Source of the DNA: Luteibacter aegosomatissinici
Lineage (GTDB): Bacteria; Pseudomonadota; Gammaproteobacteria; Xanthomonadales; Rhodanobacteraceae
NCBI RefSeq assembly: GCF_023078495.1
Contig: NZ_CP095742.1
Span: forward strand, 868,001-932,000
Direction of reading: 5' to 3'
Length of the DNA: 64,000 bases
Shown here in pieces: positions 1 to 64,000 of the stretch; positions within the stretch are counted from its first letter, which is position 1; the number at the start of each line of letters is the position of its first letter. A model generated the notes under the pieces. The model ran no database searches and was not told where the DNA came from. It saw nothing but the letters and a program-made list of their open reading frames with translations. A program made the position numbers and the translations under genes.

Positions 1-398
1 ACAAGTTCGGTGGCTACCGCGTGGCGATCGTTTCGCTGGCGGTGGAGTGCCTTGGCCTACTGCTGCTGTGGTTCGGCACCACGCCGCACGCGTCGCTGGC
101 CGGCGCCGCCCTCACGGGTTCGGGTTTCGCCCTCGTGTTCCCGGCGCTGGGCGTGGAAGCGGTGAGTCGCGTGAGCAATCACAACCGTGGCGCGGCATTG
201 GGTGCGTACTCGGTGTTCCTCGATGTGGCACTCGGCCTAACCGGCCCGGTGGGCGGCTGGATCGCGGGACTTTACGATTACCCGGCCATCTTCCTTGCGG
301 CCAGCGCCGCATCGCTGGCGGCGGTGTTCCTCTCGTTCGCACTGTATATGCGCCACGGGCGCCCGCCGCGCACCGAAACCGCCGACGCGCGGGCATAA
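1..398 (+). CDS. MFS transporter, C-terminal part (cut by window start)
   Basis: The reading frame is open from the first bases of the window, so the N-terminus lies outside it. The visible 130 or so residues form about four hydrophobic helices. Gly-rich segments such as [20 protein letters not shown] and a basic tail (MRHGRPPR) are typical of the last helices of 12-TM major facilitator permeases of the arabinose-efflux type. The substrate cannot be read from this fragment. A small membrane protein gene starts 30 bases downstream on the same strand. Confidence 0.75.
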
Positions 399-428
399 TG
401 CCCGCCTGATCCCTCACGAGTCGGCACC

Positions 429-821
429 ATGCCCTACGATCGCAGCTGGATGGGTTACGGCATCGAAGGTGCCCTGGAGGTCGGCGGCATCGCGCTGCTG
501 GCCGGCATCGTCGTCTACCTGCTGGTGCACCTGTTCGGCAAGGCCAATGGCTGGAGCACCGGCATGGAGCTCACGATCGCGGTGCTGCTCGCCTTCTTCC
601 TCGCTGGCGGCGAGGACATCTGGAACTCGTTCTACTTCAACTTCGTGCCCATCCAGTCACCGCAGCTGCTGCGGGTGAAGCTGGCCGCGGTGCACGACCC
701 GGATTCGATGGGCCTGCGCGTGTTGTTCGAGATGCTGGGCGCCCTGGTGGGCGCGAGCATCGGCTGGGCCGCGTTCTCGGGTGGCCTGAAAGACCTGATT
801 CACCACATCCGCAACCCGTAA
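429..821 (+). CDS. hypothetical three-helix membrane protein
   Basis: A 130-residue protein I do not recognise. Hydrophobic stretches at about residues 17-36, 46-60 and 95-115 suggest three transmembrane helices. The loop between helices 2 and 3 is polar and contains GGEDIWNSFY. The ATG lies in the sequence ggcaccATG without a strong ribosome-binding site. It could be cotranscribed with the MFS gene upstream. A REP pair begins 10 bases after the stop codon, which suggests the transcription unit ends here. Confidence 0.6.
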   Translation: MPYDRSWMGYGIEGALEVGGIALLAGIVVYLLVHLFGKANGWSTGMELTIAVLLAFFLAGGEDIWNSFYFNFVPIQSPQLLRVKLAAVHDPDSMGLRVLFEMLGALVGASIGWAAFSGGLKDLIHHIRNP

Positions 822-831
822 ACGCATTGCC

Positions 832-925
832 GTAGGAGCCCACCCTGTGGGCGACATCTTTCGCCTCGTGGTGGGGGCCTTGCGGGTCTTTCGCGAACGG
901 CGTCGCCCACAGGGTGGGCTCCTAC
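832..925. repeat. REP pair, family A, head-to-head (BIME-like)
   Basis: The unit GTAGGAGCCCACCCTGTGGGC starts at 832 and its reverse complement ends at 925. Each unit contains its own small hairpin (GCCCAC-CCT-GTGGGC) behind a GTAG head. The two units face each other, so the whole block can fold into a long cruciform. It lies between the convergent ends of a membrane protein gene and an esterase gene, a usual place for REP elements. Confidence 0.85.
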
Positions 926-959
926 GGTGGCGCGACGCGTTTGTGTTGGCGCGTGCTTT

Positions 960-1724
960 TTAACGGGTGTGGGCGAACATCCACTCCCACAGATCCGGCG
1001 TGGCATACGCCTTCATCCACGATCCGTGGTTCACGCCCGGGAACTCGCTGTATTTCACGACGGCGCCGCGCTTCACCAGCGCCGCATTCATCTTCCGCGA
1101 TTCCTCGGTCGGCACCACGTTGTCGTCGCCGCCGTGGAAGATCCACACCGGCGTCTTGCCGATCTTCTGCGCCACCCAGGTGTACGGGTCCTGGCCCTTC
1201 GGCACGCCGTGCACATAGAGCTGGCGGCCTTCGGGATCGGGCAGCGGGACGATGCCGCCGCAGATGATCGCGGCCGCGGCGAACGTATCCGGGTGGTCGG
1301 CCGCCAGTTGCCACGAGCCGTAGCCGCCCATGGACAGGCCGGTGAGGTACAGGCGCTTACGATCGCCATCGAATTCCTTGACGCTCTTTTCCAGCGCGGC
1401 CATGGCGAAATCCGCATCCGCCTTGTCCGTCCATTCCGTGTCATCCGGCGCCTGGGGAATCACGACCACGGCCGGGAAATCCATGTGCTCCTTCAGCCAC
1501 GGCGGCAGGCCCTGCGACATCTGCTTCTGGTTATCGTCGCCGCGCTCGCCACTGCCGTGCAGGAACAGCACCACGGCGGGGTGCGACTTCACATCGGCGG
1601 GGATGAACACCTGATACCGATAGGTCTTGCCGTGCACATCGATCGAGCGTTCGGCGAACTGTGCCGGTGCGGCCGAGGCGGTGCCGACGACAGCGGCGGT
1701 GAGGAAAGCGAGGGTACGGAGCAT
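960..1724 (-). CDS. secreted alpha/beta hydrolase (peptidase/esterase-like)
   Basis: A 254-residue protein with an N-terminal signal peptide (MLRTLAFLTAAVVGTASAAPA). The fold is alpha/beta hydrolase of the dienelactone-hydrolase or predicted-peptidase group. The oxyanion segment is LFLHGSGE (about 53-60), the nucleophile is S131 in GLSMGG, the acid is D200 or D201 in HGGDDNVVP, and the base is H233 in VNHGSW. The start at 1724 was chosen because it begins the signal peptide; the 47 codons upstream encode no plausible protein. It probably acts on an ester or peptide substrate in the periplasm or outside the cell. The substrate is unknown. Confidence 0.8.
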   Translation of the reverse strand: MLRTLAFLTAAVVGTASAAPAQFAERSIDVHGKTYRYQVFIPADVKSHPAVVLFLHGSGERGDDNQKQMSQGLPPWLKEHMDFPAVVVIPQAPDDTEWTDKADADFAMAALEKSVKEFDGDRKRLYLTGLSMGGYGSWQLAADHPDTFAAAAIICGGIVPLPDPEGRQLYVHGVPKGQDPYTWVAQKIGKTPVWIFHGGDDNVVPTEESRKMNAALVKRGAVVKYSEFPGVNHGSWMKAYATPDLWEWMFAHTR

Positions 1725-1821
1725 GCGCCGAGATCTCCCAGGGCTGGTGTAGGAGCGCGGGCCACGTGAGTGTGCCCGTATGCCCGGAGTTGAGCGCAGT
1801 AACCACGTTACAGCAAGGGCC

Positions 1822-3243
1822 TTAAAGCACGGGATCGAACAGCCGGGCCACATGCAGTGCCACACGGCGCAGGTACGGCAGCCGGCGGTAATCGTTCGGG
1901 TTTACTTCATAGGCCTGGGCGAAGTCCGCCTTCAGCATGGTTTCCACCTCGGTCGCAAACGCCGGATCCACGTTCAACGCCGAGATTTCGAAGTTCAGGC
2001 GGAAGCTGCGGTTATCCAGGTTCATGCTGCCCACGACGGCCGTGTCGCTGTCGACCAACATCACCTTCTGGTGGATGAAGCCGGGCAGGTAGCGGAACAT
2101 CCGAACGCCGGCCAGCGTGGCCTCGTGGGCGTACAAGGTGGATGCCGCGAACACGGTGCGGTGGTCCGGCCGCGACGGAATGAGGATGCGCACGTCGACG
2201 CCACGGAACACGGCCAGCCGCAGTGCACCGAACACCGCCTGGTCGGGGACGAAGTAGGGGCTGGTGATCCAGACGCGTTTCTTTGCCGCGTGGATGGCCT
2301 GGGTGAAGAACAGTGAGCAGCTTTCCTGGCGGTCGGCCGGGCCGGTGGCGACGATCATGGTGTTCGCCCGCCCGCAACGTTCCGGCGGTGGCATGGAAGG
2401 CGGTCGTTCGCCGGAGACCCAATACCAGTCTTCTCCGAACACGCGCTGTAGATCGGCGACGGCAGGGCCTTCAATCTGCATGTGCGTGTCGCGCCACGGT
2501 GCCAGCGGCGGTTTCAGGCCAAGGTATTCATCGCCTGCGTTCAATCCACCCACGAAGCCGCGTTCACCATCCACGACGACCACCTTGCGGTGGTTGCGGA
2601 AGTTCAGCTGGAAGCGGTTGCGGAAGCGGCGCGTGGCGAAGCGGCGTACATCGACGCCACCTTTGCGCAGTGTCTCCACATACGCATCGGGGAGAGCGTG
2701 GCTGCCAATGCTGTCGTACAACAGGCACACCCGGACCCCGCGCGCCGCGCAAGCGAGCAACGCGTCGCGAAGGCGGCCACCCAGGCCATCGTCGTGGATG
2801 ATGAAGAACTGCACGAGCACGTAGTGTTCGGCACGGGCCATGGCGGCGAACATCGCCTGGAACGCCGCCTCGCCGTCGATATGTAGCGAAAGGTTGTTCC
2901 CTGCGTGCATCGGCGTCTTAAGCATGCGGCCGATCGCGCTGTAGCGCGGATCGTGCACGGGCTGCGGATGCGGGGCCACGCCCGGGCGGGCCGGGTGCTC
3001 GGCTTCGGCGTGGAGCATGAAGAAGCGGGCCTGGCGCTGGCGGTGCAGGTCCACATAGCCACCGAAGCGGCTGGCACCCAGGAACAGGTAGGGCACCAGG
3101 GTGACATAAGGTACCAGCACCAGCCCCAGCACCCAGGCGAAGGCGCCCTGGGCGGTACGGGTATTCATCACCGCGTGCATGGCCGCCAGCACGCCGGCAG
3201 CGTGCAGGGCGAGGGCGGCGATGGCGATCAGCGTGGCGATCAT
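1822..3243 (-). CDS. cls: cardiolipin synthase-type phospholipase D
   Basis: A 473-residue membrane protein of the bacterial cardiolipin synthase family. Two N-terminal helices (about residues 5-22 and 33-55) are followed by two PLD domains. Each carries an HKD motif: H218-x-K220 with D225 in the first half, and H391-x-K393 with D398 followed by GSMNLDNRS in the second. The enzyme joins two phosphatidylglycerols, or an equivalent phosphatidyl donor, to make cardiolipin in the inner membrane. The ATG at 3243 begins the first helix; the 31 upstream codons are Arg-rich and look non-coding. It is divergent from the MFS gene that starts at 3362. Confidence 0.88.
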   Translation of the reverse strand: MIATLIAIAALALHAAGVLAAMHAVMNTRTAQGAFAWVLGLVLVPYVTLVPYLFLGASRFGGYVDLHRQRQARFFMLHAEAEHPARPGVAPHPQPVHDPRYSAIGRMLKTPMHAGNNLSLHIDGEAAFQAMFAAMARAEHYVLVQFFIIHDDGLGGRLRDALLACAARGVRVCLLYDSIGSHALPDAYVETLRKGGVDVRRFATRRFRNRFQLNFRNHRKVVVVDGERGFVGGLNAGDEYLGLKPPLAPWRDTHMQIEGPAVADLQRVFGEDWYWVSGERPPSMPPPERCGRANTMIVATGPADRQESCSLFFTQAIHAAKKRVWITSPYFVPDQAVFGALRLAVFRGVDVRILIPSRPDHRTVFAASTLYAHEATLAGVRMFRYLPGFIHQKVMLVDSDTAVVGSMNLDNRSFRLNFEISALNVDPAFATEVETMLKADFAQAYEVNPNDYRRLPYLRRVALHVARLFDPVL

Positions 3244-3361
3244 GCCGGGGGCGCTCCGATATTCAAGTTTGCGGCAAGAGTCTTTGTCGCGCCGGGGCGT
3301 TTTCGCCGGGCGGGCAGGGCGGGAAAATGCACGCATTCTCTCCTTCTTCGGAGCCTATCCT

Positions 3362-4549
3362 ATGGGTTCGTCATCCTCCCGTCTGCCCTTGCTGGCACTT
3401 GCCGTGGCAGCCTTTGCCATTGGCACCACCGAGTTCGTGATCATGGGCCTGCTGCCGGAGGTGGCGGCGGACCTGCACGTGGGCATCCCGGCCGCCGGCA
3501 TGCTGGTCTCGGGCTACGCGCTGGGCGTGGCCGTGGGTGCGCCGCTGCTGGCGGCGCTCACCGCAAGACTTGAACGCAAGCGCGCCCTGTTGCTGCTCAT
3601 GGGCTTCTTTATTATCGGCAACGCCTTGTGTGCCGTCGCCTGGAACTACGACGTGCTGATGGTGGCCCGCGTAGTCGCCGCCTTCTGTCACGGTTCGTTC
3701 TTCGGTATTGGCGCCGTGGTCGCGGCCCATCTGGTCCCGGCCAACCAGCGTGCCCGCGCCATCGCCCTGATGTTCGCCGGGCTCACCCTGGCCAACGTGC
3801 TGGGCGTGCCGTTCGGCACCTTCCTTGGCCAGTGGGCCGGCTGGCGCTCCACCTTCTGGGCGGTGACCGCCCTGGGGGTCGTCGCGGCGATCGCCGTGGC
3901 GCGCTTTGTCCCGGCGCTGCCGAACCTCAAGGCGCCGCACATGGGCACGGAGCTGCGCGTGCTGCGTGAACCGCAGGTGCTGATCGCGCTGGGTATGACC
4001 GTGCTGGGCTTCGGCGGCGTGTTTACCGTGTTCACCTACATCGCCCCGATCCTGCAGGACGTATCCGGCATAAGCCCGCACTGGACCGGCGCCGTGCTGG
4101 TGCTGTTCGGCCTGGGTACCACCATCGGCAACATGCTCGGCGGACGTCTGGCCGACTGGCGCCTGATGCCCTCCCTGATGGGTATCCTGGTCGTGCTCGC
4201 GCTGCTCATGGCCGCCTTCGCCTGGACGATGCACAGCACCATCGCCTCGATCGTGACCGTCTTCGTCTGGGGCATTGCCTCGTTCGCCACCGTCGCGCCG
4301 CTGCAGTCCCGCGTGGTGCACGTGGCCGGCGATGCGCCGAACCTCGCGTCCACCCTGAATATCGCCGCCTTCAACCTCGGCAATGCCGGTGGCGCGTGGT
4401 TGGGTGGTGCCGTCATCGCCGCCGGCTATGCATTCCCGGTGGTGAGCCTGGCCGGTGCTCCTGTGACGGTGGCCGGGCTGGTTGCTACGATGGCCAGTGT
4501 GGCACTGGAGCGCCGCCGCCCCGCGGGCATCGCTACCGAGTGCGTCTGA
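3362..4549 (+). CDS. MFS transporter, DHA1 / AraJ-YdhP type
   Basis: A 395-residue permease with twelve predicted helices. The first helix contains GTTEFVIMGLLPEVAADL, a segment characteristic of the DHA1 subgroup that includes AraJ, YdhP and SotB sugar or drug exporters. The motif-A region between helices 2 and 3 reads ARLERKRALLLLM. The ATG at 3362 begins the hydrophobic protein; upstream codons in frame look like non-coding extension. It likely exports small molecules (drugs, nucleosides or sugars) by proton antiport, but the substrate cannot be assigned. A medium-chain dehydrogenase gene follows 22 bases later. Confidence 0.85.
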   Translation: MGSSSSRLPLLALAVAAFAIGTTEFVIMGLLPEVAADLHVGIPAAGMLVSGYALGVAVGAPLLAALTARLERKRALLLLMGFFIIGNALCAVAWNYDVLMVARVVAAFCHGSFFGIGAVVAAHLVPANQRARAIALMFAGLTLANVLGVPFGTFLGQWAGWRSTFWAVTALGVVAAIAVARFVPALPNLKAPHMGTELRVLREPQVLIALGMTVLGFGGVFTVFTYIAPILQDVSGISPHWTGAVLVLFGLGTTIGNMLGGRLADWRLMPSLMGILVVLALLMAAFAWTMHSTIASIVTVFVWGIASFATVAPLQSRVVHVAGDAPNLASTLNIAAFNLGNAGGAWLGGAVIAAGYAFPVVSLAGAPVTVAGLVATMASVALERRRPAGIATECV

Positions 4550-4571
4550 TTCCCTTGCCGGAGCCGCGCCC

Positions 4572-5588
4572 ATGAAAGCTGTCGCCTACCGCCACGCCTT
4601 GCCCATCGCTGATGCCCAGAGCCTTATCGATGTCGAGTTGCCACGGCCGGTGGCGACGGGGCGCGATCTACTGGTGAAGGTGGAAGCGATCTCGGTCAAC
4701 CCCGTGGATACCAAGGTTCGCCAGCGCGTGGATCCCAACGGTGCCGATCACGTGCTCGGATGGGATGTGGCCGGTACGGTGGCCGCGGTTGGCCCGGAGG
4801 TGCGCCGGTTCAAGGTCGGCGATGCGGTGTGGTACGCCGGCGATCGCAACCGGCCGGGTGCCAACAGCGAGTTCCACCTGGTGGATGAGCGCCTGGTCGG
4901 GCGCAAGCCGTCTACGCTCGATATGGCGGAGGCGGCGGCCATGCCGCTCACCGCCATCACGGCGTGGGAGCTGATGTTCGATCGCATCGGCATCCCGCAT
5001 GGCACGCAAGGCAAGCCCGCCACGCTGTTGGTGGTCGGTGCGGCCGGTGGCATGGGCTCCATGGCGGTGCAGCTGGCACGTCGTCTTACGGGGCTCACCG
5101 TGATCGGGACGGCGTCGCGCGAAGAAACACGGGAATGGGTGAAGGCGATGGGTGCGCACCATGTCGTAGACCATTCCAAGGCGCTGGACGCGGAAGTGCT
5201 CGCCGTTGCACCGGATGGCGTGGACTACGTGCTGAGCCTGACCAAAACCGAGCAGCACTTCGCCGCGTTTCCAAAACTGATGAAGCCGCAAGGTGCGATC
5301 GGTCTGATCGACGATCCCGCCGAGCCGATCGACGTGCGCCTGCTCAAGGTGAAGAGCATCGCGCTGCATTGGGAATCCATGTTCACCCGCTCGGCATTCC
5401 ATACCGATGACATGGGTGAGCAAGGGCATATCCTGGATGAGGTCGCGAACCTCGTGGATGCTGGCGTAATCCGCACCACGTTGCGCAAGAATCTGGGCAA
5501 GATCGACGCGGCGAACCTACGCAATGCCCACCAGCTACTGGAAAGCGGAACGACCATCGGCAAGGTGGCCCTGGAAGGCTTCCTGTAG
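4572..5588 (+). CDS. zinc-type alcohol dehydrogenase-like / quinone oxidoreductase (MDR)
   Basis: A 338-residue member of the medium-chain dehydrogenase/reductase superfamily, close to the ZADH1/quinone oxidoreductase branch. The N-terminal GroES-like domain (about 1-130) contains ISVNPVDTKVR and LGWDVAGTV. The Rossmann nucleotide-binding loop is VVGAAGGMGSMAVQLA (about 154-169). The usual catalytic zinc cysteine is absent, as in NADPH:quinone reductases. The start at 4572 is the first ATG matching the family N-terminus. The TAG stop at 5586-5588 lies inside the GTAGGAGC head of a family-B REP, so the repeat supplies the end of the protein. Confidence 0.85.
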   Translation: MKAVAYRHALPIADAQSLIDVELPRPVATGRDLLVKVEAISVNPVDTKVRQRVDPNGADHVLGWDVAGTVAAVGPEVRRFKVGDAVWYAGDRNRPGANSEFHLVDERLVGRKPSTLDMAEAAAMPLTAITAWELMFDRIGIPHGTQGKPATLLVVGAAGGMGSMAVQLARRLTGLTVIGTASREETREWVKAMGAHHVVDHSKALDAEVLAVAPDGVDYVLSLTKTEQHFAAFPKLMKPQGAIGLIDDPAEPIDVRLLKVKSIALHWESMFTRSAFHTDDMGEQGHILDEVANLVDAGVIRTTLRKNLGKIDAANLRNAHQLLESGTTIGKVALEGFL

Positions 5589-5650
5589 GAGCGCGCTGGC
5601 GCGCGATGGGGCATCTCGCAGACGTGCATCGCGCGCAAGCGTGCTCCTAC
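5585..5650. repeat. REP pair, family B, inverted
   Basis: GTAGGAGCGCGCTGGCGCGCGAT at the left end faces ATCGCGCGCAAGCGTGCTCCTAC at the right end. Each half has a short GCGCGC hairpin behind a GTAG head. The left GTAG donates the stop codon of the dehydrogenase gene. Confidence 0.8.
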
Positions 5651-5680
5651 CAACGTCCTGCCATCGCAAAATCCTGCGCG

Positions 5681-5710
5681 TTGACGGGCAACATTCTGCC
5701 GCCCTAGTCT
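5681..5710 (+). promoter_or_regulatory. putative sigma-70-like promoter of the RHS locus
   Basis: TTGACG at 5681-5686 and TAGTCT at 5705-5710 are separated by 18 bases. They lie 44 bases before the ATG of the large RHS gene. The -35 is close to consensus and the -10 is weak, so this is a tentative call. Confidence 0.4.
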
Positions 5711-5753
5711 TGCCGCCGATTCCGGCGAAGCCGGTGCACAAGGAACAGGGATT

Positions 5754-8700
5754 ATGTCGCAGGTGCAGTACACGCCCTCACGGGGCGTGCGGGTTCGTGC
5801 GCGCGCCTCGCGCATGCTGGTCGTTCTCCTGACGATGGCGCTGCCACTCGGTGTAGCCCACGCGCAGACCACGGTGAACCCCGAGGATGAGTACAAGAAG
5901 CTCATCAAGGTCAACGAAGATATCCAGCCACTTGGCGATACACCCTTCGGTGAGCGCATAGGGCTTTACGACGGTAGCCTGTCGTTCCGCCAGGTGGATA
6001 TTACGGTGCCCGGTACCGGCCCGACCATTAGCGTCGGCCGTGTATTTACCATGCCTTCGTTCGGCGATCGTTTCGATCTGCAGAATCGCGCGTTTGGCGA
6101 ATGGGATCTTGACCTGCCGCAGATCGACACGGTCACCGCGAACCAGAACAACGTCAAGGGCTGGGTTGTCGATACCGACGCGAAGACCAATATCTGCACG
6201 AGCTTCGGCTCGCCACCACCTGTAGCGCCACCGGCGGGCGATACAAAGCGCAGCGACTGGGAAACCAGCTCGTGGTGGAACGGCTACCAGCTGAACGTAC
6301 CAGGGGTCGGTAGCCAGGAGCTGCTCCATCGTGACACCACCAGCACGCCGACGCCGGGAGTAGCCGGGCTCACGTACCCCATAATCACCAAGCAAAACTG
6401 GGTCGTCGGCTGCCTGAGCCAGGCAAGCAATGACGCGACCACGCAGGCATTCCTGGCGGTTGCGCCCGACGGCACCAAGTACTGGCTGGATCATCTTTCT
6501 TACCGGTACATGCCCGGCATGACGCGGCCGCTTGGTTCATCGCCGGTGGCGCTGGCAGCTAGCCCGTTCCATGTGCTTGCCGCGACCACTGATAACCTGA
6601 CTCGTCGCCAGGGGCGCATGCTGGCCACCCGGATCGAGGACCGCTTCGGTAATTGGATTGCCTATGCGTACAGCGGCGACAACGTGACCGACATCACGGC
6701 AAGCGATGGTCGCCACGTCAGCTTTGCTTACATTCCGAACACCTCGCGAATCAGCAGCATCACCGTACAGGGCGGTGCGGCGGGGCAGCGCACCTGGAGC
6801 TACGGCTACACGCATTCCGCTCAGACGCTTGTGGATTCGCTGACGAGCGTCACTCAGCCGGACGGTTCCGCGTGGACGTTGAACATGGATGGCCTCAACG
6901 GTGCCTTCGTCGACATGCGCGGTAGCCCGAGCACCTGCGATGCGCTCGGAACGCTAGCCGCGACTTACCCCTCCTTCACCGGCCAGATGACTCACCCCTC
7001 TGGCCTGACAGGATCTTTCACCGTGCACCCCGTGCGACGCGGGCGATCCAACGTGTATCGTGTCTGTGAGAATGGTCCGAACCTCGATACGACCAATCCA
7101 ACCGCGACCGGGACGTGGTCCGATAATCCCGATGCGTCCTACAGCATGGCGATCCAGCAGGAGCAGCGATCCGGCGCCGGCATAGGTACGCAAACGTGGA
7201 GCTACGCCTACTCGCCCTCCAATGAGAGTTGGAAGCAGAACTGCAACAGCACATGCACGGGCACGGTGTGGACGACCGTGACCTATCCGGATGGTCACGC
7301 CGAGCGGAGCACGTTTAGCAACCGCTACGACTGGACCGAAAGCCAGTTGCTTACGGAAGAGACCTTCGATGGCGCGGCTGATACCACCAGTCGGCGGAAG
7401 CTGGTGCAATACGGGTATGTCGCCCCAGCGTCCGATCCCCGCTCGGGCGCCTATCCCAAGCTACTCGGCTACACACTCGCGCCGCGCGTCAACACCGACC
7501 AGGTGAATCTGCTGGCGCCCCTGGGGTCGCGCGTCACTTACGTCGACAATGATGCCTTCAGCTGGACTGTCACGGCGTTCGATAACTGGGCACGGCCTCA
7601 TCAGGTCCAGCGCTACAGCAGCACGAGCTACTGCCAGCCAGACGCCAAGATCTACCAGAGTGCGCCGTTCTGCGTCACCGAGCAGAGCACCTACCAGGAC
7701 GATTATGCGCACTGGGTGCTCGGCCTTCCCCTGCAGTCGGATAACCTGACTGCGGGCGAAACCGTCAGCCGCAACGTGTACGACCCGAACAGCCTGACGC
7801 TTTCCGAGCGATACCGCTTCGGCAACAAGGTGATGGGCTACGCCTTCAACGCACAAGGGCAGCTCGCGTCATTCACCGATGGTAATGGGCACACGACCTC
7901 CATTCCGTCGTATGCGTTTGGCATTCCCAGCCAGATCAATTACCCGGACGGTACCGGCCAGACCGTATCCGTCGATGGCTTTGGCCAGGTCACGGCCATC
8001 GCCGACCAGACCGGTGCCGTCACCCAATATGGCTACGACGCCATCGGCCGGCTCGCGCGCATCGACTACCCTGCCGGCGATGCCGTGGCCTGGGCTCCGA
8101 AGACTTTCCAGTACAGCTACATCGGCGACGCACGAGGGCTCGGGGGGGCACATTGGGTGCGCGTGGATACGCAGGGAAGCTGGAGCCGACGCACCGATTA
8201 CGACGTGATGATGCGCCCCGTGGCGCTCGGCACCTCCGAGGCGGGTACCGGCGCGGGCTATGTGTCTTCGCGGACGGATTACGACTGGGAGGGCCGCAAG
8301 ACGTTCCAGTCGTACCCCGTAGATGGTGCGCCTGACCTCAACGGTATGAACCTGGGCGTGTCAACGCGGTACGACGTGCTCGGTCGACCGACCCAGCAGT
8401 TCCAGCACACCGAGTTGGGCGATCTGCTGACCTCAACTAGCTATCCGCAGGGCATCGGGCGCCAGGTCACCGACCCGAAGGGCAACGTCACCACCAGTCA
8501 TTTCGAGGCGTTTGATGCTCCTGCCTACGACGACGTCGTGAGTGTGCAGGCACCCGAGGGGGTGGTGCAGACCATTCAGCGCGATACATACGGCAATCCG
8601 GTGATGATCACCCAGGGTGGGCTCGGCCAGTCGGTTAGCAAGACGCTTACCTACGATGGCCAGCACCGCCTGTGTCGCACCTGGGAGCCCGAGTCCGGTA

Positions 8701-11198
8701 GCGAGATCACGGCCTACGATGCTGCGGACAACGTGGCATGGAGCGTATCCGGTGCCTCGTTCAACGACACCGGTTGTGGCCAGGACCAGGTAACCGATGC
8801 GCTGAAAACCCAGCGCGGCTACGACGCGATGAACCGGCTGACGTCAGTCATTTACCCGGCGGGTACCGATCCGAGCACCTTCACCTACGACCCGCGGGGC
8901 AACCCTGCGACCGCCACGGCCGGTATGGTCAGCTGGACCTTTGGCCGCAACCGACTGGGCCTGCTGACCAGCGAGGTGCTCTCGGTGGATGGTTGGAGCT
9001 GGGGCATCGGCTATGGCTATGGCAACAGGGCCGCGCTCAGTTCGGTGACGTATCCGGACGGCGCCAGCGTTGCTTATGCGCCGAACGGGCTCATGCAGCC
9101 GACGCAAGCGGGCAGCTATGCGACGGGCGTCAGCTATTACCCGGATGGCGACATAAGCGCGTACACACTGGGTAACGGTGCAATCTATTCCGCGGACAAG
9201 AATGCACGAAATCTTCTGAGCAACTTTACGTTCGGCAAGGGTGGCGTGCCCCAGGTGAGTGAGGACCTGGCCTACGATGCCAATGGCAACGTTAGTGCGA
9301 TCACGGATGAATCCCCCGCGAACCAGCGCAGCAAGACGATGAGTTACGACGGCCTCAATCGGCTGGTGTCCGCTACCGCGGGCCAGCTCTGGGGAACGGA
9401 GAGCTATACCTACGACACGCTCAACAACATTCGGACCCTCACCAACGGCACCGGCGCGAATACGTATAACTACAACGGCAGTAACCAGCTGACCTCGATC
9501 ACGAATGCCGGCACCCAAGTGCATGGTTTCCAGTACGACGGGCGTGGTAACACGATCAGCAAGGATGGCCAGGCCTTGTCGTTCGACCTGGCGAACCGCC
9601 TTACCTCGATTCCCGGTAAAGGCGTGTACACCTATGACGCGGCGGGACGCCGGGTCAAAAAGGTGACGCCCGATGGCACGACTTACTACGGCTACAACGC
9701 AGCGGGCCAGCTGATGTGGGAATACGATGCCGCCACGACGAACGGCACCAGCTACATCTACCTCGGCAAGAAACTGGTCGCCAGCAAGAAAGGCACTATC
9801 TCCAAAGTCATCGGCAACATTGATGGCATCGCAGCCGACAACAACAGTATTAATGGCTGGGCATGCTCGACTGGCCTGTCGCAGTCAATCGATGTCCATC
9901 TCTACGTGGGCGGACCGGCTGGTTCAGGCGCATTCCTGCGCGCTGTAACGGCCAACCTCGCTAGCGAGTCGGCCATCCAGCAGGCGTGTCATGGCAGCGG
10001 ATCGGCTTACCGGTTCTCGATTCCACTGCTGGAAGCCGACAAGGTGACGTACTACGGTCAGGCGCTTTACGTTCACGGTATCTCGCCCGTGGGCGGGACG
10101 AATGACCTCGTTACGGGCTCCGGCCTGTACGCCATGCCGCGTTCGCCTAACGCACCACCCGCGCCCGCGCCGGCGACGGCAGCCGCCAACGCCGACAAAT
10201 CGGCCGTTACCGTGACCTGGACGGCAGCCGCCCGCGCGGCTCGTTACGAGGTTTGGCAGGTGCATAACGGCGCCTGGGCCTCGCTGTACACAGGCGGGGC
10301 ACTCAGTGCGGTTGCATCGACGCCGGCGGACGGTCCGTATGTGTACGAAGTCCGCGCATGCAACGATAGCGGATGCAGTGTTTACGCCGAGACTGCGCAG
10401 CTCAATCTCCTGCATGTTCCGGCGAAGGTGGCAGCCATTTCGGCTCCCGCTACGTCGACAGGCAGCGTTCCCGTGAGCTGGAGCGCCACGACCTACGCGA
10501 CGTCTTACCAGGTCGATCATTACGACAGCAGCTGGTCCACGGTCTACAACGGTCCGGCCACGTCGGCAACGTTCAACGAGTCTCATTCGGGAGCGTGGTT
10601 CTATCGGGTCCGCGCATGTAATGCGAACGGATGTGGCGACTACGTGGCCAGTGGTGGCACGACCATCCTTCTACCACCTTCGCCGACCCCGACCTTGTCA
10701 GGCGGTGGCACGACGAATTCCGGCGCGTATGGCGTGAGCTGGAGCGGGTCTACCGATGCGGCCAGCTACAACCTTGTCGAAAGTGCCAACGGTGGCGGTT
10801 GGACTGGCATTCAGAACAACGCAGCGCAGAGCTGGTCCATTGGCGATAGGCCCGACGGCACCTACGCCTACATGGTGCAGGCATGCAATGCGACGGCGTG
10901 TACCGGCTGGAGCAACCAGGTGGCGATCACCGTGGCGCACATTCCTGCCGTACCCACCAACATTGGCATGAATCACGCCCAGAAGGGAAAGCTGGAAACC
11001 TACACGCTGCAATGGGCGGCGGAGGCGTACGCAACGAGCTACCAGATCATCCGTTACCCGGCCGGGGTCACCGTCTATAGCGGGAGCGGCACGACCTTCC
11101 AGGTCGAGAGCGGCTTCGAACCGTATGACCTCAAGTACACCTATGCGATTCGTGCTTGTAGCGCGGTGGGTTGCTCTGCTTATTCGAGGACGCTGTGA
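5754..11198 (+). CDS. secreted YD/RHS-repeat shell protein with C-terminal FN3-like domains
   Basis: An 1814-residue protein. It has a Sec signal peptide after a basic N-terminus (cleavage near AHAQ, about residue 38). From about residue 260 to 1345 it is filled with YD/RHS repeats (forms such as YGYDAIGRL, YDGLNRLVSA, YTYDAAGRRVKK). The repeats stop at YIYLGKKLVASKKG, just where an ordinary RHS protein would enter its core domain. Instead there is a separate domain (about 1352-1460: INGWACSTG, LYVGGPAGSG, LYVHGISPVGG) and four FN3-like modules (about 1465-1550, 1554-1638, 1645-1727, 1730-1814), each ending in a RACNxxGC-type strand. The stop TGA overlaps the next ATG by one base, so the two genes are coupled. 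The inferred role is an exported encapsulating shell for the toxin encoded downstream. Confidence 0.85.
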   Translation: MSQVQYTPSRGVRVRARASRMLVVLLTMALPLGVAHAQTTVNPEDEYKKLIKVNEDIQPLGDTPFGERIGLYDGSLSFRQVDITVPGTGPTISVGRVFTMPSFGDRFDLQNRAFGEWDLDLPQIDTVTANQNNVKGWVVDTDAKTNICTSFGSPPPVAPPAGDTKRSDWETSSWWNGYQLNVPGVGSQELLHRDTTSTPTPGVAGLTYPIITKQNWVVGCLSQASNDATTQAFLAVAPDGTKYWLDHLSYRYMPGMTRPLGSSPVALAASPFHVLAATTDNLTRRQGRMLATRIEDRFGNWIAYAYSGDNVTDITASDGRHVSFAYIPNTSRISSITVQGGAAGQRTWSYGYTHSAQTLVDSLTSVTQPDGSAWTLNMDGLNGAFVDMRGSPSTCDALGTLAATYPSFTGQMTHPSGLTGSFTVHPVRRGRSNVYRVCENGPNLDTTNPTATGTWSDNPDASYSMAIQQEQRSGAGIGTQTWSYAYSPSNESWKQNCNSTCTGTVWTTVTYPDGHAERSTFSNRYDWTESQLLTEETFDGAADTTSRRKLVQYGYVAPASDPRSGAYPKLLGYTLAPRVNTDQVNLLAPLGSRVTYVDNDAFSWTVTAFDNWARPHQVQRYSSTSYCQPDAKIYQSAPFCVTEQSTYQDDYAHWVLGLPLQSDNLTAGETVSRNVYDPNSLTLSERYRFGNKVMGYAFNAQGQLASFTDGNGHTTSIPSYAFGIPSQINYPDGTGQTVSVDGFGQVTAIADQTGAVTQYGYDAIGRLARIDYPAGDAVAWAPKTFQYSYIGDARGLGGAHWVRVDTQGSWSRRTDYDVMMRPVALGTSEAGTGAGYVSSRTDYDWEGRKTFQSYPVDGAPDLNGMNLGVSTRYDVLGRPTQQFQHTELGDLLTSTSYPQGIGRQVTDPKGNVTTSHFEAFDAPAYDDVVSVQAPEGVVQTIQRDTYGNPVMITQGGLGQSVSKTLTYDGQHRLCRTWEPESGSEITAYDAADNVAWSVSGASFNDTGCGQDQVTDALKTQRGYDAMNRLTSVIYPAGTDPSTFTYDPRGNPATATAGMVSWTFGRNRLGLLTSEVLSVDGWSWGIGYGYGNRAALSSVTYPDGASVAYAPNGLMQPTQAGSYATGVSYYPDGDISAYTLGNGAIYSADKNARNLLSNFTFGKGGVPQVSEDLAYDANGNVSAITDESPANQRSKTMSYDGLNRLVSATAGQLWGTESYTYDTLNNIRTLTNGTGANTYNYNGSNQLTSITNAGTQVHGFQYDGRGNTISKDGQALSFDLANRLTSIPGKGVYTYDAAGRRVKKVTPDGTTYYGYNAAGQLMWEYDAATTNGTSYIYLGKKLVASKKGTISKVIGNIDGIAADNNSINGWACSTGLSQSIDVHLYVGGPAGSGAFLRAVTANLASESAIQQACHGSGSAYRFSIPLLEADKVTYYGQALYVHGISPVGGTNDLVTGSGLYAMPRSPNAPPAPAPATAAANADKSAVTVTWTAAARAARYEVWQVHNGAWASLYTGGALSAVASTPADGPYVYEVRACNDSGCSVYAETAQLNLLHVPAKVAAISAPATSTGSVPVSWSATTYATSYQVDHYDSSWSTVYNGPATSATFNESHSGAWFYRVRACNANGCGDYVASGGTTILLPPSPTPTLSGGGTTNSGAYGVSWSGSTDAASYNLVESANGGGWTGIQNNAAQSWSIGDRPDGTYAYMVQACNATACTGWSNQVAITVAHIPAVPTNIGMNHAQKGKLETYTLQWAAEAYATSYQIIRYPAGVTVYSGSGTTFQVESGFEPYDLKYTYAIRACSAVGCSAYSRTL

Positions 11199-12157
11199 TG
11201 AATAGAACAACTGCGACAAAAGCCATTGCGATTCTGCTTGTTCTGCTTTTTTCCTTTAATAGTGCGGCCGCCTCAGACGCAGTTACGTACTACTACACTG
11301 ATCAGCAAGGCACAGTTCTTTCTACAGCGGATAGCTCTGGGAACATTCTGAGTACCTCGGACTATCGTCCCTACGGCCCGCTTGCCCGAGGAACGCCAGA
11401 AGATGGTCCGGGTTACACCGGACACGTGAACGACGCGGATACGGATCTCGTGTATATGCAAGCACGTTATTACGATCCGAGCACAGGAAGGTTCTTGTCG
11501 GTTGACCCCGCGATTGAGGTCACGGGTGATATTCTGCATTTCGGTCGGTTCACGTATACCAGCAACAATCCGATAAGGATGGTGGATCCGGATGGGGCGC
11601 AGGAGGTAGACGCCGAGGAGCTAGATATTGAGACGCGCGAACAGATGGCGCGTGTCAACCCTCCACTTGGTCCAAACATGGCTTTACCCGGCTATGTCGC
11701 GCCGATCACCCCGGCTCCGGGCTTTATTCCGGAAACTTTTACGGATCATGTCGTCGCGCAGAACCTTGGCCTTGAGCCGACGCCGGTAGTCGGGGAGAAC
11801 CTTCCTTCATCTAGGTCAGAACTTACTAAGACGTATGAGGTTTACACAAAAACCAACCCGGAGACCGGCGAGGTCTACACGGGACGAACCAGTGGAACCA
11901 ATGGACCCGAACAGAACGTTGCGAGGCGGGATTCGTCGCATCACATGACGGCGAACGGATTCGGCCCAGCTGTTTTACAGTACACGTCGACTAATAGCGA
12001 CGCGATCCGCGGTCAGGAACAAATCCTGATAGAAAGCAACGGAGGCGCGCGACGAGGTGGCGGAAGCTCTGGGAACGAAATTAACGGCGTAAGCCCCCAG
12101 AACAATAAAATACAGGTGTACATTAACGCGGCGCGATCCGAGTTTGGGGGAGGGTAG
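11198..12157 (+). CDS. secreted RHS core protein with GIY-YIG-like nuclease toxin tip
   Basis: A 319-residue protein with its own signal peptide (about 1-27). Residues 28-130 are an RHS-repeat-associated core: YYYTDQQGTVLSTAD, YRPYGPL, GYTGHVND, MQARYYDPSTGRFLSVDP and the terminal NNPIRMVDPDG. After a linker, residues 213-304 resemble a GIY-YIG (URI) nuclease: YEVY with Y216, VYTG with Y227, ARRD with R243/R244, H248/H249, E274 in GQEQ, and N296 in NEINGV. This order matches the family's catalytic Tyr, Tyr, Arg, His, Glu and Asn. The core matches what is missing from the end of the preceding gene. Codon use looks more AT-rich than in the neighbours, suggesting acquisition of the tip. The nuclease assignment is inferred from motif order only. 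Confidence 0.75.
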   Translation: MNRTTATKAIAILLVLLFSFNSAAASDAVTYYYTDQQGTVLSTADSSGNILSTSDYRPYGPLARGTPEDGPGYTGHVNDADTDLVYMQARYYDPSTGRFLSVDPAIEVTGDILHFGRFTYTSNNPIRMVDPDGAQEVDAEELDIETREQMARVNPPLGPNMALPGYVAPITPAPGFIPETFTDHVVAQNLGLEPTPVVGENLPSSRSELTKTYEVYTKTNPETGEVYTGRTSGTNGPEQNVARRDSSHHMTANGFGPAVLQYTSTNSDAIRGQEQILIESNGGARRGGGSSGNEINGVSPQNNKIQVYINAARSEFGGG

Positions 12158-12322
12158 ATCGGCGGAAGTTTTCTCGGTGCATTGCGTCCTTCGTCATGGG
12201 AAACGCGTGTCGTACGCGATAGAATCATTGGCATTGCCGAGCGTGAGGCAAGTTGCTGATTGAATTCCCGTCCGGGTTTCACGATACGCAAGTTCTAACC
12301 TGAACCAGTAAGCGAGGCAGAC

Positions 12323-12709
12323 GTGAGCATCGTTAAAGAACTGATAGATTCGGCGAACGCCGATATTGCTCTCTTGCGCGTGCGCGATACACAAGGAGAT
12401 GTGTTTGCGATTCGTCGGCCCGTCGATTTTACGTTTCGATCTGGCGACGAACGGCAAGCCGCCTCGGTCGCGGGATTTCTTTCTGATTATCGATTTGCGG
12501 AGACTGCAATATCGGCCGTCGACGGCGAGTTCCGTATTGTTGCGACGATCGCTATGCCTGTGGAGCAGCAAGAGATCCTTTCGGTTTCTGGTTTTATGCA
12601 ATGCATCGCAGCGTTGTTTACTGTGACCTACGACGGTTGGGGTGCGCCGATTAGGAGCAAACCCGTGGATACGATAGCGCCGATCGCTGATGGCAACACG
12701 ACTAAGTAG
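12323..12709 (+). CDS. RraB-like protein, candidate immunity protein
   Basis: A 128-residue acidic protein starting at GTG with a GAGG ribosome-binding site six bases upstream. It lacks a signal peptide and is predicted cytoplasmic. The C-terminal YDGWGAP, together with the spacing of VDFTF, AASVAGFLSDYRF and the helix before YDGWG, resembles the RraB (ribonuclease E inhibitor B) fold. It lies directly after the RHS toxin gene and before a terminator, the standard position of an immunity gene. I infer that it neutralises the nuclease tip rather than RNase E. Base composition is low-GC like that of the toxin tip. Confidence 0.65.
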   Translation: MSIVKELIDSANADIALLRVRDTQGDVFAIRRPVDFTFRSGDERQAASVAGFLSDYRFAETAISAVDGEFRIVATIAMPVEQQEILSVSGFMQCIAALFTVTYDGWGAPIRSKPVDTIAPIADGNTTK

Positions 12710-12743
12710 TTACAAAGGCCTAGGCTTGTTCTTTTGCACGAAG

Positions 12744-12764
12744 AGCCGGATTTCGCCGGCTTTT
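12744..12764 (+). terminator. Rho-independent terminator of the RHS locus
   Basis: AGCCGG, a six-base loop, then CCGGCT followed by TTT. It lies 35 bases after the stop of the immunity candidate and closes the toxin operon. The convergent FAD-protein gene ends at 12789. Confidence 0.7.
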
Positions 12765-12788
12765 CCTCACGTACGCTGATCTTTGAGA

Positions 12789-14159
12789 TCACGTAGCCAG
12801 CATGGTTGCAAGGGACTGTGCTTGCTTGCGGATTTCCGGGATGGCGGTGGATTCCCATAGTGCCCCACGCAGCAGGCTGCCGATGGCAAACAGGTTGCCA
12901 CGGGGTTTGCCGTCGCCATCGAGCAGGTGGCCATCGGGCTGCGCCGAGAGGCCCAGGCCCTGGCGGTCGGGCGTGACAAGGCCATCGATGACGAGCTGGC
13001 GCATGAGCGTGTGATCGGTGCGCAGCGTATCGGTGTTCAGGCCAACGGTCTGGATGACGATGTCGTAGGTTTCGGTGACCACGTCGTCCTTACCGGTGAA
13101 ACGGCGAACGACATCCAGGTCGCCATCCATGCGCAGCGATACCGACTGCATGCGGCCGCGTAGCCGATGCAGTTTGCCCGCGGCTTCCAGCTCGTGGATC
13201 TTCTTGTTGACCTGCGGCGGCATGCGGTGGCGTGCGCGCTCCCACGCCCAGCGGGCGTGGCGGAGGAAACGTGCGCGTTCCGACGCGGGCAACTGCTGCC
13301 ACAAGCCTTGCGTGTGCGGGCGCATGCCGTCGACCACGGTGCGCCAATCTTCCGCGCTCTCCGTCGCCTCACGCAGGCGGTGCAACCAGACACGGATATT
13401 CGGGTCATCCGCCATCTGATCGGCCAGGTCGTTGCCGTCGTCGCCCGGCGCCGACGCGGCGGCGAGGTGCGGCTCAGGCAGGTGGCCATGGCGCGAGAGC
13501 GCGGTGAAGTTCGCATTGGGCCAGCGCGCCGACAACTCGAGCACCACATCGACGGCGGTGAGGCCGAGGCCGATCACCAGCACGCGCAACGGGCGGTCGT
13601 CGCTTTCCGCGGCCGCCAGATAGGGCCACGGATGGGTGACGTAACGGCCGCTGGCGATCGCCGCATCCTGGATGCCGGGCAGCGGGCGCGGCGGGAGCGA
13701 GCCAATGGCGAGCACGGCGGCCTGCGCATGGGCCTCTTCATCGCCGTAGCCCACGGTCACACCCTCGCTGGAGGGCACCAACGATTCGGCGGCGAACGGA
13801 ATGACATTGATATCGTGGCCAAGCTGGCCGGCGTTCTTGATGGCAGCATCCACGCGCGACTGCAGGAAATCGCCGTACAGCTTGCGCGGGAGGAAATCCG
13901 AGCCCTTGACCGCCGGGTTGCTGGCCTGGGCGTACTCGAGGAACCCGCCCGGCTTGCTGACGAACATGCCCATGGATGCCGCGCGGACATTGAGCAGGTG
14001 GCGATCGGAGGGCGTGCCATAGGCCACGCCGCGGCCGGGCTGTGCGCTGCCCGCGAACCAGGTGAGGTGCAAGGGCCTGGGTGTCCTGCGCTCCAGCAGT
14101 TCACTCACCAGCGTCGCCGCTGCCGCGCCACCGCCGATGATGGCGACCTTTTGAAACAT
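12789..14159 (-). CDS. FAD/NAD(P)-binding oxidoreductase
   Basis: A 456-residue flavoprotein-like protein. The N-terminal dinucleotide-binding loop is IIGGGAAAATLV (about 7-18). A second loop, VLVIGLGLTAVDVVLEL, lies near residue 200. The segment GRGVAYGTPSDRHLLNVRA is typical of the family often annotated FAD-NAD(P)-binding (HpyO/PF13454-like). The substrate is unknown. The gene is 46 bases downstream of a cysteine-dioxygenase-like gene on the same strand and is probably cotranscribed with it, which suggests a role in thiol or sulfur oxidation. That link is inference. Confidence 0.8.
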   Translation of the reverse strand: MFQKVAIIGGGAAAATLVSELLERRTPRPLHLTWFAGSAQPGRGVAYGTPSDRHLLNVRAASMGMFVSKPGGFLEYAQASNPAVKGSDFLPRKLYGDFLQSRVDAAIKNAGQLGHDINVIPFAAESLVPSSEGVTVGYGDEEAHAQAAVLAIGSLPPRPLPGIQDAAIASGRYVTHPWPYLAAAESDDRPLRVLVIGLGLTAVDVVLELSARWPNANFTALSRHGHLPEPHLAAASAPGDDGNDLADQMADDPNIRVWLHRLREATESAEDWRTVVDGMRPHTQGLWQQLPASERARFLRHARWAWERARHRMPPQVNKKIHELEAAGKLHRLRGRMQSVSLRMDGDLDVVRRFTGKDDVVTETYDIVIQTVGLNTDTLRTDHTLMRQLVIDGLVTPDRQGLGLSAQPDGHLLDGDGKPRGNLFAIGSLLRGALWESTAIPEIRKQAQSLATMLAT

Positions 14160-14205
14160 GTGTTGGTCCTTCGCCCGTAGGTTGGGGTGGAGGGCCGTGA
14201 GACCG

Positions 14206-14784
14206 TCAGGCCGTCAGGCGTCCCGCAATGATCGATTGCCTCGGTCGTGCGATCCAGTGTCCAGAAGGACCTGGCTGCTCGTACGCGAGGTACTGTGCCA
14301 GATCGCCACCGTACACGTGAAGCGTGAGCGCCGTATCGTGCCGCGACAAATTGCGGCAGCGATGGGCGTGCTCCTCGGCGCCTTCGAACCACGTGGCATC
14401 GCCAGGGCCTAGCCAGGTACGGCCGACGCTGCGCAGCGTTTCGGCGGTGCCATCTTTGAGGAAGGACTCAACCTCGAGGGCACCGGCGATCGTCGCTTCC
14501 AGGCCCCAGAGGCCGCCGTGGTCGTGCACGGGGGTGGCATAACCCGGAGGCCAGGCCAGCACCAGGACACTGACGGCGGGTTTGGCGCGCTCGGCGAGCA
14601 TCCAGCGCTCAAAACCGCGCCGGCGCTCGCGCAGCGCTCCCAGTGCCTCGGTGACGTCGTCATGCCGGGCATGCAGGGCACTGCCTAACTCCCGCGCCAT
14701 GGCAGCGAGATCCGGGGCACCGCTGTCCGAATGGTCGAACGCGATGTCCCGCAAGGTTTTGATGATGGAAGAACGCTTACCCAT
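14206..14784 (-). CDS. cysteine dioxygenase-family cupin
   Basis: A 192-residue cupin. The metal ligands of thiol dioxygenases can be followed: H87 and H89 in PVHDHGG and H139 or H141 in EEHAHRC. The second-shell tyrosine is visible as Y158 in LHVYGG. Bacterial cysteine or 3-mercaptopropionate dioxygenases use a single Fe(II) and O2 to oxidise a thiol to the sulfinic acid. The length is close to that of the family. Whether the substrate is cysteine or another thiol cannot be told from the sequence. It is the first gene of a likely two-gene operon with the FAD/NAD(P) protein. Confidence 0.8.
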   Translation of the reverse strand: MGKRSSIIKTLRDIAFDHSDSGAPDLAAMARELGSALHARHDDVTEALGALRERRRGFERWMLAERAKPAVSVLVLAWPPGYATPVHDHGGLWGLEATIAGALEVESFLKDGTAETLRSVGRTWLGPGDATWFEGAEEHAHRCRNLSRHDTALTLHVYGGDLAQYLAYEQPGPSGHWIARPRQSIIAGRLTA

Positions 14785-14943
14785 GGAACGGGCCGCCCCG
14801 GCAAATCGACTGGCGCAAGTGGACCATGGCGCCTGTTAAACAGGCGTAACCCCGAACTTTCGTAGCCCCTTTAAACCGTTTGCCGGGAGGCCGCATCGAA
14901 CCTTCGCACCGCCCATGGGGCGGCCGTCGCACGGAGACACACC

Positions 14944-15234
14944 ATGATCGTCCTGACTTCACTCGTCGTCCTGTTCGCTGGCTTCTGGCTTGCCTTCGCC
15001 CTGGTGGGCGCCTTGCTCAAGCTGGTCTTCGGCATTATTGGCGGCGTCTTCCATATCGTCGCCAGCCTGGTGGGCGCGCTGCTCGGCGGCGTGCTCATGC
15101 TGGCCATCGCCCCCGTGGTTGCGCTGGCCCTGCTGCCGGTCCTCATCCCGGTGGCCTTCGTGGTCGCCCTCGTCTGGCTGATCGCACGCGCCACCCGCAA
15201 GCCCGATGTGGTGGTGATGCCCGCGCCGCGTTAA
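14944..15234 (+). CDS. small hydrophobic membrane protein
   Basis: A 96-residue protein made almost entirely of hydrophobic and glycine residues up to about residue 82, enough for two to three transmembrane helices. The tail is short and basic (ARATRKPD). The ATG follows CGGAGACACACC, giving a GGAG ribosome-binding site. No family is recognised. It is preceded by the divergent cysteine-dioxygenase-like gene and followed by three REP units. Confidence 0.55.
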   Translation: MIVLTSLVVLFAGFWLAFALVGALLKLVFGIIGGVFHIVASLVGALLGGVLMLAIAPVVALALLPVLIPVAFVVALVWLIARATRKPDVVVMPAPR

Positions 15235-15272
15235 GGTCCGCCACCCCATACGCCACGCCAGCGCCAAATACG

Positions 15273-15416
15273 GTAGGAGCCCACCCTGTGGGCGACATCT
15301 TCCGCGATAGGGCCACATACAGTAGGAGCCCACCCTGTGGGCGACATCTTTCGCGATAGGGCCACACGTCCTGCAGGCCATTCGCGAACGGCGTCGCTCA
15401 CAGGGTGAGCTCCTAC
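15273..15416. repeat. cluster of three family-A REP units
   Basis: Two direct copies of GTAGGAGCCCACCCTGTGGGC start at 15273 and 15322. A third, slightly diverged copy in reverse orientation (TCACAGGGTGAGCTCCTAC) ends at 15416. The block sits between two convergent genes. Confidence 0.85.
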
Positions 15417-15424
15417 AGTTCCTT

Positions 15425-16084
15425 TTAGAGGCTGCGTAGGTCGAAGGTAACGGGGATTCGCGCCCACGCTTTCACATGCTGCCCGTTCTGCACCGCCGGC
15501 TGGAACCGCCAGCTCGACAGCACCTGCTTGCGTGCCGCGTCATCGAGTACCTGGTGGCCGCTGCTGCTTTCCACGACCACATCGAGCGGTTTCCCGCTCT
15601 CATCCACCAGCACACGTAGCGTGACCGTGCCCTGCATGCGTCCGCGGATCGCCTGCGTCGGGTATTTCGGCGCGGGCGCCGCCACATAAGCCAGCGTCGT
15701 CTCTACCGGTGCCGCCTCGACGGCAGGTGCCGGTGTCGCGGGTGCCTGCGTCACCGGTGGCGCCTGGATCGAGCCTTCGTCCGTGGGCGTGCTGATGACT
15801 ACCGGGGGCTGCGGTGCCTCGTGTGGTTTCGGCACGGTAACCGGCGTGGCCTTGATCAAGGGTTGAAGCTTGATGTCGGGAACCGGCACCGGCTTGGGCG
15901 GCGTCGGATGGTCGATCAGCGTGATGGTCTGCGCTATCGGTTTGAACGTGACGATCTCCGCCATCATTGGCCGCATGACGGCGATGAGTGCGGCGGCGTT
16001 GAGTGCGATGGCCGCACTCATGGCGGCGATACGGACAGCATCCGGGTGAATGCCGGATAGGGCCTGCGGACGGGCGAACGACAT
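15425..16084 (-). CDS. TonB-family protein (energy transducer-like)
   Basis: A 219-residue protein with a cytoplasmic N-terminus and one transmembrane helix (about 18-37). A Pro-rich periplasmic spacer (about 55-125) follows, then a C-terminal TonB domain (about 127-219) with APKYPTQAIRGRMQGTVTLRVLVDESG and SSWRFQPA. TonB proteins pass energy from ExbB/ExbD to outer-membrane receptors. No exbB or exbD lies nearby. The start at 16084 is supported by AAGGAGG seven bases upstream; a longer frame to 16120 lacks such a site. It could serve the TonB receptor gene at 24.2 kb, but nothing here shows that directly. Confidence 0.8.
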   Translation of the reverse strand: MSFARPQALSGIHPDAVRIAAMSAAIALNAAALIAVMRPMMAEIVTFKPIAQTITLIDHPTPPKPVPVPDIKLQPLIKATPVTVPKPHEAPQPPVVISTPTDEGSIQAPPVTQAPATPAPAVEAAPVETTLAYVAAPAPKYPTQAIRGRMQGTVTLRVLVDESGKPLDVVVESSSGHQVLDDAARKQVLSSWRFQPAVQNGQHVKAWARIPVTFDLRSL

Positions 16085-16269
16085 GAGCCACCTCCTTCGA
16101 TGTGGGTGAAGGCGTTGCATAGTTCGTACTGCGTGGCGCCAAACACGGCCGGTGGGGACCGGCGGGGATCGTGTTCAGGTCCGGGTTCAGATTAGGCAGG
16201 GTTTGCAGGCAGTTGCAATAGTTTCATTTGGATGGCTATTTCGGTTAGCCCTGACCGATTCGCGATACG

Positions 16270-16365
16270 GTAGGAGCCCACCCTGTGGGCGACGCTGTTC
16301 GCGATAGAGCCGCCGGTCCTGTGGGGGTATCGCGAGAAGATGTCGCCCACAGGGTGGGCTCCTAC
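16270..16365. repeat. REP pair, family A, head-to-head
   Basis: GTAGGAGCCCACCCTGTGGGC at 16270 faces its reverse complement ending at 16365. The inner arms also pair partly (TTCGCGATAGAGCC against GTATCGCGAGAA). It lies just after the end of the universal stress protein gene and before the TonB-like gene's start. Confidence 0.85.
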
Positions 16366-16378
16366 AGCACCCGGCGCC

Positions 16379-17206
16379 TTAGTGCGCGACGAGCATTGGG
16401 ATGTCGGACTGCATGAACAGGTACCGGGTGGTGCCACCCAGCACCAGCTCTGAAAGCCGCGAGCGGCCCCAGGCGCCCATCACGATCAGGTCCGCCCCGG
16501 CCTCGTGGGCGATCTTCAGCAGTTCGGGCCCCGGCGACGACAACGCCGCCTCATCGAGCTTGCGCACATCGGCCTTCACGCCGTGCGTATCCAGCCACCC
16601 GCAGATATCGGTATCGGGCAGGGCGCAGGTGCCGATTTCCTCATCACGGCTGCCGTCGATCACAGTGACCTTGCCGGTCTTGCGCAGCAGGGGCAGGGCC
16701 GAGCGGAGCGCAAGCGCGGACTCCCGGCTGCCGCTCCACGCGACCAGTACGTTCTCCCCCAGTGTCTCGACCGGCGCCGTGTCGGGCACCACGAGTACGC
16801 CACGGCTTGCGCCGAACACGGTGCGCGATACCACGCCGAAACCGATGGGCGCATCGCCGCGCATGGTGGAGGAGCGCTCCATCACCACCAGGTCGTAACC
16901 CGCCGAGGCATGCGTCAGAAGGGTGACCGTATCGCCGTTGCCCACCCGCCATTTGCCCTTCAGGCCGTGCGAGCTGAGCAGGTCGGTCCAGTCGGCAGCC
17001 ACCGCACGAGCTTCGGTCGCCCTTTGCCTTACGGCATCCAGTTGCATGGGCACCGCCTCGGGGACGGTGAATGCGGCGGCCGGCATGTCGACGACGTGCA
17101 TGCCATCGAGGCGGGCATCGATGCGTGCCGCCATGGCCAGCGCGGCACGCAGGCCGGCCCCTTGCAGGGGCAGGCGCGGAACACTCAGGAGAAGTTCGAG
17201 GGTCAT
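16379..17206 (-). CDS. universal stress protein, tandem-domain UspA type
   Basis: A 275-residue cytoplasmic protein made of two UspA-like halves. The C-terminal half keeps the ATP-binding loop VMGAWGRSRLSELVLGGTT (G-2x-G-9x-G-S/T pattern). The N-terminal half has the degenerate VVMERSSTMRGDAPIGFG at the matching place. The start at 17206 (MTLELLLSV) fits the first beta-strand of the fold. Such proteins help cells survive stress, starvation or low oxygen. There is no sign of a partner operon; TrhA is divergent. Confidence 0.85.
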   Translation of the reverse strand: MTLELLLSVPRLPLQGAGLRAALAMAARIDARLDGMHVVDMPAAAFTVPEAVPMQLDAVRQRATEARAVAADWTDLLSSHGLKGKWRVGNGDTVTLLTHASAGYDLVVMERSSTMRGDAPIGFGVVSRTVFGASRGVLVVPDTAPVETLGENVLVAWSGSRESALALRSALPLLRKTGKVTVIDGSRDEEIGTCALPDTDICGWLDTHGVKADVRKLDEAALSSPGPELLKIAHEAGADLIVMGAWGRSRLSELVLGGTTRYLFMQSDIPMLVAH

Positions 17207-17319
17207 GCCTGCATGGAACACCGCCCGGTGGCCCGAGGCAAGCCCCAGTTGCGAACCTTTCGCATCGGGCGGCGGCTTGGAGTACCCTCGGAGGTCACTT
17301 TGTGCACCGCGGAAAGAGC

Positions 17320-17985
17320 ATGTCCCTCGAAAGCGCCCAGCCGCGCTACGGCTTTGGCGAAGAACTTGCGAGCAGCCTGATACACGGCCTGGGCATCGTG
17401 CTCAGCATTATTGGCCTCGCCGTACTGGTCGCCTTTTCCGCCATGTACGGCGGAACACGCACGGTGGTGGCAAGTTCCGTATTCGGTGCGACGCTTATCC
17501 TGCTTTACACCGCATCGACGCTCTACCACTCGGTTCCACCGGGTGGCGTCGCCAAGCGCACGTTCCGCACGCTGGACCACATCGCCATTTTCCTCCTGAT
17601 CGCGGGCACCTATACGCCATTCACGCTGCTGGCGTTGCCGGGCGCATGGGGCTGGGGCCTGTTCGGCACGATCTGGGGCCTCGCCATCCTGGGGAGTGCC
17701 GCGGAGCTGGGCTTGCTCAAGCGTTACCGCAAGGCCGCCGTGGTGATGTATGTGCTGATGGGCTGGGTGGCGGTCGTCGCTATCGAGCCGCTTCGCGAGA
17801 ACGTCGAAACCGGTGGGCTGGTGTTGTTGTTTGCCGGTGGTATCGCATACACCGCGGGCGTGCCGTTCTATGTGTCGCGGCGTATGCCGTATGGGCACGC
17901 GATCTGGCACTTCTTCGTGCTGGCGGGCAGCGTGCTGCACTACCTCGCGATTTTGCTTTATGTCATTCCTGATGCGCCGCGTTGA
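17320..17985 (+). CDS. trhA: hemolysin III / PAQR family membrane protein TrhA
   Basis: A 221-residue integral membrane protein with seven predicted helices. The family's metal-binding and active residues are visible: SSLIHG (about 18-23), STLYHS, RTLDHIAIFLLIAGTYTPF, and the C-terminal GHAIWHFFVLAGSVLHYLAI. The ATG at 17320 follows GGAAAGAGC, giving a GGAAAG ribosome-binding site. TrhA proteins affect membrane fluidity in bacteria; hemolysis is not a secure function. A REP pair begins nine bases after the stop. Confidence 0.88.
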   Translation: MSLESAQPRYGFGEELASSLIHGLGIVLSIIGLAVLVAFSAMYGGTRTVVASSVFGATLILLYTASTLYHSVPPGGVAKRTFRTLDHIAIFLLIAGTYTPFTLLALPGAWGWGLFGTIWGLAILGSAAELGLLKRYRKAAVVMYVLMGWVAVVAIEPLRENVETGGLVLLFAGGIAYTAGVPFYVSRRMPYGHAIWHFFVLAGSVLHYLAILLYVIPDAPR

Positions 17986-17993
17986 GTGCATCG

Positions 17994-18089
17994 GTAGGAG
18001 CCCACCCTGTGGGCGACGCTTTTCGCGATAGAGCCGCTGGTCCTGTAGCGGTATCGCGAAAAGATGTCGCCCACAGGGTGGGCTCCTAC
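17994..18089. repeat. REP pair, family A, head-to-head
   Basis: Outer arms GTAGGAGCCCACCC and GGGTGGGCTCCTAC, with inner arms containing TTTTCGCGATA and TATCGCGAAAA. It lies between the convergent trhA and DUF885 genes. Confidence 0.85.
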
Positions 18090-18099
18090 CTGTTCTTAT

Positions 18100-19863
18100 T
18101 TATTTCTTTAGCTGCTCGGGGATGAAGCGGGTGCGCACGGCCTCGGCCAGCAGGTCGGGCGGGAGCAGGCCCTGGGCGATCAGGAAATCGTTGAACGCCT
18201 TGCGGTCGAACTTCTTGCCGAGCTTCACCTGGGTTTCCGCACGCAGCTGCAGGATCCGCGAGTAACCATAGAAATACGCGGTGGCCTGGCCGGGTGAGTT
18301 CAGCGTGTAGCGGTCCAGTTCCTGGCGTGCCATGGGCTCGGAGAGGCCGACGTCGTTCACGAGGATATCGTGCGCACGGTCGCGATCGACCAGGCCGAGG
18401 TTGAGCATCGGATCCAGGAACGCGCGGGCGGCGCGCAGCAGGCGGAACTGCAGGGCGATGAACTGACCTGCCGGCGGCTCGTAGGGCACCATCTCCGCTT
18501 CGGCGTAAAGGGCCCAGCCTTCCACGTTCACGCTGTTGAAGGCGAACAGGCTGCGAGTCAGCGAGACACCCTGTTCCACCATCGCCGCGAACTGAAGCTC
18601 GTGGCCGGGGCGGCCTTCGTGTGCCGTGAGCGTCCAAGCCGCGGCTTCAAAGGTGAAATCGTCGTACATCTGCGACGCATCGCCATTGGCCGGCGGGTTG
18701 CCGGTCGTGAGCACGAACGTGCCACGCTGCCCGGTGTTGTTGATGAACGGCGGCGGATCCATGTGCGGTGCCGGCGTACGTGCGTTCTCAGCTTCGGAGG
18801 CCAGGCGCATGGCCAGTTCGCGCTTCGGCAGCTCCACGATGCGCTGCTTGCGGATCGTATCTTCGATCTTGCCGATAACCGTGTGGTAGGTCGGCACCAC
18901 CTGGTCCTTGGCAAGCTGCTTCTTCTTCAGTGCTTTCAGCACATCGCGGTAATCGCCCTCGGGCAGGCCTTCGGCCTTCGCCACCACGGGGGCGAGTTGC
19001 TGCAGCGCGTACGAGGTCTCCATGAACTCGAGCTCGGCGCGGCCGATAAGGTCACGCGGCGCGATATCCAGGCCCACCTGTTCCAGGTTGTAGGCGTACA
19101 TCGGTTCGGGCAGGCGGAAATCGGTGCGCGCACGCGGCAGCACGGTCTTCTTCAGCCACGCGTTGTAGTCCTTCAATTGCTTGTCGAGCGTGGCCATCGC
19201 GGCTTCACTGCCGGCGATCTTCTTCTCGGCAAACAGCTTGCGGATGCCATCCACGTAGCGATCGGTATTGCCGAGCTTCTGCTCGATATCCGCCTTCACC
19301 GGACCGAGCAGCTGCTTGTCGCCCAGTTTTTCGGTGGTGCGCGCCTTGGCCTGGTCAACCAACGCCGTGCAGCCCTTGGTCGCACCGATGTAGCAGTTGA
19401 GACGGCCGAGTGCGGCCTTGTTCTGCTCCGGCGTGCTCTCGGCATTGAGCAGCGAGAACTCACCACTGAAGATCATCTGCCCCGCATCGAACCACGGCAG
19501 CATGTATTTGTCGTTGAGGTCGATACCCTTGATGTTGCCATCGATCTGCTTGACCAGGATCTGCAGGTCCTGGTGGACGTTGGGGTCTTTTTCTTCGGCA
19601 AGCCGCTTCTGCAGCTTCTCGCGCACCTCGACCAGCGCGGCACGCTGGCGCTTGTCGATATCCGGCCCGAGGTCGGCGGTCTTTTCGTCGTAGCCCTTCA
19701 CACCGATATCGGTGGCGGACTCGGGACTGAACTTTGCGGTGACATCGAGCAGCAGCTGCGCATCGGCATTGCTGCGGGCGATCCAGGCCGGCTGTGCGGC
19801 TTCGGCGTGCAGGCTGCCCACGGCAAACGTAACCGCGGCGGCGAGGGTAAGGCGTCGGAACAT
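18100..19863 (-). CDS. DUF885 family zinc-metallopeptidase-like protein
   Basis: A 587-residue exported protein with a signal peptide (about 1-22, ending HAEAAQ). The family's zinc motif HExxxGH is at H415-E416 and H421 (HEGRPGHE). A downstream glutamate lies in NVEGWALYAE. DUF885 proteins are thought to be gluzincin-type peptidases. The start at 19863 is preferred because GGGGAG lies six bases before it; the ATG two codons upstream abuts that site. It follows the DUF456 gene region but has its own leader. Substrate unknown. Confidence 0.85.
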   Translation of the reverse strand: MFRRLTLAAAVTFAVGSLHAEAAQPAWIARSNADAQLLLDVTAKFSPESATDIGVKGYDEKTADLGPDIDKRQRAALVEVREKLQKRLAEEKDPNVHQDLQILVKQIDGNIKGIDLNDKYMLPWFDAGQMIFSGEFSLLNAESTPEQNKAALGRLNCYIGATKGCTALVDQAKARTTEKLGDKQLLGPVKADIEQKLGNTDRYVDGIRKLFAEKKIAGSEAAMATLDKQLKDYNAWLKKTVLPRARTDFRLPEPMYAYNLEQVGLDIAPRDLIGRAELEFMETSYALQQLAPVVAKAEGLPEGDYRDVLKALKKKQLAKDQVVPTYHTVIGKIEDTIRKQRIVELPKRELAMRLASEAENARTPAPHMDPPPFINNTGQRGTFVLTTGNPPANGDASQMYDDFTFEAAAWTLTAHEGRPGHELQFAAMVEQGVSLTRSLFAFNSVNVEGWALYAEAEMVPYEPPAGQFIALQFRLLRAARAFLDPMLNLGLVDRDRAHDILVNDVGLSEPMARQELDRYTLNSPGQATAYFYGYSRILQLRAETQVKLGKKFDRKAFNDFLIAQGLLPPDLLAEAVRTRFIPEQLKK

Positions 19864-19934
19864 GGGCATCTCCCCGGGTGAGTGCCCGGAGACTAGCCGG
19901 GACGGCAGGGGGGCGCCATGTGCCACCGGATGGG

Positions 19935-20417
19935 TCAGGCAAGCAGCAGCGCGACGCCCGCCATGCCCAGCATCAGGAAGGAGATGACCACCTTGGCCAG
20001 CATGCCCACCAGCATGCCGACCCAGGTGCTTACGCCTACGTGCGCCGAGCGCAGGATGCTTTTGCCCGAGGACAGCTCACCCACCACGGCACCGGCGAAG
20101 GGGCCGATGATGAGGCCGGGAATACCGAAGAACATGCCGACGGTCGTCCCCACGCCCGCGCCCCATAAGGCCCTCGGCGTGGCACCTATCTTCTTGGCCC
20201 CGAGCGATGCGGATATGAAGTCCAGCGCCACGCCCACGGCACCGACGATGCCGATGGCCACCAGCCAGCCCCAGCCGAGATGCTGGTACTCATCCACCGC
20301 GGCGGCCAGCCATATGCCGCCGAAGATCATGGGGATGCCGGGCAGCACCGGCAGGATGGCACCTGCGATGCCGCCGACGATGAGCGCGGCGGCGAGCAGG
20401 TACAGGGCGAGGTCCAT
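19935..20417 (-). CDS. DUF456 family membrane protein
   Basis: A 160-residue inner-membrane protein with about five hydrophobic segments. It contains the family hallmarks GAILPVLPGIPMIFGG near residues 20-35 and GTTVGMFFGIPGLIIGPFAGAV near 90-110. Function is unknown for the family. Its ATG overlaps the stop codon of the upstream lipoprotein gene (TGATG), so the two are almost certainly translated together. Confidence 0.85.
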   Translation of the reverse strand: MDLALYLLAAALIVGGIAGAILPVLPGIPMIFGGIWLAAAVDEYQHLGWGWLVAIGIVGAVGVALDFISASLGAKKIGATPRALWGAGVGTTVGMFFGIPGLIIGPFAGAVVGELSSGKSILRSAHVGVSTWVGMLVGMLAKVVISFLMLGMAGVALLLA

Positions 20418-21187
20418 CAGCGGAAGGCCTCGCGGTATTCCGGCTTCAGGTAGGAGAAAAACACTTCGCTGGGCACATCCACCGCCTGCGGGCCCGCCGC
20501 ATAGGCGGCCACCTGGTAGGGCGGGAAGATGAAAGTGAGCCCGTGCACCTTGTCGTCCGGCCCCGTGAGCAGGTTGAACACGCGGTAGTGATCCTTGCCT
20601 GGCGCGGTGCCTTCCTCGATCTGGCGGGTATCCGACGCTAGCGGCTCATCCTGGTCATCCAGCTGGGTGATCAGCTGGCGCCGGGCCTCGGAGGCAAAGA
20701 CGTGCTCGGCCGCGTCCGGATCGGTGAACAGCTCGCGGATGCCCACGACGCGGTCGGTATCCTTGTCGAAGGTGAAGCTATCGACGATGGGGGCCGGATG
20801 GGCGCCGCCGGTGAAGGCCTGCCCATCCACCTGCACGTTGATGAAGCGATCGGTTCGTGCCGAAACGGCGATATCCAGGTTCAGGTCCCAGGGCATCTCG
20901 CGCGCCTGTTCGCGGGCCCCGGGGGCGTCGAGGCTATCCAGGAACGCGCGCTTCTGCCCATCGACAAAACGATCGATCGCATGGCGCAGCGGATCCGCCT
21001 TCGGCGGCAGCTTGGGGAGCGAAAGCTCCATGGTATAGAGGCCCTCCTGGCCGGAACGGGTATCCTTATCGGCACTCGCCTGCGCGGGCGGCGCCGTGTG
21101 TCCGCCGTTCGTCTGGTCGGCGCCTTCGCGGCAGGCAGCAAGCCCGGCGGTGGCGATGACCAGCGACAGGATGTGTCGCACCAGCAT
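20417..21187 (-). CDS. lipoprotein with RsiV-like DUF3298 domain
   Basis: A 256-residue predicted lipoprotein with signal peptide and lipobox ATAGLAAC. The mature part has a DUF4163/DUF3298-type arrangement. VDGQAFTGGAHPAPIVDSFTFD and RELFTDPD match the RsiV C-terminal domain, and FIFPPYQVAAYAAGPQAVDVP is a typical DUF3298 end. These domains often occur in exported proteins and in lysozyme-sensing anti-sigma factors. There is no sigma factor gene here. The start at 21187 has AGGGAGAG nine bases upstream. First gene of a two-gene unit with DUF456. Confidence 0.8.
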   Translation of the reverse strand: MLVRHILSLVIATAGLAACREGADQTNGGHTAPPAQASADKDTRSGQEGLYTMELSLPKLPPKADPLRHAIDRFVDGQKRAFLDSLDAPGAREQAREMPWDLNLDIAVSARTDRFINVQVDGQAFTGGAHPAPIVDSFTFDKDTDRVVGIRELFTDPDAAEHVFASEARRQLITQLDDQDEPLASDTRQIEEGTAPGKDHYRVFNLLTGPDDKVHGLTFIFPPYQVAAYAAGPQAVDVPSEVFFSYLKPEYREAFR

Positions 21188-21270
21188 TTCGGCAATCTCT
21201 CCCTGCGAGGCTCGCATCTTAGCGTAGACACCGCATGGCGCAGAGGGCGTCAACGTAACGAAGGAACAGC

Positions 21271-21930
21271 GTGCACAACGCGATGACGGAAACCGTCACC
21301 CTGCTGAAGGCCGATGAGCTCGGCCGCATCGAACGTGTCGAGCGCGACGGCGTGGTACTCATTCGCCGTGATATCGCCGCGGCCCGCTGGTGGGCGCGCG
21401 CGTTTGCCCGCCGCGCCGCGGCACGCGAGGCGCGGGCCCTGCAGCGGCTGGATGGCGTGGATGGGGTGCCACGCCTGCTCGCGTGGAATGGCCGGGTGCT
21501 GGAACGCAGCTATATGGCCGGCCAGCCCATGCAGGTGGGCCGGCCACTGGATGCGGCGTATTACCGCGATGCCCTGCGCCTGCTGGCCGTGCTGCACCGG
21601 CGTGGCATCGTCCACAACGACCTGGCCAAGGAGCCCAACTGGCTGGTGCGCGAGGACGGCAGCCCCGGGCTCGTGGATTTCCAAATCGCCTGGACCCGCG
21701 GCCGCCGCGGCACGCTGTTCCGCCTGCTTGCGCGTGAGGACCTGCGCCACCTGCTGAAGCACAAGCGGACGTACGTAGCCGATCGGCTCAGCGTGCGCCA
21801 GAAGGCGATCCTGGCCCAGCCCGCACCGCATTCGCGGCTGTGGCGGGCGACGGGCAAGCGCCTTTACAAGCTCATCGCCCGGCGAATCTTCGGTTATTGG
21901 GATAACGAAGGGCAGGGCCGCATCCGGTAG
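21271..21930 (+). CDS. RIO/Kdo-kinase-like small protein kinase-fold protein
   Basis: A 219-residue protein with the catalytic core of a small kinase: H115-N-D117 in GIVHNDLAKEPN with N123, and D136 in GLVDFQIAW. This resembles the RIO and lipopolysaccharide Kdo-kinase group more than classical Ser/Thr kinases. A clear Gly-rich loop is not seen. The GTG at 21271 has AAGGA five bases upstream; an ATG four codons later is too far from it. The TAG stop is formed by the head of a REP element, so the natural C-terminus may once have been different. Likely an envelope sugar or protein kinase, unproven. Confidence 0.7.
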   Translation: MHNAMTETVTLLKADELGRIERVERDGVVLIRRDIAAARWWARAFARRAAAREARALQRLDGVDGVPRLLAWNGRVLERSYMAGQPMQVGRPLDAAYYRDALRLLAVLHRRGIVHNDLAKEPNWLVREDGSPGLVDFQIAWTRGRRGTLFRLLAREDLRHLLKHKRTYVADRLSVRQKAILAQPAPHSRLWRATGKRLYKLIARRIFGYWDNEGQGRIR

Positions 21931-22021
21931 GAGCCCACCCTGTGGGCGACATCGTTCGCGCCGGGGCAACAGGGCCTGACGCGCGATCGCGAACGGCATC
22001 GCCCACAGGGTGGGCTCCTAC
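21927..22021. repeat. REP pair, family A, overlapping a stop codon
   Basis: GTAGGAGCCCACCCTGTGGGC starts at 21927 and its reverse complement ends at 22021. The first TAG is the stop codon of the kinase-like gene. The block separates two convergent genes. Confidence 0.85.
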
Positions 22022-22045
22022 GAAAGGCTATTCGGGGCGGCCCGT

Positions 22046-22822
22046 TTATTTCTCGACGAACGCGCGCTCAATCACGTAGTCGCCCGGCTCACGGGTGCGC
22101 GGCGAGGCCTGGAAGCCTTCACCATCGAGCAGCACGCAGATGTCTTCCAGCATCGAGGGGCTGCCACAGAGCATCACGCGGTCTTCGGCCGGGTTCAGCT
22201 GGGGCAGGCCGGTGGCGCGGGCCATTTCGCCGTCGGCGATCGCATCCGTGATGCGACCGCGGTTACGAAATTCCTCACGGGTGACTGTGGGGTAATACAC
22301 CAGCTTTTCGCGGACCAGCTCGCCCAGGTATTCGTGGTTCGGCAGCTCGTTCTCGATGTAATTCGAGTAAGCCAGGTCGTTCACGTGGCGCACGCCGTGG
22401 GCCAGGATGATCTTGTCGAAGCGATCGTACGTTTCCGGATCGCGGATGATGGACATGAACGGCGCGAGGCCGGTGCCAGTGCCCAGCAGGTAAAGGCGCT
22501 TGCCCGGCTTCAGGTCGTTCAGCACCAGCGTGCCGGTGGGCTTGCGGCTCACGATCACCGGGTCGCCCGGCTTCAGGTGCTGCAGGCGCGAGGTGAGCGG
22601 GCCGTCCTGCACCTTGATACTGAAGAACTCCAGGTGTTCCTCGTAATGCGCACTGGCAATGGAATACGCGCGCATGAGCGGGCGGCCATCCACTTCCAGC
22701 CCGATCATCACGAAGTGACCGCTTTCAAAGCGGAAGCCCGGATCGCGCGTGGTGCGGAAGCTGAAAAGCGAATCGTTCCAGTGATGTACGTCGATGACGT
22801 GCTCGGTCGCCAGTGCCACCAT
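22046..22822 (-). CDS. fpr: ferredoxin--NADP+ reductase
   Basis: A 258-residue FAD enzyme of the bacterial Fpr class. The FAD-binding RxYS motif is RAYSIAS (about 50-56). The NADP loop is LLGTGTGLAPFMSI near residues 110-123. It has the CGSP motif (VMLCGSPSM) and the C-terminal FVEK that stacks on the flavin in this class. It exchanges electrons between NADPH and ferredoxin or flavodoxin in the cytoplasm. The ATG at 22822 begins the conserved protein; the longer upstream frame is Arg/Pro-rich and not conserved in style. Confidence 0.92.
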   Translation of the reverse strand: MVALATEHVIDVHHWNDSLFSFRTTRDPGFRFESGHFVMIGLEVDGRPLMRAYSIASAHYEEHLEFFSIKVQDGPLTSRLQHLKPGDPVIVSRKPTGTLVLNDLKPGKRLYLLGTGTGLAPFMSIIRDPETYDRFDKIILAHGVRHVNDLAYSNYIENELPNHEYLGELVREKLVYYPTVTREEFRNRGRITDAIADGEMARATGLPQLNPAEDRVMLCGSPSMLEDICVLLDGEGFQASPRTREPGDYVIERAFVEK

Positions 22823-23063
22823 GGTGTGCGTTGCCTCTGAACAAATAGGGACGAAGCCACCGCGCCCCGCGCGGCAAGCCTTGGAATCAGCTGGGGAAGC
22901 GGCCCGCGGGCCGCGCTGCCTGGCGCGTGGCGCCGCTCCCCCGTGGGGTGGGTGCGGGCTCAAGGCTATAAGGATACGGCATCCGGGGCCTTGTCGCCGC
23001 CGGGGTGGCCTATCCCGTCTCGTCCTGGTCTAAGATCGGGCCGTCCCCCCAAGGAAGCTCCCA

Positions 23064-23453
23064 ATGACTCGACCCGAGTTCGCCCCGGGCCAGGCCTGGA
23101 CCTATCGCACCCGTCCGGGTGAGGAAGCCTCGCGGATCATCATCCGCAAGAAGGACATCGAGCCGGAGGATGGCGAGGTTTTCCATATCTCCATCCTGGG
23201 CGTGAAGCTGCGCAACCACCGGTTGCCTGGCGGCCTGCAGCCTGCCATGCACCACGCCGCGGTGGCCCGGACCACGCTGGACCAGAGCCTGCTGAACTAC
23301 GAGGGCGACGGCGATGACGACGAGACCTGGATGGACGGCTACGCCGTGTGGCGCCAGGCGTACGACAACGGCGATGCCGGCATCTTCGATATCCCGGTCA
23401 GCGAGATCCTCGGCTATATCGAGATGGTCATCGCGGCGTCGGGAGAGGTCTGA
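23064..23453 (+). CDS. conserved hypothetical protein
   Basis: A 129-residue acidic cytoplasmic protein of no family that I recognise. It begins MTRPEFAPGQAWTYRTRPGEE and has a very acidic stretch (YEGDGDDDETW) near residue 80. The ATG has AAGGAAG upstream. Its stop codon TGA overlaps the ATG of the next gene (TGATG), so the two are translationally coupled. Confidence 0.65.
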   Translation: MTRPEFAPGQAWTYRTRPGEEASRIIIRKKDIEPEDGEVFHISILGVKLRNHRLPGGLQPAMHHAAVARTTLDQSLLNYEGDGDDDETWMDGYAVWRQAYDNGDAGIFDIPVSEILGYIEMVIAASGEV

Positions 23454-23977
23454 TGGCGCGGAGCGTCCTGGCTTGCCTTGCCTCCGTCCTGCTCGCCGCC
23501 TGCGCCCACACGCCGTCCGCGAAACCGGCGCGGCCAGCGCCCCCGCCGCGCGATGGAAAGGTCAGCTACGAAGTGATTCCGGCCGGCGGCGCCGGTGAAT
23601 ACCACATGGAGGAAGGGCAGAGCTCGTTCGGTGCCCAGGCTATAACGAACGATCCACCTGCGTATCCGTCGTCGCTGATAGCGACGAACCTTCCGCCGAT
23701 CGTGGTGCGCGCCAAGGTCATCGTCGATGGCAACGGCAAGGTATCGGATGTGCGCGACCTCGACACCGCGGCTGTAGATGCCAGTCACAAGGCCTTCTTC
23801 GCCGCCACGCACGATGCGGCCATGCGCTGGACCTACACGCCCATGACGATCGTGCAGGAACATGAAGACGCACGCGGCAACTTCAGCGAAACCCGAAGCA
23901 CGGCACCCTTCAGCCTGGACTATGCGTTTCGCTTTGAACTTAAGGACGGCAAACCCGTCGTATCCGCCACCCAATAG
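23453..23977 (+). CDS. lipoprotein with TonB-C-like domain
   Basis: A 174-residue predicted lipoprotein; the lipobox is LLAAC near residue 17. The central part (about 70-145) with IVVRAKVIVDGNGKVSDVRD and the aromatic MRWTYTPM resembles the TonB C-terminal fold, but there is no transmembrane anchor other than the lipid. Such proteins may work at the envelope without energy transduction. The gene overlaps the previous one by one base (TGATG). Confidence 0.65.
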   Translation: MARSVLACLASVLLAACAHTPSAKPARPAPPPRDGKVSYEVIPAGGAGEYHMEEGQSSFGAQAITNDPPAYPSSLIATNLPPIVVRAKVIVDGNGKVSDVRDLDTAAVDASHKAFFAATHDAAMRWTYTPMTIVQEHEDARGNFSETRSTAPFSLDYAFRFELKDGKPVVSATQ

Positions 23978-24024
23978 AAAGTTTCATTACGGATTCCCGT
24001 CGGCGCTGTTTCATCGCACCTCTT

Positions 24025-24058
24025 CATCGGTTCATTCGCGAACGCGAATGAACCGATG
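24025..24058. repeat. perfect 16-bp inverted repeat
   Basis: CATCGGTTCATTCGCG and its exact reverse complement are separated by AA. There is no T-tract on either side, so a simple terminator is unlikely. It lies 47 bases after the lipoprotein gene and 48 bases before the terminator of the TonB-receptor gene. Confidence 0.6.
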
Positions 24059-24106
24059 CAGGAGCGACGCATGCACCTGCCGTACCCCGGAAACGCGCGA
24101 TGAACC

Positions 24107-24169
24107 AAAAAAGAGCGCCCGGTCCTCCCGAAACCAGCAGGGGAGGTGCTGGTTTCGGGAGGCGGGCGC
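24107..24169 (-). terminator. strong terminator of the TonB-dependent receptor gene
   Basis: A long stem: left arm 24115-24139 and right arm 24148-24169 (GCTGGTTTCGGGAGG pairs with CCTCCCGAAACCAGC). On the minus strand it is followed by TTTTTT (the A-run at 24107-24112). It lies 31 bases past the receptor stop codon. Confidence 0.85.
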
Positions 24170-24200
24170 AAGCGTCACACAGGGATTGGGTAAAGCGGTT

Positions 24201-27200
24201 TTAGAAGTCGTACGAGACCGACAGGCGCGCGTAACGCGGGTCCTGCGTGATCAGCGGTGCGCGGTACAACGGGTGCGGCGTGCCACGCGACTGCCATTCC
24301 GTCGGATAACGGAAGACGGCGCGCTGCTGGTTGGTCACGTTGAACACGTTGGCCGAGAACGCCAGGCGATCGCCACCCCACGTCGGGCGGTAGGTCAGGC
24401 CCAGGTCCCACTGGTACGTCCACGGCAGGCGGCCCTTGTCACCCGGGGGCGACGGCTGGCCGTCACACCAGTGGTACGCCGAACCGTAGTGCGCCGGGTC
24501 CGTCTGGTCCGGGCCGTAGTAGCCCAGGCAGACTTCCGGTGCGCCCGCGGCGATCTGGAAGTTGCTCGAGAGCTGCCATTCCGGCGCGAACTGCCAGTAA
24601 CCGAACGCCTTGAACACGTGCGGGTGATCGTTGCCCAGCGGGCCGTTCGCGTAATCCATCACATAGCTGTTATCCCAGTCCATGCTGCCGGCCGCGCCGT
24701 TCTGGCGCGAGTCGGTGCGCGACTGGCCTTCGGTGTTGCCGTACGAGCGCGAGAACACGTAATCGAACTTGCCGTACCACGTGCCGTCGAACTGGTGCTC
24801 CATGTAGAGCTCCAGGCTGTAGTACTTACGCTTGGTCGCGGGCATGCCCATTTCCTTGCGCGAAAGGTCCACCGTGAACGGGTTGCCGGACGGATCGAGC
24901 AGGGTGAAGGTGTTGCCGTGGCCGCCATTGACCAGGTAGCAGCTGTTGGTCGAGCCGACGGTGTGGCCTTCGGCTTCGGCCTTGGAGGTGACCAGGTCGA
25001 TATCGCAGAAATCGTCGATAACGGTGTTGAGCTTGCGCAGCGTTGCCTTGGCGCCGTACGACCAGTTGTCACCCAGCAGCTTGTCGAAACCGAGGATGTA
25101 CTCGTCCTGGTTTTCGGCCTTCAGGTTCTTGCCGGCGACGGTGCGCGGGTCAGGCGGGATGCCGTACGAGTTGTTGCCCGAGACCACGCCGCTCATCTGG
25201 GTCAGGCCGGTCGGCGTGCCGTCGGCGGCGATACCCGAGTAGGTGTAGAACTGCTGCGTGGCGGTGTAACCCGCGGCAGCACCCGTCGCCGGGTTGAGCG
25301 GCAGGCCCAGGTAGTAACGGCCGGCGTTCGCATACACCTTGAAGCTGCCATCGCCATTCACGTCCCATGCGGCGCCAAGGCGCGGCGCCCACTGCGGACG
25401 GGTCTGCTTGATGAACGGCTGGCTGAACTGGTTGTAGTCGGTGAACTGATCGTTGCGCAGGCCGACCGTCACGAGCCAGCGATCATTGACCTGCCACTTG
25501 TCTTCGATGTACTGGGCCTTCTGGTCCGAGCGCACGTTGACGAGGTTGTAGTTGACGTTCTTGCTGACGTAGTAACCGGACTGACCGTTCGGGAACAGCG
25601 CCGGTGCCGGCACGAAGTTGCGACCCGGGGTGTTATCGATCGCCTCGTTAGGGTCCTGCTGGAAACCATAGCTCCAGCTGTAGCCCGGGCCGGGGCTGAA
25701 CGTACCGAAGTCCAGTACCTGCGACTTGACGTTATCGATACCTGCCGAAAGCGTGTGGTCGCCGGCGACGTACTGCACGTCAAAACGAAGGTTGTTCGAC
25801 TTATTGCCACGACCCGGCGAGCTGATGTCAGCGACCTGGGTGTTCTTGATCGCGCTGCCGCCGTTGAGCAGCGGGTTCTGGTTGCCCGAGCTGTCGACAC
25901 GCGCCAGGTCCGGGTCATAGTTACCCGCCTGGTCATAGTTCTTCACCGACATCTTGCCGTACTGCGCGCTGATGGTCAGGTTGTCCGTGATGTAGCCGGT
26001 GTACTTCGCGTTCCAGAAATCACCGCCGACCTTGGTGTTGTTCACCGGGCCAATGGTGTTGGTGCGTGACATGTTCACGTAGTCGTAGCCGTAGCGCGTG
26101 CCGCTACCCGAGCGCTTGTCACCCACATCGGTGAATTCGAGGATGTGGTTGTCGGTGATGTTCCAGTCGAGCTTGGTGTACCAGCGCGGGTTCTCGAACG
26201 TGTTCGTCGAGGCCGGGGTGCTGCTATCGACGGCGTTGACGTTGCGCTGGCCGTCCTTTTCGAACTCGGCCGCCACGAAGAAGAACAGCTTGTCCTTCAC
26301 GAGCGGGCCGCCGGCATAGGCGCTGACCGTCGTTGCCCACTGGTCGTTCTGGCTCTTGGGCTGGTACAGGTCGCCAGCCGGTGCCGAGGAAGGCGTGTTC
26401 ACATAGTGGATGTTCGGGCCCGATGCGCGCGCCCAGTTCGGCTCCCACAGGATCTGCGCGCCGAAGTGCCACTCGTTCGTGCCGCGCTTACCGACCTGGT
26501 TGATCACGCCACCATCGGAGCGGCCGTACTTGGCGCTGTAGCCACCGGTGTAGATTTCCTGCTGGTCGATCGCGCCGTACGGCAACTGGATGCCGCCGGC
26601 CGCATTCAGCGGATCGGTGGTGTTGAAGCCGTTGACGTAGTACGCATTCTCGTTGGAAGCGGCGCCGCCGAAGCTGGCGAGCGAACGACCGGTATCGCTC
26701 TTGAAACCGCCGCCGTTATTCACGACGCCCGGCGCCAGGCGAGCCACGGCTTCAGCGCTACGGCCGAGCGGCAGCTTGGCAAGCTGTTCGGAGGTGATGA
26801 CGGTGCGCGAGTCGACCGAGGTCACGTCGATCGGCGGGATGGCCGTGCCGGTGACGGTGACACCGCTGAGCGAAGTCGCGTCAGCGGCCGTGGCAGCGGC
26901 CGGGGCAGCGAACGACACATCGGTGCTGGCGCCGACGCGCAGCGGGATGTTCTTGCGCGTATCGACCACGGCACCGTCGCGCATGAGCGTGACGGTGTAC
27001 GTGCCGAGCGGCAGCTGGGTGATGGAGTAGTGGCCACGCTCGTCGACCGCGACTTCGCGGTGCAGGCCGTTGGTGCTGTCCACGACGATGGTCTGGTTGC
27101 CGCCGGCCGGGACGGAACCGTTGAGGTTACCGGTGGTCGACTGCGCGTAGGCGGTGCTGATGCCGCCCAGACAGGTACCCATGGCTAGCGCCAGAGCGGT

Positions 27201-27227
27201 CCTGCGAAACAGAAACTGGTACTTCAT
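24201..27227 (-). CDS. TonB-dependent outer-membrane receptor, Oar-like
   Basis: A 1008-residue receptor. A signal peptide (about 1-28, ending AYAQ) is followed by a carboxypeptidase-regulatory-like domain (about 30-105). Then come a TonB-box/plug region (about 120-250) with VTVTGTAIPPIDVTSVDSRT, EQLAKLPLGRSAEAVARLAPG and YVNGFNT, and a large beta-barrel ending in an aromatic residue (SVSYDF). Oar-like receptors bring oligosaccharides or peptides across the outer membrane using TonB energy. The cargo is unknown. The upstream region carries a LacI-type operator match, hinting at sugar control, and a strong terminator follows the gene. Confidence 0.9.
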   Translation of the reverse strand: MKYQFLFRRTALALAMGTCLGGISTAYAQSTTGNLNGSVPAGGNQTIVVDSTNGLHREVAVDERGHYSITQLPLGTYTVTLMRDGAVVDTRKNIPLRVGASTDVSFAAPAAATAADATSLSGVTVTGTAIPPIDVTSVDSRTVITSEQLAKLPLGRSAEAVARLAPGVVNNGGGFKSDTGRSLASFGGAASNENAYYVNGFNTTDPLNAAGGIQLPYGAIDQQEIYTGGYSAKYGRSDGGVINQVGKRGTNEWHFGAQILWEPNWARASGPNIHYVNTPSSAPAGDLYQPKSQNDQWATTVSAYAGGPLVKDKLFFFVAAEFEKDGQRNVNAVDSSTPASTNTFENPRWYTKLDWNITDNHILEFTDVGDKRSGSGTRYGYDYVNMSRTNTIGPVNNTKVGGDFWNAKYTGYITDNLTISAQYGKMSVKNYDQAGNYDPDLARVDSSGNQNPLLNGGSAIKNTQVADISSPGRGNKSNNLRFDVQYVAGDHTLSAGIDNVKSQVLDFGTFSPGPGYSWSYGFQQDPNEAIDNTPGRNFVPAPALFPNGQSGYYVSKNVNYNLVNVRSDQKAQYIEDKWQVNDRWLVTVGLRNDQFTDYNQFSQPFIKQTRPQWAPRLGAAWDVNGDGSFKVYANAGRYYLGLPLNPATGAAAGYTATQQFYTYSGIAADGTPTGLTQMSGVVSGNNSYGIPPDPRTVAGKNLKAENQDEYILGFDKLLGDNWSYGAKATLRKLNTVIDDFCDIDLVTSKAEAEGHTVGSTNSCYLVNGGHGNTFTLLDPSGNPFTVDLSRKEMGMPATKRKYYSLELYMEHQFDGTWYGKFDYVFSRSYGNTEGQSRTDSRQNGAAGSMDWDNSYVMDYANGPLGNDHPHVFKAFGYWQFAPEWQLSSNFQIAAGAPEVCLGYYGPDQTDPAHYGSAYHWCDGQPSPPGDKGRLPWTYQWDLGLTYRPTWGGDRLAFSANVFNVTNQQRAVFRYPTEWQSRGTPHPLYRAPLITQDPRYARLSVSYDF

Positions 27228-27350
27228 GCGTTCCCCGAATGGTCAATGCCGAAAATAACGGCAACACGGGGACGGAGCCGCGGGTGCATGCCCGCCGCTT
27301 TCGATTGCTGGAGCTATGAAGAGCCCCTCCCCGCGCTCCGTCGCAAATAA

Positions 27351-27374
27351 TCCATTTGCCTCGATCCAAATGGA
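27351..27374. repeat. 8-bp inverted repeat upstream of TonB receptor
   Basis: TCCATTTG and CAAATGGA are separated by eight bases, about 125 bases before the receptor start. The size and spacing fit a dimeric repressor or activator site. No regulator gene is nearby. Confidence 0.4.
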
Positions 27375-27531
27375 CTGCTAGGCAAGGTGTACAGCAGGCT
27401 TGCGATGTTGTCCAGCATCTTTCGGGTGTGCACGCCTGGCCGTATAGCCGTCTGAACGCATTGATGCGGCGCAGCAGAAACGCGTGTAACTATGGGTATT
27501 TGTGCGTTTTCATGCTGCCATCCACGGGTTA

Positions 27532-27545
27532 CGTAAACGATTACG
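27532..27545. promoter_or_regulatory. LacI-family operator-like palindrome
   Basis: CGTAAACGATTACG keeps the LacI-family core AAnCGnTT with symmetric flanks (GTAA/TTAC). It lies about 305 bases upstream of the TonB-receptor start and 370 bases before the kinase gene. Confidence 0.45.
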
Positions 27546-27913
27546 CAAACGCCTCGAAAAAGCCGAAAGTTTCTTTCGAAAAACCTCAACCAGATGCGCC
27601 CTTAGCCCAGGTCTCACGCGCATTTGGATCGTGCGAATTCTCAAGCGAGCTGCGACGACCCGATTTATCGCCGGGTAAAATAGCGTTGACGCGAGCACGG
27701 ACGGCGAAAAATCCGACCGGAATTCGTCGTAAAATGCGCTTCGTCAACGATCCGAAAGCATGCAGACCGCTGTAAGGCCTGGATCGACGGGGAGCGCAAG
27801 GCGATGCAAGTCCTTGCCAGGGAATCGAAAGCGAACGAAATGAGCCACTTGCCAGCGTCGCGGCAGAACATAGACTAGGCGGGTATCGGGGGAGTGGTGG
27901 AAGTCAGCCTGGC

Positions 27914-30085
27914 ATGAAGATCGATCGCGGTAGCGGCAAGCGTGCCGGGCCGGTGATGCTCAGCGAGGTCGCCGAGCGGTTGCGCAATCCGCGCATCGAC
28001 CGCATCGTGGCGAGCTTCCGCGAGCACCACGTGTCGCTCGTGCGCACCGTGCTGCTTGGCTTCATCGTGGTATGGACGGCCGCGTGGCTGAATGGCCCGA
28101 CGCCCATGGCGCTCGAATCCCACCATGCCTTCCCACTCGCCCTGACGCTATTCGTCACCAGCACCTTCTGGATGCTGTTCATTCGTGCGGGTTGGCTCAA
28201 GGTCACGGCCCGGCTTGATGCGATCGGCCAGGTGGCGAACTTCGCCATGGCCGCCGCGCTGTTGAAATCGGGCTTCATGCTCGTCATCACGGTGACCGCC
28301 GTGTTGCCGTTCCTCTCCGTGGCCGTGGGCATGCGCTATAGCCGCCGGGCCTTCGCCGCCAGCGTGGTGGCCTCGGTGGCGATCCTTGGCGTGGCGGCGC
28401 CCGATGGGTATTGGGTGAACCGGCCGGCCTACGCCCTGTACGCGCTGGCGCTTACCGTCGTGCTGCCGATGACGCTGTACCGCATGATCGATGCGCTGCG
28501 CGAGGTCTCCGCTGAAGCCATCGCCTCGCGTGAGGCCCAGCACCGGTTCATCTCCATGATGAGCCACGAGATGCGTACGCCGCTCAGTACCGTGATCCAC
28601 GCGGCCTCGCTGATCGATACCGCCGTCATGAACGACGACCAGCGCCGCCTGGTGGCGCTGCTCTCGACCAGTGCGAACGCGCTGCTGCACCGGGTGAACG
28701 CCGTGCTCGACGTGGCCTCGTTTGCCGGGGGCAGCTTTACGCTTCGCCAGCAGCCGTTCGCCTTTGATGAAGTGCTTGCGACCGTCGGCGCGGTGTGCCG
28801 GCCTTCGGCTGCCGACAAGCGCATCGCCTTCAGCGTGGCCCGCGATGCGTCGGTGGAAGGCATTTTCACTGGCGACCCCGGGCGCATCGAGCAGGTGCTG
28901 TCCAACCTGGCATCCAACGCCCTGAAGTTCACACCGCCGGGCGGCACGGTGGACGTGCGCGTCGAGCTGACCGAGGGCGTAGGTGGCCGTGATCCAATCA
29001 TCACCTGCACGGTGATCGATACGGGCATCGGTATCGCCGATGTCGACAAGCAGCGCATCTTCGATCCATTCCAGCAGGTAAGCGTCGGCGAAAGCCGCCG
29101 CCAGGAGGGCGTCGGCCTGGGCCTGTACATCGTGCGGAACGTATCGGGCCAGATGAATGGCCATCTCGAGGTATCGGATAACCCGCTGGGCGGTTCGGTG
29201 TTCACCTGGCGCTTCCCCATGCCACGCGCCGCACAGGGCGCAAGGAGCATGGCGGATATCCCGCTGGTCGATCTGCTCGATGCGCACAGCGCGCGCGTGC
29301 CGCCACAGTCGTGCCTGGTAGTGGACGACAACGCCGCCAACCGCGAAATCGTTGGCCGGATCCTCGAGCGCGCGGGGCACCGCTGCGTGTTCAGCGCGAG
29401 CGGTGACGAGGCCCTGGCACGCATGGACCAGGATGCGTTCGACCTTATTTTCATGGACCTGCACATGCCCGGTAGCTCAGGGTGGGATGTGCTGGGGCGG
29501 ATCGAAGTGCTGCGCCGTACGCAGGCGGTTCCTCCGATCGTGATGCTCAGCGCGGATTCCAGCCAGGATGCGGTACGTATCGCCTTCAAGGCCGGCGCCC
29601 GCGCCTACCTGACCAAGCCGATCGCCGCGCAGCGCCTGCTCGACATCATCGAGACGATCGCCGCGGAGCGTTCGCTGGCGACAGCGGCGAAGGCATGGCA
29701 GCCGGAGTTGCCTGGCATCGAGCCGCGCCACGGCCACACCACACCGCTGGACGAAATGCGCGCGCTCGCCAGCCCCTCGGAATTCGCCAGCTTCCTCGAC
29801 CTGTGCTCGTCCGCGTCCGATGGCCATGTCGACACCCTGCGCGAGGCCATGCTGGCGGGCGATATCGCATCGGCGTCGGAATCGCTGCATGCCTTGCGCA
29901 ACGTCCTGGGTAACCTGGGCGTGCCCGGTGCAAACCGGGTGTGCGATGACCTTGGCGTGCTGATCGACGCCGGCGGCGACATGCGTCCTGCCGTGGTCGA
30001 ACTGGATACGCTGTGCCGCTCTGTCGGCCATTACGTCACCATGCAGCGCCGCCAGGCGGGCGCCACGGCAGGTACCGCGGCGTGA
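27914..30085 (+). CDS. RpfC-like hybrid sensor histidine kinase
   Basis: A 723-residue membrane sensor. About five transmembrane helices occupy residues 40-195, without a large periplasmic domain. The HisKA motif is MMSHEMRTPLS with H218. The ATPase domain has SNLASNALKFTP, DTGIGIA and GVGLGLYIV. The receiver domain (about 465-590) has VVDDNAANREIV, D515 in FMDLHMPG and K in YLTKPI. A C-terminal HPt-like helix carries H659 in SLHALRN, where the usual K-G is replaced by R-N. The layout matches RpfC, the DSF sensor of xanthomonads, but rpfF and rpfG are absent nearby. The end overlaps the next gene by four bases (GTGA). Confidence 0.85.
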   Translation: MKIDRGSGKRAGPVMLSEVAERLRNPRIDRIVASFREHHVSLVRTVLLGFIVVWTAAWLNGPTPMALESHHAFPLALTLFVTSTFWMLFIRAGWLKVTARLDAIGQVANFAMAAALLKSGFMLVITVTAVLPFLSVAVGMRYSRRAFAASVVASVAILGVAAPDGYWVNRPAYALYALALTVVLPMTLYRMIDALREVSAEAIASREAQHRFISMMSHEMRTPLSTVIHAASLIDTAVMNDDQRRLVALLSTSANALLHRVNAVLDVASFAGGSFTLRQQPFAFDEVLATVGAVCRPSAADKRIAFSVARDASVEGIFTGDPGRIEQVLSNLASNALKFTPPGGTVDVRVELTEGVGGRDPIITCTVIDTGIGIADVDKQRIFDPFQQVSVGESRRQEGVGLGLYIVRNVSGQMNGHLEVSDNPLGGSVFTWRFPMPRAAQGARSMADIPLVDLLDAHSARVPPQSCLVVDDNAANREIVGRILERAGHRCVFSASGDEALARMDQDAFDLIFMDLHMPGSSGWDVLGRIEVLRRTQAVPPIVMLSADSSQDAVRIAFKAGARAYLTKPIAAQRLLDIIETIAAERSLATAAKAWQPELPGIEPRHGHTTPLDEMRALASPSEFASFLDLCSSASDGHVDTLREAMLAGDIASASESLHALRNVLGNLGVPGANRVCDDLGVLIDAGGDMRPAVVELDTLCRSVGHYVTMQRRQAGATAGTAA

Positions 30086-30933
30086 CATCCCTCGAGGCGC
30101 TGGCGAGCGAAATCGACGAACGCGAACGCGCCGCGCCGGGATTGAAGCCTGATAACCAGGCGCGTGTCGTTTTTCTCGAAGGGGCGCCTCGTGAGCGCCG
30201 CCCGTTGGCACTGGTGTACCTGCACGGCTTCACCGCTAGCCAGGCGGAAGGCGACCCGGCGCACCGTGCACTCGCGCAGGCGTGCGGGGCCCACCTGTAC
30301 CTCAACCGCTTGCATGACCACGGTTCCGATGAGCCCATGGCGATGGCGGGCGCGACACCGCAAGCCTGGCGAGACGACGCCGATGCGGCCCTCCAGGTGG
30401 GGCTCGCGCTAGGCGAGCGCGTCGTGCTCGTGGCTACCTCCATGGGCGGTTCGCTGGCGCTCGATCTGGCCGCTACGTACCCCGACAAGGTGGCTGCGCT
30501 GGTTGCCTGGTCACCTGGCATCCGCGTGTTCGATGAAGAACAGCTGCGAGCCGCGACGCTGCTGGAAGGGCCGGTCGTGCCACCGGGTGACCGCACGCCA
30601 TACCAGCGGCAGTACTGGTCTTCCGTGGTGCACTCCGATGCGTATCGCGCCATCGCGCGCTTGTTTGTTGAGCGCATGCAGCCGGCGAACCTGGCCAGGG
30701 TCACCTGCCCGGTGCTGATGGGCGCATGGGATGGTGGCGTGGGTGACAGCGACACGCTCACCTCGGTAGCCGCGATGCGTGAGGCCTTTACCTGGCTGGG
30801 TACGCCCGCGTCGGCGCGGCGTTTCGTCAGCTACACCCATGCGGCCCACGTTCTTGCGAACCCGAACCGTTCGCCTGCCGCGGAACGCGTGCTCGCCGAT
30901 GCGCTCGCGTTCCTCGCCGAGCATCGGCCATAG
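30082..30933 (+). CDS. alpha/beta hydrolase
   Basis: A 283-residue cytoplasmic protein starting at GTG, overlapping the kinase stop codon (GTGA), so translation is coupled to the kinase. The oxyanion segment is VYLHGFTASQ. The nucleophile is the Ser in VATSMGGSLAL, the acid probably the Asp in GAWDGGVGDSD, and the base the His in YTHAAHVLA. The family is carboxylesterase-like. Its tight coupling with a sensor kinase is unusual and might mean that it processes the signal or a related lipid, but this is speculation. Confidence 0.78.
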   Translation: MTSLEALASEIDERERAAPGLKPDNQARVVFLEGAPRERRPLALVYLHGFTASQAEGDPAHRALAQACGAHLYLNRLHDHGSDEPMAMAGATPQAWRDDADAALQVGLALGERVVLVATSMGGSLALDLAATYPDKVAALVAWSPGIRVFDEEQLRAATLLEGPVVPPGDRTPYQRQYWSSVVHSDAYRAIARLFVERMQPANLARVTCPVLMGAWDGGVGDSDTLTSVAAMREAFTWLGTPASARRFVSYTHAAHVLANPNRSPAAERVLADALAFLAEHRP

Positions 30934-30944
30934 GTCAAGGCGAC

Positions 30945-33900
30945 GTGGGCCGAGGTAACCGCTATCGTTGCGGTGTGGATCTCATGGGGTGGGGAGTGCG
31001 TTTCCAATTCGCGATCGCAGCGATGCGAGCGGTAGCGCTGGCGTTGGCCGGCTGGATGGTGCTGGCTGGCGCCGCCTGGGGCACGGATACCCGCGACCGC
31101 ACCATCGGCCAGTTCTATCACACGGCCTGGACCGTGCGCGAAGGCGCGCCCGGGCAGGTGACCGCGCTTGCCCAAACGGCCGACGGGTTTCTTTGGCTGG
31201 GTACGCAGACGGGGCTGTACCGCTTCGACGGCGTGCACTTCGAGCGGTACCGGCCACGCAGCGGTGGCGATTTCCCTGCATCCACCGTCGCCTCGCTTTA
31301 CGCGCCACCCGATGGCGGTTTGTGGGTGGGCTTTCGCTACGGCTTTGCCAGCTTCGTGGATGGTGACAAGGCGACGCACTATGGCGCCGCATCCGGATTG
31401 CCCACGGCGACCATCTACGCCATCGCCGGTACGCCGGACGGACGGTTGTGGGGTGCCACGTTCAACGGCCTGGTGGAGCTGCGCGGCAAGCAATGGCACT
31501 TGGTCGGCCCCGTGATGGGCCTGCCGGGAAACCGCGCGCGCAACCTGACCGTCGATCGCGAGGGCCGGCTGTGGGTTGCGTCGGATGTGGCGCTGGGCTG
31601 GTTGCCGCCCGGTGGCGATCACTTTGTTATCGCCACGCGTGACGTGGGCAAGATCAACCGTATTGCGGAAGCGCCCGACGGCGCGGTCTGGGTCGCCGAT
31701 GTCGATCGCGGTGTGCTCCCCGTCTGGCAGGGCGCCAGCGCCCCGGCCACGGCGGGCCCCACGCTGCGTTTGTCCTCCTCGGGCCTGCTGTTCGATCGTG
31801 ATGGCGCGCTGTGGGTACCTACCCAGGGCGAAGGCATGCGCCGCGTGCCGCACGTGGAGACGCTGGCGGGGCAGGTGATCGATGCCGATAGCGGTGCGGC
31901 GCAGCGATTCGTCGAGCGCGATGGGCTTACCTCCGATTACATCACCGCCGTGATCCAGGATCGGGAAGGCAATGTGTGGGTCGGCGGCAGCCGGGGGCTG
32001 GATCGCTTCCGGGCCAGCCGGCTGCTGCCTGCACCCACCCCTTCGGGTGCGACGGATTTCGCTATCGTGCCTGCCGCCAGGGGCGGCATCTGGATTGGCA
32101 CGAAGAACCGCCCGCTGATGCAGGTGCAGGCGCTGGGTACCCACACGGTGGCGTTCCCCGAAGCGATCACGGCCGCGGCACGCGATGCGCAGGCCACCTG
32201 GCTTGGCGGCCCCAATGGCGTGTGGACGATGGACGGCGATACGCCGCGTCTCTTTGCCACGTTGCCGGTGGAGGATTTCACGGGGGTGCAGGCCATCGTC
32301 GGCGATGGCCGTGGCGGGGTCTGGGTATCCATCAACCGGCCAGGCGTCTATCACTACACGCAAGGTGGCTGGCACCGCGAGCTGCTGCCCGCCGTCGCCA
32401 ATGATCCCTCGCCGCTGGTGCTGATGCGCGACCGCGCGAACCGGTTATGGATGGGCTTCGCACGCGACACGATCATCGTTCGCGACGAAACGGGGCACGA
32501 CACGGTGCTGGGTGCGCGCGATGGCCTGGATGTGGGCAACGTGACGGCGCTCCTCGCCGATGGCGATACCATGTGGGTCGGTGGCGAACGTGGCATCAAC
32601 CTCGTGGAAGGCGGCCACGTGATGCCGTTGTCACTGCAGATGGACTTGCATGGCGTGTCCGGGATCGTGCGCGATCGCGCCGGTGACTACTGGGCCAACG
32701 CATCACAGGGCATCGTGCGCATACGCGGTAGTGACGTGACGCACGCGCGCGCCGACCGGACGTTCCACGTCCCGGTCACGGTGTTTGATTCGTTGGATGG
32801 CCTGCCGGGCACACCCGCGCAGTTCCGCCCATTGCCCACGGCCGTCGCAGCGGATGACGGGCGGTTGTGGTTCGCGACCACCAGTGGCGTCGTCTCGATC
32901 GATCCGGAAAGCGTCCCACGCAATTCGATTCCGCCACCGGTCTCCATCCGGGGTATCGCCACCGACATGGGTTGGTTCGATGGGCCGGGTCGGATTCACT
33001 TGCCCGCGAAAACCGAACGCCTGCGCATCGTGTATACCGCGACGAGCCTTTCGATGCCGGAGCGCGTGCGTTTCCGCTACCGCATGGATGGTCTCGATAC
33101 ACGCTGGCGCGATGCGGGCACGGATCGCGAGGCGGTGTACACGGATCCGCCGCCGGGGCATTACGTGTTCCGCGTTTCCGCCGCCAATGAAGATGGCGTG
33201 TGGAACGAGCAGGGCGCATCGCTGGCGATCGATGTGGCGCCGGCGTTCTACCAGACCGCGTGGTTCGCCGTGATCGTGGCGGTGCTCTGCGCCGCGCTGG
33301 TGTGGTTCCTCGTCCTGCTGCGCATGCGGCGGATGGAGACGCAGCTGCGTGAGCGCCTGCACGAGCGGCACATCGAACGCGAGCGCATCGCGCGCGAGCT
33401 GCACGACACGCTGCTGCAAAGCATCCAGGGCCTCATGATGCGTTTCCAGGCAGTCGCCAATCGCGTGCCGCCCGGCGATCCCTTACGCACCTCCATGGAA
33501 AAGGCGCTGGACCGCGCCGAGCTCGCGATCGTGGAGGCGCGCGACCGCGTCCGTGACCTGCGCGATCACCTGGGCGACATGGTGCCCCTGGATGTCGGCC
33601 TGCTTGAACTGGCACGCGCCTACGCGGAGGAGCACGCCGTTCCCGTGACCGTCGAAGCGTCGCCGCCATGGCGCGGCATGGATCCGCTCGCGCGGGATGA
33701 GCTCTACGCCATCGCCCGCGAGGCCGTGCACAACGCCATTGCCCATGCGGAAGCGACGCGCATTGATGTCACCCTGCAGCGTGAGGGTGCCGAGGTGATG
33801 CTTGCTGTTTACGATGATGGAGGGGGCATTGAGCCAGGCATCCTGGCGTCAGGACGGCCCGGGCATTGGGGCCTGCGTGGTATGCAGGAGCGTGCCCAGA

Positions 33901-34031
33901 GCATCGGTGGCAAGGCGCTCATCACATCCTCACCGGGTGGTGGCACGCGCGTTGTCATTCGCGTGCCACTCGCCCGGGTTATGCCGGTTCCTGCGTGGTG
34001 GCAGCGCTGGCTGCCCGGCGCTCAGCGATAG
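30945..34031 (+). CDS. two-component-propeller sensor histidine kinase (NarX/DesK-type kinase core)
   Basis: A 1028-residue sensor. After an N-terminal signal/anchor come repeated propeller blades (about 55-650) with forms such as DGFLWLGTQTGLYRFDG, DGRLWGATFNGL and GNVWVGGSRGLDRF. A Y_Y_Y-like domain (about 680-760) and one transmembrane helix (about 768-790) follow. The HisKA_3 motif is ERIARELHDTLLQ with H820, and the C-terminal ATPase ends GGGTRVVIRVP. The GTG at 30945 has AAGG upstream; ATG at 30984 is an alternative start. No LuxR-type response regulator lies beside it, so the partner is unknown. The last 10 bases overlap the convergent GH97 gene. Confidence 0.85.
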   Translation: MGRGNRYRCGVDLMGWGVRFQFAIAAMRAVALALAGWMVLAGAAWGTDTRDRTIGQFYHTAWTVREGAPGQVTALAQTADGFLWLGTQTGLYRFDGVHFERYRPRSGGDFPASTVASLYAPPDGGLWVGFRYGFASFVDGDKATHYGAASGLPTATIYAIAGTPDGRLWGATFNGLVELRGKQWHLVGPVMGLPGNRARNLTVDREGRLWVASDVALGWLPPGGDHFVIATRDVGKINRIAEAPDGAVWVADVDRGVLPVWQGASAPATAGPTLRLSSSGLLFDRDGALWVPTQGEGMRRVPHVETLAGQVIDADSGAAQRFVERDGLTSDYITAVIQDREGNVWVGGSRGLDRFRASRLLPAPTPSGATDFAIVPAARGGIWIGTKNRPLMQVQALGTHTVAFPEAITAAARDAQATWLGGPNGVWTMDGDTPRLFATLPVEDFTGVQAIVGDGRGGVWVSINRPGVYHYTQGGWHRELLPAVANDPSPLVLMRDRANRLWMGFARDTIIVRDETGHDTVLGARDGLDVGNVTALLADGDTMWVGGERGINLVEGGHVMPLSLQMDLHGVSGIVRDRAGDYWANASQGIVRIRGSDVTHARADRTFHVPVTVFDSLDGLPGTPAQFRPLPTAVAADDGRLWFATTSGVVSIDPESVPRNSIPPPVSIRGIATDMGWFDGPGRIHLPAKTERLRIVYTATSLSMPERVRFRYRMDGLDTRWRDAGTDREAVYTDPPPGHYVFRVSAANEDGVWNEQGASLAIDVAPAFYQTAWFAVIVAVLCAALVWFLVLLRMRRMETQLRERLHERHIERERIARELHDTLLQSIQGLMMRFQAVANRVPPGDPLRTSMEKALDRAELAIVEARDRVRDLRDHLGDMVPLDVGLLELARAYAEEHAVPVTVEASPPWRGMDPLARDELYAIAREAVHNAIAHAEATRIDVTLQREGAEVMLAVYDDGGGIEPGILASGRPGHWGLRGMQERAQSIGGKALITSSPGGGTRVVIRVPLARVMPVPAWWQRWLPGAQR

Positions 34032-35803
34032 CAGCCGTACTTGAACTGACCTTTCGCCGCAGGGCAAAGGATGGCGGCGAAGCCCCCATTGGCCGGTACA
34101 TCGAACGAAAGGGTGCCGTCGGCGGTCACGTTTTGTGATTCACGGGCGACATCGCCACGGCCCATGCCATCGCGCACGATATCGGCGCGCCACGGGCCGA
34201 CGCCAAGCGACGAAAGCGGAACGCTTAGCCGGCGTGCCGGGCCGGCGGCGATGGCGCCGATGAACCAGCGATCGCCGCTGCGGCGGGCGAAGATGGCGTC
34301 TTCGCCCGGGGTGCCCGCGATCAGCCTGGTTTCATCCCACACCGTTGGAATCTGGTCCAGGAACATCAGTGCGTTCGGCCGGCGCTGGTAGGCTTCGGGG
34401 CTATCGGCCAGGTGTGTCCAGCCCGATTCGAACACGATGGGCAGGGCGATCTCGTGGGCGATGCTGGCCTCCTTCTTGCCGACATCGAGAGCCACCGGTG
34501 TGTAATCCATCGAGCCCACGACGTTGCGGGTGAACGGCTGGATCGTGTTACCCACGGCGGGCGGATCGTTCTCCGCGCCGCGCACCCCTTCCATGGTCAT
34601 CAGGTGTGGCCACGTGCGCGCGAGACCGTGCGGGATGGTGCCACCGTGGAAATTCACCATGAGCTGGAAGCGCGCCGTATCGGCGAGGGTGTCGTCGTAC
34701 CAACGGAAGCGCGCCTGGCTATCGGAGCCCATGAAGTCGATCTTCACGCCTTTCGCGCCCCAGCCCTTGATGCGGCTGAACCATGCCTCGCGCTTCGCCG
34801 GCGTATCCAGTTTCGTCCACGGAAACCACATCAGCACGTCCACGTGTTTTGCATTGGCATAGCGGATGAGCTGCGGCGCCCAGCTATCGCTCCAGCCCTC
34901 GTCGAGCAGCACGAAGGGCATGCGGTTGGCCGCGGCAAAGTCCACGAACACCTTCTGCCGCTCAAAGTCCTTCGGGCTATCGTGGTCGCTGATCCAGGAC
35001 CACGCGACGCGGCCGGGCTTCACCCAGGTCGTGTCCGTGAGCTTCGAGGGATCGGCGAGATCATCCACCAGGGTGGATTCGGTAACGGTGGGCAGGTCAC
35101 CCGTGATGACGGTGCGCCAGGGCGTTACACCGGTACTTTCGACGCGGCTGTCGGCAAGGACCAGCCCGTAGCGGGGCGCGTTGGCGACGTGGGATAGCCT
35201 GCTGCCGTCGTAACGGCCATCCGCGTTGGCCTCGGTGATCAATACATAGCGCTGGCCGGTCAGGAACAGGGATGGATAACCGTAGTCACCGGATGGCGCG
35301 GCCGCGGCGCTGGTCTGGATACGTTCCTTCTCGTTGCTTGGGTCGTATGGCAGCAGCCATGCGCGCGCATCGGCGGGCAGCGTGTAGCTGGTCGCTTCGC
35401 CGGTTACCGTGGCCTGTGTCGTCCCGGGCAATTCGTAGCGGAATGCCACGCCATCGTTCGCCACGCGAACCACCACATCGAGTTTTTCGCCCTTGTCGTT
35501 CTGCAGGGCATAACGTGTCTCGGCGAGGTTGGCGCTGCGCACCAGCCGTTTGCCGGTGGTCATCCGGTAGTTTTCGGTGAGGTTGCGCTGGGTGGTGCCG
35601 ATCAGGCGCAAGTCATGGGTCAGGTCACTGCCAGCGGTGCGCAGGCCCAGGGTGGCATCCACCAGTGCCGCGCCCTGCGGATCCGTGATGCTCAACACCG
35701 GGCGTCCGCCGTCGTGGAACACCACGGTGGCCAGGGGTGGCGTCGCAAAGGCGGGCATGGCCACGAGGGCGGTAAGGGCAGCGAGGCAATGCGACGTCTT
35801 CAT
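34022..35803 (-). CDS. glycoside hydrolase family 97 (alpha-galactosidase/glucosidase-like)
   Basis: A 593-residue exported enzyme with signal peptide MKTSHCLAALTALVAMPAFA. The N-terminal beta-sandwich is followed by a (beta/alpha)8 barrel with WSWISDHDSP, FVLLDEGWSD, GVKIDFMGSDSQ and MTMEGVRGAEN. D356 in VKIDFMG stands where retaining GH97 alpha-galactosidases have their nucleophile; inverting SusB-type enzymes lack it. So an alpha-galactosidase-like mechanism is more likely than alpha-glucosidase, by inference. The start at 35803 has AGGAG five bases upstream. It may work with the TonB receptor and the propeller kinase in glycan use. Confidence 0.88.
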   Translation of the reverse strand: MKTSHCLAALTALVAMPAFATPPLATVVFHDGGRPVLSITDPQGAALVDATLGLRTAGSDLTHDLRLIGTTQRNLTENYRMTTGKRLVRSANLAETRYALQNDKGEKLDVVVRVANDGVAFRYELPGTTQATVTGEATSYTLPADARAWLLPYDPSNEKERIQTSAAAAPSGDYGYPSLFLTGQRYVLITEANADGRYDGSRLSHVANAPRYGLVLADSRVESTGVTPWRTVITGDLPTVTESTLVDDLADPSKLTDTTWVKPGRVAWSWISDHDSPKDFERQKVFVDFAAANRMPFVLLDEGWSDSWAPQLIRYANAKHVDVLMWFPWTKLDTPAKREAWFSRIKGWGAKGVKIDFMGSDSQARFRWYDDTLADTARFQLMVNFHGGTIPHGLARTWPHLMTMEGVRGAENDPPAVGNTIQPFTRNVVGSMDYTPVALDVGKKEASIAHEIALPIVFESGWTHLADSPEAYQRRPNALMFLDQIPTVWDETRLIAGTPGEDAIFARRSGDRWFIGAIAAGPARRLSVPLSSLGVGPWRADIVRDGMGRGDVARESQNVTADGTLSFDVPANGGFAAILCPAAKGQFKYGCYR

Positions 35804-35871
35804 GGGAGCTCCTGGGCAGGCGTGCCGGGCGCCGAGCATTCCACAGCGCCGCGTGACCGCTCAAGGAAGAC

Positions 35872-36756
35872 GTGTCGGCCGTGAGAACCGCGTCAACGGC
35901 TGCGCCCGTTACCATGCACGGCATGACCGATGCCCCTTGTGCCTTCCTCCACCTGCTTGAAACCGACACCACGTGGCGTGAGCCCGGTGCCTTCCGATGG
36001 CGTGCGGATGCGGCCGACCAGCTCGACCTGTTGCTGGTGGCGATGACGGACGACACGCAACGCCAGCGCGCCGAATCGTTGTTGGAGGCCATGTCCGCTG
36101 CCGATGACGCCCTCTTCCGTGAGTTGCGCGCCGCGATCATCGCGGGCGAAGGAAAGGCAGCGCTCGCACCGTGGCTTGATGTGGGCGAGCCGGTGGGTGC
36201 GCATTACGATGCGCTCGATGTGCTGCTTGCCGGTGTGCTTGCCATCGACGAGCCCGTGTTGGATGACCCGCGGCCGCCGGCCGACATGGTCTTCTACCAG
36301 CCCACGCCTGCCCGGCATATCGTCGATGCAGTGCGGCGTACGGCCCTGTCGCCCGCGGATCATTTGCTGGACCTGGGCTCGGGCCTTGGTCACGTTCCGC
36401 TGCTGGCCCGCATCCTGAGCGGCGCGGCCGTATCCGGCCTGGATCGTGAGCCTGCGTATGTCGACAGTGCGCGGAACGCAGCCACGGCGCTGGGGCTGCC
36501 GGAGGTGGCGTTCGCATGCGGTGACGCACGGGACGCCGACTACTCAAGGGCGAACGTGTTCTACCTGTTCACACCGTTTATTGGCCCCGTGCTACGCGAT
36601 GTCGTGGCACGCCTGGAAGCGGAGGCGCAAAAACGACCTGTTCAGATCGTCGCCCTCGGCCCATGCACGCGCACTTTCGCCCGTCAGCCCTGGCTGCAGA
36701 CGAAGGATGCCCATCCCGAAGCCACCGACCGCGTAGTCCTCTTTACGCCCCGGTAG
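35872..36756 (+). CDS. class I SAM-dependent methyltransferase-like protein
   Basis: A 294-residue protein from the GTG at 35872, which has AAGGAA just upstream; ATGs at 35914 and 35923 are possible alternatives. The SAM-binding motif I is LLDLGSGLGHVPLLA (near residue 167). An acidic loop, VSGLDREPAYVDSA, follows. The first 140 residues form a helical domain without clear match. The substrate is unknown. The TAG stop is part of the GTAGGAGCGCGC head of a family-B REP. Confidence 0.75.
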   Translation: MSAVRTASTAAPVTMHGMTDAPCAFLHLLETDTTWREPGAFRWRADAADQLDLLLVAMTDDTQRQRAESLLEAMSAADDALFRELRAAIIAGEGKAALAPWLDVGEPVGAHYDALDVLLAGVLAIDEPVLDDPRPPADMVFYQPTPARHIVDAVRRTALSPADHLLDLGSGLGHVPLLARILSGAAVSGLDREPAYVDSARNAATALGLPEVAFACGDARDADYSRANVFYLFTPFIGPVLRDVVARLEAEAQKRPVQIVALGPCTRTFARQPWLQTKDAHPEATDRVVLFTPR

Positions 36757-36775
36757 GAGCGCGCTTGCGCGCGAT
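36753..36775 (+). repeat. single family-B REP unit, overlapping a stop codon
   Basis: GTAGGAGCGCGCTTGCGCGCGAT: a GTAG head, then GCGCGC-TT-GCGCGC hairpin. The TAG at 36754-36756 ends the methyltransferase gene. Confidence 0.8.
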
Positions 36776-36797
36776 AGCGGTAGTGCAGGGCAGCGCT

Positions 36798-37286
36798 TCA
36801 GCGCCCGTGAAACCGCCCCGTCGCCCCGCCCACCGAGATGCTGACGCCACCTGTCGGGTGCTCGCAGCTGCCAAACGCCTGGGAAAGGCTAACCGCCCCG
36901 CCCTGGTAGCTGCCGCTGCCGCCATGGCTGGCGCTGACCACACCGGTGGAAACGCTGCCGTGGACCTGGGGCTTGTTGTAAGTGGCGTCGTCACAGTGGG
37001 GGCCATCATCTTCCACCACATCCGCGCCGGCCATGCGGCCACTGGTATCACCGTAGTAGGTGCCCGGCGGGTCCTTGGGGTGCGCCGGCGTCACGGCAAC
37101 GCTTTCCTTGCCGTTCTTGGAGCCGGTGGCGGCCACCGATGAGGCCGCGGCAGGCGCCGGGGCGCTGCTGGCGGCCGCTGGCGCGTAATTCGGGGGCAGG
37201 TTGAGGTTGAGCGGCTTGCCCGCATCCTGCGCGACGGCGGTGCCGGCGAGCAGGGAAAGGGCGGTAACGACGAGGATGGCTTTCAT
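36798..37286 (-). CDS. secreted hypothetical protein
   Basis: A 162-residue protein with a signal peptide (MKAILVVTALSLLAGTAVAQ). The mature part starts with an Ala/Pro/Ser-rich low-complexity stretch (about 30-60). A Gly/Ser-rich C-terminal region follows with SASHGGSGSYQGGAVSLSQ and two cysteines (GPHCDD, GSCEHP) that may pair. I recognise no family. The start at 37286 begins the signal peptide; earlier codons in frame look non-coding. Confidence 0.6.
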   Translation of the reverse strand: MKAILVVTALSLLAGTAVAQDAGKPLNLNLPPNYAPAAASSAPAPAAASSVAATGSKNGKESVAVTPAHPKDPPGTYYGDTSGRMAGADVVEDDGPHCDDATYNKPQVHGSVSTGVVSASHGGSGSYQGGAVSLSQAFGSCEHPTGGVSISVGGATGRFHGR

Positions 37287-37381
37287 GGAACGCTCCGGGG
37301 GACCTGCCATAGAACGCCTGGGGGAGCGTCCGGTGTACGGGGGTTGGAACATCCGGGCAACCGGGAGTTCCCTGGCCGCCC

Positions 37382-37405
37382 CATCGCGCGCAAGCGCGCC
37401 TCTAC
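37382..37405 (-). repeat. single diverged family-B REP unit
   Basis: CATCGCGCGCAAGCGCGCCTCTAC is the reverse complement of GTAGAGGCGCGCTTGCGCGCGATG, a family-B unit with GAG changed to AGG. Confidence 0.65.
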
Positions 37406-37418
37406 ACAGTAACGCCCT

Positions 37419-38231
37419 TCAGCCCTCTTCGGGAGCTTCGAGGGGCGGCTCGCCCAGGCGGGCGCGCAGGGTGTCGATCTCACGGCGCAGGTTGCGGTTC
37501 TCGGCTTCCAGTTCGGCGACCTGTTCCTGCAGGGCCAGCACATCCCCCGAGGGCTTTTCGCGAGGCTTGCGCTTGGATTCGCGTACGCGCTTGGCGGCCT
37601 GCTTCAGCTCCTGGTCGCCGGCCGTGGCGGCGGCCCGCTGCTCGTCCTCGGGCAGCGAGGCCACGGCGGCGCCCGCGCTGATGGAGAGGGTGCCGGACTT
37701 GACCGCGGCGACCACCTCGGGGGCGGCCTCCTTGCGGATCTTTTCGATCATGCCCACCTGGTTGGCACTGATCCGGGCCTCGCGGGCGATTTCCTTGCGG
37801 CTATCGGCCGGGTTGGGGCGCGGGGCCTTGGGTCGTGCGGGCTCCGAGCCGGTCGCGTCGAACGGCAGGTCGTTCTCGTCCGCCTTGGCCGGCTCTTCGG
37901 CTTCCCGCCGCGCCGCCAGGATCTCGCGCTTGCGCAAGGCCAGCACGCCGCGCTGGAAATCCGAGACGCTGCGCCGGCCCAGGTGCTGCTCGATCATCCA
38001 CAGGTGCACGTCATCCATGGACTGGAAACGCTCGTTCTGCACTGTCTTGAACGGGATATCGTGCTTGCGGCAGATGCCGTAGCGGTTGTGCCCATCCACC
38101 AGGGTATCGCCCCACAGCACCAGCGCATCGCGGCAGCCCTCGGTAAGCAGGCTCCGCTCCAGCGATTCGTGCTCATCCGGGGTGAGCGGATCGATGTAAG
38201 CCTTGAGGTCTTCGTTGACGACGATATGCAT
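37419..38231 (-). CDS. ParB-like nuclease-domain protein
   Basis: A 270-residue protein. The N-terminal ParB/Srx-like domain (about 1-95) contains DPLTPDEHESLERSLLTEG, LVDGHNRYGIC and a following helix-turn-helix-like segment. The middle is charged and Pro-rich (about 105-145). The C-terminal third (about 215-262) is a coiled coil with QEQVAELEAENRNLRREIDTL. No parA is adjacent, so this is not the chromosomal partition pair. Proteins of this shape occur as lone genes in xanthomonads; the role is unknown. Confidence 0.75.
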   Translation of the reverse strand: MHIVVNEDLKAYIDPLTPDEHESLERSLLTEGCRDALVLWGDTLVDGHNRYGICRKHDIPFKTVQNERFQSMDDVHLWMIEQHLGRRSVSDFQRGVLALRKREILAARREAEEPAKADENDLPFDATGSEPARPKAPRPNPADSRKEIAREARISANQVGMIEKIRKEAAPEVVAAVKSGTLSISAGAAVASLPEDEQRAAATAGDQELKQAAKRVRESKRKPREKPSGDVLALQEQVAELEAENRNLRREIDTLRARLGEPPLEAPEEG

Positions 38232-38392
38232 GGGCAGGGCGCGGAATGGTGGACAGGCGGCCGCGCATTCTAGTGCCTGCGGGTCTCATGTGCAGCGACC
38301 GGCGGGCCTTGACATCACCGTTACCGCAAAGCAGCGCGACACTCGGCCATGTTTCCCGTACGGTCAATGGCGGGACTTACACGGGAGCCACC

Positions 38393-38803
38393 ATGACAGC
38401 AAGCAAGGATTCCGCACCAGTGGTTGATGCGTCGGCCCTGATCGATGAGCGCATCGCCAGCCTTGGCGACTGGCGTGGCGATGCGCTCGCGCGCGTGCGC
38501 AAGTTGATCCATGAAGCGCTGCCCGATGTCGTCGAGACCTGGAAGTGGATGGGTACGCCGGTGTGGGAGCACAACGGCATCATCTGTACCGGTGAGAGCT
38601 ACAAGGACAAGATCAAGCTGACCTTCGCGAAGGGCGCTGCGCTGGCAGATCCGGCCAAGCTCTTCAATTCAAGCCTCGATGGCAACGTGCGTCGCGCCCT
38701 GGATATCGGCAAGGGCGAGAAGCCGGATGCCACGAAGTTCAAGGCGCTGGTGAAAGCCGCGGCGGCGCATAACGCGACGAAGAAGGCCGGGCGGAAGCGT
38801 TAG
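38393..38803 (+). CDS. DUF1801 family protein
   Basis: A 136-residue cytoplasmic protein. VRKLIHEALPDVVETWKWMGTPVWEHNGIICTGE fits the YdhG/DUF1801 fold, and the C-terminus is Lys-rich (KKAGRKR). The ATG has GGGAG five bases upstream. Function is unknown. Its stop overlaps the convergent PaiB gene by four bases. Confidence 0.85.
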   Translation: MTASKDSAPVVDASALIDERIASLGDWRGDALARVRKLIHEALPDVVETWKWMGTPVWEHNGIICTGESYKDKIKLTFAKGAALADPAKLFNSSLDGNVRRALDIGKGEKPDATKFKALVKAAAAHNATKKAGRKR

Positions 38804-39435
38804 ACCACTGGTTTGCGCGACGCACGCATGGCGGCGGCGAGCGCCGGGTTACCGCTGCCTTCCACACCGTTCACTGCGCCCTCGAAATCGCCGGGCGTAC
38901 GGTTCTGCGACAGCTTTCGCTTTCCTTCGAGGCGGGTGATCTCGACTTCGATGCCGACAATATGGGCGAGTTGTTCGGCCAGGTAATCGGCGGGTGCGTC
39001 GCTCATCGTCCATGGCTCCGGCAACCGTGCCTCGTGTTCACGGGTTAACCTTGCCACGACGCCGCGTACGAACTTCTCGTCATCAATGACGCGGATGCGG
39101 CCATGGACATTCACCACTTCGTAGTTCCATGTGGGTACGTGGCGGTGGGTTTCCTGCTTGCTCGGGTACCAGTTGGGCGAGATGTAACCATGGGCACCAC
39201 GGAAAACGACCAGAACATCATCACCATCGGTCACATCGCGCCACACTGCGTTTGCGCGAGCGACATGCGCCACGAGGACACCTGATTCACCACGCGCCTC
39301 ATCGAGCAGGAACGGAACGTGGTTCGCATCCAGGCCGGCGGAGGTGTGGGTTACCAGCGTGCCGAGCGGATGCTCGCGCATGAAGCCGTGCAGGACCGCG
39401 GGATCCGATTCGGTGAAGAGGGCAGGCACGTACAT
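38800..39435 (-). CDS. FMN-binding negative transcriptional regulator, PaiB family
   Basis: A 211-residue protein beginning MYVPALFTESD, the typical PaiB N-terminus. It continues with FMREHPLGTLVTH, NHVPFLLDE, HVARANAVWRD, and GYISPNWYPSKQETHRHVPTWNYEVV. The C-terminal IVGIEVEITRLEGKRKLSQNR also fits the family. The fold is an FMN-binding split barrel. The best-known member represses sporulation and protease genes in Bacillus; here the role may be in polyamine or redox metabolism. The start at 39435 was chosen from this conserved N-terminus. Confidence 0.88.
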   Translation of the reverse strand: MYVPALFTESDPAVLHGFMREHPLGTLVTHTSAGLDANHVPFLLDEARGESGVLVAHVARANAVWRDVTDGDDVLVVFRGAHGYISPNWYPSKQETHRHVPTWNYEVVNVHGRIRVIDDEKFVRGVVARLTREHEARLPEPWTMSDAPADYLAEQLAHIVGIEVEITRLEGKRKLSQNRTPGDFEGAVNGVEGSGNPALAAAMRASRKPVV

Positions 39436-39546
39436 GGGCAGGTTGCATCGCAGTGGAGAGGGCACGCTCAGGTGACCGGAGGTACCCATGGAAACACGCA
39501 AAGGGCCTCCATGGACAGGGCGACGCCTCGTAGCCGCCGGCCCGCT

Positions 39547-40227
39547 TCACGTGGATCGGTTGTAGGCGACCCAGCCACGGAACGTGAAACCTGAGTAGAA
39601 CTGTTCGATCCGTTCGAATCCGGCGTCACGCAATAGCGCCTCGTCTTGTTCCGGTGGAAGCAGCGGCAGGCGGGTGCTGATCGCGGCCGATGCGTTCTGT
39701 GCGTCCTTCGCTGGAACGCCGGATACGGTCGCAAAGGCGGCGTAGCGAGCCAGCCAGCGCTCCCTCGCGCCATCATCAAGCGGAAAGCTATGGTGGGCCA
39801 CGACCAGTGGCGCGCCGGGGCGCAGTCGGCTGCGAAGCTCCTGCAGGGTATGCAGTCGCTCATCGGCATTGAGGAAGTGCAGGGTGAGCAGGCAGGTTGC
39901 GCCATCGAACGGCCCGCCCGGGGCCGTATCGATATAGCCTTCATGGAGCTCGGTGCGCGACGAGAGGGCGCCAAGGGTTGAATGCGCGAGCCTGAGCATC
40001 TCGGCGGAAGGATCGACCCCCACAAACGTCCAACCGGGCTGCGCCTCAGCAAATGCCTTCAGTTCGAGGCCACCACCGGCGCCGAGTACAAGCACCGTGC
40101 CCCCGGGTGGCACCACCTCGGCAAGGAGGATGGCAGCCATCTGCTGCATACCATGGAAACCGGGAACCTGACGCACGGGGCCTTCCGCGTAGCGGGCGAC
40201 GGCCTGGGGATCGGAGAACGACGACAC
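39547..40227 (-). CDS. class I SAM-dependent methyltransferase
   Basis: A 226-residue enzyme. The SAM motif is VLVLGAGGGLELKAF (near residues 45-59), followed by FVGVDPSAEMLRLA and TCLLTLHFLNADE. The substrate cannot be told. I prefer the GTG at 40227 because GTGGAG lies six bases before it; a GTG at 40239 is possible but lacks such a site. A TATAAT box at 40255-40260 and a short palindrome over the leader suggest regulated transcription. Confidence 0.8.
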   Translation of the reverse strand: MSSFSDPQAVARYAEGPVRQVPGFHGMQQMAAILLAEVVPPGGTVLVLGAGGGLELKAFAEAQPGWTFVGVDPSAEMLRLAHSTLGALSSRTELHEGYIDTAPGGPFDGATCLLTLHFLNADERLHTLQELRSRLRPGAPLVVAHHSFPLDDGARERWLARYAAFATVSGVPAKDAQNASAAISTRLPLLPPEQDEALLRDAGFERIEQFYSGFTFRGWVAYNRST

Positions 40228-40236
40228 GGTGTGCTC

Positions 40237-40260
40237 CACTTCGTAAAGTGAAACATTATA
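40237..40260 (-). promoter_or_regulatory. -10 box and operator-like palindrome of the methyltransferase gene
   Basis: On the minus strand TATAAT (40260-40255) is followed by the palindrome CACTT-TACG-AAGTG (40250-40237), which covers the expected transcription start. A clear -35 is missing (TTGGCT lies 19 bases upstream). The layout suits repression by a small dimeric regulator. Confidence 0.45.
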
Positions 40261-40277
40261 ACAATTCGTCGTGCCGA

Positions 40278-41306
40278 TCAGCCAAACGTAAACGAATACG
40301 CCTGTGCGCCCGGATCGAGGAATTCGATCGTGAACACGTGATCGGTAATGGGGAGTGTCTGGCGGATCAGCTGGTACATCCGTGGCTGGTCAATCGTGCC
40401 ACTGCCTTGGGCATCCGTATCCACACCATGGGCGCTCCCCGGTGCCTTGCCATCGATGGTGACGCGGAAGCGGACGCTCGCTCCGTTCACCGACGGCCCA
40501 AGCACCAGGTGCAGGTCACGGGCGTGGAAGCGATACACGATCTTGCTCCCCGCGCCACCTGATGTGGCGTACTCGCGCCCCATGCGCCAGTTGCCGGCCA
40601 ATGCCCAGTGGTTCAGCTGTAGGGCTTTGGGTGCCGAATAGGCGTTCATCTGGTCCTGCACCACGCCACCGGCTGACGCGAACTGCTCGGTGCGCCCGTA
40701 GCCCGTGTAGGTCTCGGGGGAGCGTTCGTCGTCGGTATCTGCTGGTGCTTCCGCGCCCTGGCCCGCCGGGTCGACGAGGGCGCCTTCCATGGGCTTATTG
40801 CCCGCCTCGGCAAGCAGCTGGCGGATCAGCAGCTCGGACTTGTCATAGTTGCCTTCACCAAATTCGGCATGACGCACCGTGCCCTTGGCATCGATGAAAT
40901 AGAGCGCCGGCCAGTACTCGTTGTTGAACGTGTCCCACACGCGATGATCGCTGTCGATAGCGACCGGGTAGTTCACGTCGTATTCCTTCACGGCGCGCTG
41001 GATATTCGTCGCATCACGCTCGAAACCAAATTCCGGGGAATGGACGCCAATGACGACCAGGCCCTGGCTTTTGTACTTATCCGCCCACGCGCGCACATAG
41101 GGAACCTGGCGCAGGGAATTGATACAGGAGTAAGTCCAGAAGTTAACCACGATGACTTTGCCGCGGAGATCGGCGTCGGTAAATGGCCTCGTATTGAGCC
41201 AACCGGTCGCTCCGTCGAAAGGCGCGACGGCGGCCGCGCGGACCGGCATGGCCAGGCCGGCGGCCAGGGCGGCGCTGAGCAGCGCGAAGGGAAGGATGTG
41301 TTTCAT
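40278..41306 (-). CDS. DipZ-like redoxin with altered CxxC
   Basis: A 342-residue exported protein with signal peptide (about 1-24). The thioredoxin-like domain (about 28-165) carries FWTYSCINSLRQVP, where the DipZ family normally has C-I-N-C; the second cysteine is serine here. It keeps SPEFGFERD, NYPVAIDSDHRVWDTFNNEYWPALYFID. The C-terminal domain (about 225-342) with NHWALAGNWRMG and VTIDGKAPGSAHG is the carbohydrate-binding-like module of DipZ proteins. The protein lacks the DipZ membrane part. A dithiol redox cycle seems impossible with one cysteine, so it may work by mixed disulfide, or as a peroxiredoxin-like or structural protein. Confidence 0.82.
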   Translation of the reverse strand: MKHILPFALLSAALAAGLAMPVRAAAVAPFDGATGWLNTRPFTDADLRGKVIVVNFWTYSCINSLRQVPYVRAWADKYKSQGLVVIGVHSPEFGFERDATNIQRAVKEYDVNYPVAIDSDHRVWDTFNNEYWPALYFIDAKGTVRHAEFGEGNYDKSELLIRQLLAEAGNKPMEGALVDPAGQGAEAPADTDDERSPETYTGYGRTEQFASAGGVVQDQMNAYSAPKALQLNHWALAGNWRMGREYATSGGAGSKIVYRFHARDLHLVLGPSVNGASVRFRVTIDGKAPGSAHGVDTDAQGSGTIDQPRMYQLIRQTLPITDHVFTIEFLDPGAQAYSFTFG

Positions 41307-41483
41307 GGCCAGACTCCGGGGTGGGTCGGGACAAGAATTACATCAGGCGATCCGTTCGTTCGATTGCACCAACGTATCGGATCGATGGAGAAGGCGGCCA
41401 GCCGCTTTCGGACAGGCGCACGATGCGCCATGCTTCGGTGGCTTGCGCCACACGCCCGTCCCTTGTCCACCCCGGAGGTCTGT

Positions 41484-41867
41484 ATGCAACGAGTTACCGG
41501 TATCGGCGGTATTTTCTTCAAAGCGAAGGATGCTCCCGCCTTGCGGGCCTGGTATCAAAAGCACCTCGGGATCGACGTGCAGGCCTGGGGCGGTGCGGCA
41601 TTTACCTGGACCGACAGCGAGGGAAAGCCGTATGCCGGCACCACCATCTGGTCCATATCATCGGGCAATGACGGCCAGGTGCCCGAAGGGCAACCCTTCA
41701 CCATCAATTACCGTGTCGCCGACTTGCACGCGCTGGTGAAGGTGCTTCGGGAGGAAGGCTGCAACGTGCTGGATAAAGTGGACGATTCCGAATACGGCAA
41801 GTTCGGCTGGGTGATCGACCCGGAAGGGAACAAGGTCGAACTGTGGGAGCCGCCCGAGGGGCAGTAA
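41484..41867 (+). CDS. VOC (glyoxalase/bleomycin-resistance fold) family protein
   Basis: A 127-residue protein, one vicinal-oxygen-chelate domain: FFKAKDAPALRAWYQKHLGI at the N-terminus and GWVIDPEGNKVELWEPP at the C-terminus. The Glu in VELWEP is the usual metal ligand. The ATG has GGAGG five bases upstream, which fixes the start against longer frames. Substrate unknown. Confidence 0.88.
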   Translation: MQRVTGIGGIFFKAKDAPALRAWYQKHLGIDVQAWGGAAFTWTDSEGKPYAGTTIWSISSGNDGQVPEGQPFTINYRVADLHALVKVLREEGCNVLDKVDDSEYGKFGWVIDPEGNKVELWEPPEGQ

Positions 41868-41882
41868 GACGGAGCTCCAAAT

Positions 41883-41910
41883 GCAACGGCCACCTCGCGG
41901 TGGCCGTTGC
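41883..41910. terminator. perfect hairpin between convergent genes
   Basis: GCAACGGCCACC, loop TCGC, then GGTGGCCGTTGC: a perfect 12-bp stem. No T-tract follows on the plus strand and only ATTTGG on the minus strand. It may act as a weak two-way terminator or RNA-end stabiliser. Confidence 0.55.
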
Positions 41911-41951
41911 CGAACGTGTCCATGTCGTCCAGATCGCGAATCTTCCCTGGC

Positions 41952-42923
41952 TCAGATCTCAGGCTGCACAGCGATAGCCGACGGGTTGTTGCCGACGTTG
42001 ACCGTGGCAACCACCTTGTTGTTGATCGGATTGATCACCGACACCGTGTTCGAGCCAGCATTCGTGACGAATACGCGGCCGAGCGGAAGGCTCACAGCGA
42101 GGGGGCCCGGTGCCGCACCGACCGGCACGGTCGCGATCACCTTGTTGCTGGTCGCGTCGATCACCGACACCGTGCTATCGGAAAGGTTGGATACATAGGC
42201 GCGCGTGCCGAACAGGCTGGCGGCAACGGCATCCGAGTTATTGCCGGTAGCGATCGTGTACTTCACCTGGTTGGTCGAGGTATCGATCACCGACACGTTG
42301 CTCGAACCCTGGTTGGCCACGTACACGCGGGCACCGAACGGGCCGACATCCAGGCCGGTGGGGGAGGTGCCGACCGGCACGGTCGCCACGAGCTGCTTCG
42401 TGCGGGTATCGAGCACCGATACCGTGTTTTCGACAACGTTGGCGGTATACAGGTACTTGCCGCCCGGGCCCGTGGCTACGCCGAACGGCAGGCTGCCGAC
42501 GGGCAGCGAATCAACCACCTTGTAGCTGGCCGTATCGATCACGGAGACCGTATTGTCATTGGCATTGGTGACGTACGCTGAGCGACCGTCCGGGCTGACC
42601 GTTACGCCGAAGGGAAAGTTGCCCACTGCGATGGAAGCGATGACCGTATTGGTGGCGGCCTTGATGACGGATACCGTGTTGTCACTGGCATTGGTCACGT
42701 AAACCTTGCCGCCATCGGGGCTGACAGCGATACCGAGCGGCGAATTGCCCACCGGGATGGACGCCGTGACGGCATTGCGGGTCGTATCGATCACCGACAC
42801 GGTATTGTCGTTCTGGTTCGCCACATAGGCGTTCTTGTTGAAGGCGGCGGCGGGAAGAGCCACGGCGATCATCAGCAAGGGAAGGGCGGCACGAGCGGCC
42901 TTGAGCGTCAGTTGCTTATTCAT
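41952..42923 (-). CDS. exported seven-repeat YVTN beta-propeller (YncE-like)
   Basis: A 323-residue protein with a signal peptide (about 1-27). Seven repeats of about 42 residues follow. Each begins with a YVAN or YVTN strand, continues DNTVSVIDT, then a VATVPVG strand and a GIAVSPDG turn. Seven blades make a closed propeller. The E. coli YncE fold is similar; the role is unknown. It lies in tandem with a second gene of the same design, and the two are related but clearly diverged. Confidence 0.85.
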   Translation of the reverse strand: MNKQLTLKAARAALPLLMIAVALPAAAFNKNAYVANQNDNTVSVIDTTRNAVTASIPVGNSPLGIAVSPDGGKVYVTNASDNTVSVIKAATNTVIASIAVGNFPFGVTVSPDGRSAYVTNANDNTVSVIDTASYKVVDSLPVGSLPFGVATGPGGKYLYTANVVENTVSVLDTRTKQLVATVPVGTSPTGLDVGPFGARVYVANQGSSNVSVIDTSTNQVKYTIATGNNSDAVAASLFGTRAYVSNLSDSTVSVIDATSNKVIATVPVGAAPGPLAVSLPLGRVFVTNAGSNTVSVINPINNKVVATVNVGNNPSAIAVQPEI

Positions 42924-43182
42924 CCTGGAATGCCTCGGTAGTGGAAGGGGGCGCAATACTTCGCCCGCCACGCCCGAGGGTGCGGGCATGTCGAGTCTCG
43001 TTGCTCGGTGCCCGCGCCTGGCTGGAGCCGGCTCACAGCGACATCGTCGTTGAGCGGCGTCACGTTATCGAAAGCTCGTTACCGGCTGTTTCCCCGGGCG
43101 TGACGCTGGATGTTGCACGGGCATTGCACGGAGGGAGCAGGGTGCAGCCACCCGGACCGGTGGCCGCACGTCAATACGCCGG

Positions 43183-44190
43183 TCAGTCGCGAGGCTGGAT
43201 CGCGATGGCGCTGGGCCATTGGCCGGTTGCCACCGTGCTGATGACCTTGTTGGTGAGCGGATCGATCACCGATACCGTGTTTGAAGACACGTTCGCGACG
43301 TAGACCCGGCCCAGCCGGTTGACGGCGAGGGCACCTGGGTTCTCGCCGACAGGCACGGTGGCGATCGTGCGCCGCGTGATGGGGTTGATGACCGAGACGG
43401 TGCCGTCGACATCGTTCGCCACATACACGGGGATTCCGATGGGGCTGACCGCCACGGCATCCGGACCGTTGCCTGCCGGAAGCGTCGCGACGACATCGTT
43501 TGACCGGGTGTCGATCACGCTGACATCGTTCGTGACGTAGTTGCCCACATAGACGCGGGCGCCCAGCGGGCCTACGGCGATACCGTAGGGGAGCTCACCC
43601 ACAGGGATGGACGCCGTTACCGTGCGCGTCGTGGTGTCAACGGCCGTCGCCGAATTGTCGCCCGCGTTTGCCGTATATAGCCGACGCCCGCCGGGTCCGA
43701 ATGCCATGGCGATGGGCAGGTTGCCTACCGGGATGGTCGAGACGACCGTGTTGCTCGTGGTGTCGATCGCGGAAATCGTACTGTCGTTGGTGTTGGCGAC
43801 ATACACCTCACCACCGTTCGGATTTGCCGAGATCGCTGCCGGAGTCTTACCCACCGGAATGGTCGCGATCACCGTGTTCGAATCGGTATCGATGACCGAG
43901 ACCGTGTTATCGCCACCGTTGGCGACATAGACAGTCATTCCGTCCGGCGCAATCGTTATCGCATCCGGGATCCTGCCTACCGGTACGGTCGCGGTGACCG
44001 TATTCGTCACCATGTCGATCACCGTGACATCGGCCGATTTGTGGTTCGCCACATACGCGTGATTGTTATGCGCGAACGCGAGTGCGGGCATCGCCATCGC
44101 CAATGCCAGGGGCAATGCGCTTCGGACAAGAATCGCGGACGAACGACGAGCTTTGGAACTACCCCCAACTTTCACTGTTCCAGTTGCCAT
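43183..44190 (-). CDS. exported seven-repeat YVTN beta-propeller, paralog
   Basis: A 335-residue protein with a signal peptide (about 15-40, ending ALAFA). Seven blades of about 42 residues follow, with VYVANGGDNTVSVIDTDSN as the clearest example. The start at 44190 is supported by AAAGGAA five bases upstream. It is the upstream member of a tandem pair, 259 bases from the second gene, so each may have its own promoter. Confidence 0.85.
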   Translation of the reverse strand: MATGTVKVGGSSKARRSSAILVRSALPLALAMAMPALAFAHNNHAYVANHKSADVTVIDMVTNTVTATVPVGRIPDAITIAPDGMTVYVANGGDNTVSVIDTDSNTVIATIPVGKTPAAISANPNGGEVYVANTNDSTISAIDTTSNTVVSTIPVGNLPIAMAFGPGGRRLYTANAGDNSATAVDTTTRTVTASIPVGELPYGIAVGPLGARVYVGNYVTNDVSVIDTRSNDVVATLPAGNGPDAVAVSPIGIPVYVANDVDGTVSVINPITRRTIATVPVGENPGALAVNRLGRVYVANVSSNTVSVIDPLTNKVISTVATGQWPSAIAIQPRD

Positions 44191-44416
44191 GACATTCCTT
44201 TCATTGAACTGCCTGGGCACGATCGGGTGCCCTCCGTTATCTGTTCCTCGTGGCGCCTCGACGCCGCTGTGGCTACCGTGGCGCCCCGCGATCGTATCGT
44301 CTGGTTCGGGCGTTGGTAAGGCGGGCCTGGGCGGCCCTGCGGGCCGGGCGGCCTTGGGCTACGATTAGTGAGTCCCCGCGCAGGGGCGCCGGTTCGATCA
44401 TCCAGGGGAGTGGGAA

Positions 44417-45301
44417 ATGAAGTCCCGAACGTGGTTGTTTGCCTTAGGTCTGTACCTGCTCGCCACCGTGGTTCCCGCGAATGCCGACGAGAGCGCCGCA
44501 GCCGCCCAGGCGGCAACAGCAAAAGCCTCGATGGAAACTATGCAGATTCCCAGCCACGGCGGGCTGATGAACGCGCTGGTTTACATAGCGGCCGGTGAAG
44601 GGCCGCACCCCGTGGTCATCCTGCTGCATGGTTTCCCCGGCAACGAACGAAACCTGGATCTCGCACAGGACATGCGGCGCGCTGGCTGGGATGTGCTGTT
44701 CTTCAATTACCGTGGCTCGTGGGGTTCGACCGGCGATTTCTCCTTTGCCCATTCGATTGAAGACGTAGCCTCGGCGATCGCCTACGTGCGCACGCCCAGC
44801 AACGCAAAGCGCCTGCGGGCAGATCCGTCACGGATCGTCTTGGTCGGCCATAGCATGGGCGGCTTCATGGCCGTGCAGGGTGCGGCGGCCGATCCGGCCA
44901 TCAAGGGCATCGCGATGATCTCCGGCGCCGATTTCGCCGAGATGTTCGGGCAGCTCAAAGGCAGCAAACCAGAGGCGGTAAAGGCCATGGCTGCAGGCCT
45001 GGCCAAGGAAGGCATGGCACCGTTGAGTGGCTGCACGCCAGAGAGCCTTGCGCAACAGGTAGCCGACCATGCAGCGACATGGTCATTCCGTTCGAAAGTC
45101 GATGCGTTGAAGACGCGGCCCGTGTTCGTCATTACATCCGATGACGGGCTTGCCCAAGCGGATAACGCGTTTGCCGATACATTGAGGAAGGCCGGCAGTG
45201 CGCAGGTGACGACGTTGCACCTTGCTACCGACCACGCGTACTCCGATAAACGTACCGAGCTTTCCGCGGCATTACTGAAGTGGCTGGCGGTGGCTAAGTG
45301 A
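44417..45301 (+). CDS. exported alpha/beta hydrolase
   Basis: A 294-residue protein with signal peptide (ending ANADES). The oxyanion segment is ILLHGFPGNERN. The nucleophile is the Ser in VGHSMGGFMA, the acid the Asp in ITSDDGLAQ, and the base the His in TDHAYSD. The family includes carboxylesterases and peptidases of the S9/S15-like group; the substrate is unknown. It overlaps the next gene by GTGA. Confidence 0.8.
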   Translation: MKSRTWLFALGLYLLATVVPANADESAAAAQAATAKASMETMQIPSHGGLMNALVYIAAGEGPHPVVILLHGFPGNERNLDLAQDMRRAGWDVLFFNYRGSWGSTGDFSFAHSIEDVASAIAYVRTPSNAKRLRADPSRIVLVGHSMGGFMAVQGAAADPAIKGIAMISGADFAEMFGQLKGSKPEAVKAMAAGLAKEGMAPLSGCTPESLAQQVADHAATWSFRSKVDALKTRPVFVITSDDGLAQADNAFADTLRKAGSAQVTTLHLATDHAYSDKRTELSAALLKWLAVAK

Positions 45302-45723
45302 GCCGTGCCCTCAGGTGGCGGCTCACAGGCATAGTCGCGGCCTTAGCCCTCGGAGTGGTCAATGCGCCCGTGCAAGCCTCAGAAGAAGGCATGCTCACAC
45401 TGGATGCGTTCGAGGCCCGTTCTCCTGGAATCGGTGCCTCTGGTCCGGTGGCGGTGTCGGGATCGCAAGACACGCATGGTGTTTCCAGATTGCTGGTCAG
45501 CGCTTTTGGCAAGCACATGGAGCTTGATGCGGCTCTGCTAGATAAGCTCCACGGCTTTCACTTTAACGGAATGCAAATTTCGTATGAGGAGGGATACGAA
45601 GAGCTCGGCGGGCGCACCCTTTACATCATGCTTTCGAAAGGGTTCACCTCCGGGGTTGTCTCCAGGAAGTTCGTGGTCGTCACTGAAGATGGGGCGATCA
45701 AGGTGCGCGACGACCTTCGTTGA
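45298..45723 (+). CDS. exported hypothetical protein
   Basis: A 141-residue protein with a GTG start overlapping the hydrolase stop (GTGA) and a signal peptide (about 1-28, ending VQASEE). No family is recognised. The central part is acidic (FNGMQISYEEGYEELGG). Translational coupling to the hydrolase suggests a joint role in the periplasm. The base composition seems lower in GC than that of neighbouring genes. Confidence 0.6.
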   Translation: MSRALRWRLTGIVAALALGVVNAPVQASEEGMLTLDAFEARSPGIGASGPVAVSGSQDTHGVSRLLVSAFGKHMELDAALLDKLHGFHFNGMQISYEEGYEELGGRTLYIMLSKGFTSGVVSRKFVVVTEDGAIKVRDDLR

Positions 45724-45759
45724 TGGAGCAGCGCCAGCGATTGAGCTACATGTGACGAT

Positions 45760-46005
45760 ATGAGATCGACTATGACGAGCTATCAACGAATCGCCGTGCT
45801 GGTCCTCCGCCTTCTGGGCTCCCTCTGGACGTTGTTCATTACCTTTGTATGGGGCCTTTACCTGGTAGAAGCGGCGTTCGGCGTTGAGGTGCAGCACTAT
45901 CCTGCCCACACGGTGATAGGCAACCTGGGGTACATCGTCCTGGGACTTCTGGTTGTGGCCATCTCGAAACCGCTGGGCCGCGCGGTTGGCCGGGGGCTGG
46001 ATTAG
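45760..46005 (+). CDS. small membrane protein
   Basis: An 81-residue protein with two predicted helices (about 10-33 and 50-68) and a basic C-terminus. ATGs at 45760 and 45772 are both possible starts. No family is recognised. Confidence 0.5.
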   Translation: MRSTMTSYQRIAVLVLRLLGSLWTLFITFVWGLYLVEAAFGVEVQHYPAHTVIGNLGYIVLGLLVVAISKPLGRAVGRGLD

Positions 46006-46056
46006 GTCGCTGCTGTCCGACGCCAGCCATCGGTCCCGCTGGCGCGTCCGGGTTGC

Positions 46057-46062
46057 TAAAAT
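46057..46062 (+). promoter_or_regulatory. -10 element giving a probably leaderless dusA mRNA
   Basis: TAAAAT ends seven bases before the dusA ATG at 46069. That places transcription start at or next to the start codon. A clear -35 is not seen, and no ribosome-binding site fits between. Confidence 0.35.
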
Positions 46063-46068
46063 ACCCCG

Positions 46069-47049
46069 ATGCAACCCATTGACCCTTCAGCCTTTCGCCT
46101 TACCGTCGCCCCCATGATGGACTGGACGGACCGGCACTGCCGGTACTTCCACCGTCTGCTGTCGCCGCATGCCCGCCTGTATACCGAGATGGTGACCAGC
46201 GCCGCGCTGGTACGCGGCGGGCAGCTGCGCCTGCTTGAGCACAGCCACGAGGAGCATCCGGTCGCCCTGCAGCTGGGCGGCAGCGACCCGGCGGAACTGG
46301 CCCAGGCCGCGATCCTGGGCGCCCGGGCCGGGTACGACGAAATCAACCTCAACGTGGGTTGCCCATCCGATCGGGTGCAGTCTGGCAAGTTCGGCGCCTG
46401 CCTGATGCGTGAGCCGGAGCTGGTGGGTGAGTGCGTCCGGGCGATGGCCGAGGTGGTGGATGTGCCGGTGACGGTGAAGTGCCGTATTGGCGTCGATGAC
46501 CAGGACGAGTACGCCGACCTGCAGCACTTCACCCAGGTGATGGTGCAGGCCGGGGTCAAGATCCTGGTGGTCCACGCCCGCAAGGCCTGGCTGGAGGGGC
46601 TCAGCCCCAAGGAGAATCGGGAAATCCCGCCGCTCGACTACGGCCGGGTCTACCGGCTGAAGCAGGCATTCCCCGACCTCACCATCGTCATCAATGGCGG
46701 TATCACCAGCGTTGAGGCGGTGCAGGAGCATCTGGCCCACGTGGATGGGGTCATGCTGGGCCGGGCGGCCTACCACGACCCATTTATCCTGGCCCAGCTG
46801 GAAACTGCCCTGTACGGTGCGCCGCTGGCGGATCGGGCCGATGTGCTGGAGCGGATGCGCATCTACATCGAGGCCGAACTGGCCCGTGGCACGGCCCTGA
46901 AGCACATCACCCGGCACATCCTCGGCCTGTACCAGGGCGAGCCGGGCGCCCGGGGTTTCCGCCGCCAGCTGTCGGAGGGCGCCCATCTCCCGGGGGCCGA
47001 TTGGGGCCTGATCGCGTCGGCCATGGCCCCCCTGCGCCGGGCGGCCTAA
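46069..47049 (+). CDS. dusA: tRNA-dihydrouridine synthase DusA
   Basis: A 326-residue FMN enzyme that reduces uridines 20/20a in the D-loop of tRNA with NADPH. It begins RLTVAPMMDWTDRHCRYFHR, keeps LQLGGSDPAELA, the catalytic Cys in NLNVGCPSDRVQSGKFGACLM, and the FMN region VINGGI and GVMLGRAAYHDP. The length is usual for DusA. It is preceded by a TAAAAT box seven bases before the ATG, suggesting a leaderless message. Confidence 0.95.
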   Translation: MQPIDPSAFRLTVAPMMDWTDRHCRYFHRLLSPHARLYTEMVTSAALVRGGQLRLLEHSHEEHPVALQLGGSDPAELAQAAILGARAGYDEINLNVGCPSDRVQSGKFGACLMREPELVGECVRAMAEVVDVPVTVKCRIGVDDQDEYADLQHFTQVMVQAGVKILVVHARKAWLEGLSPKENREIPPLDYGRVYRLKQAFPDLTIVINGGITSVEAVQEHLAHVDGVMLGRAAYHDPFILAQLETALYGAPLADRADVLERMRIYIEAELARGTALKHITRHILGLYQGEPGARGFRRQLSEGAHLPGADWGLIASAMAPLRRAA

Positions 47050-47118
47050 GTTTCGTTCAGCTTCAGGCCGGGCGGCGCTCGGCATGATCGGCGCGAATCG
47101 CATGCCACCGCGCCAGAC

Positions 47119-47406
47119 ATGAAAATCACGTTCCGTCCGCTAATTTTCGCCGCCATCTGCGCCGGCGCACCCTTCGCCGCCCTGGCCCAGCAGTCGATGA
47201 CGCTGGAGCAGGCGGTAGCGAAGGTGCAGAAAGATACCGGGGGGAAGGTGCTTTCGGCGGACACCCGTCTGGTCGAGCGCGGCCGCATCACCGAATACCG
47301 GGTCAAGGTCCTCACACTGGACGGGCACGTGAAAGTGGTGCCCCTTCGAACCGAAACTGCCAAGCCCCTGGACGCCAGCGCCGGGGATAACAAGGAGAGA
47401 CATTAA
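47119..47406 (+). CDS. exported PepSY-domain protein
   Basis: A 95-residue protein with a signal peptide (about 1-23, ending ALAQ). A PepSY-like domain follows: MTLEQAVAKVQKDTGGKVLSADTRLVERGRITEYRVKVLT. Its stop codon (TAA) overlaps the ATG of phoP by one base, so it belongs to the phoPQ operon. PepSY proteins next to sensor kinases may modulate peptidases or the sensor in the periplasm. Confidence 0.8.
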   Translation: MKITFRPLIFAAICAGAPFAALAQQSMTLEQAVAKVQKDTGGKVLSADTRLVERGRITEYRVKVLTLDGHVKVVPLRTETAKPLDASAGDNKERH

Positions 47407-48098
47407 TGCGAATCCTGCTCGTTGAGGACGAAGCCCCGCTGCGCGAAACCCTCGCGGCGCGCCTGAAGCGCGATGGCTTCGCCGTCGATGCCGCCCAGGA
47501 TGGCGAAGAAGGCCTCTACCTTGGCCGCGAGGTCCCGTTCGATCTCGCCATCATCGACCTCGGCCTGCCCAAGCTGTCGGGCATGGACCTGGTGAAGGCC
47601 CTGCGCGAGCACGGCCAGCGCTACCCCATCCTGATCCTTACCGCCCGCGGCAGCTGGCAGGACAAGGTGGAAGGCCTGAAGCACGGCGCCGACGATTACC
47701 TGGTCAAGCCCTTTCACGTGGAAGAGCTGCTGGCGCGCATCAACGCGCTGGTCCGCCGCGCGAGCGGCTGGTCCAAGCCGGTGCTGGCCTGCGGCCCGAT
47801 CAAGCTGGATACCACGGCCCAGACCGTGACCGTCGAAGGCCGCCAGGTGGACCTCACCAGCTACGAGTACAAGGTGCTTGAGTACCTCATGCTCCATGCG
47901 GGCGAGCTGGTCTCCAAGGCCGACCTCACCGAACACATCTACCAGCAGGATTTCGATCGCGATTCGAACGTGCTGGAAGTGTTCATTGGCCGCCTGCGCC
48001 GCAAGCTCGATCCGGAAAGTGCGCTCAAGCCCATCGAAACCGTGCGCGGCCGTGGCTACCGTTTCGCGATCCCGCGTAACGAGGCGGACGAAGACTAA
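47406..48098 (+). CDS. phoP: response regulator PhoP
   Basis: A 230-residue OmpR-family regulator. The receiver has the acidic pocket E7-D8, phosphorylation site D51 in IIDLGLPK, T79 in LTAR and K101 in DDYLVKPF. The C-terminal winged helix has SYEYKVLEYLMLHAGELVSK and DRDSNVLEVFIGRLRRKL, the latter very typical of PhoP. PhoP controls envelope and virulence genes in response to Mg2+ or peptides in related species. It overlaps the PepSY gene and lies just before phoQ. Confidence 0.9.
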   Translation: MRILLVEDEAPLRETLAARLKRDGFAVDAAQDGEEGLYLGREVPFDLAIIDLGLPKLSGMDLVKALREHGQRYPILILTARGSWQDKVEGLKHGADDYLVKPFHVEELLARINALVRRASGWSKPVLACGPIKLDTTAQTVTVEGRQVDLTSYEYKVLEYLMLHAGELVSKADLTEHIYQQDFDRDSNVLEVFIGRLRRKLDPESALKPIETVRGRGYRFAIPRNEADED

Positions 48099-48153
48099 GA
48101 ACATCGCGGCGGCGTGGCACGATGCCGCGCCGCCGTGAAGGCATTTGCGAAGC

Positions 48154-49542
48154 ATGGAAAACGCTTCTTCGACCAAACGCCGGCCCTTGTCGCTGGCCGC
48201 GCGTGCGGCGCTCGCCACCGGCTTCGCGCTGGCGGCGTTTCTTGGCCTGACGGGCCTTGCCCAGAACAAGGCGAACTACGCGTCCGAGCTGTCGGCCATG
48301 CACGACCGGCTGCATAACTACGCCATCGCGTACATCACCGGCACGGACATCACCCGCGCCGGCAAGGTCACCACGCCCGATAGCCAGCCCAACCCCGATT
48401 TCTCGCGGCCCGGCTCCGGCCTTTACGCGATCATCGTGGGCAACGACGGGTTCCGTTGGGAATCGTCATCGGCGCTGGGCCGCGACTTCGATTTCGTGCG
48501 CATGCTGTCGCCGGGCGAAACCGCGTTCGAGCCGGTGGAAACCCGTAGCGGCAAGTTGTACGTCTTCAGCTACGGCGTATCGCTGGATAGCACGGACAAG
48601 CGCAGCGTCCCGCTGACCTTTGCCGTCGCGCAAACCGAAGACCAGTTCGAACGCCAGGTGGCGACGTACCGGCGTACGCAGTTCCTGTGGCTGGCCATGC
48701 TCGGCATGATGCTGATGCTGCTGCAGCTGTTCCTGCTGCGCTGGAGCCTGCTGCCGCTGCGCCGTGTGTCGAGCGATCTGGCCCATATCGAACGTGGCGC
48801 ACGCGATCACCTGGATGGTCCGTACCCGGTGGAGCTGACGGTGCTCACCCGCCGCCTCAACGCCTTCATCGACAGCGAACGCGAACAGCGCACGCGTTAC
48901 CGCGACACGCTGGCCGACCTGGCGCACAGCCTGAAAACCCCGCTGGCCGTGATCCGCTCGCAGCTGGAAACCGATGGCGACGCACGCAGCCTGCGCGGCG
49001 ATATCCTCGACCAGGTGCGCAAGATGGACGAGATCGTCGCGTACCAGTTATCGCGCGCGGCGACCTCGGGCCGGCGCACCATTGCCGCGGAAGAACCCAT
49101 CGCAGGCCACGCGGAAGACCTGGTGCAAAGCCTGGAGAAGGTCTACGCCGCAAAGAACGTGCTGTGCGAGTTTGAACTCGAAGATGGCGTGGCGTTCCCG
49201 GGCGAGCAGGGCGACCTGCTCGAACTCATGGGTAACCTTGTCGAGAACGCCTTCAAGTGGGCCTCGCACCGTGTGCTGCTAACGGCGCGCGCGCAGCGCC
49301 AGGGCAGGGGTGGGCGTAACGGCCTCGAGCTGATCGTGGAAGACGACGGTCCCGGCATTCCCGACGAGAAGATCGAAAAAATCCTCCAGCGCGGCGTGCG
49401 TGGCGACGAGAAGGTGCAAGGCCACGGCATCGGCCTGTCGATCGTGCAGGACATCATCAAGGCCTACCAGGGCACGCTGCACGTGGATCACTCCGAAGAA
49501 CTGGGTGGCGCCCGCTTCCGCGTAACCATCCCGCCCGCCTGA
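48154..49542 (+). CDS. phoQ: sensor histidine kinase PhoQ
   Basis: A 462-residue sensor with two transmembrane helices (about 14-34 and 175-195) flanking a periplasmic domain. A HAMP-like linker, then HisKA with H258 in DLAHSLKTPLAV, and an ATPase domain with LVENAFKWA, EDDGPGIP and GHGIGLSIVQDI follow. The ATG at 48154 is preferred over TTG at 48145. It is the third gene of the PepSY-phoP-phoQ unit. A family-B REP unit follows 20 bases after the stop. Confidence 0.88.
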   Translation: MENASSTKRRPLSLAARAALATGFALAAFLGLTGLAQNKANYASELSAMHDRLHNYAIAYITGTDITRAGKVTTPDSQPNPDFSRPGSGLYAIIVGNDGFRWESSSALGRDFDFVRMLSPGETAFEPVETRSGKLYVFSYGVSLDSTDKRSVPLTFAVAQTEDQFERQVATYRRTQFLWLAMLGMMLMLLQLFLLRWSLLPLRRVSSDLAHIERGARDHLDGPYPVELTVLTRRLNAFIDSEREQRTRYRDTLADLAHSLKTPLAVIRSQLETDGDARSLRGDILDQVRKMDEIVAYQLSRAATSGRRTIAAEEPIAGHAEDLVQSLEKVYAAKNVLCEFELEDGVAFPGEQGDLLELMGNLVENAFKWASHRVLLTARAQRQGRGGRNGLELIVEDDGPGIPDEKIEKILQRGVRGDEKVQGHGIGLSIVQDIIKAYQGTLHVDHSEELGGARFRVTIPPA

Positions 49543-49561
49543 TACCAGGGCCAACGTTTTT

Positions 49562-49584
49562 GTAGGAGCGCGCTTGCTCGCGAT
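49562..49584 (+). repeat. single family-B REP unit
   Basis: GTAGGAGCGCGCTTGCTCGCGAT, between the convergent phoQ and mtfA genes. Confidence 0.75.
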
Positions 49585-49588
49585 CACC

Positions 49589-50359
49589 CTACGGTGCAGG
49601 CGACGGCCCATAAAAATCGGCGAGCAGCTTTGCTACCTTCGGCTCCGCCGCCCGCAACACCGCAGGCTGCGAAAAATGCAGCTCACTGGCCACCGCGAAA
49701 AACTCTTCGGGTGCTTCGGCCGCATACGGATCAATCGCCGTCTCCCGGCCGCGCTCCACGAGCTTCACCTGCCGGTCGAACGCAGCCTGCATCGTGTTGA
49801 TCCACTCACGACGGTTCATTCCCGCCAGTAGCGGCGGTACGCCGTTTGCGGGGGCGGCGAGCATATCCAGCTTGTGCGCCATCTCGTGGATCACCACGTT
49901 GAAGCCGTCCCACGGCGCTTCGATATCGAGCTTCACATCGGCCAGTGAAAGCACCATGGGCCCGCGATCCCAGGCCTCGCCGATCAGCGTGTCATCGCTT
50001 TCAGTGATCACGCCGCTGTGCGCATCGCGGTGGTTGCGCCGCACGTTGAACTCACCGGGATACACCAGCACGTTGGTCCAGCCCTTGAAGGCTTTTGGCC
50101 CACGGGGCAGGGCAGGCAGGCTGGCTTGCATGGCGATCACCAGGGTCCAGAACGGATCGAGCTGGGCCCCGGCCAGCGCGTGAAAGCGCTTGGTATGCAG
50201 GAACAGGGCGGTGAGCTGGCGCAGGTAATGCAGTCGCGGCGCATCGAGCGTGCGGGCGAGCGGCACCCGCGCCACGGCTTCTTTCCAGCGAGCGTCATCG
50301 ATGGGGGGTAGCGGCGCGCGGAAACGCGCCAGGAACGACGACCAACCACGAAAGATCAG
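49589..50359 (-). CDS. mtfA: zinc metallopeptidase MtfA (M90), probable CTG start
   Basis: From the CTG at 50359 the protein has 256 residues, close to the 265 of E. coli MtfA. The zinc motif is HEMAHKLD with H158, and a downstream ligand may be in EEFFAV. The segment ARWKEAVARVPL near the start matches the conserved W-x-E-A-x4-P-L of the family. The first ordinary start, GTG at 50275, would remove that segment. The CTG overlaps the stop of the upstream gene as CTGA. MtfA is a cytoplasmic peptidase that binds the glucose repressor Mlc in E. coli. Confidence 0.82.
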   Translation of the reverse strand: MIFRGWSSFLARFRAPLPPIDDARWKEAVARVPLARTLDAPRLHYLRQLTALFLHTKRFHALAGAQLDPFWTLVIAMQASLPALPRGPKAFKGWTNVLVYPGEFNVRRNHRDAHSGVITESDDTLIGEAWDRGPMVLSLADVKLDIEAPWDGFNVVIHEMAHKLDMLAAPANGVPPLLAGMNRREWINTMQAAFDRQVKLVERGRETAIDPYAAEAPEEFFAVASELHFSQPAVLRAAEPKVAKLLADFYGPSPAP

Positions 50360-50706
50360 AGCATGGACCCCGGGAGCAGCGACTGCCAGCTCGGTGCGGG
50401 CGCCCGGCTGGGGGCAGCGCCGTCGCGGTTCGCATCGTCCGGATCGACGGTGGGCGACGAGGATGCCGAGGAACCGCCGCTGGAGCGGCTGCCACTACCG
50501 GTCCGGGTCGACATCATGTCGCCCCCGGTGGAGGCGTCGTGGGGAGCACTACCTTGCGACCGGCCGGAAGAACCTTCGAACGACGACGACGCGGCCGCCC
50601 CGCCCATGGAAAACAGGCCGGCGGATGGGTCGATGTCAGAAGCGGCGGCGGTGCCGGTGGCACCGACGAGGCACAGACATCCGAAGATGTACGGTCTGGC
50701 GTTCAT
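50356..50706 (-). CDS. exported Ser/Gly-rich hypothetical protein
   Basis: A 116-residue protein with a signal peptide (about 1-23, ending TAAASD). The mature part is low-complexity, rich in Ser, Gly, Ala and Pro. No family is recognised. Its TGA stop overlaps the likely CTG start of mtfA. Confidence 0.55.
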   Translation of the reverse strand: MNARPYIFGCLCLVGATGTAAASDIDPSAGLFSMGGAAASSSFEGSSGRSQGSAPHDASTGGDMMSTRTGSGSRSSGGSSASSSPTVDPDDANRDGAAPSRAPAPSWQSLLPGSML

Positions 50707-50907
50707 CGGTAAACCCCAAGGCCCCCGGACAATACGGGGGGACGACCGATCCTCGCAGAAAATTCACGGGGGCGCCAGTGTGGTTCGTCGGCGCTGGGGC
50801 CCTGTGGCGGGTGACCCGGGCGAAAACCTTTCGCCTGCCCTAGAATCAGCGGATGTCCCCGTTTCCCCAACCCCCGGCAGGGGCCGCCTGACGGCCCGAC
50901 GGCACCC

Positions 50908-51888
50908 ATGCTCGCACGCGACCTTCTCGAAGCCCTTGCCGGCGGCGACGCCGTGTCCGGCGCCTCCCTCGCCCGCCAGGCGGGGGTAACCCGTGCCGCC
51001 GTCTGGAAGCAGATGGAAGCCCTGCGCCTGAAAGGCGTACCGGTGGAGGCCAAAGTGGGCGGTGGCTACCGCTTGCCATGGCCGACCCAGCTGCTGGATG
51101 CCCAGGCCATCCGTGCCAGTTGCTCGCCAGCGGCCTTGCCGCATATCGGTATGCTCGAGGTGCATTGGGATATCGATTCCACCTCCAGTGAGCTGGCCCG
51201 GCGTAACCCGGTGCTGGATGACCTGGCGTTCGTGCTGGCGGAAACCCAGTCGGCCGGGCGCGGCCGCCGTGGCCGCACCTGGCTGTCGCCACCCGGCATG
51301 AACCTCTACATGTCGGTGCTGAAGCGCTTCGATGGCGGCTTCGCATCGCTTTCGGGTCTTTCGCTGGCCGTGGGCGTGATGTTGCTGCGTGCGCTCGATG
51401 AGGTCGGCATTCGTACCGCTGGCTTGAAGTGGCCGAACGATGTGCTTGCCGGGAACGCCAAACTGGCCGGCATCCTGGTCGAGCTTTCGGGCGAATACTC
51501 CGGCCCCTGCGCCGCAGTGATCGGGGTGGGCCTCAACATCCGCCTGCCCGATAGCCTGCACGAGCGCGCGGGCCAGCCGATCACCGACCTGGCCGCCCTT
51601 ACCGGTGGCCAGCCACCCGATCGGAACCAGGTCGCCGCCGCGGTCATCAGTTCGCTTGCCGAAGGCCTGCGCTCGTTCGAGCGCCAGGGCTTCGCGGCGT
51701 TCGCGAAGGAATACGCCGCCAGCGACCTGCTGCACGGGCAGCCGTTGCGCGTGATCGATCCGCGCGGTGAGTACGTTGCCACGGGCGAAGGCATCGATGA
51801 GCGCGGTGCGTTGCGCGTGCGCAAGCCGGAAGGCGAGCTGGTCACCGTGGATAGCGCCGAGGTTTCCGTGCGCAGGAGCACCCCATGA
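50908..51888 (+). CDS. birA: biotin--[acetyl-CoA-carboxylase] ligase / biotin repressor BirA
   Basis: A 326-residue enzyme. An N-terminal winged helix (about 1-60, GASLARQAGVTRAAVWKQMEAL) suggests it is also a repressor of biotin genes. The ligase domain has the biotinyl-AMP loop GRGRRGRTW, then LKWPNDVL and GVGLNIRL. The C-terminal SH3-like domain ends near 320. It attaches biotin to the carboxylase carrier protein. The TGA overlaps the coaX ATG (ATGA). TAGAAT at 50841 may be the -10 box. Confidence 0.94.
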   Translation: MLARDLLEALAGGDAVSGASLARQAGVTRAAVWKQMEALRLKGVPVEAKVGGGYRLPWPTQLLDAQAIRASCSPAALPHIGMLEVHWDIDSTSSELARRNPVLDDLAFVLAETQSAGRGRRGRTWLSPPGMNLYMSVLKRFDGGFASLSGLSLAVGVMLLRALDEVGIRTAGLKWPNDVLAGNAKLAGILVELSGEYSGPCAAVIGVGLNIRLPDSLHERAGQPITDLAALTGGQPPDRNQVAAAVISSLAEGLRSFERQGFAAFAKEYAASDLLHGQPLRVIDPRGEYVATGEGIDERGALRVRKPEGELVTVDSAEVSVRRSTP

Positions 51889-52625
51889 TCCTGCTGCTGG
51901 ACCTCGGCAACACGCGCCTGAAATTCGCGTTGTGCGATGGCGGCGACTTCACCCATCGCGGCGCCTTCGGCTGGGACGCGGATATCGCCCATGAGCTCGC
52001 GACGTTGTGGGCCACGTGGCCCCGGCCCGAGCGCGTGGTTGGCGCCTCCGTGGTCGATGGTGCGCGCGAGACCGCAGTGGCCGTGGCTGCGGCGAAAGTC
52101 TTTGGACGCGAGCCCACCTGGGTTCGCACGCCGGCCGAAGCGTGCGGGGTGCGAAATGCGTACGCCGAACCACAACGCCTTGGCGTGGATCGCTTCCTCG
52201 CCCTGGTCGATGCATGGGATGCGGGCAGGGCGCCTTGCGTCCTCGCCAGTGTGGGCACCGCGCTCACGCTCGACGCGCTGGATGCCGAAGGACGCCACCT
52301 CGGCGGGTGGATCGCCCCCGGGCCGCTGTTGATGCAGCAGTCGGTCCTGGGTGCGACGGTGCAGGTCCGACCGACCCAGGCCGGTGCCGTGCGCGATCTG
52401 GCCGATAACACCGCCGATGGCCTCGCTTCCGGCTGCTGGCAGGCGAGTGCGGCGCTGGTCGACCGGTTTGTTCGCCGGGCAGCACCGCAGCTCGGCGGCA
52501 CGCCCACCATCACCCTGGGCGGAGGGGATGCCGAGTTGCTGGCACCCTTGCTGGAACATGCCGTCAGCATCGTGCCCGACGCCGTGTTGCGTGGCCTTGC
52601 CGTCTGGGCCCGGACACACGCCTGA
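51885..52625 (+). CDS. coaX: type III pantothenate kinase CoaX
   Basis: A 246-residue ASKHA-fold kinase. It begins ILLLDLGNTRLKFALCDGG (phosphate-1 motif), has RLGVDRFLALVDAWDAG (pantothenate region), SVGTALTLDAL and GGWIAPGPLLMQQ. It makes 4'-phosphopantothenate, the first step to CoA. It overlaps birA by four bases, a common pairing. Confidence 0.94.
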   Translation: MILLLDLGNTRLKFALCDGGDFTHRGAFGWDADIAHELATLWATWPRPERVVGASVVDGARETAVAVAAAKVFGREPTWVRTPAEACGVRNAYAEPQRLGVDRFLALVDAWDAGRAPCVLASVGTALTLDALDAEGRHLGGWIAPGPLLMQQSVLGATVQVRPTQAGAVRDLADNTADGLASGCWQASAALVDRFVRRAAPQLGGTPTITLGGGDAELLAPLLEHAVSIVPDAVLRGLAVWARTHA

Positions 52626-52709
52626 CCGGCTGAAAATCCCCTAGAATCCAGTCGCTGCCGGTTCTTACAGGGGAACGCGCGCAGGCCCACTTCACCACGT
52701 AAGGCCACC

Positions 52710-53564
52710 ATGCTGCTGCGTTTGCTGTTCGTACTGCTGATCGCCCTCAATATTGCGGTGGCCGCCTGGCTGTTGCTGGGTGAAAGCAGCACGCACGCCG
52801 TGGAGCCTTCGGACAAGGGCGTGCCCGAGCTGAAGCTGCTGACGGAGTTGCCGGTGGCATCGAGCACGGCGCTACCTGTGACCTCGTCCGCCGCCCTTTC
52901 GGTGGCCCCTTCGGCGGCAGGTTCCGCGGCGCCGGCCAAAGCTCCTGTTGGTGCTGCCAACGAAAAGCCGGCTGCCGCCGTCGCCACGCCCCCCGTCACC
53001 CCTGCCACCCACCCGGCCCCAACGCCGCCAGCGGCGGCACCTGAGGCTGAAAAGGCTGTGGCCGATGCGCCGGCACCGCCGGCTACGGTTCCCACGAGCG
53101 CCAAGCGCAGCTACCGCTGCCTGGCCGTCGGCCCGTTCGCCACCCAGGTGGATCTGCGCACCGCGCGTACGGCATTGGGTTCGCGCACGGTCCGCAGCCG
53201 CCAGCGCCAGGAACAGACCACCGAATCGCACGGCTGGCGCGTCTTCCTGCCCGCCCAGGCCACACGTGACCAGGCCCTCGCCCAGGCCAAGCGCCTGGAA
53301 GCCAAGGGCATCAAGGATTACTTCGTGGTCACGGCGCAGGGCGAACTGCAGAACTCCGTCGCGCTGGGCCTGTTCCATGACCCGGCCAATGCGCGCAAGC
53401 GCCGCGACGAAGTGATCGCCGCCGGCTTTCCGGCCCGCATGAGCGAGCGCACCGAGACCACCCCGGTGTGGTGGCTGGATGTCGTCGTGCCCGACGATGC
53501 AAGCAATGACGTCCGCAAGGCCATCCGCGCCCCCGCAACGGCTCGACCCACGGGCTGCTTCTGA
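52710..53564 (+). CDS. SPOR-domain membrane protein
   Basis: A 284-residue protein with one N-terminal helix (about 3-25). A long Ala/Pro-rich periplasmic linker (about 45-130) is followed by a SPOR-like domain (about 132-215) with YRCLAVGPFATQVDLRTAR, WRVFLPAQATRDQALAQAKRLEAKGIKDYFVV. SPOR domains bind denuded peptidoglycan at the division site. TAGAAT at 52642 is a likely -10 box. tRNA-Thr follows. Confidence 0.85.
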   Translation: MLLRLLFVLLIALNIAVAAWLLLGESSTHAVEPSDKGVPELKLLTELPVASSTALPVTSSAALSVAPSAAGSAAPAKAPVGAANEKPAAAVATPPVTPATHPAPTPPAAAPEAEKAVADAPAPPATVPTSAKRSYRCLAVGPFATQVDLRTARTALGSRTVRSRQRQEQTTESHGWRVFLPAQATRDQALAQAKRLEAKGIKDYFVVTAQGELQNSVALGLFHDPANARKRRDEVIAAGFPARMSERTETTPVWWLDVVVPDDASNDVRKAIRAPATARPTGCF

Positions 53565-53580
53565 TAAACTCCCCGCCTTC

Positions 53581-53656
53581 GCCGGCATAGCTCAGTTGGT
53601 AGAGCAACCGCCTTGTAAGCGGTAGGTCCCCAGTTCGAATCCGGGTGCCGGCACCA
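53581..53656 (+). tRNA. tRNA-Thr (anticodon UGU)
   Basis: A 76-base cloverleaf. The acceptor GCCGGCA pairs with TGCCGGC, the D-arm is GCTC-AGTTGGTA-GAGC, and the anticodon loop is CTTGTAA with anticodon TGT. The T-loop is TTCGAAT, and CCA is encoded. One mismatch (A-C) is present in the T-stem. A possible -10 (TAAACT) lies at 53565-53570. Confidence 0.95.
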
Positions 53657-53664
53657 AAACGACG

Positions 53665-53695
53665 AAAAGCCTGCAGTGATGCAGGCTTTTTTGTT
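53665..53695 (+). terminator. Rho-independent terminator of tRNA-Thr
   Basis: AAAAGCCTGCA, loop GTGA, TGCAGGCTTTT followed by TTGTTT; it lies nine bases after the tRNA. Confidence 0.9.
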
Positions 53696-53715
53696 TAGCA
53701 GGCTCACGTCACCGG

Positions 53716-54492
53716 ATGCCCGCCTTGAACATGAAACGCATGACCCGCTGGGTGTTGTTGCTCATCGCGTTTGTGGTTCTTACCGCTATCGCGGCCACCG
53801 TATCCCTCTATGCGATGCAGGACCGGCTCCTGTACCCCGGTGCGGATGCGACGCAGCCGCTGGGTAATCTGCAAGTCAGCCGGCCGGATATCGTCATGCG
53901 TGGGTGGATCCTGCACCCGGAGGCCGAGGACGCCCTGGTCGTATTCGGCGGCAACGGAATGAGCCTGTCACGCTATGCGCCGCGCCTGGAAGCGTGCACC
54001 AAGCGGGCGATTTATCTGATGCCCTATCGCGGGTACGAAGGGCAGGCCGGCAAGCCGGGTGAGCGGGCCTTTGTAGCGGATGGGATCGCACTGGTCGATG
54101 AGGTCCGGAAAACGCATGCACGCGTTGGCATCCTGGGCATAAGCATCGGCACCGGCGTGGCCACCCAGGTCGCGCTCGCCCGCAAGCCGGACATGCTCTG
54201 GCTCGTGACGCCCTACGACACCATGACGCGTGTCGCGAACGACAACATGCACGGTCTGCCTGTCGGGCTAATCATGCGCGACCCCTTCGATAGCGAAGCG
54301 GCAGCGCGTCAGCTCACCGGGGTGCCGATCATCGTGCTGCAGGCGAACCACGATGAGATCGTGCCAGCCGCGCGCACGGAGGCGCTGGTTCGTGCACTAC
54401 CGCAGCCGCCGGTTGAGTGGGTTCATGTTGACGCGGGGCATAACACTATTTTGTCGTCGCCTGAGATGTGCAGGGCCCTGGCGACGAGGTAG
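53716..54492 (+). CDS. membrane-anchored alpha/beta hydrolase
   Basis: A 258-residue protein from ATG 53716 (ATGs at 53731 and 53740 are also possible). One N-terminal helix anchors the protein. The hydrolase core shows YRGYEGQAGKPGE, the nucleophile Ser in LGISIGTGVA (G-x-S-x-G), the acid Asp in ANHDEIVP and the base His in DAGHNTI. Similar proteins are annotated as serine hydrolases of unknown substrate. Confidence 0.78.
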   Translation: MPALNMKRMTRWVLLLIAFVVLTAIAATVSLYAMQDRLLYPGADATQPLGNLQVSRPDIVMRGWILHPEAEDALVVFGGNGMSLSRYAPRLEACTKRAIYLMPYRGYEGQAGKPGERAFVADGIALVDEVRKTHARVGILGISIGTGVATQVALARKPDMLWLVTPYDTMTRVANDNMHGLPVGLIMRDPFDSEAAARQLTGVPIIVLQANHDEIVPAARTEALVRALPQPPVEWVHVDAGHNTILSSPEMCRALATR

Positions 54493-54522
54493 GTGGTGCC
54501 GGGTACCGGACGAAACGGTTGC

Positions 54523-54963
54523 TCAGCCCATGCGTTCCCATCTGTTCCCGTGCTCGCGGAACATGAGCCGATCGCCCTGTTTTACGGCATCGTCAATGTT
54601 GATCTCTTCGATCGCTCTACGGATGGTGGTATGGCCGTTGCAGAAGCCGAGCACAATAAGGCGTAGCAATTTCTCTGATGGTCGCGGCATGGCGGAGCGA
54701 CTTTTTTCCCAAAGCGCAATCGATTGCACGCCGATTCCAATGAGTGACGCGAGCGAGTCCTGCGAGAGTTCCATGTGCTTACGAAGAAAACGGATCTCGG
54801 CTCCGCTCAATGCGGAGGGCTTCGTGACCAGGGCCGTCGCGATAGCCTTGCTCAGCCCGGGGATATCCGCGATCGCGACGGTCGGGCCGTAGGGGCTTTC
54901 GCCGTATCGGTAACCGTTCGCAAGCCAGATGTTGTCGAGTCCGCTGGTGAGATAGTGGTGCAT
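54523..54963 (-). CDS. HTH (XRE/MqsA-like) antitoxin-type regulator
   Basis: A 146-residue protein. The C-terminal half carries an HTH: LSGAEIRFLRKHMELSQDSLASLIGIGVQSIALWEK (about 70-105), close to the HTH of MqsA/YgiT-type antitoxins. The N-terminal half (DNIWLANGYRYGESPYG) has no zinc cysteines. It follows the DUF4258 gene by two bases, the usual toxin-first order of HigBA/MqsRA-like pairs. It may repress its own operon. Confidence 0.75.
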   Translation of the reverse strand: MHHYLTSGLDNIWLANGYRYGESPYGPTVAIADIPGLSKAIATALVTKPSALSGAEIRFLRKHMELSQDSLASLIGIGVQSIALWEKSRSAMPRPSEKLLRLIVLGFCNGHTTIRRAIEEINIDDAVKQGDRLMFREHGNRWERMG

Positions 54964-54965
54964 GA

Positions 54966-55286
54966 TTACGAAACCCAAAAGGCGGTAATGACGAGTACCT
55001 GGGGATCGAGCGGATTCACCGCGACGACGAAGCACAAATGATCGCCCGCGATGTACAGCTCAACGCCGAATTTCCAGTTGTCGTGCTCGTCGACAACCGG
55101 CGACCCACTCAGGTGCCCCCTGCGCAAGCAATGGAGCATCTGCTCACTGCTAATGCCGCGTTCAATCATCCTGCTCTCGGCATGGCGAGTGATCGCCACG
55201 TTCGCCGGATCGGTCGCGATACTTCGCAGTCGACTCAGTGCCTTCGTCGCCGAAAGCCGAATCGGAACGATCCTCCTGTTGGCCAT
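54966..55286 (-). CDS. DUF4258 toxin-like protein
   Basis: A 106-residue protein; an ATG nine codons upstream at 55313 is possible. It shows the DUF4258 features TRHAESRMIERGISSEQMLHCLRRGHLSG, then VELYIAGDHLCFVVAV and VLVITAFW. The fold is related to RelE/BrnT-like mRNA interferases. The HTH gene follows two bases later. A good -10 (TATAAT) lies upstream at 55325-55330. Toxicity is inferred from context. Confidence 0.72.
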   Translation of the reverse strand: MANRRIVPIRLSATKALSRLRSIATDPANVAITRHAESRMIERGISSEQMLHCLRRGHLSGSPVVDEHDNWKFGVELYIAGDHLCFVVAVNPLDPQVLVITAFWVS

Positions 55287-55324
55287 GAATTCAGTCCGGG
55301 CGCGAAAGATCATAGCCTATAAAA

Positions 55325-55330
55325 ATTATA
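55325..55330 (-). promoter_or_regulatory. -10 box of the DUF4258/HTH pair
   Basis: TATAAT on the minus strand in an AT-rich stretch rare for this genome. It would start transcription near 55318, giving about a 30-base leader to the ATG at 55286. No good -35 is seen, so an activator or extended contacts may be needed. Confidence 0.5.
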
Positions 55331-55452
55331 GTTTACAGGGGATGGTCGGCGCCCTCGCAACTTTGTAGGGCGAAAGTAACGGGGTGTGTAGTCCGACTGG
55401 CGCCTGCCGCACTGCAACGTGGCTGTGACACCCCCCGGTGTAAACTTCCGGA

Positions 55453-55845
55453 ATGAGAACTTTCCGCGTGTCGCTGGTGTTCGCCCTGGTTTCCCTGCCG
55501 CTTGCGGTGTGGGCGCAGGACGTCTCCCGTGATCAGCTCGCGGGGCGCATGGCCTCGCATGACGCGCCAGCGCTGCTGGATGTACGCACGCCAGCCGAAT
55601 ACCGCGAAGGGCACCTCGCGGAGGCTCTCAACATCCCGGTAGACGACGTGGCCGCTCGCAGCGGCGCCCTGGGCATCAAGCGTGACCAGGAACTGGTCGT
55701 CTACTGCAAATCGGGTAAGCGCGCCGCGCGTGCCCGCGACACCCTGCAATCCCTGGGCTACACCAACGTGCACCTGCTGGAAGGCAGCGCCGATGCGTGG
55801 CGCGCCGACGGCCGCCCCCTGGTGCACGAAAGCCCTGACCACTGA
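55453..55845 (+). CDS. exported rhodanese-like protein
   Basis: A 130-residue periplasmic single-domain rhodanese. The signal peptide ends at VWAQD. The domain contains LLDVRTPAEYREGHL and the active-site loop VYCKSGKRA with the catalytic cysteine; it ends LLEGSADAWRADG. It moves sulfane sulfur between thiols. TAAACT lies just seven bases before the ATG, so the message may be leaderless. Confidence 0.88.
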   Translation: MRTFRVSLVFALVSLPLAVWAQDVSRDQLAGRMASHDAPALLDVRTPAEYREGHLAEALNIPVDDVAARSGALGIKRDQELVVYCKSGKRAARARDTLQSLGYTNVHLLEGSADAWRADGRPLVHESPDH

Positions 55846-55853
55846 GCCTGACC

Positions 55854-56774
55854 ATGAGCCCTACCACCCGTTCGGTCGCCCTCGTCGGCGTCCCCACCGA
55901 TATCGGCGCCGGCCACCGCGGCAGCTCCATGGGCCCCGAAGCCCTGCGCGTTGCCCGCCTCGCCGAGCGCCTTTCCAAGCGCGGCATGCTGGTAGTCGAT
56001 CGCGGCAATGTTTCCGGCCCGCTGAACCCGTGGCAGCCGCCGACCAATGGCTACCGCCACCTGCCCGAGGCAGTGGCCTGGAACACAGCCACCCACGAGG
56101 CGATCTACGCGGCGCTCAGCGACGGTCATCTGCCGATCATGCTGGGCGGCGACCATTGCCTGGCCATCGGTTCCATTTCCGCCGTCGCCCGGCATTGCCG
56201 CGAGAAGGGCAAGAAGCTGCGCGTGCTGTGGCTGGATGCGCATGCCGACTTCAACACCAGCAATATCACGCCCTCCGGGAATATCCACGGCATGCCGGTG
56301 GCTTGCCTGTGCGGGCACGGCCCGGATGAGCTCACCCGTATCGGCGGCACCGTGCCGGCTATTACGCCGGACGTGATCCGCCAGATCGGTATTCGTTCGG
56401 TCGATGAGGGCGAAAAGCGCCTGGTCCACGAGGTGGGCATCGATATCTACGACATGCGCTATATCGACGAAATCGGCATCAAGGCGGCCATGGAAGAGGC
56501 ACTGGCCGATGTGGATGAGGATACCCACCTCCATGTCAGTTTCGACGTGGATTTCCTGGACCCGACCATCGCCCCGGGCGTGGGCACGACCGTCCGGGGC
56601 GGCCCCAACTACCGCGAGGCCCAGTTGGTGATGGAAATGATTGCCGACACCGGGCGGGTGGGTTCGCTGGATATCGTGGAGTTGAACCCGGCGTTTGATA
56701 AGCGGAACCAGACGGCGAAGCTGGCGGTGGAGCTGGTCGAGTCGCTGTTTGGTAAGTCCACCCTGATGCGGTAG
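55854..56774 (+). CDS. rocF: arginase
   Basis: A 306-residue ureohydrolase. Metal ligands are visible: H101 in LGGDHCLAIG, DAHADFN near residue 130, and SFDVDFLDP near 230. The N-terminal VGVPTDIGAGHRGSSMGPEALR matches arginase rather than agmatinase. It splits arginine to ornithine and urea in the cytoplasm. It starts eight bases after the rhodanese stop, so the two are likely cotranscribed. Confidence 0.92.
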   Translation: MSPTTRSVALVGVPTDIGAGHRGSSMGPEALRVARLAERLSKRGMLVVDRGNVSGPLNPWQPPTNGYRHLPEAVAWNTATHEAIYAALSDGHLPIMLGGDHCLAIGSISAVARHCREKGKKLRVLWLDAHADFNTSNITPSGNIHGMPVACLCGHGPDELTRIGGTVPAITPDVIRQIGIRSVDEGEKRLVHEVGIDIYDMRYIDEIGIKAAMEEALADVDEDTHLHVSFDVDFLDPTIAPGVGTTVRGGPNYREAQLVMEMIADTGRVGSLDIVELNPAFDKRNQTAKLAVELVESLFGKSTLMR

Positions 56775-56869
56775 CCCCTTGCGGCACCGTGTCGCAGGGT
56801 GGGGTCGCCCGGGGTGGGGGCTGCGGGCTACACTCAAACGGTTTCCGTCCGTTACGTATCAAGGCCCCC

Positions 56870-58237
56870 ATGCGTACCCGTGTCCTTACCGGTATTACCA
56901 CCACCGGCACGCCCCACCTCGGCAATTACGCCGGGGCGATCCGTCCCGCCATCGTCGCCAGCAGGGATCCCAATGTGGATGCCTTCTATTTCATGGCCGA
57001 CTACCACGCGCTGATCAAGGCCGATGACGCCGACCGCGTGGCAGCGTCGCGCATGAAGATCACCGCGACCTGGCTGGCCGGCGGCCTGGACCCGAACACG
57101 GCGACCATCTACCGCCAGTCTGATATCCCGGAAGTGCCGGAATTGATGTGGCTGCTGACCTGCGTCACTGCCAAGGGCCTGCTCAACCGCGCCCACGCCT
57201 ACAAGGCCGCGGTGGACAAGAACGTGGCCGAACAGGAAGACGCCGATGCCGGCGTGACGGCAGGCCTCTACATGTACCCCGTGCTGATGGCCGCCGACAT
57301 CCTGGCATTCAATGCGAACAAGGTGCCGGTCGGCCGCGACCAGATCCAGCACATCGAGATGGCGCGCGATATCGCGCAGCGCTTCAACCACATCTACGGC
57401 CGCGACTACTTCGTGTTGCCGGAGGTGCAGATCGAAGAGCAGGTGGCCACGCTGCCAGGCCTCGACGGCCGCAAGATGTCGAAGAGCTACGACAACACCA
57501 TCCCGCTGTTCGATGGCGGCTCGAAGGCGCTGCGCGAGGCGATCATGAAGATCGTCACCGATTCGCGCGCGCCGGGCGAGCCGAAGGACACGGACGATTC
57601 GGCTCTGTTCACCATCTTCAAGGCGTTTGCCTCGCCCGCCGAAACCGCGGCATTCGCCGATGCGCTCCACGGCGGCATTGGCTGGGGTGAAGCGAAGCAG
57701 GTGCTGTTCGAGCGCATCGAGGCCGATGTTGCGCCGATGCGCGAGCGCTATGACTCGCTCATGGCGCGCCCGGACGATATGGAAGACATCCTGCTCGCCG
57801 GTGCCGCGAAGGCGCGTGCGATTGCCGTGCCGCTGCTGGAACAGCTACGCGATGCGGTAGGCCTGCGCACGTTCCGCCCTGCGGCGAAGGCCGAAGCCGT
57901 GGTTGAAAAGGCCGTCGCGAAAGCGAAGCCGCCGCGCTTTGCCAGCTTCCGCGAGGACGATGGCAGCTTCCGCTTCCGCCTGTTCGGTGCCGATGGCGAG
58001 GAATTGCTGCTGTCGGTGCCGTTCGCGGATCCGAAAGCGGCGGGGCAAGTCCGCCAGGCGCTTTCCTCCGTCGGCGGTGCCACGGCCGTTCTCGAGTCGC
58101 AGGGCGACCATGTCGCGCTGTCCATCGATGGGCAGGTCGTCGCGAACGGTGCCCCGTATCCTGACGAAGTGGCCCGCGCTGCCGCTGTCCTGCGCTTGCG
58201 TTCGGCGCTCGACGCCCTGGCTGCCACCGAGGAATAA
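56870..58237 (+). CDS. trpS: tryptophan--tRNA ligase, long form
   Basis: A 455-residue class I synthetase. The HIGH-type motif is TPHLGN (14-19) and KMSKS begins at K202. The catalytic part ends near 340. An extra C-terminal domain (about 365-455) with RFASFREDDGSFRFRLFGADGEE resembles DUF1508, as in the long TrpS of pseudomonads and xanthomonads. The ATG at 56870 begins the conserved GITTTGTPHLGN region; earlier codons do not fit. TACACT at 56828 may be a -10. Confidence 0.93.
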   Translation: MRTRVLTGITTTGTPHLGNYAGAIRPAIVASRDPNVDAFYFMADYHALIKADDADRVAASRMKITATWLAGGLDPNTATIYRQSDIPEVPELMWLLTCVTAKGLLNRAHAYKAAVDKNVAEQEDADAGVTAGLYMYPVLMAADILAFNANKVPVGRDQIQHIEMARDIAQRFNHIYGRDYFVLPEVQIEEQVATLPGLDGRKMSKSYDNTIPLFDGGSKALREAIMKIVTDSRAPGEPKDTDDSALFTIFKAFASPAETAAFADALHGGIGWGEAKQVLFERIEADVAPMRERYDSLMARPDDMEDILLAGAAKARAIAVPLLEQLRDAVGLRTFRPAAKAEAVVEKAVAKAKPPRFASFREDDGSFRFRLFGADGEELLLSVPFADPKAAGQVRQALSSVGGATAVLESQGDHVALSIDGQVVANGAPYPDEVARAAAVLRLRSALDALAATEE

Positions 58238-58242
58238 CGCCC

Positions 58243-58581
58243 ATGCGCTACCTTGCACTGATGTTGCTGGCGCCCTGGCTCATCGTGCTTGGCTGGGCCT
58301 ATTGGGCTTACCCGAAATCACTGCCACGCCGCTTTGCGCGGCGTGCCTTTGACGCATTGGCGCTGGTCGCGGCCGTGGTGCTTTCCATCCAGGCCGCATT
58401 GATCGCCTACGATGCCGTGGAACTCCCGGCCGCAGATCAGTTCGGCCCCAAGAGCGGCGCCATCTGGCAGCAGGTGGTGCCGGCGCTCTATGGCTACGGC
58501 GCCTTTGTCGCCGTGCTCGCGGTGGCGCTAATCATCCGCCACCTCATCTGGAACCCCCGCAAACGCAGCCGCCCTGTGTAG
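58243..58581 (+). CDS. small membrane protein
   Basis: A 112-residue protein with three predicted helices (about 4-22, 38-55, 82-100) and a basic C-terminus. The family is unknown. It starts five bases after trpS and is probably cotranscribed with it. The TAG stop lies in a GTAGGAGCGCGC REP head. Confidence 0.6.
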   Translation: MRYLALMLLAPWLIVLGWAYWAYPKSLPRRFARRAFDALALVAAVVLSIQAALIAYDAVELPAADQFGPKSGAIWQQVVPALYGYGAFVAVLAVALIIRHLIWNPRKRSRPV

Positions 58582-58597
58582 GAGCGCGCTTGCGGCT
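58578..58597 (+). repeat. partial family-B REP unit, overlapping a stop codon
   Basis: GTAGGAGCGCGCTTGCGG; its TAG at 58579-58581 ends the membrane protein gene. It sits in the 15-base gap between two convergent genes. Confidence 0.7.
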
Positions 58598-59064
58598 TAC
58601 TTGCCGCGCAAGCGCAACGTCAGGCCCTTGAGGAAATTGCGCAGGAACTGATCGCCGCAAAGGCGGAAGTTGCTGTGCTTGGGCTGGCGGAAGAGGGCGT
58701 TCACTTCGCCCTTGGAAACGCGAAAGCCCGCTTCGCCCATGATTGCGAGGATGTCGTCTTCCTTCAGTTCGAAGGCGACGCGCAGCTTCTTCAGCACGGT
58801 GTTGTTGTTGATCCGGGTTTCGACCGGTCGCGGCGGCTGGCTTTCATCGCGGCCACGGCGGTGGACGATCAGGCCATCGAGGAAGTGCGCCATGGCCACG
58901 TCGGGCATGGCGGCGAAGCCGGGTTCGTTCTCGTCTTTCTTCAGCCAGGCCTCGACCTCTTCACGGGTGGCCTTGAAGCCGGTGAGCGCGAGGATATCGA
59001 CGACGTGCACGTCGCCCAGGTCGAGCATGTAGCGGATGCTGCGGAGGGTATCGTTGTTAAGCAT
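58597..59064 (-). CDS. DUF1456 family protein (YehS-like)
   Basis: A 155-residue cytoplasmic protein with two DUF1456 repeats: LNNDTLRSIRYMLDLGDVHVVDIL at the start, and NNNTVLKKLRVAFELKEDDILAIM in the second half. The family's function is not established. The ATG at 59064 is the family start; an upstream frame covers the terminator. Confidence 0.88.
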   Translation of the reverse strand: MLNNDTLRSIRYMLDLGDVHVVDILALTGFKATREEVEAWLKKDENEPGFAAMPDVAMAHFLDGLIVHRRGRDESQPPRPVETRINNNTVLKKLRVAFELKEDDILAIMGEAGFRVSKGEVNALFRQPKHSNFRLCGDQFLRNFLKGLTLRLRGK

Positions 59065-59089
59065 GTGCGTAGGATACCCCCAAACGGAA

Positions 59090-59125
59090 AAAACGAACGC
59101 CGCCCTGCAGGGCGGCGTTCGTTTT
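59090..59125 (-). terminator. terminator of the 2-oxoacid dehydrogenase operon
   Basis: A perfect 36-base palindrome (AAAACGAACGCCGCCCTG and its complement). On the minus strand it is followed by TTTTTT-like bases, and on the plus strand by TTTTATG. It lies past a REP pair, 111 bases beyond the E2 stop codon, and could work both ways. Confidence 0.85.
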
Positions 59126-59127
59126 AT

Positions 59128-59222
59128 GTAGGAGCCCACCCTGTGGGCGACATTTTTCGCGAAAGAGCAACAGCATGTGTTGCAGTGTCGCGAACAGCGT
59201 CGCTCACAGGGTGAGCTCCTAC
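59128..59222. repeat. REP pair, family A
   Basis: GTAGGAGCCCACCCTGTGGGC at 59128 faces the diverged copy TCACAGGGTGAGCTCCTAC ending at 59222; placed between the E2 gene and its terminator. Confidence 0.85.
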
Positions 59223-59235
59223 AAGGAGCTCACCC

Positions 59236-60621
59236 TTAATTCGGCAGGCCCAGGTCGTCGATCATCGCCTTCAGGAAGCGCGCGGCCTCACCGCCGGTGG
59301 CGGCACGGTGATCGAACGTGAGCGACAGCGGCATGCGGCGGTGCACTTCGATACCGCCCATCACGGCCACCACATCGTGGCTGAGCTTGCCGGCGCCGAT
59401 GATGGCGACGGTCGGCGGCACCACGACCGGGGTGGCATAGCGGCCAGCAAACATGCCGAAGTTGCTCAGGCTGATGGTGTAGCCGGAGAGCTCCGAGGCC
59501 GGGATGCTGCGGTCTTCCACCGAGGTACGCAGGCGCTTGATCGCGGCACGGATGCCCGCGCCGTCCAGCACATCGGCATTTCGCAGGGCCGGGACGAACA
59601 GGCCGTCTTCGGTATCCACGGCGATGCCGATATCCACGTGCGGATGCAGCGTGCGGGTCAGGTCCTTGCCGTTGAACCAGGCGTTGAGCGCCGGCACGGT
59701 CTTGCAGGCCACCACGATCGCGCGGATCAGGCGGGCGGTGATGTCCTGCTTGCCGATCCAGGCGTGCAGGTCGGCATCGTCCACCAAGGTGGTCGGCACG
59801 ACCTGGGCGTGGGCATCGGCCATCACGCGCGCCATGTTGCGGCGAACGCCCTTCAGCTGTTCCGGCTGACCCATCGCTTCCTTGCCCGGGGGCGCGGTGC
59901 GGACGGCCTTGCCAGCCAGCGACACCGGCGTACGGGTCGGGGCGGGGCCCGGCTCCGGCAGCGTCGGTGCGAGGTGCTGTGCGGCGGCGGGGCGCGCCGG
60001 AGCGGAACCCACGGCGGCGCTGCCGTTGGCGGCCGCGTTCTTCACGTCCTGCATGGTGATGACACCACCGGCGCCGGTCGGCTGCACGCGGGTGAGGTCG
60101 ATCTTCATCTTCTTGGCGAGCGCACGCACCGCCGGCACGGCCTTCACGCCGCCGGCGCTGGAGACCTGCTCGGTGTGCACGGCATTGCCGCTGACCATGG
60201 CGCCGACGACGGTGCCTTCGTCTTCGCGATCGGCCGAGGCCTTGGGCGGATCGATCTCGCCGCCGTCATCGGAGGCCACGACCTTCGACGGATCATCAGT
60301 GGCCGGCGAACCCACGCCCTTCTTCGGGCCGTGGTGGTGGCCGGTCGATTCGGCTTCGGCGCGCTGGCGCGCGTTCGGGTCGATCTCGAAATCGGCCAGG
60401 GCGGCGCCGGTTTCGATGATGTCACCGGTGGCGCCGTGCAGCTTCTTCACGGTGCCGGAGTAGGGCGAAGGCACGTCGACGACGGCCTTCGCGGTTTCCA
60501 TCGATACCAGCGGGGCATCGAGTTTGATCGTGTCGCCTTCCTTGACGTGCCATTCCACGACGGTCGCGTCGGGAAGGCCTTCGCCGAGGTCCGGCAGGAA
60601 AAAGGTCTTGATATCGGCCAT
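59236..60621 (-). CDS. dihydrolipoamide acyltransferase (E2) of a 2-oxoacid dehydrogenase complex
   Basis: A 461-residue E2. The lipoyl domain (about 1-80) has the lipoylated Lys in SMETAKAVVD. A linker, a peripheral-subunit binding domain (about 160-200; AVPAVRALAKKMKIDLTRVQPTGAGG) and the acyltransferase domain (about 240-461) follow. The active-site H is in TFDHRAATGGEAARF, where the usual H-x-x-x-D-G reads H-R-A-A-T-G. It may handle pyruvate or branched-chain oxoacids. It lies 13 bases after E1beta and ends the operon. Confidence 0.88.
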   Translation of the reverse strand: MADIKTFFLPDLGEGLPDATVVEWHVKEGDTIKLDAPLVSMETAKAVVDVPSPYSGTVKKLHGATGDIIETGAALADFEIDPNARQRAEAESTGHHHGPKKGVGSPATDDPSKVVASDDGGEIDPPKASADREDEGTVVGAMVSGNAVHTEQVSSAGGVKAVPAVRALAKKMKIDLTRVQPTGAGGVITMQDVKNAAANGSAAVGSAPARPAAAQHLAPTLPEPGPAPTRTPVSLAGKAVRTAPPGKEAMGQPEQLKGVRRNMARVMADAHAQVVPTTLVDDADLHAWIGKQDITARLIRAIVVACKTVPALNAWFNGKDLTRTLHPHVDIGIAVDTEDGLFVPALRNADVLDGAGIRAAIKRLRTSVEDRSIPASELSGYTISLSNFGMFAGRYATPVVVPPTVAIIGAGKLSHDVVAVMGGIEVHRRMPLSLTFDHRAATGGEAARFLKAMIDDLGLPN

Positions 60622-60634
60622 GGGGATCGCTTCC

Positions 60635-61615
60635 TCAGGATGCCGCGAGCGTGCGCTCGGCGGCCTCGACAATGCGTTCGACGCTGGGGAGGTACTTCAT
60701 TTCCAGGCGGAACAGCGGGATGTGGGTATCGAAGCCGGTCACGCGCTCCACCGGGGCGAGCAGGCTGTACAGGCACTCTTCGGACAGGCGGGCGGCAATT
60801 TCCGCACCGAAACCGGCGGTCTTCGGCGCTTCGTGCACGATGACGCAACGGCCGGTCTTGGTGACCGATTCGGCGATCGTGTCGAAGTCGAGCGGGGTCA
60901 GCGTGGCGACGTCGATCACTTCGGCGCTGATGCCCTTCGTGGCGAGTTCGTCCGCGGCTTCGAGGCATTCCTTCACCTGCGCACCCCAGGTCACCAGGGT
61001 CACGTCAGTGCCATCGCGCAGCACGAAGCACACATCGAGCGGCAGTGCCTCGCCGTCATCGGGCACTTCTTCCTTGTACTGGCGGTAGATGCGCTTGGGC
61101 TCGAAGAAGATCACCGGATCCGGATCGCGGATGGCGGCGAGCAGCAGGCCGTAGGCACGCGCCGGCGACGACGGCATGACCACGCGCAGGCCCGGGATGT
61201 TGGTGAACAGGTGCTCGTTTGCCTCGGAGTGATGCTCCGGCGCACGGATACCGCCGCCCCACGGGGCGCGCCATACTGCGGGAACGGTCATGCGGCCACG
61301 CGTGCGGTTACGCATGCGGGCGGCGTGGCAGGCGATGTGCTCCATCATCGGGTAGATGAAGCCTTCGAACTGCGCTTCCGCGACAGGTTTCATGCCCTGC
61401 ACGGCGAGACCGATGGTCAGGCCGGCGATGGTGCCTTCATCCAGCGGCGTGTCGATGACGCGCTCTTCGCCGAACTGTTCCTGCAGGCCCTGGGTGGCGC
61501 GGAACACGCCGCCGTTGACGCCGACGTCTTCGCCGAGCACCACGACGCTGTCGTCGTTGCGCATCTCGTAGGCGAGCGCCTGGGTCACCGCTTCAATAAG
61601 AGTGATTTGTGCCAT
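60635..61615 (-). CDS. 2-oxoacid dehydrogenase E1 component, beta subunit
   Basis: A 326-residue transketolase-like protein. It begins MAQITLIEAVTQALAYEMRNDDSVVVLGEDVG, has GLAVQGMKPVAEAQFEGF, and a C-terminal GRCVIVHEAPKTAGFGAEIAA. This fits PdhB/BkdA2. It pairs with the E1alpha subunit encoded 12 bases upstream. The substrate (pyruvate or branched-chain oxoacids) is not decided by sequence alone. Confidence 0.9.
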   Translation of the reverse strand: MAQITLIEAVTQALAYEMRNDDSVVVLGEDVGVNGGVFRATQGLQEQFGEERVIDTPLDEGTIAGLTIGLAVQGMKPVAEAQFEGFIYPMMEHIACHAARMRNRTRGRMTVPAVWRAPWGGGIRAPEHHSEANEHLFTNIPGLRVVMPSSPARAYGLLLAAIRDPDPVIFFEPKRIYRQYKEEVPDDGEALPLDVCFVLRDGTDVTLVTWGAQVKECLEAADELATKGISAEVIDVATLTPLDFDTIAESVTKTGRCVIVHEAPKTAGFGAEIAARLSEECLYSLLAPVERVTGFDTHIPLFRLEMKYLPSVERIVEAAERTLAAS

Positions 61616-61627
61616 GGGAAGAATTCC

Positions 61628-62707
61628 TTACGACTTGCGATCGAGGGAAGCGACGAGCTCGCGCTGCGCTTCGAGGTCGGCCGGGACTTCGGCGTACAGG
61701 TAATCGAACATGGCCGTCGCCGGCTGGTTCTTCGTTTCCAGGTACGCGTTCACTTCGTTGTCCATCCAGTCGTCGCACTCGGCCTTCCAGGCCTCTTCCT
61801 TGGCGTCGTCCCACTTGCCCTTGGCTTCGAGCCACTTGCGCAGGCGCGGCACCGGGTCACGCTCCCAGGCATCCTTCACTTCCTGCTCGCCACGGTAGCG
61901 GCGCGCATCGTCGGCGGTGGTGTGGTCGCCCAGGCGGTAGGTCACCGCCTCGATCACCGTGCCGCCCTGGCCGGAACGGGCGCGCTCGAGCGCGTCTTCC
62001 ATGGCCTTGCGCACGGCGATGATGTCGTTGCCATCCACCTGGATGCAGAACAGGCCGGCCGCGATGCCCTTCTGGGCCAGCGTGCCGGAACCGCTCTGGA
62101 TGCGGCGGGGGACCGAGATGGCCCACTGGTTGTTCACGATCACGGCGACCAGCGGCAGCTGCTGCGCGCCGGCCACGTTGATGGCGCCGTAGAAGTCACC
62201 CTTCGACGAACCGCCGTCACCGATCGTGCACACGGCCACGCGCGGCTCCTTGCGGATCTTGAACGCAAGGGCGGAACCGGCGGCGTGCAGGCACTGCGTA
62301 CCGATGGGCACGCACCAGGCGAAATCGTGCGCCGGGGCGTCCTTGAAGTCGTTACCGCGCTCGTCGCCACCCCAGTAGGTGTAGACCTCGCGCGGCTTCA
62401 CGCCACGGTACAGCTGGGCGCCGTACTCGCGGTACGACACGGCCAGCGAATCCTCGCGGCGCATGGCGCTGCCGATACCCACGTGCGCGGCCTCGTGGCC
62501 CAGGCAGGAGGCGTAGGTGCCCAGCTTGCCGGTGCGCTGCAGGGCGATCGACTTGGCGTCGAACACGCGGGTGGAAACCATCAGCTTGTAGAGCTCGACC
62601 ATGTGGTCGAGATCCTTGGCGAAGGCGGGCATTTCCTTGCCGGTTTCCTTGCCATCCTGGTCAAGGTACTGCAGGTATTCAATTTCAAACTTGGCGGCGA
62701 TGGACAC
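61628..62707 (-). CDS. pdhA: 2-oxoacid dehydrogenase E1 component, alpha subunit
   Basis: A 359-residue ThDP-dependent protein. The ThDP motif starts [18 protein letters not shown] and ends VNNQWAIS. The phosphorylation-loop region is [16 protein letters not shown]. The GTG at 62707 is preferred: GGGAG lies upstream and [16 protein letters not shown] fits the family start. First gene of E1alpha-E1beta-E2; no E3 gene is in the window. It is divergent from kynA. Confidence 0.88.
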
Positions 62708-62931
62708 GACTCGCTCCCAGGGGAAGGTTAGAAACGACACGCACGAATGGGGAAGCGGACGGCCCATCCAGCGGGGCGCGAACAGCTTGTCTGGTCTTGC
62801 GAGCCGGACTAGATATCAGGGGTATTATGGCCCGGCAAGGCACGCCGCAGCATGGCCCGGGGGCGATTACGCTCAGAAATGGCTCAGTGGCGCGGTTCGC
62901 ACGCTATCCACCCCATTATGTGAAGACGCCC

Positions 62932-63780
62932 ATGGCCCACCCCCAGCGCGACCTCGAACCCGGCATCCGCACCGACCTGGACGGGCGGCTGACCTACGGC
63001 GAGTACCTCCGGCTGGACCAGGTGCTTTCCGCCCAGCACCCGCTGAGCGAACCCCAGCACCATGACGAGATGCTGTTCATCATCCAGCACCAGACATCCG
63101 AGTTGTGGCTGAAGCTGATGATCCACGAGCTGGATTCGGCCCTGGCGCGCCTGCGCGCCGATGACCTGGGCGGTACCCAGAAAGTGCTTGCCCGGGTCAA
63201 GCAGATCCAGCGCCAGCTTTACGAACAGTGGGGCGTGCTGGAAACGCTCACCCCAGCCGAATACCTGCAATTCCGCGACGTGTTGGGGCCGTCTTCCGGG
63301 TTCCAGTCGCTGCAATACCGCATCGTGGAATTCCTCCTGGGGAACAAGCACGCCGACATGCTCCGCGTGTTCGAACACGATCCGGCGGACCACGCGCGCC
63401 TTCGGGCGGTATTTGAAGCGCCGGGCCTTTACGACGAATACCTGCGTTTCCTTGCTCGCAAGGGGCATCCGGTTCCGGTCGAAGTCCTGAACCGTGATTT
63501 CACCCAGCCCTGGCACACCCAGCCGGCGCTGCTACCCATCTTCAAGCGGGTTTACGAAGACACGGCGACGTATTGGTCTGAGTATCATCTGAGCGAGCTG
63601 CTGGTCGATATCGAGGAAAACTTCCAGCTCTGGCGGTTCCGCCATATGAAAACCGTGGAGCGGATCATCGGCTTCCGGCCCGGCACGGGCGGTTCTTCGG
63701 GCGTGGCGTTCCTGCGCAAGGCGCTGGAGCAGAGCTTTTTCCCCGAGCTGATCGAAGTCCGCACCATCCTCGGTACCTGA
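62932..63780 (+). CDS. kynA: tryptophan 2,3-dioxygenase
   Basis: A 282-residue heme enzyme that opens the indole ring of tryptophan to N-formylkynurenine. It shows [30 protein letters not shown], the substrate region [14 protein letters not shown], and the heme region [23 protein letters not shown]. The ATG at 62932 begins the conserved protein; the longer frame from 62797 lacks homology-like features. TATTAT at 62823 may be the -10 box. kynB/kynU are not in the window. Confidence 0.93.
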
Positions 63781-63914
63781 CCCGCATCCTGTTTTGGTGC
63801 CTTGCTCCTACAGGGGCGGCGCGCTTTTTTGGGCGTGCGTGCTGCGGGCGCAATATTTGACGCGCCGGGCCGGTCCGGCTAAACACGCTCATCGATTTAC
63901 CGCCAAGGGAAGCC

Positions 63915-64000
63915 ATGACTCCAACCGCCCCCAGCCAGGCACAGCCCGTGCCCGATTACCCGCAGATCATGGGCCACCCGCGTCCGTTGTGGATGTTGTT
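63915..64000 (+). CDS. POT-family peptide transporter, N-terminal part (cut by window end)
   Basis: The visible start reads MTPTAPSQAQPVPDYPQIMG and continues HPRPLWML. The G-H-P-x-P-L-W-M-L-F segment precedes the first helix of proton-dependent oligopeptide transporters. The ATG has AAGGGAAG upstream. The rest lies outside the window. Confidence 0.75.
   Translation, partial: MTPTAPSQAQPVPDYPQIMGHPRPLWML

Follow-up and report, generated by a model that had tools for sequence, protein, structure and literature searches.

The locus described here raises the question of how an RHS-type polymorphic toxin could be assembled when the repeat shell is encoded by one gene and the sealing plug with its toxin tip by the next, both with signal-peptide-like starts, and which protein would then guard the producer. 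The window, meaning the whole stretch of DNA that was analysed, comprises 64,000 nucleotides of Luteibacter aegosomatissinici (NZ_CP095742.1, positions 868,001 to 932,000), and the three genes of the locus lie within 5754-12709 of it in one common direction on the + strand (Table 1). The stop codon of gene 1 is overlapped by the ATG of gene 2 (TGATG) and gene 3 starts 165 bases past gene 2; judged from this spacing, a single transcript is likely for genes 1-3, and a promoter and terminator scan of the locus gave no more matches than shuffled sequences did. The only Rfam match in the window was a tRNA gene at 53581-53653.

Table 1. Features of the split RHS locus (positions in the window)
Feature	Positions	Strand	Remarks
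Gene 1, RHS/YD-repeat shell, predicted secreted	5754..11198	+	1814 aa; ten RHS_repeat stretches, YD_repeat_2x
RHS shell part of gene 1, to residue 1344 (SYIYLGKKLVAS)	5868..9785	+	start approximate, past the signal-peptide-like stretch
C-terminal tail of gene 1 with Fn3-like repeats	9786..11195	+	PF08329, three stretches; one-gene relative without the tail
Gene 2, cartridge (signal peptide, RHS core/plug, toxin tip)	11198..12157	+	319 aa
Signal-peptide-like N-terminus of gene 2, about residues 1-25	11198..11272	+	best 11-residue hydropathy 3.18
RHS core / C-terminal plug with D103 and D130-P-D-G133, autoprotease-type motif	11282..11596	+	TIGR03696
Toxin tip, Tox-URI1/GIY-YIG-like	11810..12154	+	Y216, Y227-T-G, R243, R271-G-Q-E274, N296
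Gap, the place of Imm26 in relatives; possible 14-residue remnant, unproven	12158..12322	+	
Gene 3, RraB-family, candidate (second) immunity protein	12323..12709	+	128 aa, GTG start; PF06877

The initial annotation had read these genes as a split RHS polymorphic toxin, and this was borne out by the domains as well as by the recurrence of the architecture described below. Gene 1 matched PF05593 RHS_repeat in ten stretches (Pfam, E 1.9e-32) and has an N-terminus that is signal-peptide-like by eye, while the RHS-associated core that precedes the toxin sits on the second gene and not on the repeat carrier (gene 2 residues 56-133, Rhs_assc_core TIGR03696, E 3.4e-20); residues 28-133 of gene 2 also matched 1049-1151 of 8h8a. 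The AxA-like end of the gene 2 signal and its cleavage point were placed by eye. The paired DP..DPxG autoprotease motif is present in gene 2 (D103 and D130-P-D-G133), with cleavage itself a prediction, and the tip that follows is 115 residues long.

A comparison with the congener G005, which has a one-gene version of 1632 aa, located the split. The one-gene protein is 55% identical to residues 20-1373 of gene 1 and, in the part that follows, 60% identical to residues 17-138 of gene 2, and the junction of the two can be placed to some 10 residues, between 1343 and 1352 of the one-gene protein; thus the split takes away nothing recognisable, and it adds a tail to gene 1 and a signal peptide to gene 2. 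Since the one-gene relative runs gene 1 directly into the gene 2 core, the split falls cleanly just before the last strands and the C-terminal plug. In the structure of Rhs1, this C-terminal plug is an aspartyl-protease domain that sits within one end of the barrel and closes it, and cleavage takes place after the second of two DPLGL motifs (accessible part of PMC8636562). By sequence likeness, gene 2 encodes the part equivalent to the barrel-closing plug of Rhs1. In G005, locus L113 (G005 C1 414000-429000) has a one-gene RHS toxin and behind it two signal-less core fragments, like classical orphan cassettes.

The tip and the immunity candidate had also been described as low in GC relative to the shell. 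They are indeed lower (shell 0.620, gene 2 0.543, gene 3 0.532, window 0.646), but the drop spans all of gene 2, core included, with third-position GC of 0.77 in the RHS part of the shell, 0.54 in signal plus core, 0.59 in the tip and 0.55 in gene 3. Across the 24 shell-linked loci introduced below, mean third-position GC goes from 0.763 in the shell to 0.668 in the core and 0.535 in the tip.

We consider it reasonably probable that the locus encodes a two-piece RHS polymorphic toxin, in which plug and nuclease form a cartridge that is exported apart from the shell and then closes it, and in which the RraB-family protein of gene 3 protects the producer. Shell and small cartridge would be made by coupled translation, with a signal peptide on each to export it by itself, and the cartridge plug, a putative aspartyl autoprotease, would then fit into the shell at its open end and close the barrel from outside the cytoplasm. 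Self-cleavage after D130-P-D-G133 would leave the tip, a predicted nuclease of the Tox-URI1 type (GIY-YIG), inside the shell as cargo, for delivery that may be into other cells by analogy with RHS toxins in general. The producer, which the RraB-family protein would guard, might also run less risk if the nuclease stays separate until it is exported.

Loci of this kind recur, and a wider split-cartridge pattern beyond this locus is worth testing. The core query gave matches in 43 of 61 genomes (the own genome and 60 relatives), and we read a non-random sample of 60 regions, chosen from core matches mostly in short open frames, together with three split loci of the own genome, which made 63 loci with 68 core ORFs of 250-700 residues. 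With signal peptides called by a rule of our own on hydropathy, charge and AxA and not by SignalP, a signal-peptide-like stretch stood directly before the core in 61 of the 68 cartridge ORFs of this chosen sample, and five of the seven signal-less ORFs had repeat sequence ahead of the core, like classical orphan cassettes. The 61 signal-bearing cartridges were found behind a long shell ORF of at least 1300 residues (24, counting L096, whose shell has lost its N-terminal part to a stop), behind remnants or parts of a shell (8), or with no shell-like ORF in the upstream sequence read, median 7.9 kb (29). Two of these 29 have a shell downstream, namely L017 of the own genome and the second cartridge of L116, behind which lies the shell of the first cartridge. 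In L017 (own genome 2941000-2956000) the order is reversed, with cartridge, lipoprotein-like gene and shell following one another on one strand.

D103-, D130- and G133-like residues are kept in 24/24 shell-linked cartridges; among the shell-less ones, D103-like residues are kept in 29/29 and D130- and G133-like residues in 28/29, the exception being L120, which stops early and looks as if it had a frameshift. Of the 24 linked loci, 16 have an in-frame ATG or GTG no more than 5 bases from the shell stop. A sample of genomes from the phylum had the core in 34 of 299, and 37 of the 54 places listed were in frames of at least 700 residues. Two short-frame cases read outside the order, L170 and L171 from other families of the class, are likewise split RHS loci; in each the cartridge begins with what by eye resembles a signal peptide, and its gene shares four bases with the repeat or Fn3-like gene ahead of it.

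The expectation of a variable tip among relatives held, with the tip of the window in 4 of 41 genomes, own included, two of these four with fragments only; the congeners have one full-length homolog and two more as fragments. Elsewhere we found one homolog in Flavivirga and, on plasmids, four of full or almost full length, besides three fragments and a weak match. The own genome was the only one of 369 with the tip in the class sample, four scans of the viral collection gave one partial relative, and phage records gave none.

The neighbours of these tips bear on immunity. Imm26 is a listed partner of Tox-URI1, as are Imm14, Imm44 and Imm51 (accessible part of PMC3482391), and its position beside Tox-URI1 tips is an association and not a strict criterion. 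It directly follows six of the seven full-length tips and does not follow that of the window. A query with the G018 Imm26 found none in the own genome, where the best match had E 0.57; as a positive control it found its kin in G005 at 2e-47, and also G018; the G005 protein lies below the Pfam Imm26 cut-off (17.4 vs 23.3 bits) and was assigned to Imm26 because it is 55% identical to that of G018. In the gap after gene 2, where a remnant of Imm26 may lie by sequence resemblance, tblastn matched a 14- to 32-residue stretch of Imm26 with a best E of 0.002 against the 176-base subject. The best profile score for such a remnant was equalled by 48 of 2000 shuffles and its DNA alignment was no better than shuffles, and neither was taken as support. 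Among three fragmentary tips, Imm26 is kept in G005, which also keeps RraB, and on an Aliiroseovarius plasmid, and the flanking sequence examined for the G014 fragment held neither Imm26 nor RraB. At L176 and L111, displaced tip fragments still have Imm26 directly behind them, as if a newer cassette had pushed the older one downstream.

Gene 3 matched PF06877 RraB (Pfam, 37.1 bits vs cut-off 23.3, E 5e-9); it had no match in NCBIfam, nor to Imm14, Imm44 or Imm51 in the Pfam scan. An RraB-family gene lies near three of the seven full-length tips, namely those of the window, G018 and V. campbellii, in the order tip-Imm26-RraB in G018 and V. campbellii (L101 and L058); the window alone among full-length tips has RraB without Imm26. 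With Imm26 absent, the RraB-family protein is the only immunity candidate left at the locus, and we infer from its position that it may protect the producer. A plausible though less likely alternative is that gene 3 is a bystander, either a regulator of RNA turnover or an orphan. RraB is named for ribonuclease regulation, four of the seven full-length tips have no RraB in the flanking sequence examined, and the gene 3 query, which found matches in 7 of 61 genomes, also found RraB-like genes in G001, G015 (C6) and G049 with no recognised toxin within about 1.5 kb on each side; what speaks against a bystander is that the gene travels with tip and Imm26 in hosts as far apart as this genus and the carrier of a Vibrio plasmid, at 44% identity. 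If RraB-family immunity to a nuclease toxin is true, it would be a second role for a family of ribonuclease control, and since no Imm26 was found in the window, the locus lends itself to asking if RraB is enough by itself.

Whether cartridges depend on shells was gauged from how far the two occur together. Over the own genome and 22 congeners, a shell match was present in 16 of 17 core-bearing and in 0 of 6 core-less genomes (Fisher 7e-5), a test that is suggestive only, since the genomes are related, with kinship uncorrected, and the counts include one-gene RHS genes and fragments. The sole core-bearing genome without a shell match, G008, has an Fn3-like fragment adjoining its cartridge. Further, shell and core distances correlate over 24 linked pairs (r 0.38, 0/2000 permutations), which fits partner matching or shared descent. 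Both results, together with retention of the entire plug, weigh against the view that the cartridges are autonomous secreted toxins, with the core a mere remnant or a small domain for self-processing, and with some separate job, such as adhesion, for the shell. That view draws on the 29 signal-bearing cartridges without an upstream shell and on the cartridge upstream of its shell in L017, and we hold it unlikely. The same 29 of 61 cartridges also count against the two-piece reading, as they show that an adjoining shell is not obligatory.

In some single-contig genomes core matches outnumber shell matches: 7 (one broken, one partial) vs 2 in G014, 3 vs 1 in G018 and 3 vs 2 in G004, and the own genome has three split pairs. 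A bolder form of the two-piece reading, which we put forward tentatively and rather doubt, is a multi-cartridge RHS weapon in which one or a few exported shells would be loaded in trans, with the RraB-family protein as the sole immunity here to the GIY-YIG toxin. If true, many plug-toxin cartridges across the genome would be loaded outside the cytoplasm, and a mixed arsenal could arise without recombination.

For the tip, the initial annotation had named Y216, Y227, R243, R244, H248, H249, E274 and N296 in an order expected for GIY-YIG nucleases, and all eight residues are at these positions. Indeed, the tip holds the ordered elements Y, YxG, R, [RK]xxE and N of the Tox-URI1 motif (motif table in the accessible part of PMC3482391), and the seven full-length tips, that of the window included, have the same motif order in outline. 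The profile search that had been suggested gave no Pfam match to GIY-YIG for the tip and its 6 homologs (7/7 tips), and there was no GIY-YIG or toxin model in Pfam or NCBIfam for the tip itself. Single Pfam matches of other members of the tip alignment to unrelated families were at chance level, and the tip profile against sequences of solved structures gave one irrelevant match (E 1.8). In hhalign against 28 PF01541 domains (28 of 30 GIY-YIG loci from a PF01541 search, two being left out for stops) the tip scored 20.95 with a probability of 11.6%, and the best of 200 column shuffles, 18.23, was below the real score, as were 200/200; the alignment is collinear and pairs the tyrosines, YTG, arginine and RxxE region with their GIY-YIG counterparts. 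AlphaFold2 with a three-sequence alignment gave pLDDT of 37 for the tip and 35 for the cartridge, too low to interpret, and the tip model had the strand-strand-helix order only.

The GIY-YIG reading thus stands on the Tox-URI1 motif, the above-shuffle profile match and the Imm26 next to 6/7 full-length tips, and falls short in the Pfam search. A toxin of unrelated fold, its likeness to the motif a coincidence, would account for the absent Pfam match, the low hhalign probability and the uninterpretable models, but it is improbable given all five motif elements in order, 0/200 shuffles that score as well and the Imm26 partner. We conclude that the tip is likely a Tox-URI1-type GIY-YIG nuclease, with the activity predicted.

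Decay or sequencing error in one long RHS gene, as hinted by broken shells such as the interrupted one of L096 and that of L101 in G018, which lies beside the closest tip homolog in two overlapping frames and therefore may be broken, can be dismissed almost entirely as the origin of the split, since gene 2 starts with a signal peptide where the one-gene relative has none, 24 loci combine a long shell ORF with a signal-bearing cartridge, two more split loci occur in other families of the class, and this recurrence rules out a frame-split artefact.

One-gene RHS toxins of the TseI and WapA type follow the same plan of shell, core, variable tip and immunity, and the TcB-TcC shell of Tc toxins is made of two polypeptides, like the locus here, with TcC supplying a large part of it. 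Compared with one-gene RHS toxins (T6SS Rhs1, TseI, WapA type), plug and tip here have a gene to themselves, which opens with a signal-peptide-like stretch, and in their place the shell ends in an Fn3-like tail; in contrast to TcC, the second piece here consists of some 110 core residues and the tip and bears an export signal. Rhs1 shares the YD-repeat shell, the C-terminal aspartyl-protease core, the variable tip and the downstream immunity gene (accessible part of PMC8636562), and Tc/ABC toxins, among them the system with orphan TcC in Yersinia entomophaga, package cytotoxic components from separate loci in a single complex (accessible part of PMC11067744). The enterobacterial orphan rhs-CT modules are likewise extra core-plus-toxin fragments that broaden the repertoire, are without translation start and export signals and need recombination (accessible part of PMC3967940), whereas the 29 shell-less cartridges here are signal-peptide-like at the start and 28 of them have the full core motif. 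For Tox-URI1/Imm26, the likeness lies in the motif Y, YxG, R, [RK]xxE, N, the RHS carrier and the Imm26 of homologs, and the difference in that the locus here has no Imm26 and keeps an RraB-family gene, a family with no mention in the accessible part of PMC3482391. Tdi5a/Tdi5b offer a case of two unrelated immunity proteins for one nuclease toxin, although that toxin has a beta-beta-alpha-metal fold, and the accessible part of PMC13392607 likewise has no mention of RraB. Neither signal-bearing split cartridges nor RraB immunity were described in the literature that we searched, with subscription papers outside it. In known RHS toxins the sealing plug is in the same chain and extra cassettes of the enterobacterial type are silent until recombined; separately exported cartridges that outnumber shells in some genomes would, if true, mean that shells can be sealed from outside and that alternative toxins can be loaded.

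The tips that these cartridges carry are highly varied. The 68 clustered tips (67 from cartridges plus the one from the one-gene relative, L120 being too short to include) fell into 42 clusters, of which 28 were singletons, and a conserved carrier with variable tips was thus found among them. For ten picked cartridges, NCBIfam placed the core domain above cut-off in 10/10 and a tip model above cut-off in 0/10, and Pfam gave a toxin-type domain above cut-off in four (ParB_N, GH-E, SLT, Tox-REase-7). By eye, the tip of the L112 cartridge has another GIY-YIG-like pattern (YLYQKL...KFGIT), with no Pfam match. The shell-less cartridges L080, L082, L084, L092, L093 and L107 have tips that look, by eye, like HExxH-type metallopeptidases, and a library scan that took in all of them but L092 gave weak matches only, for L080 and L107.
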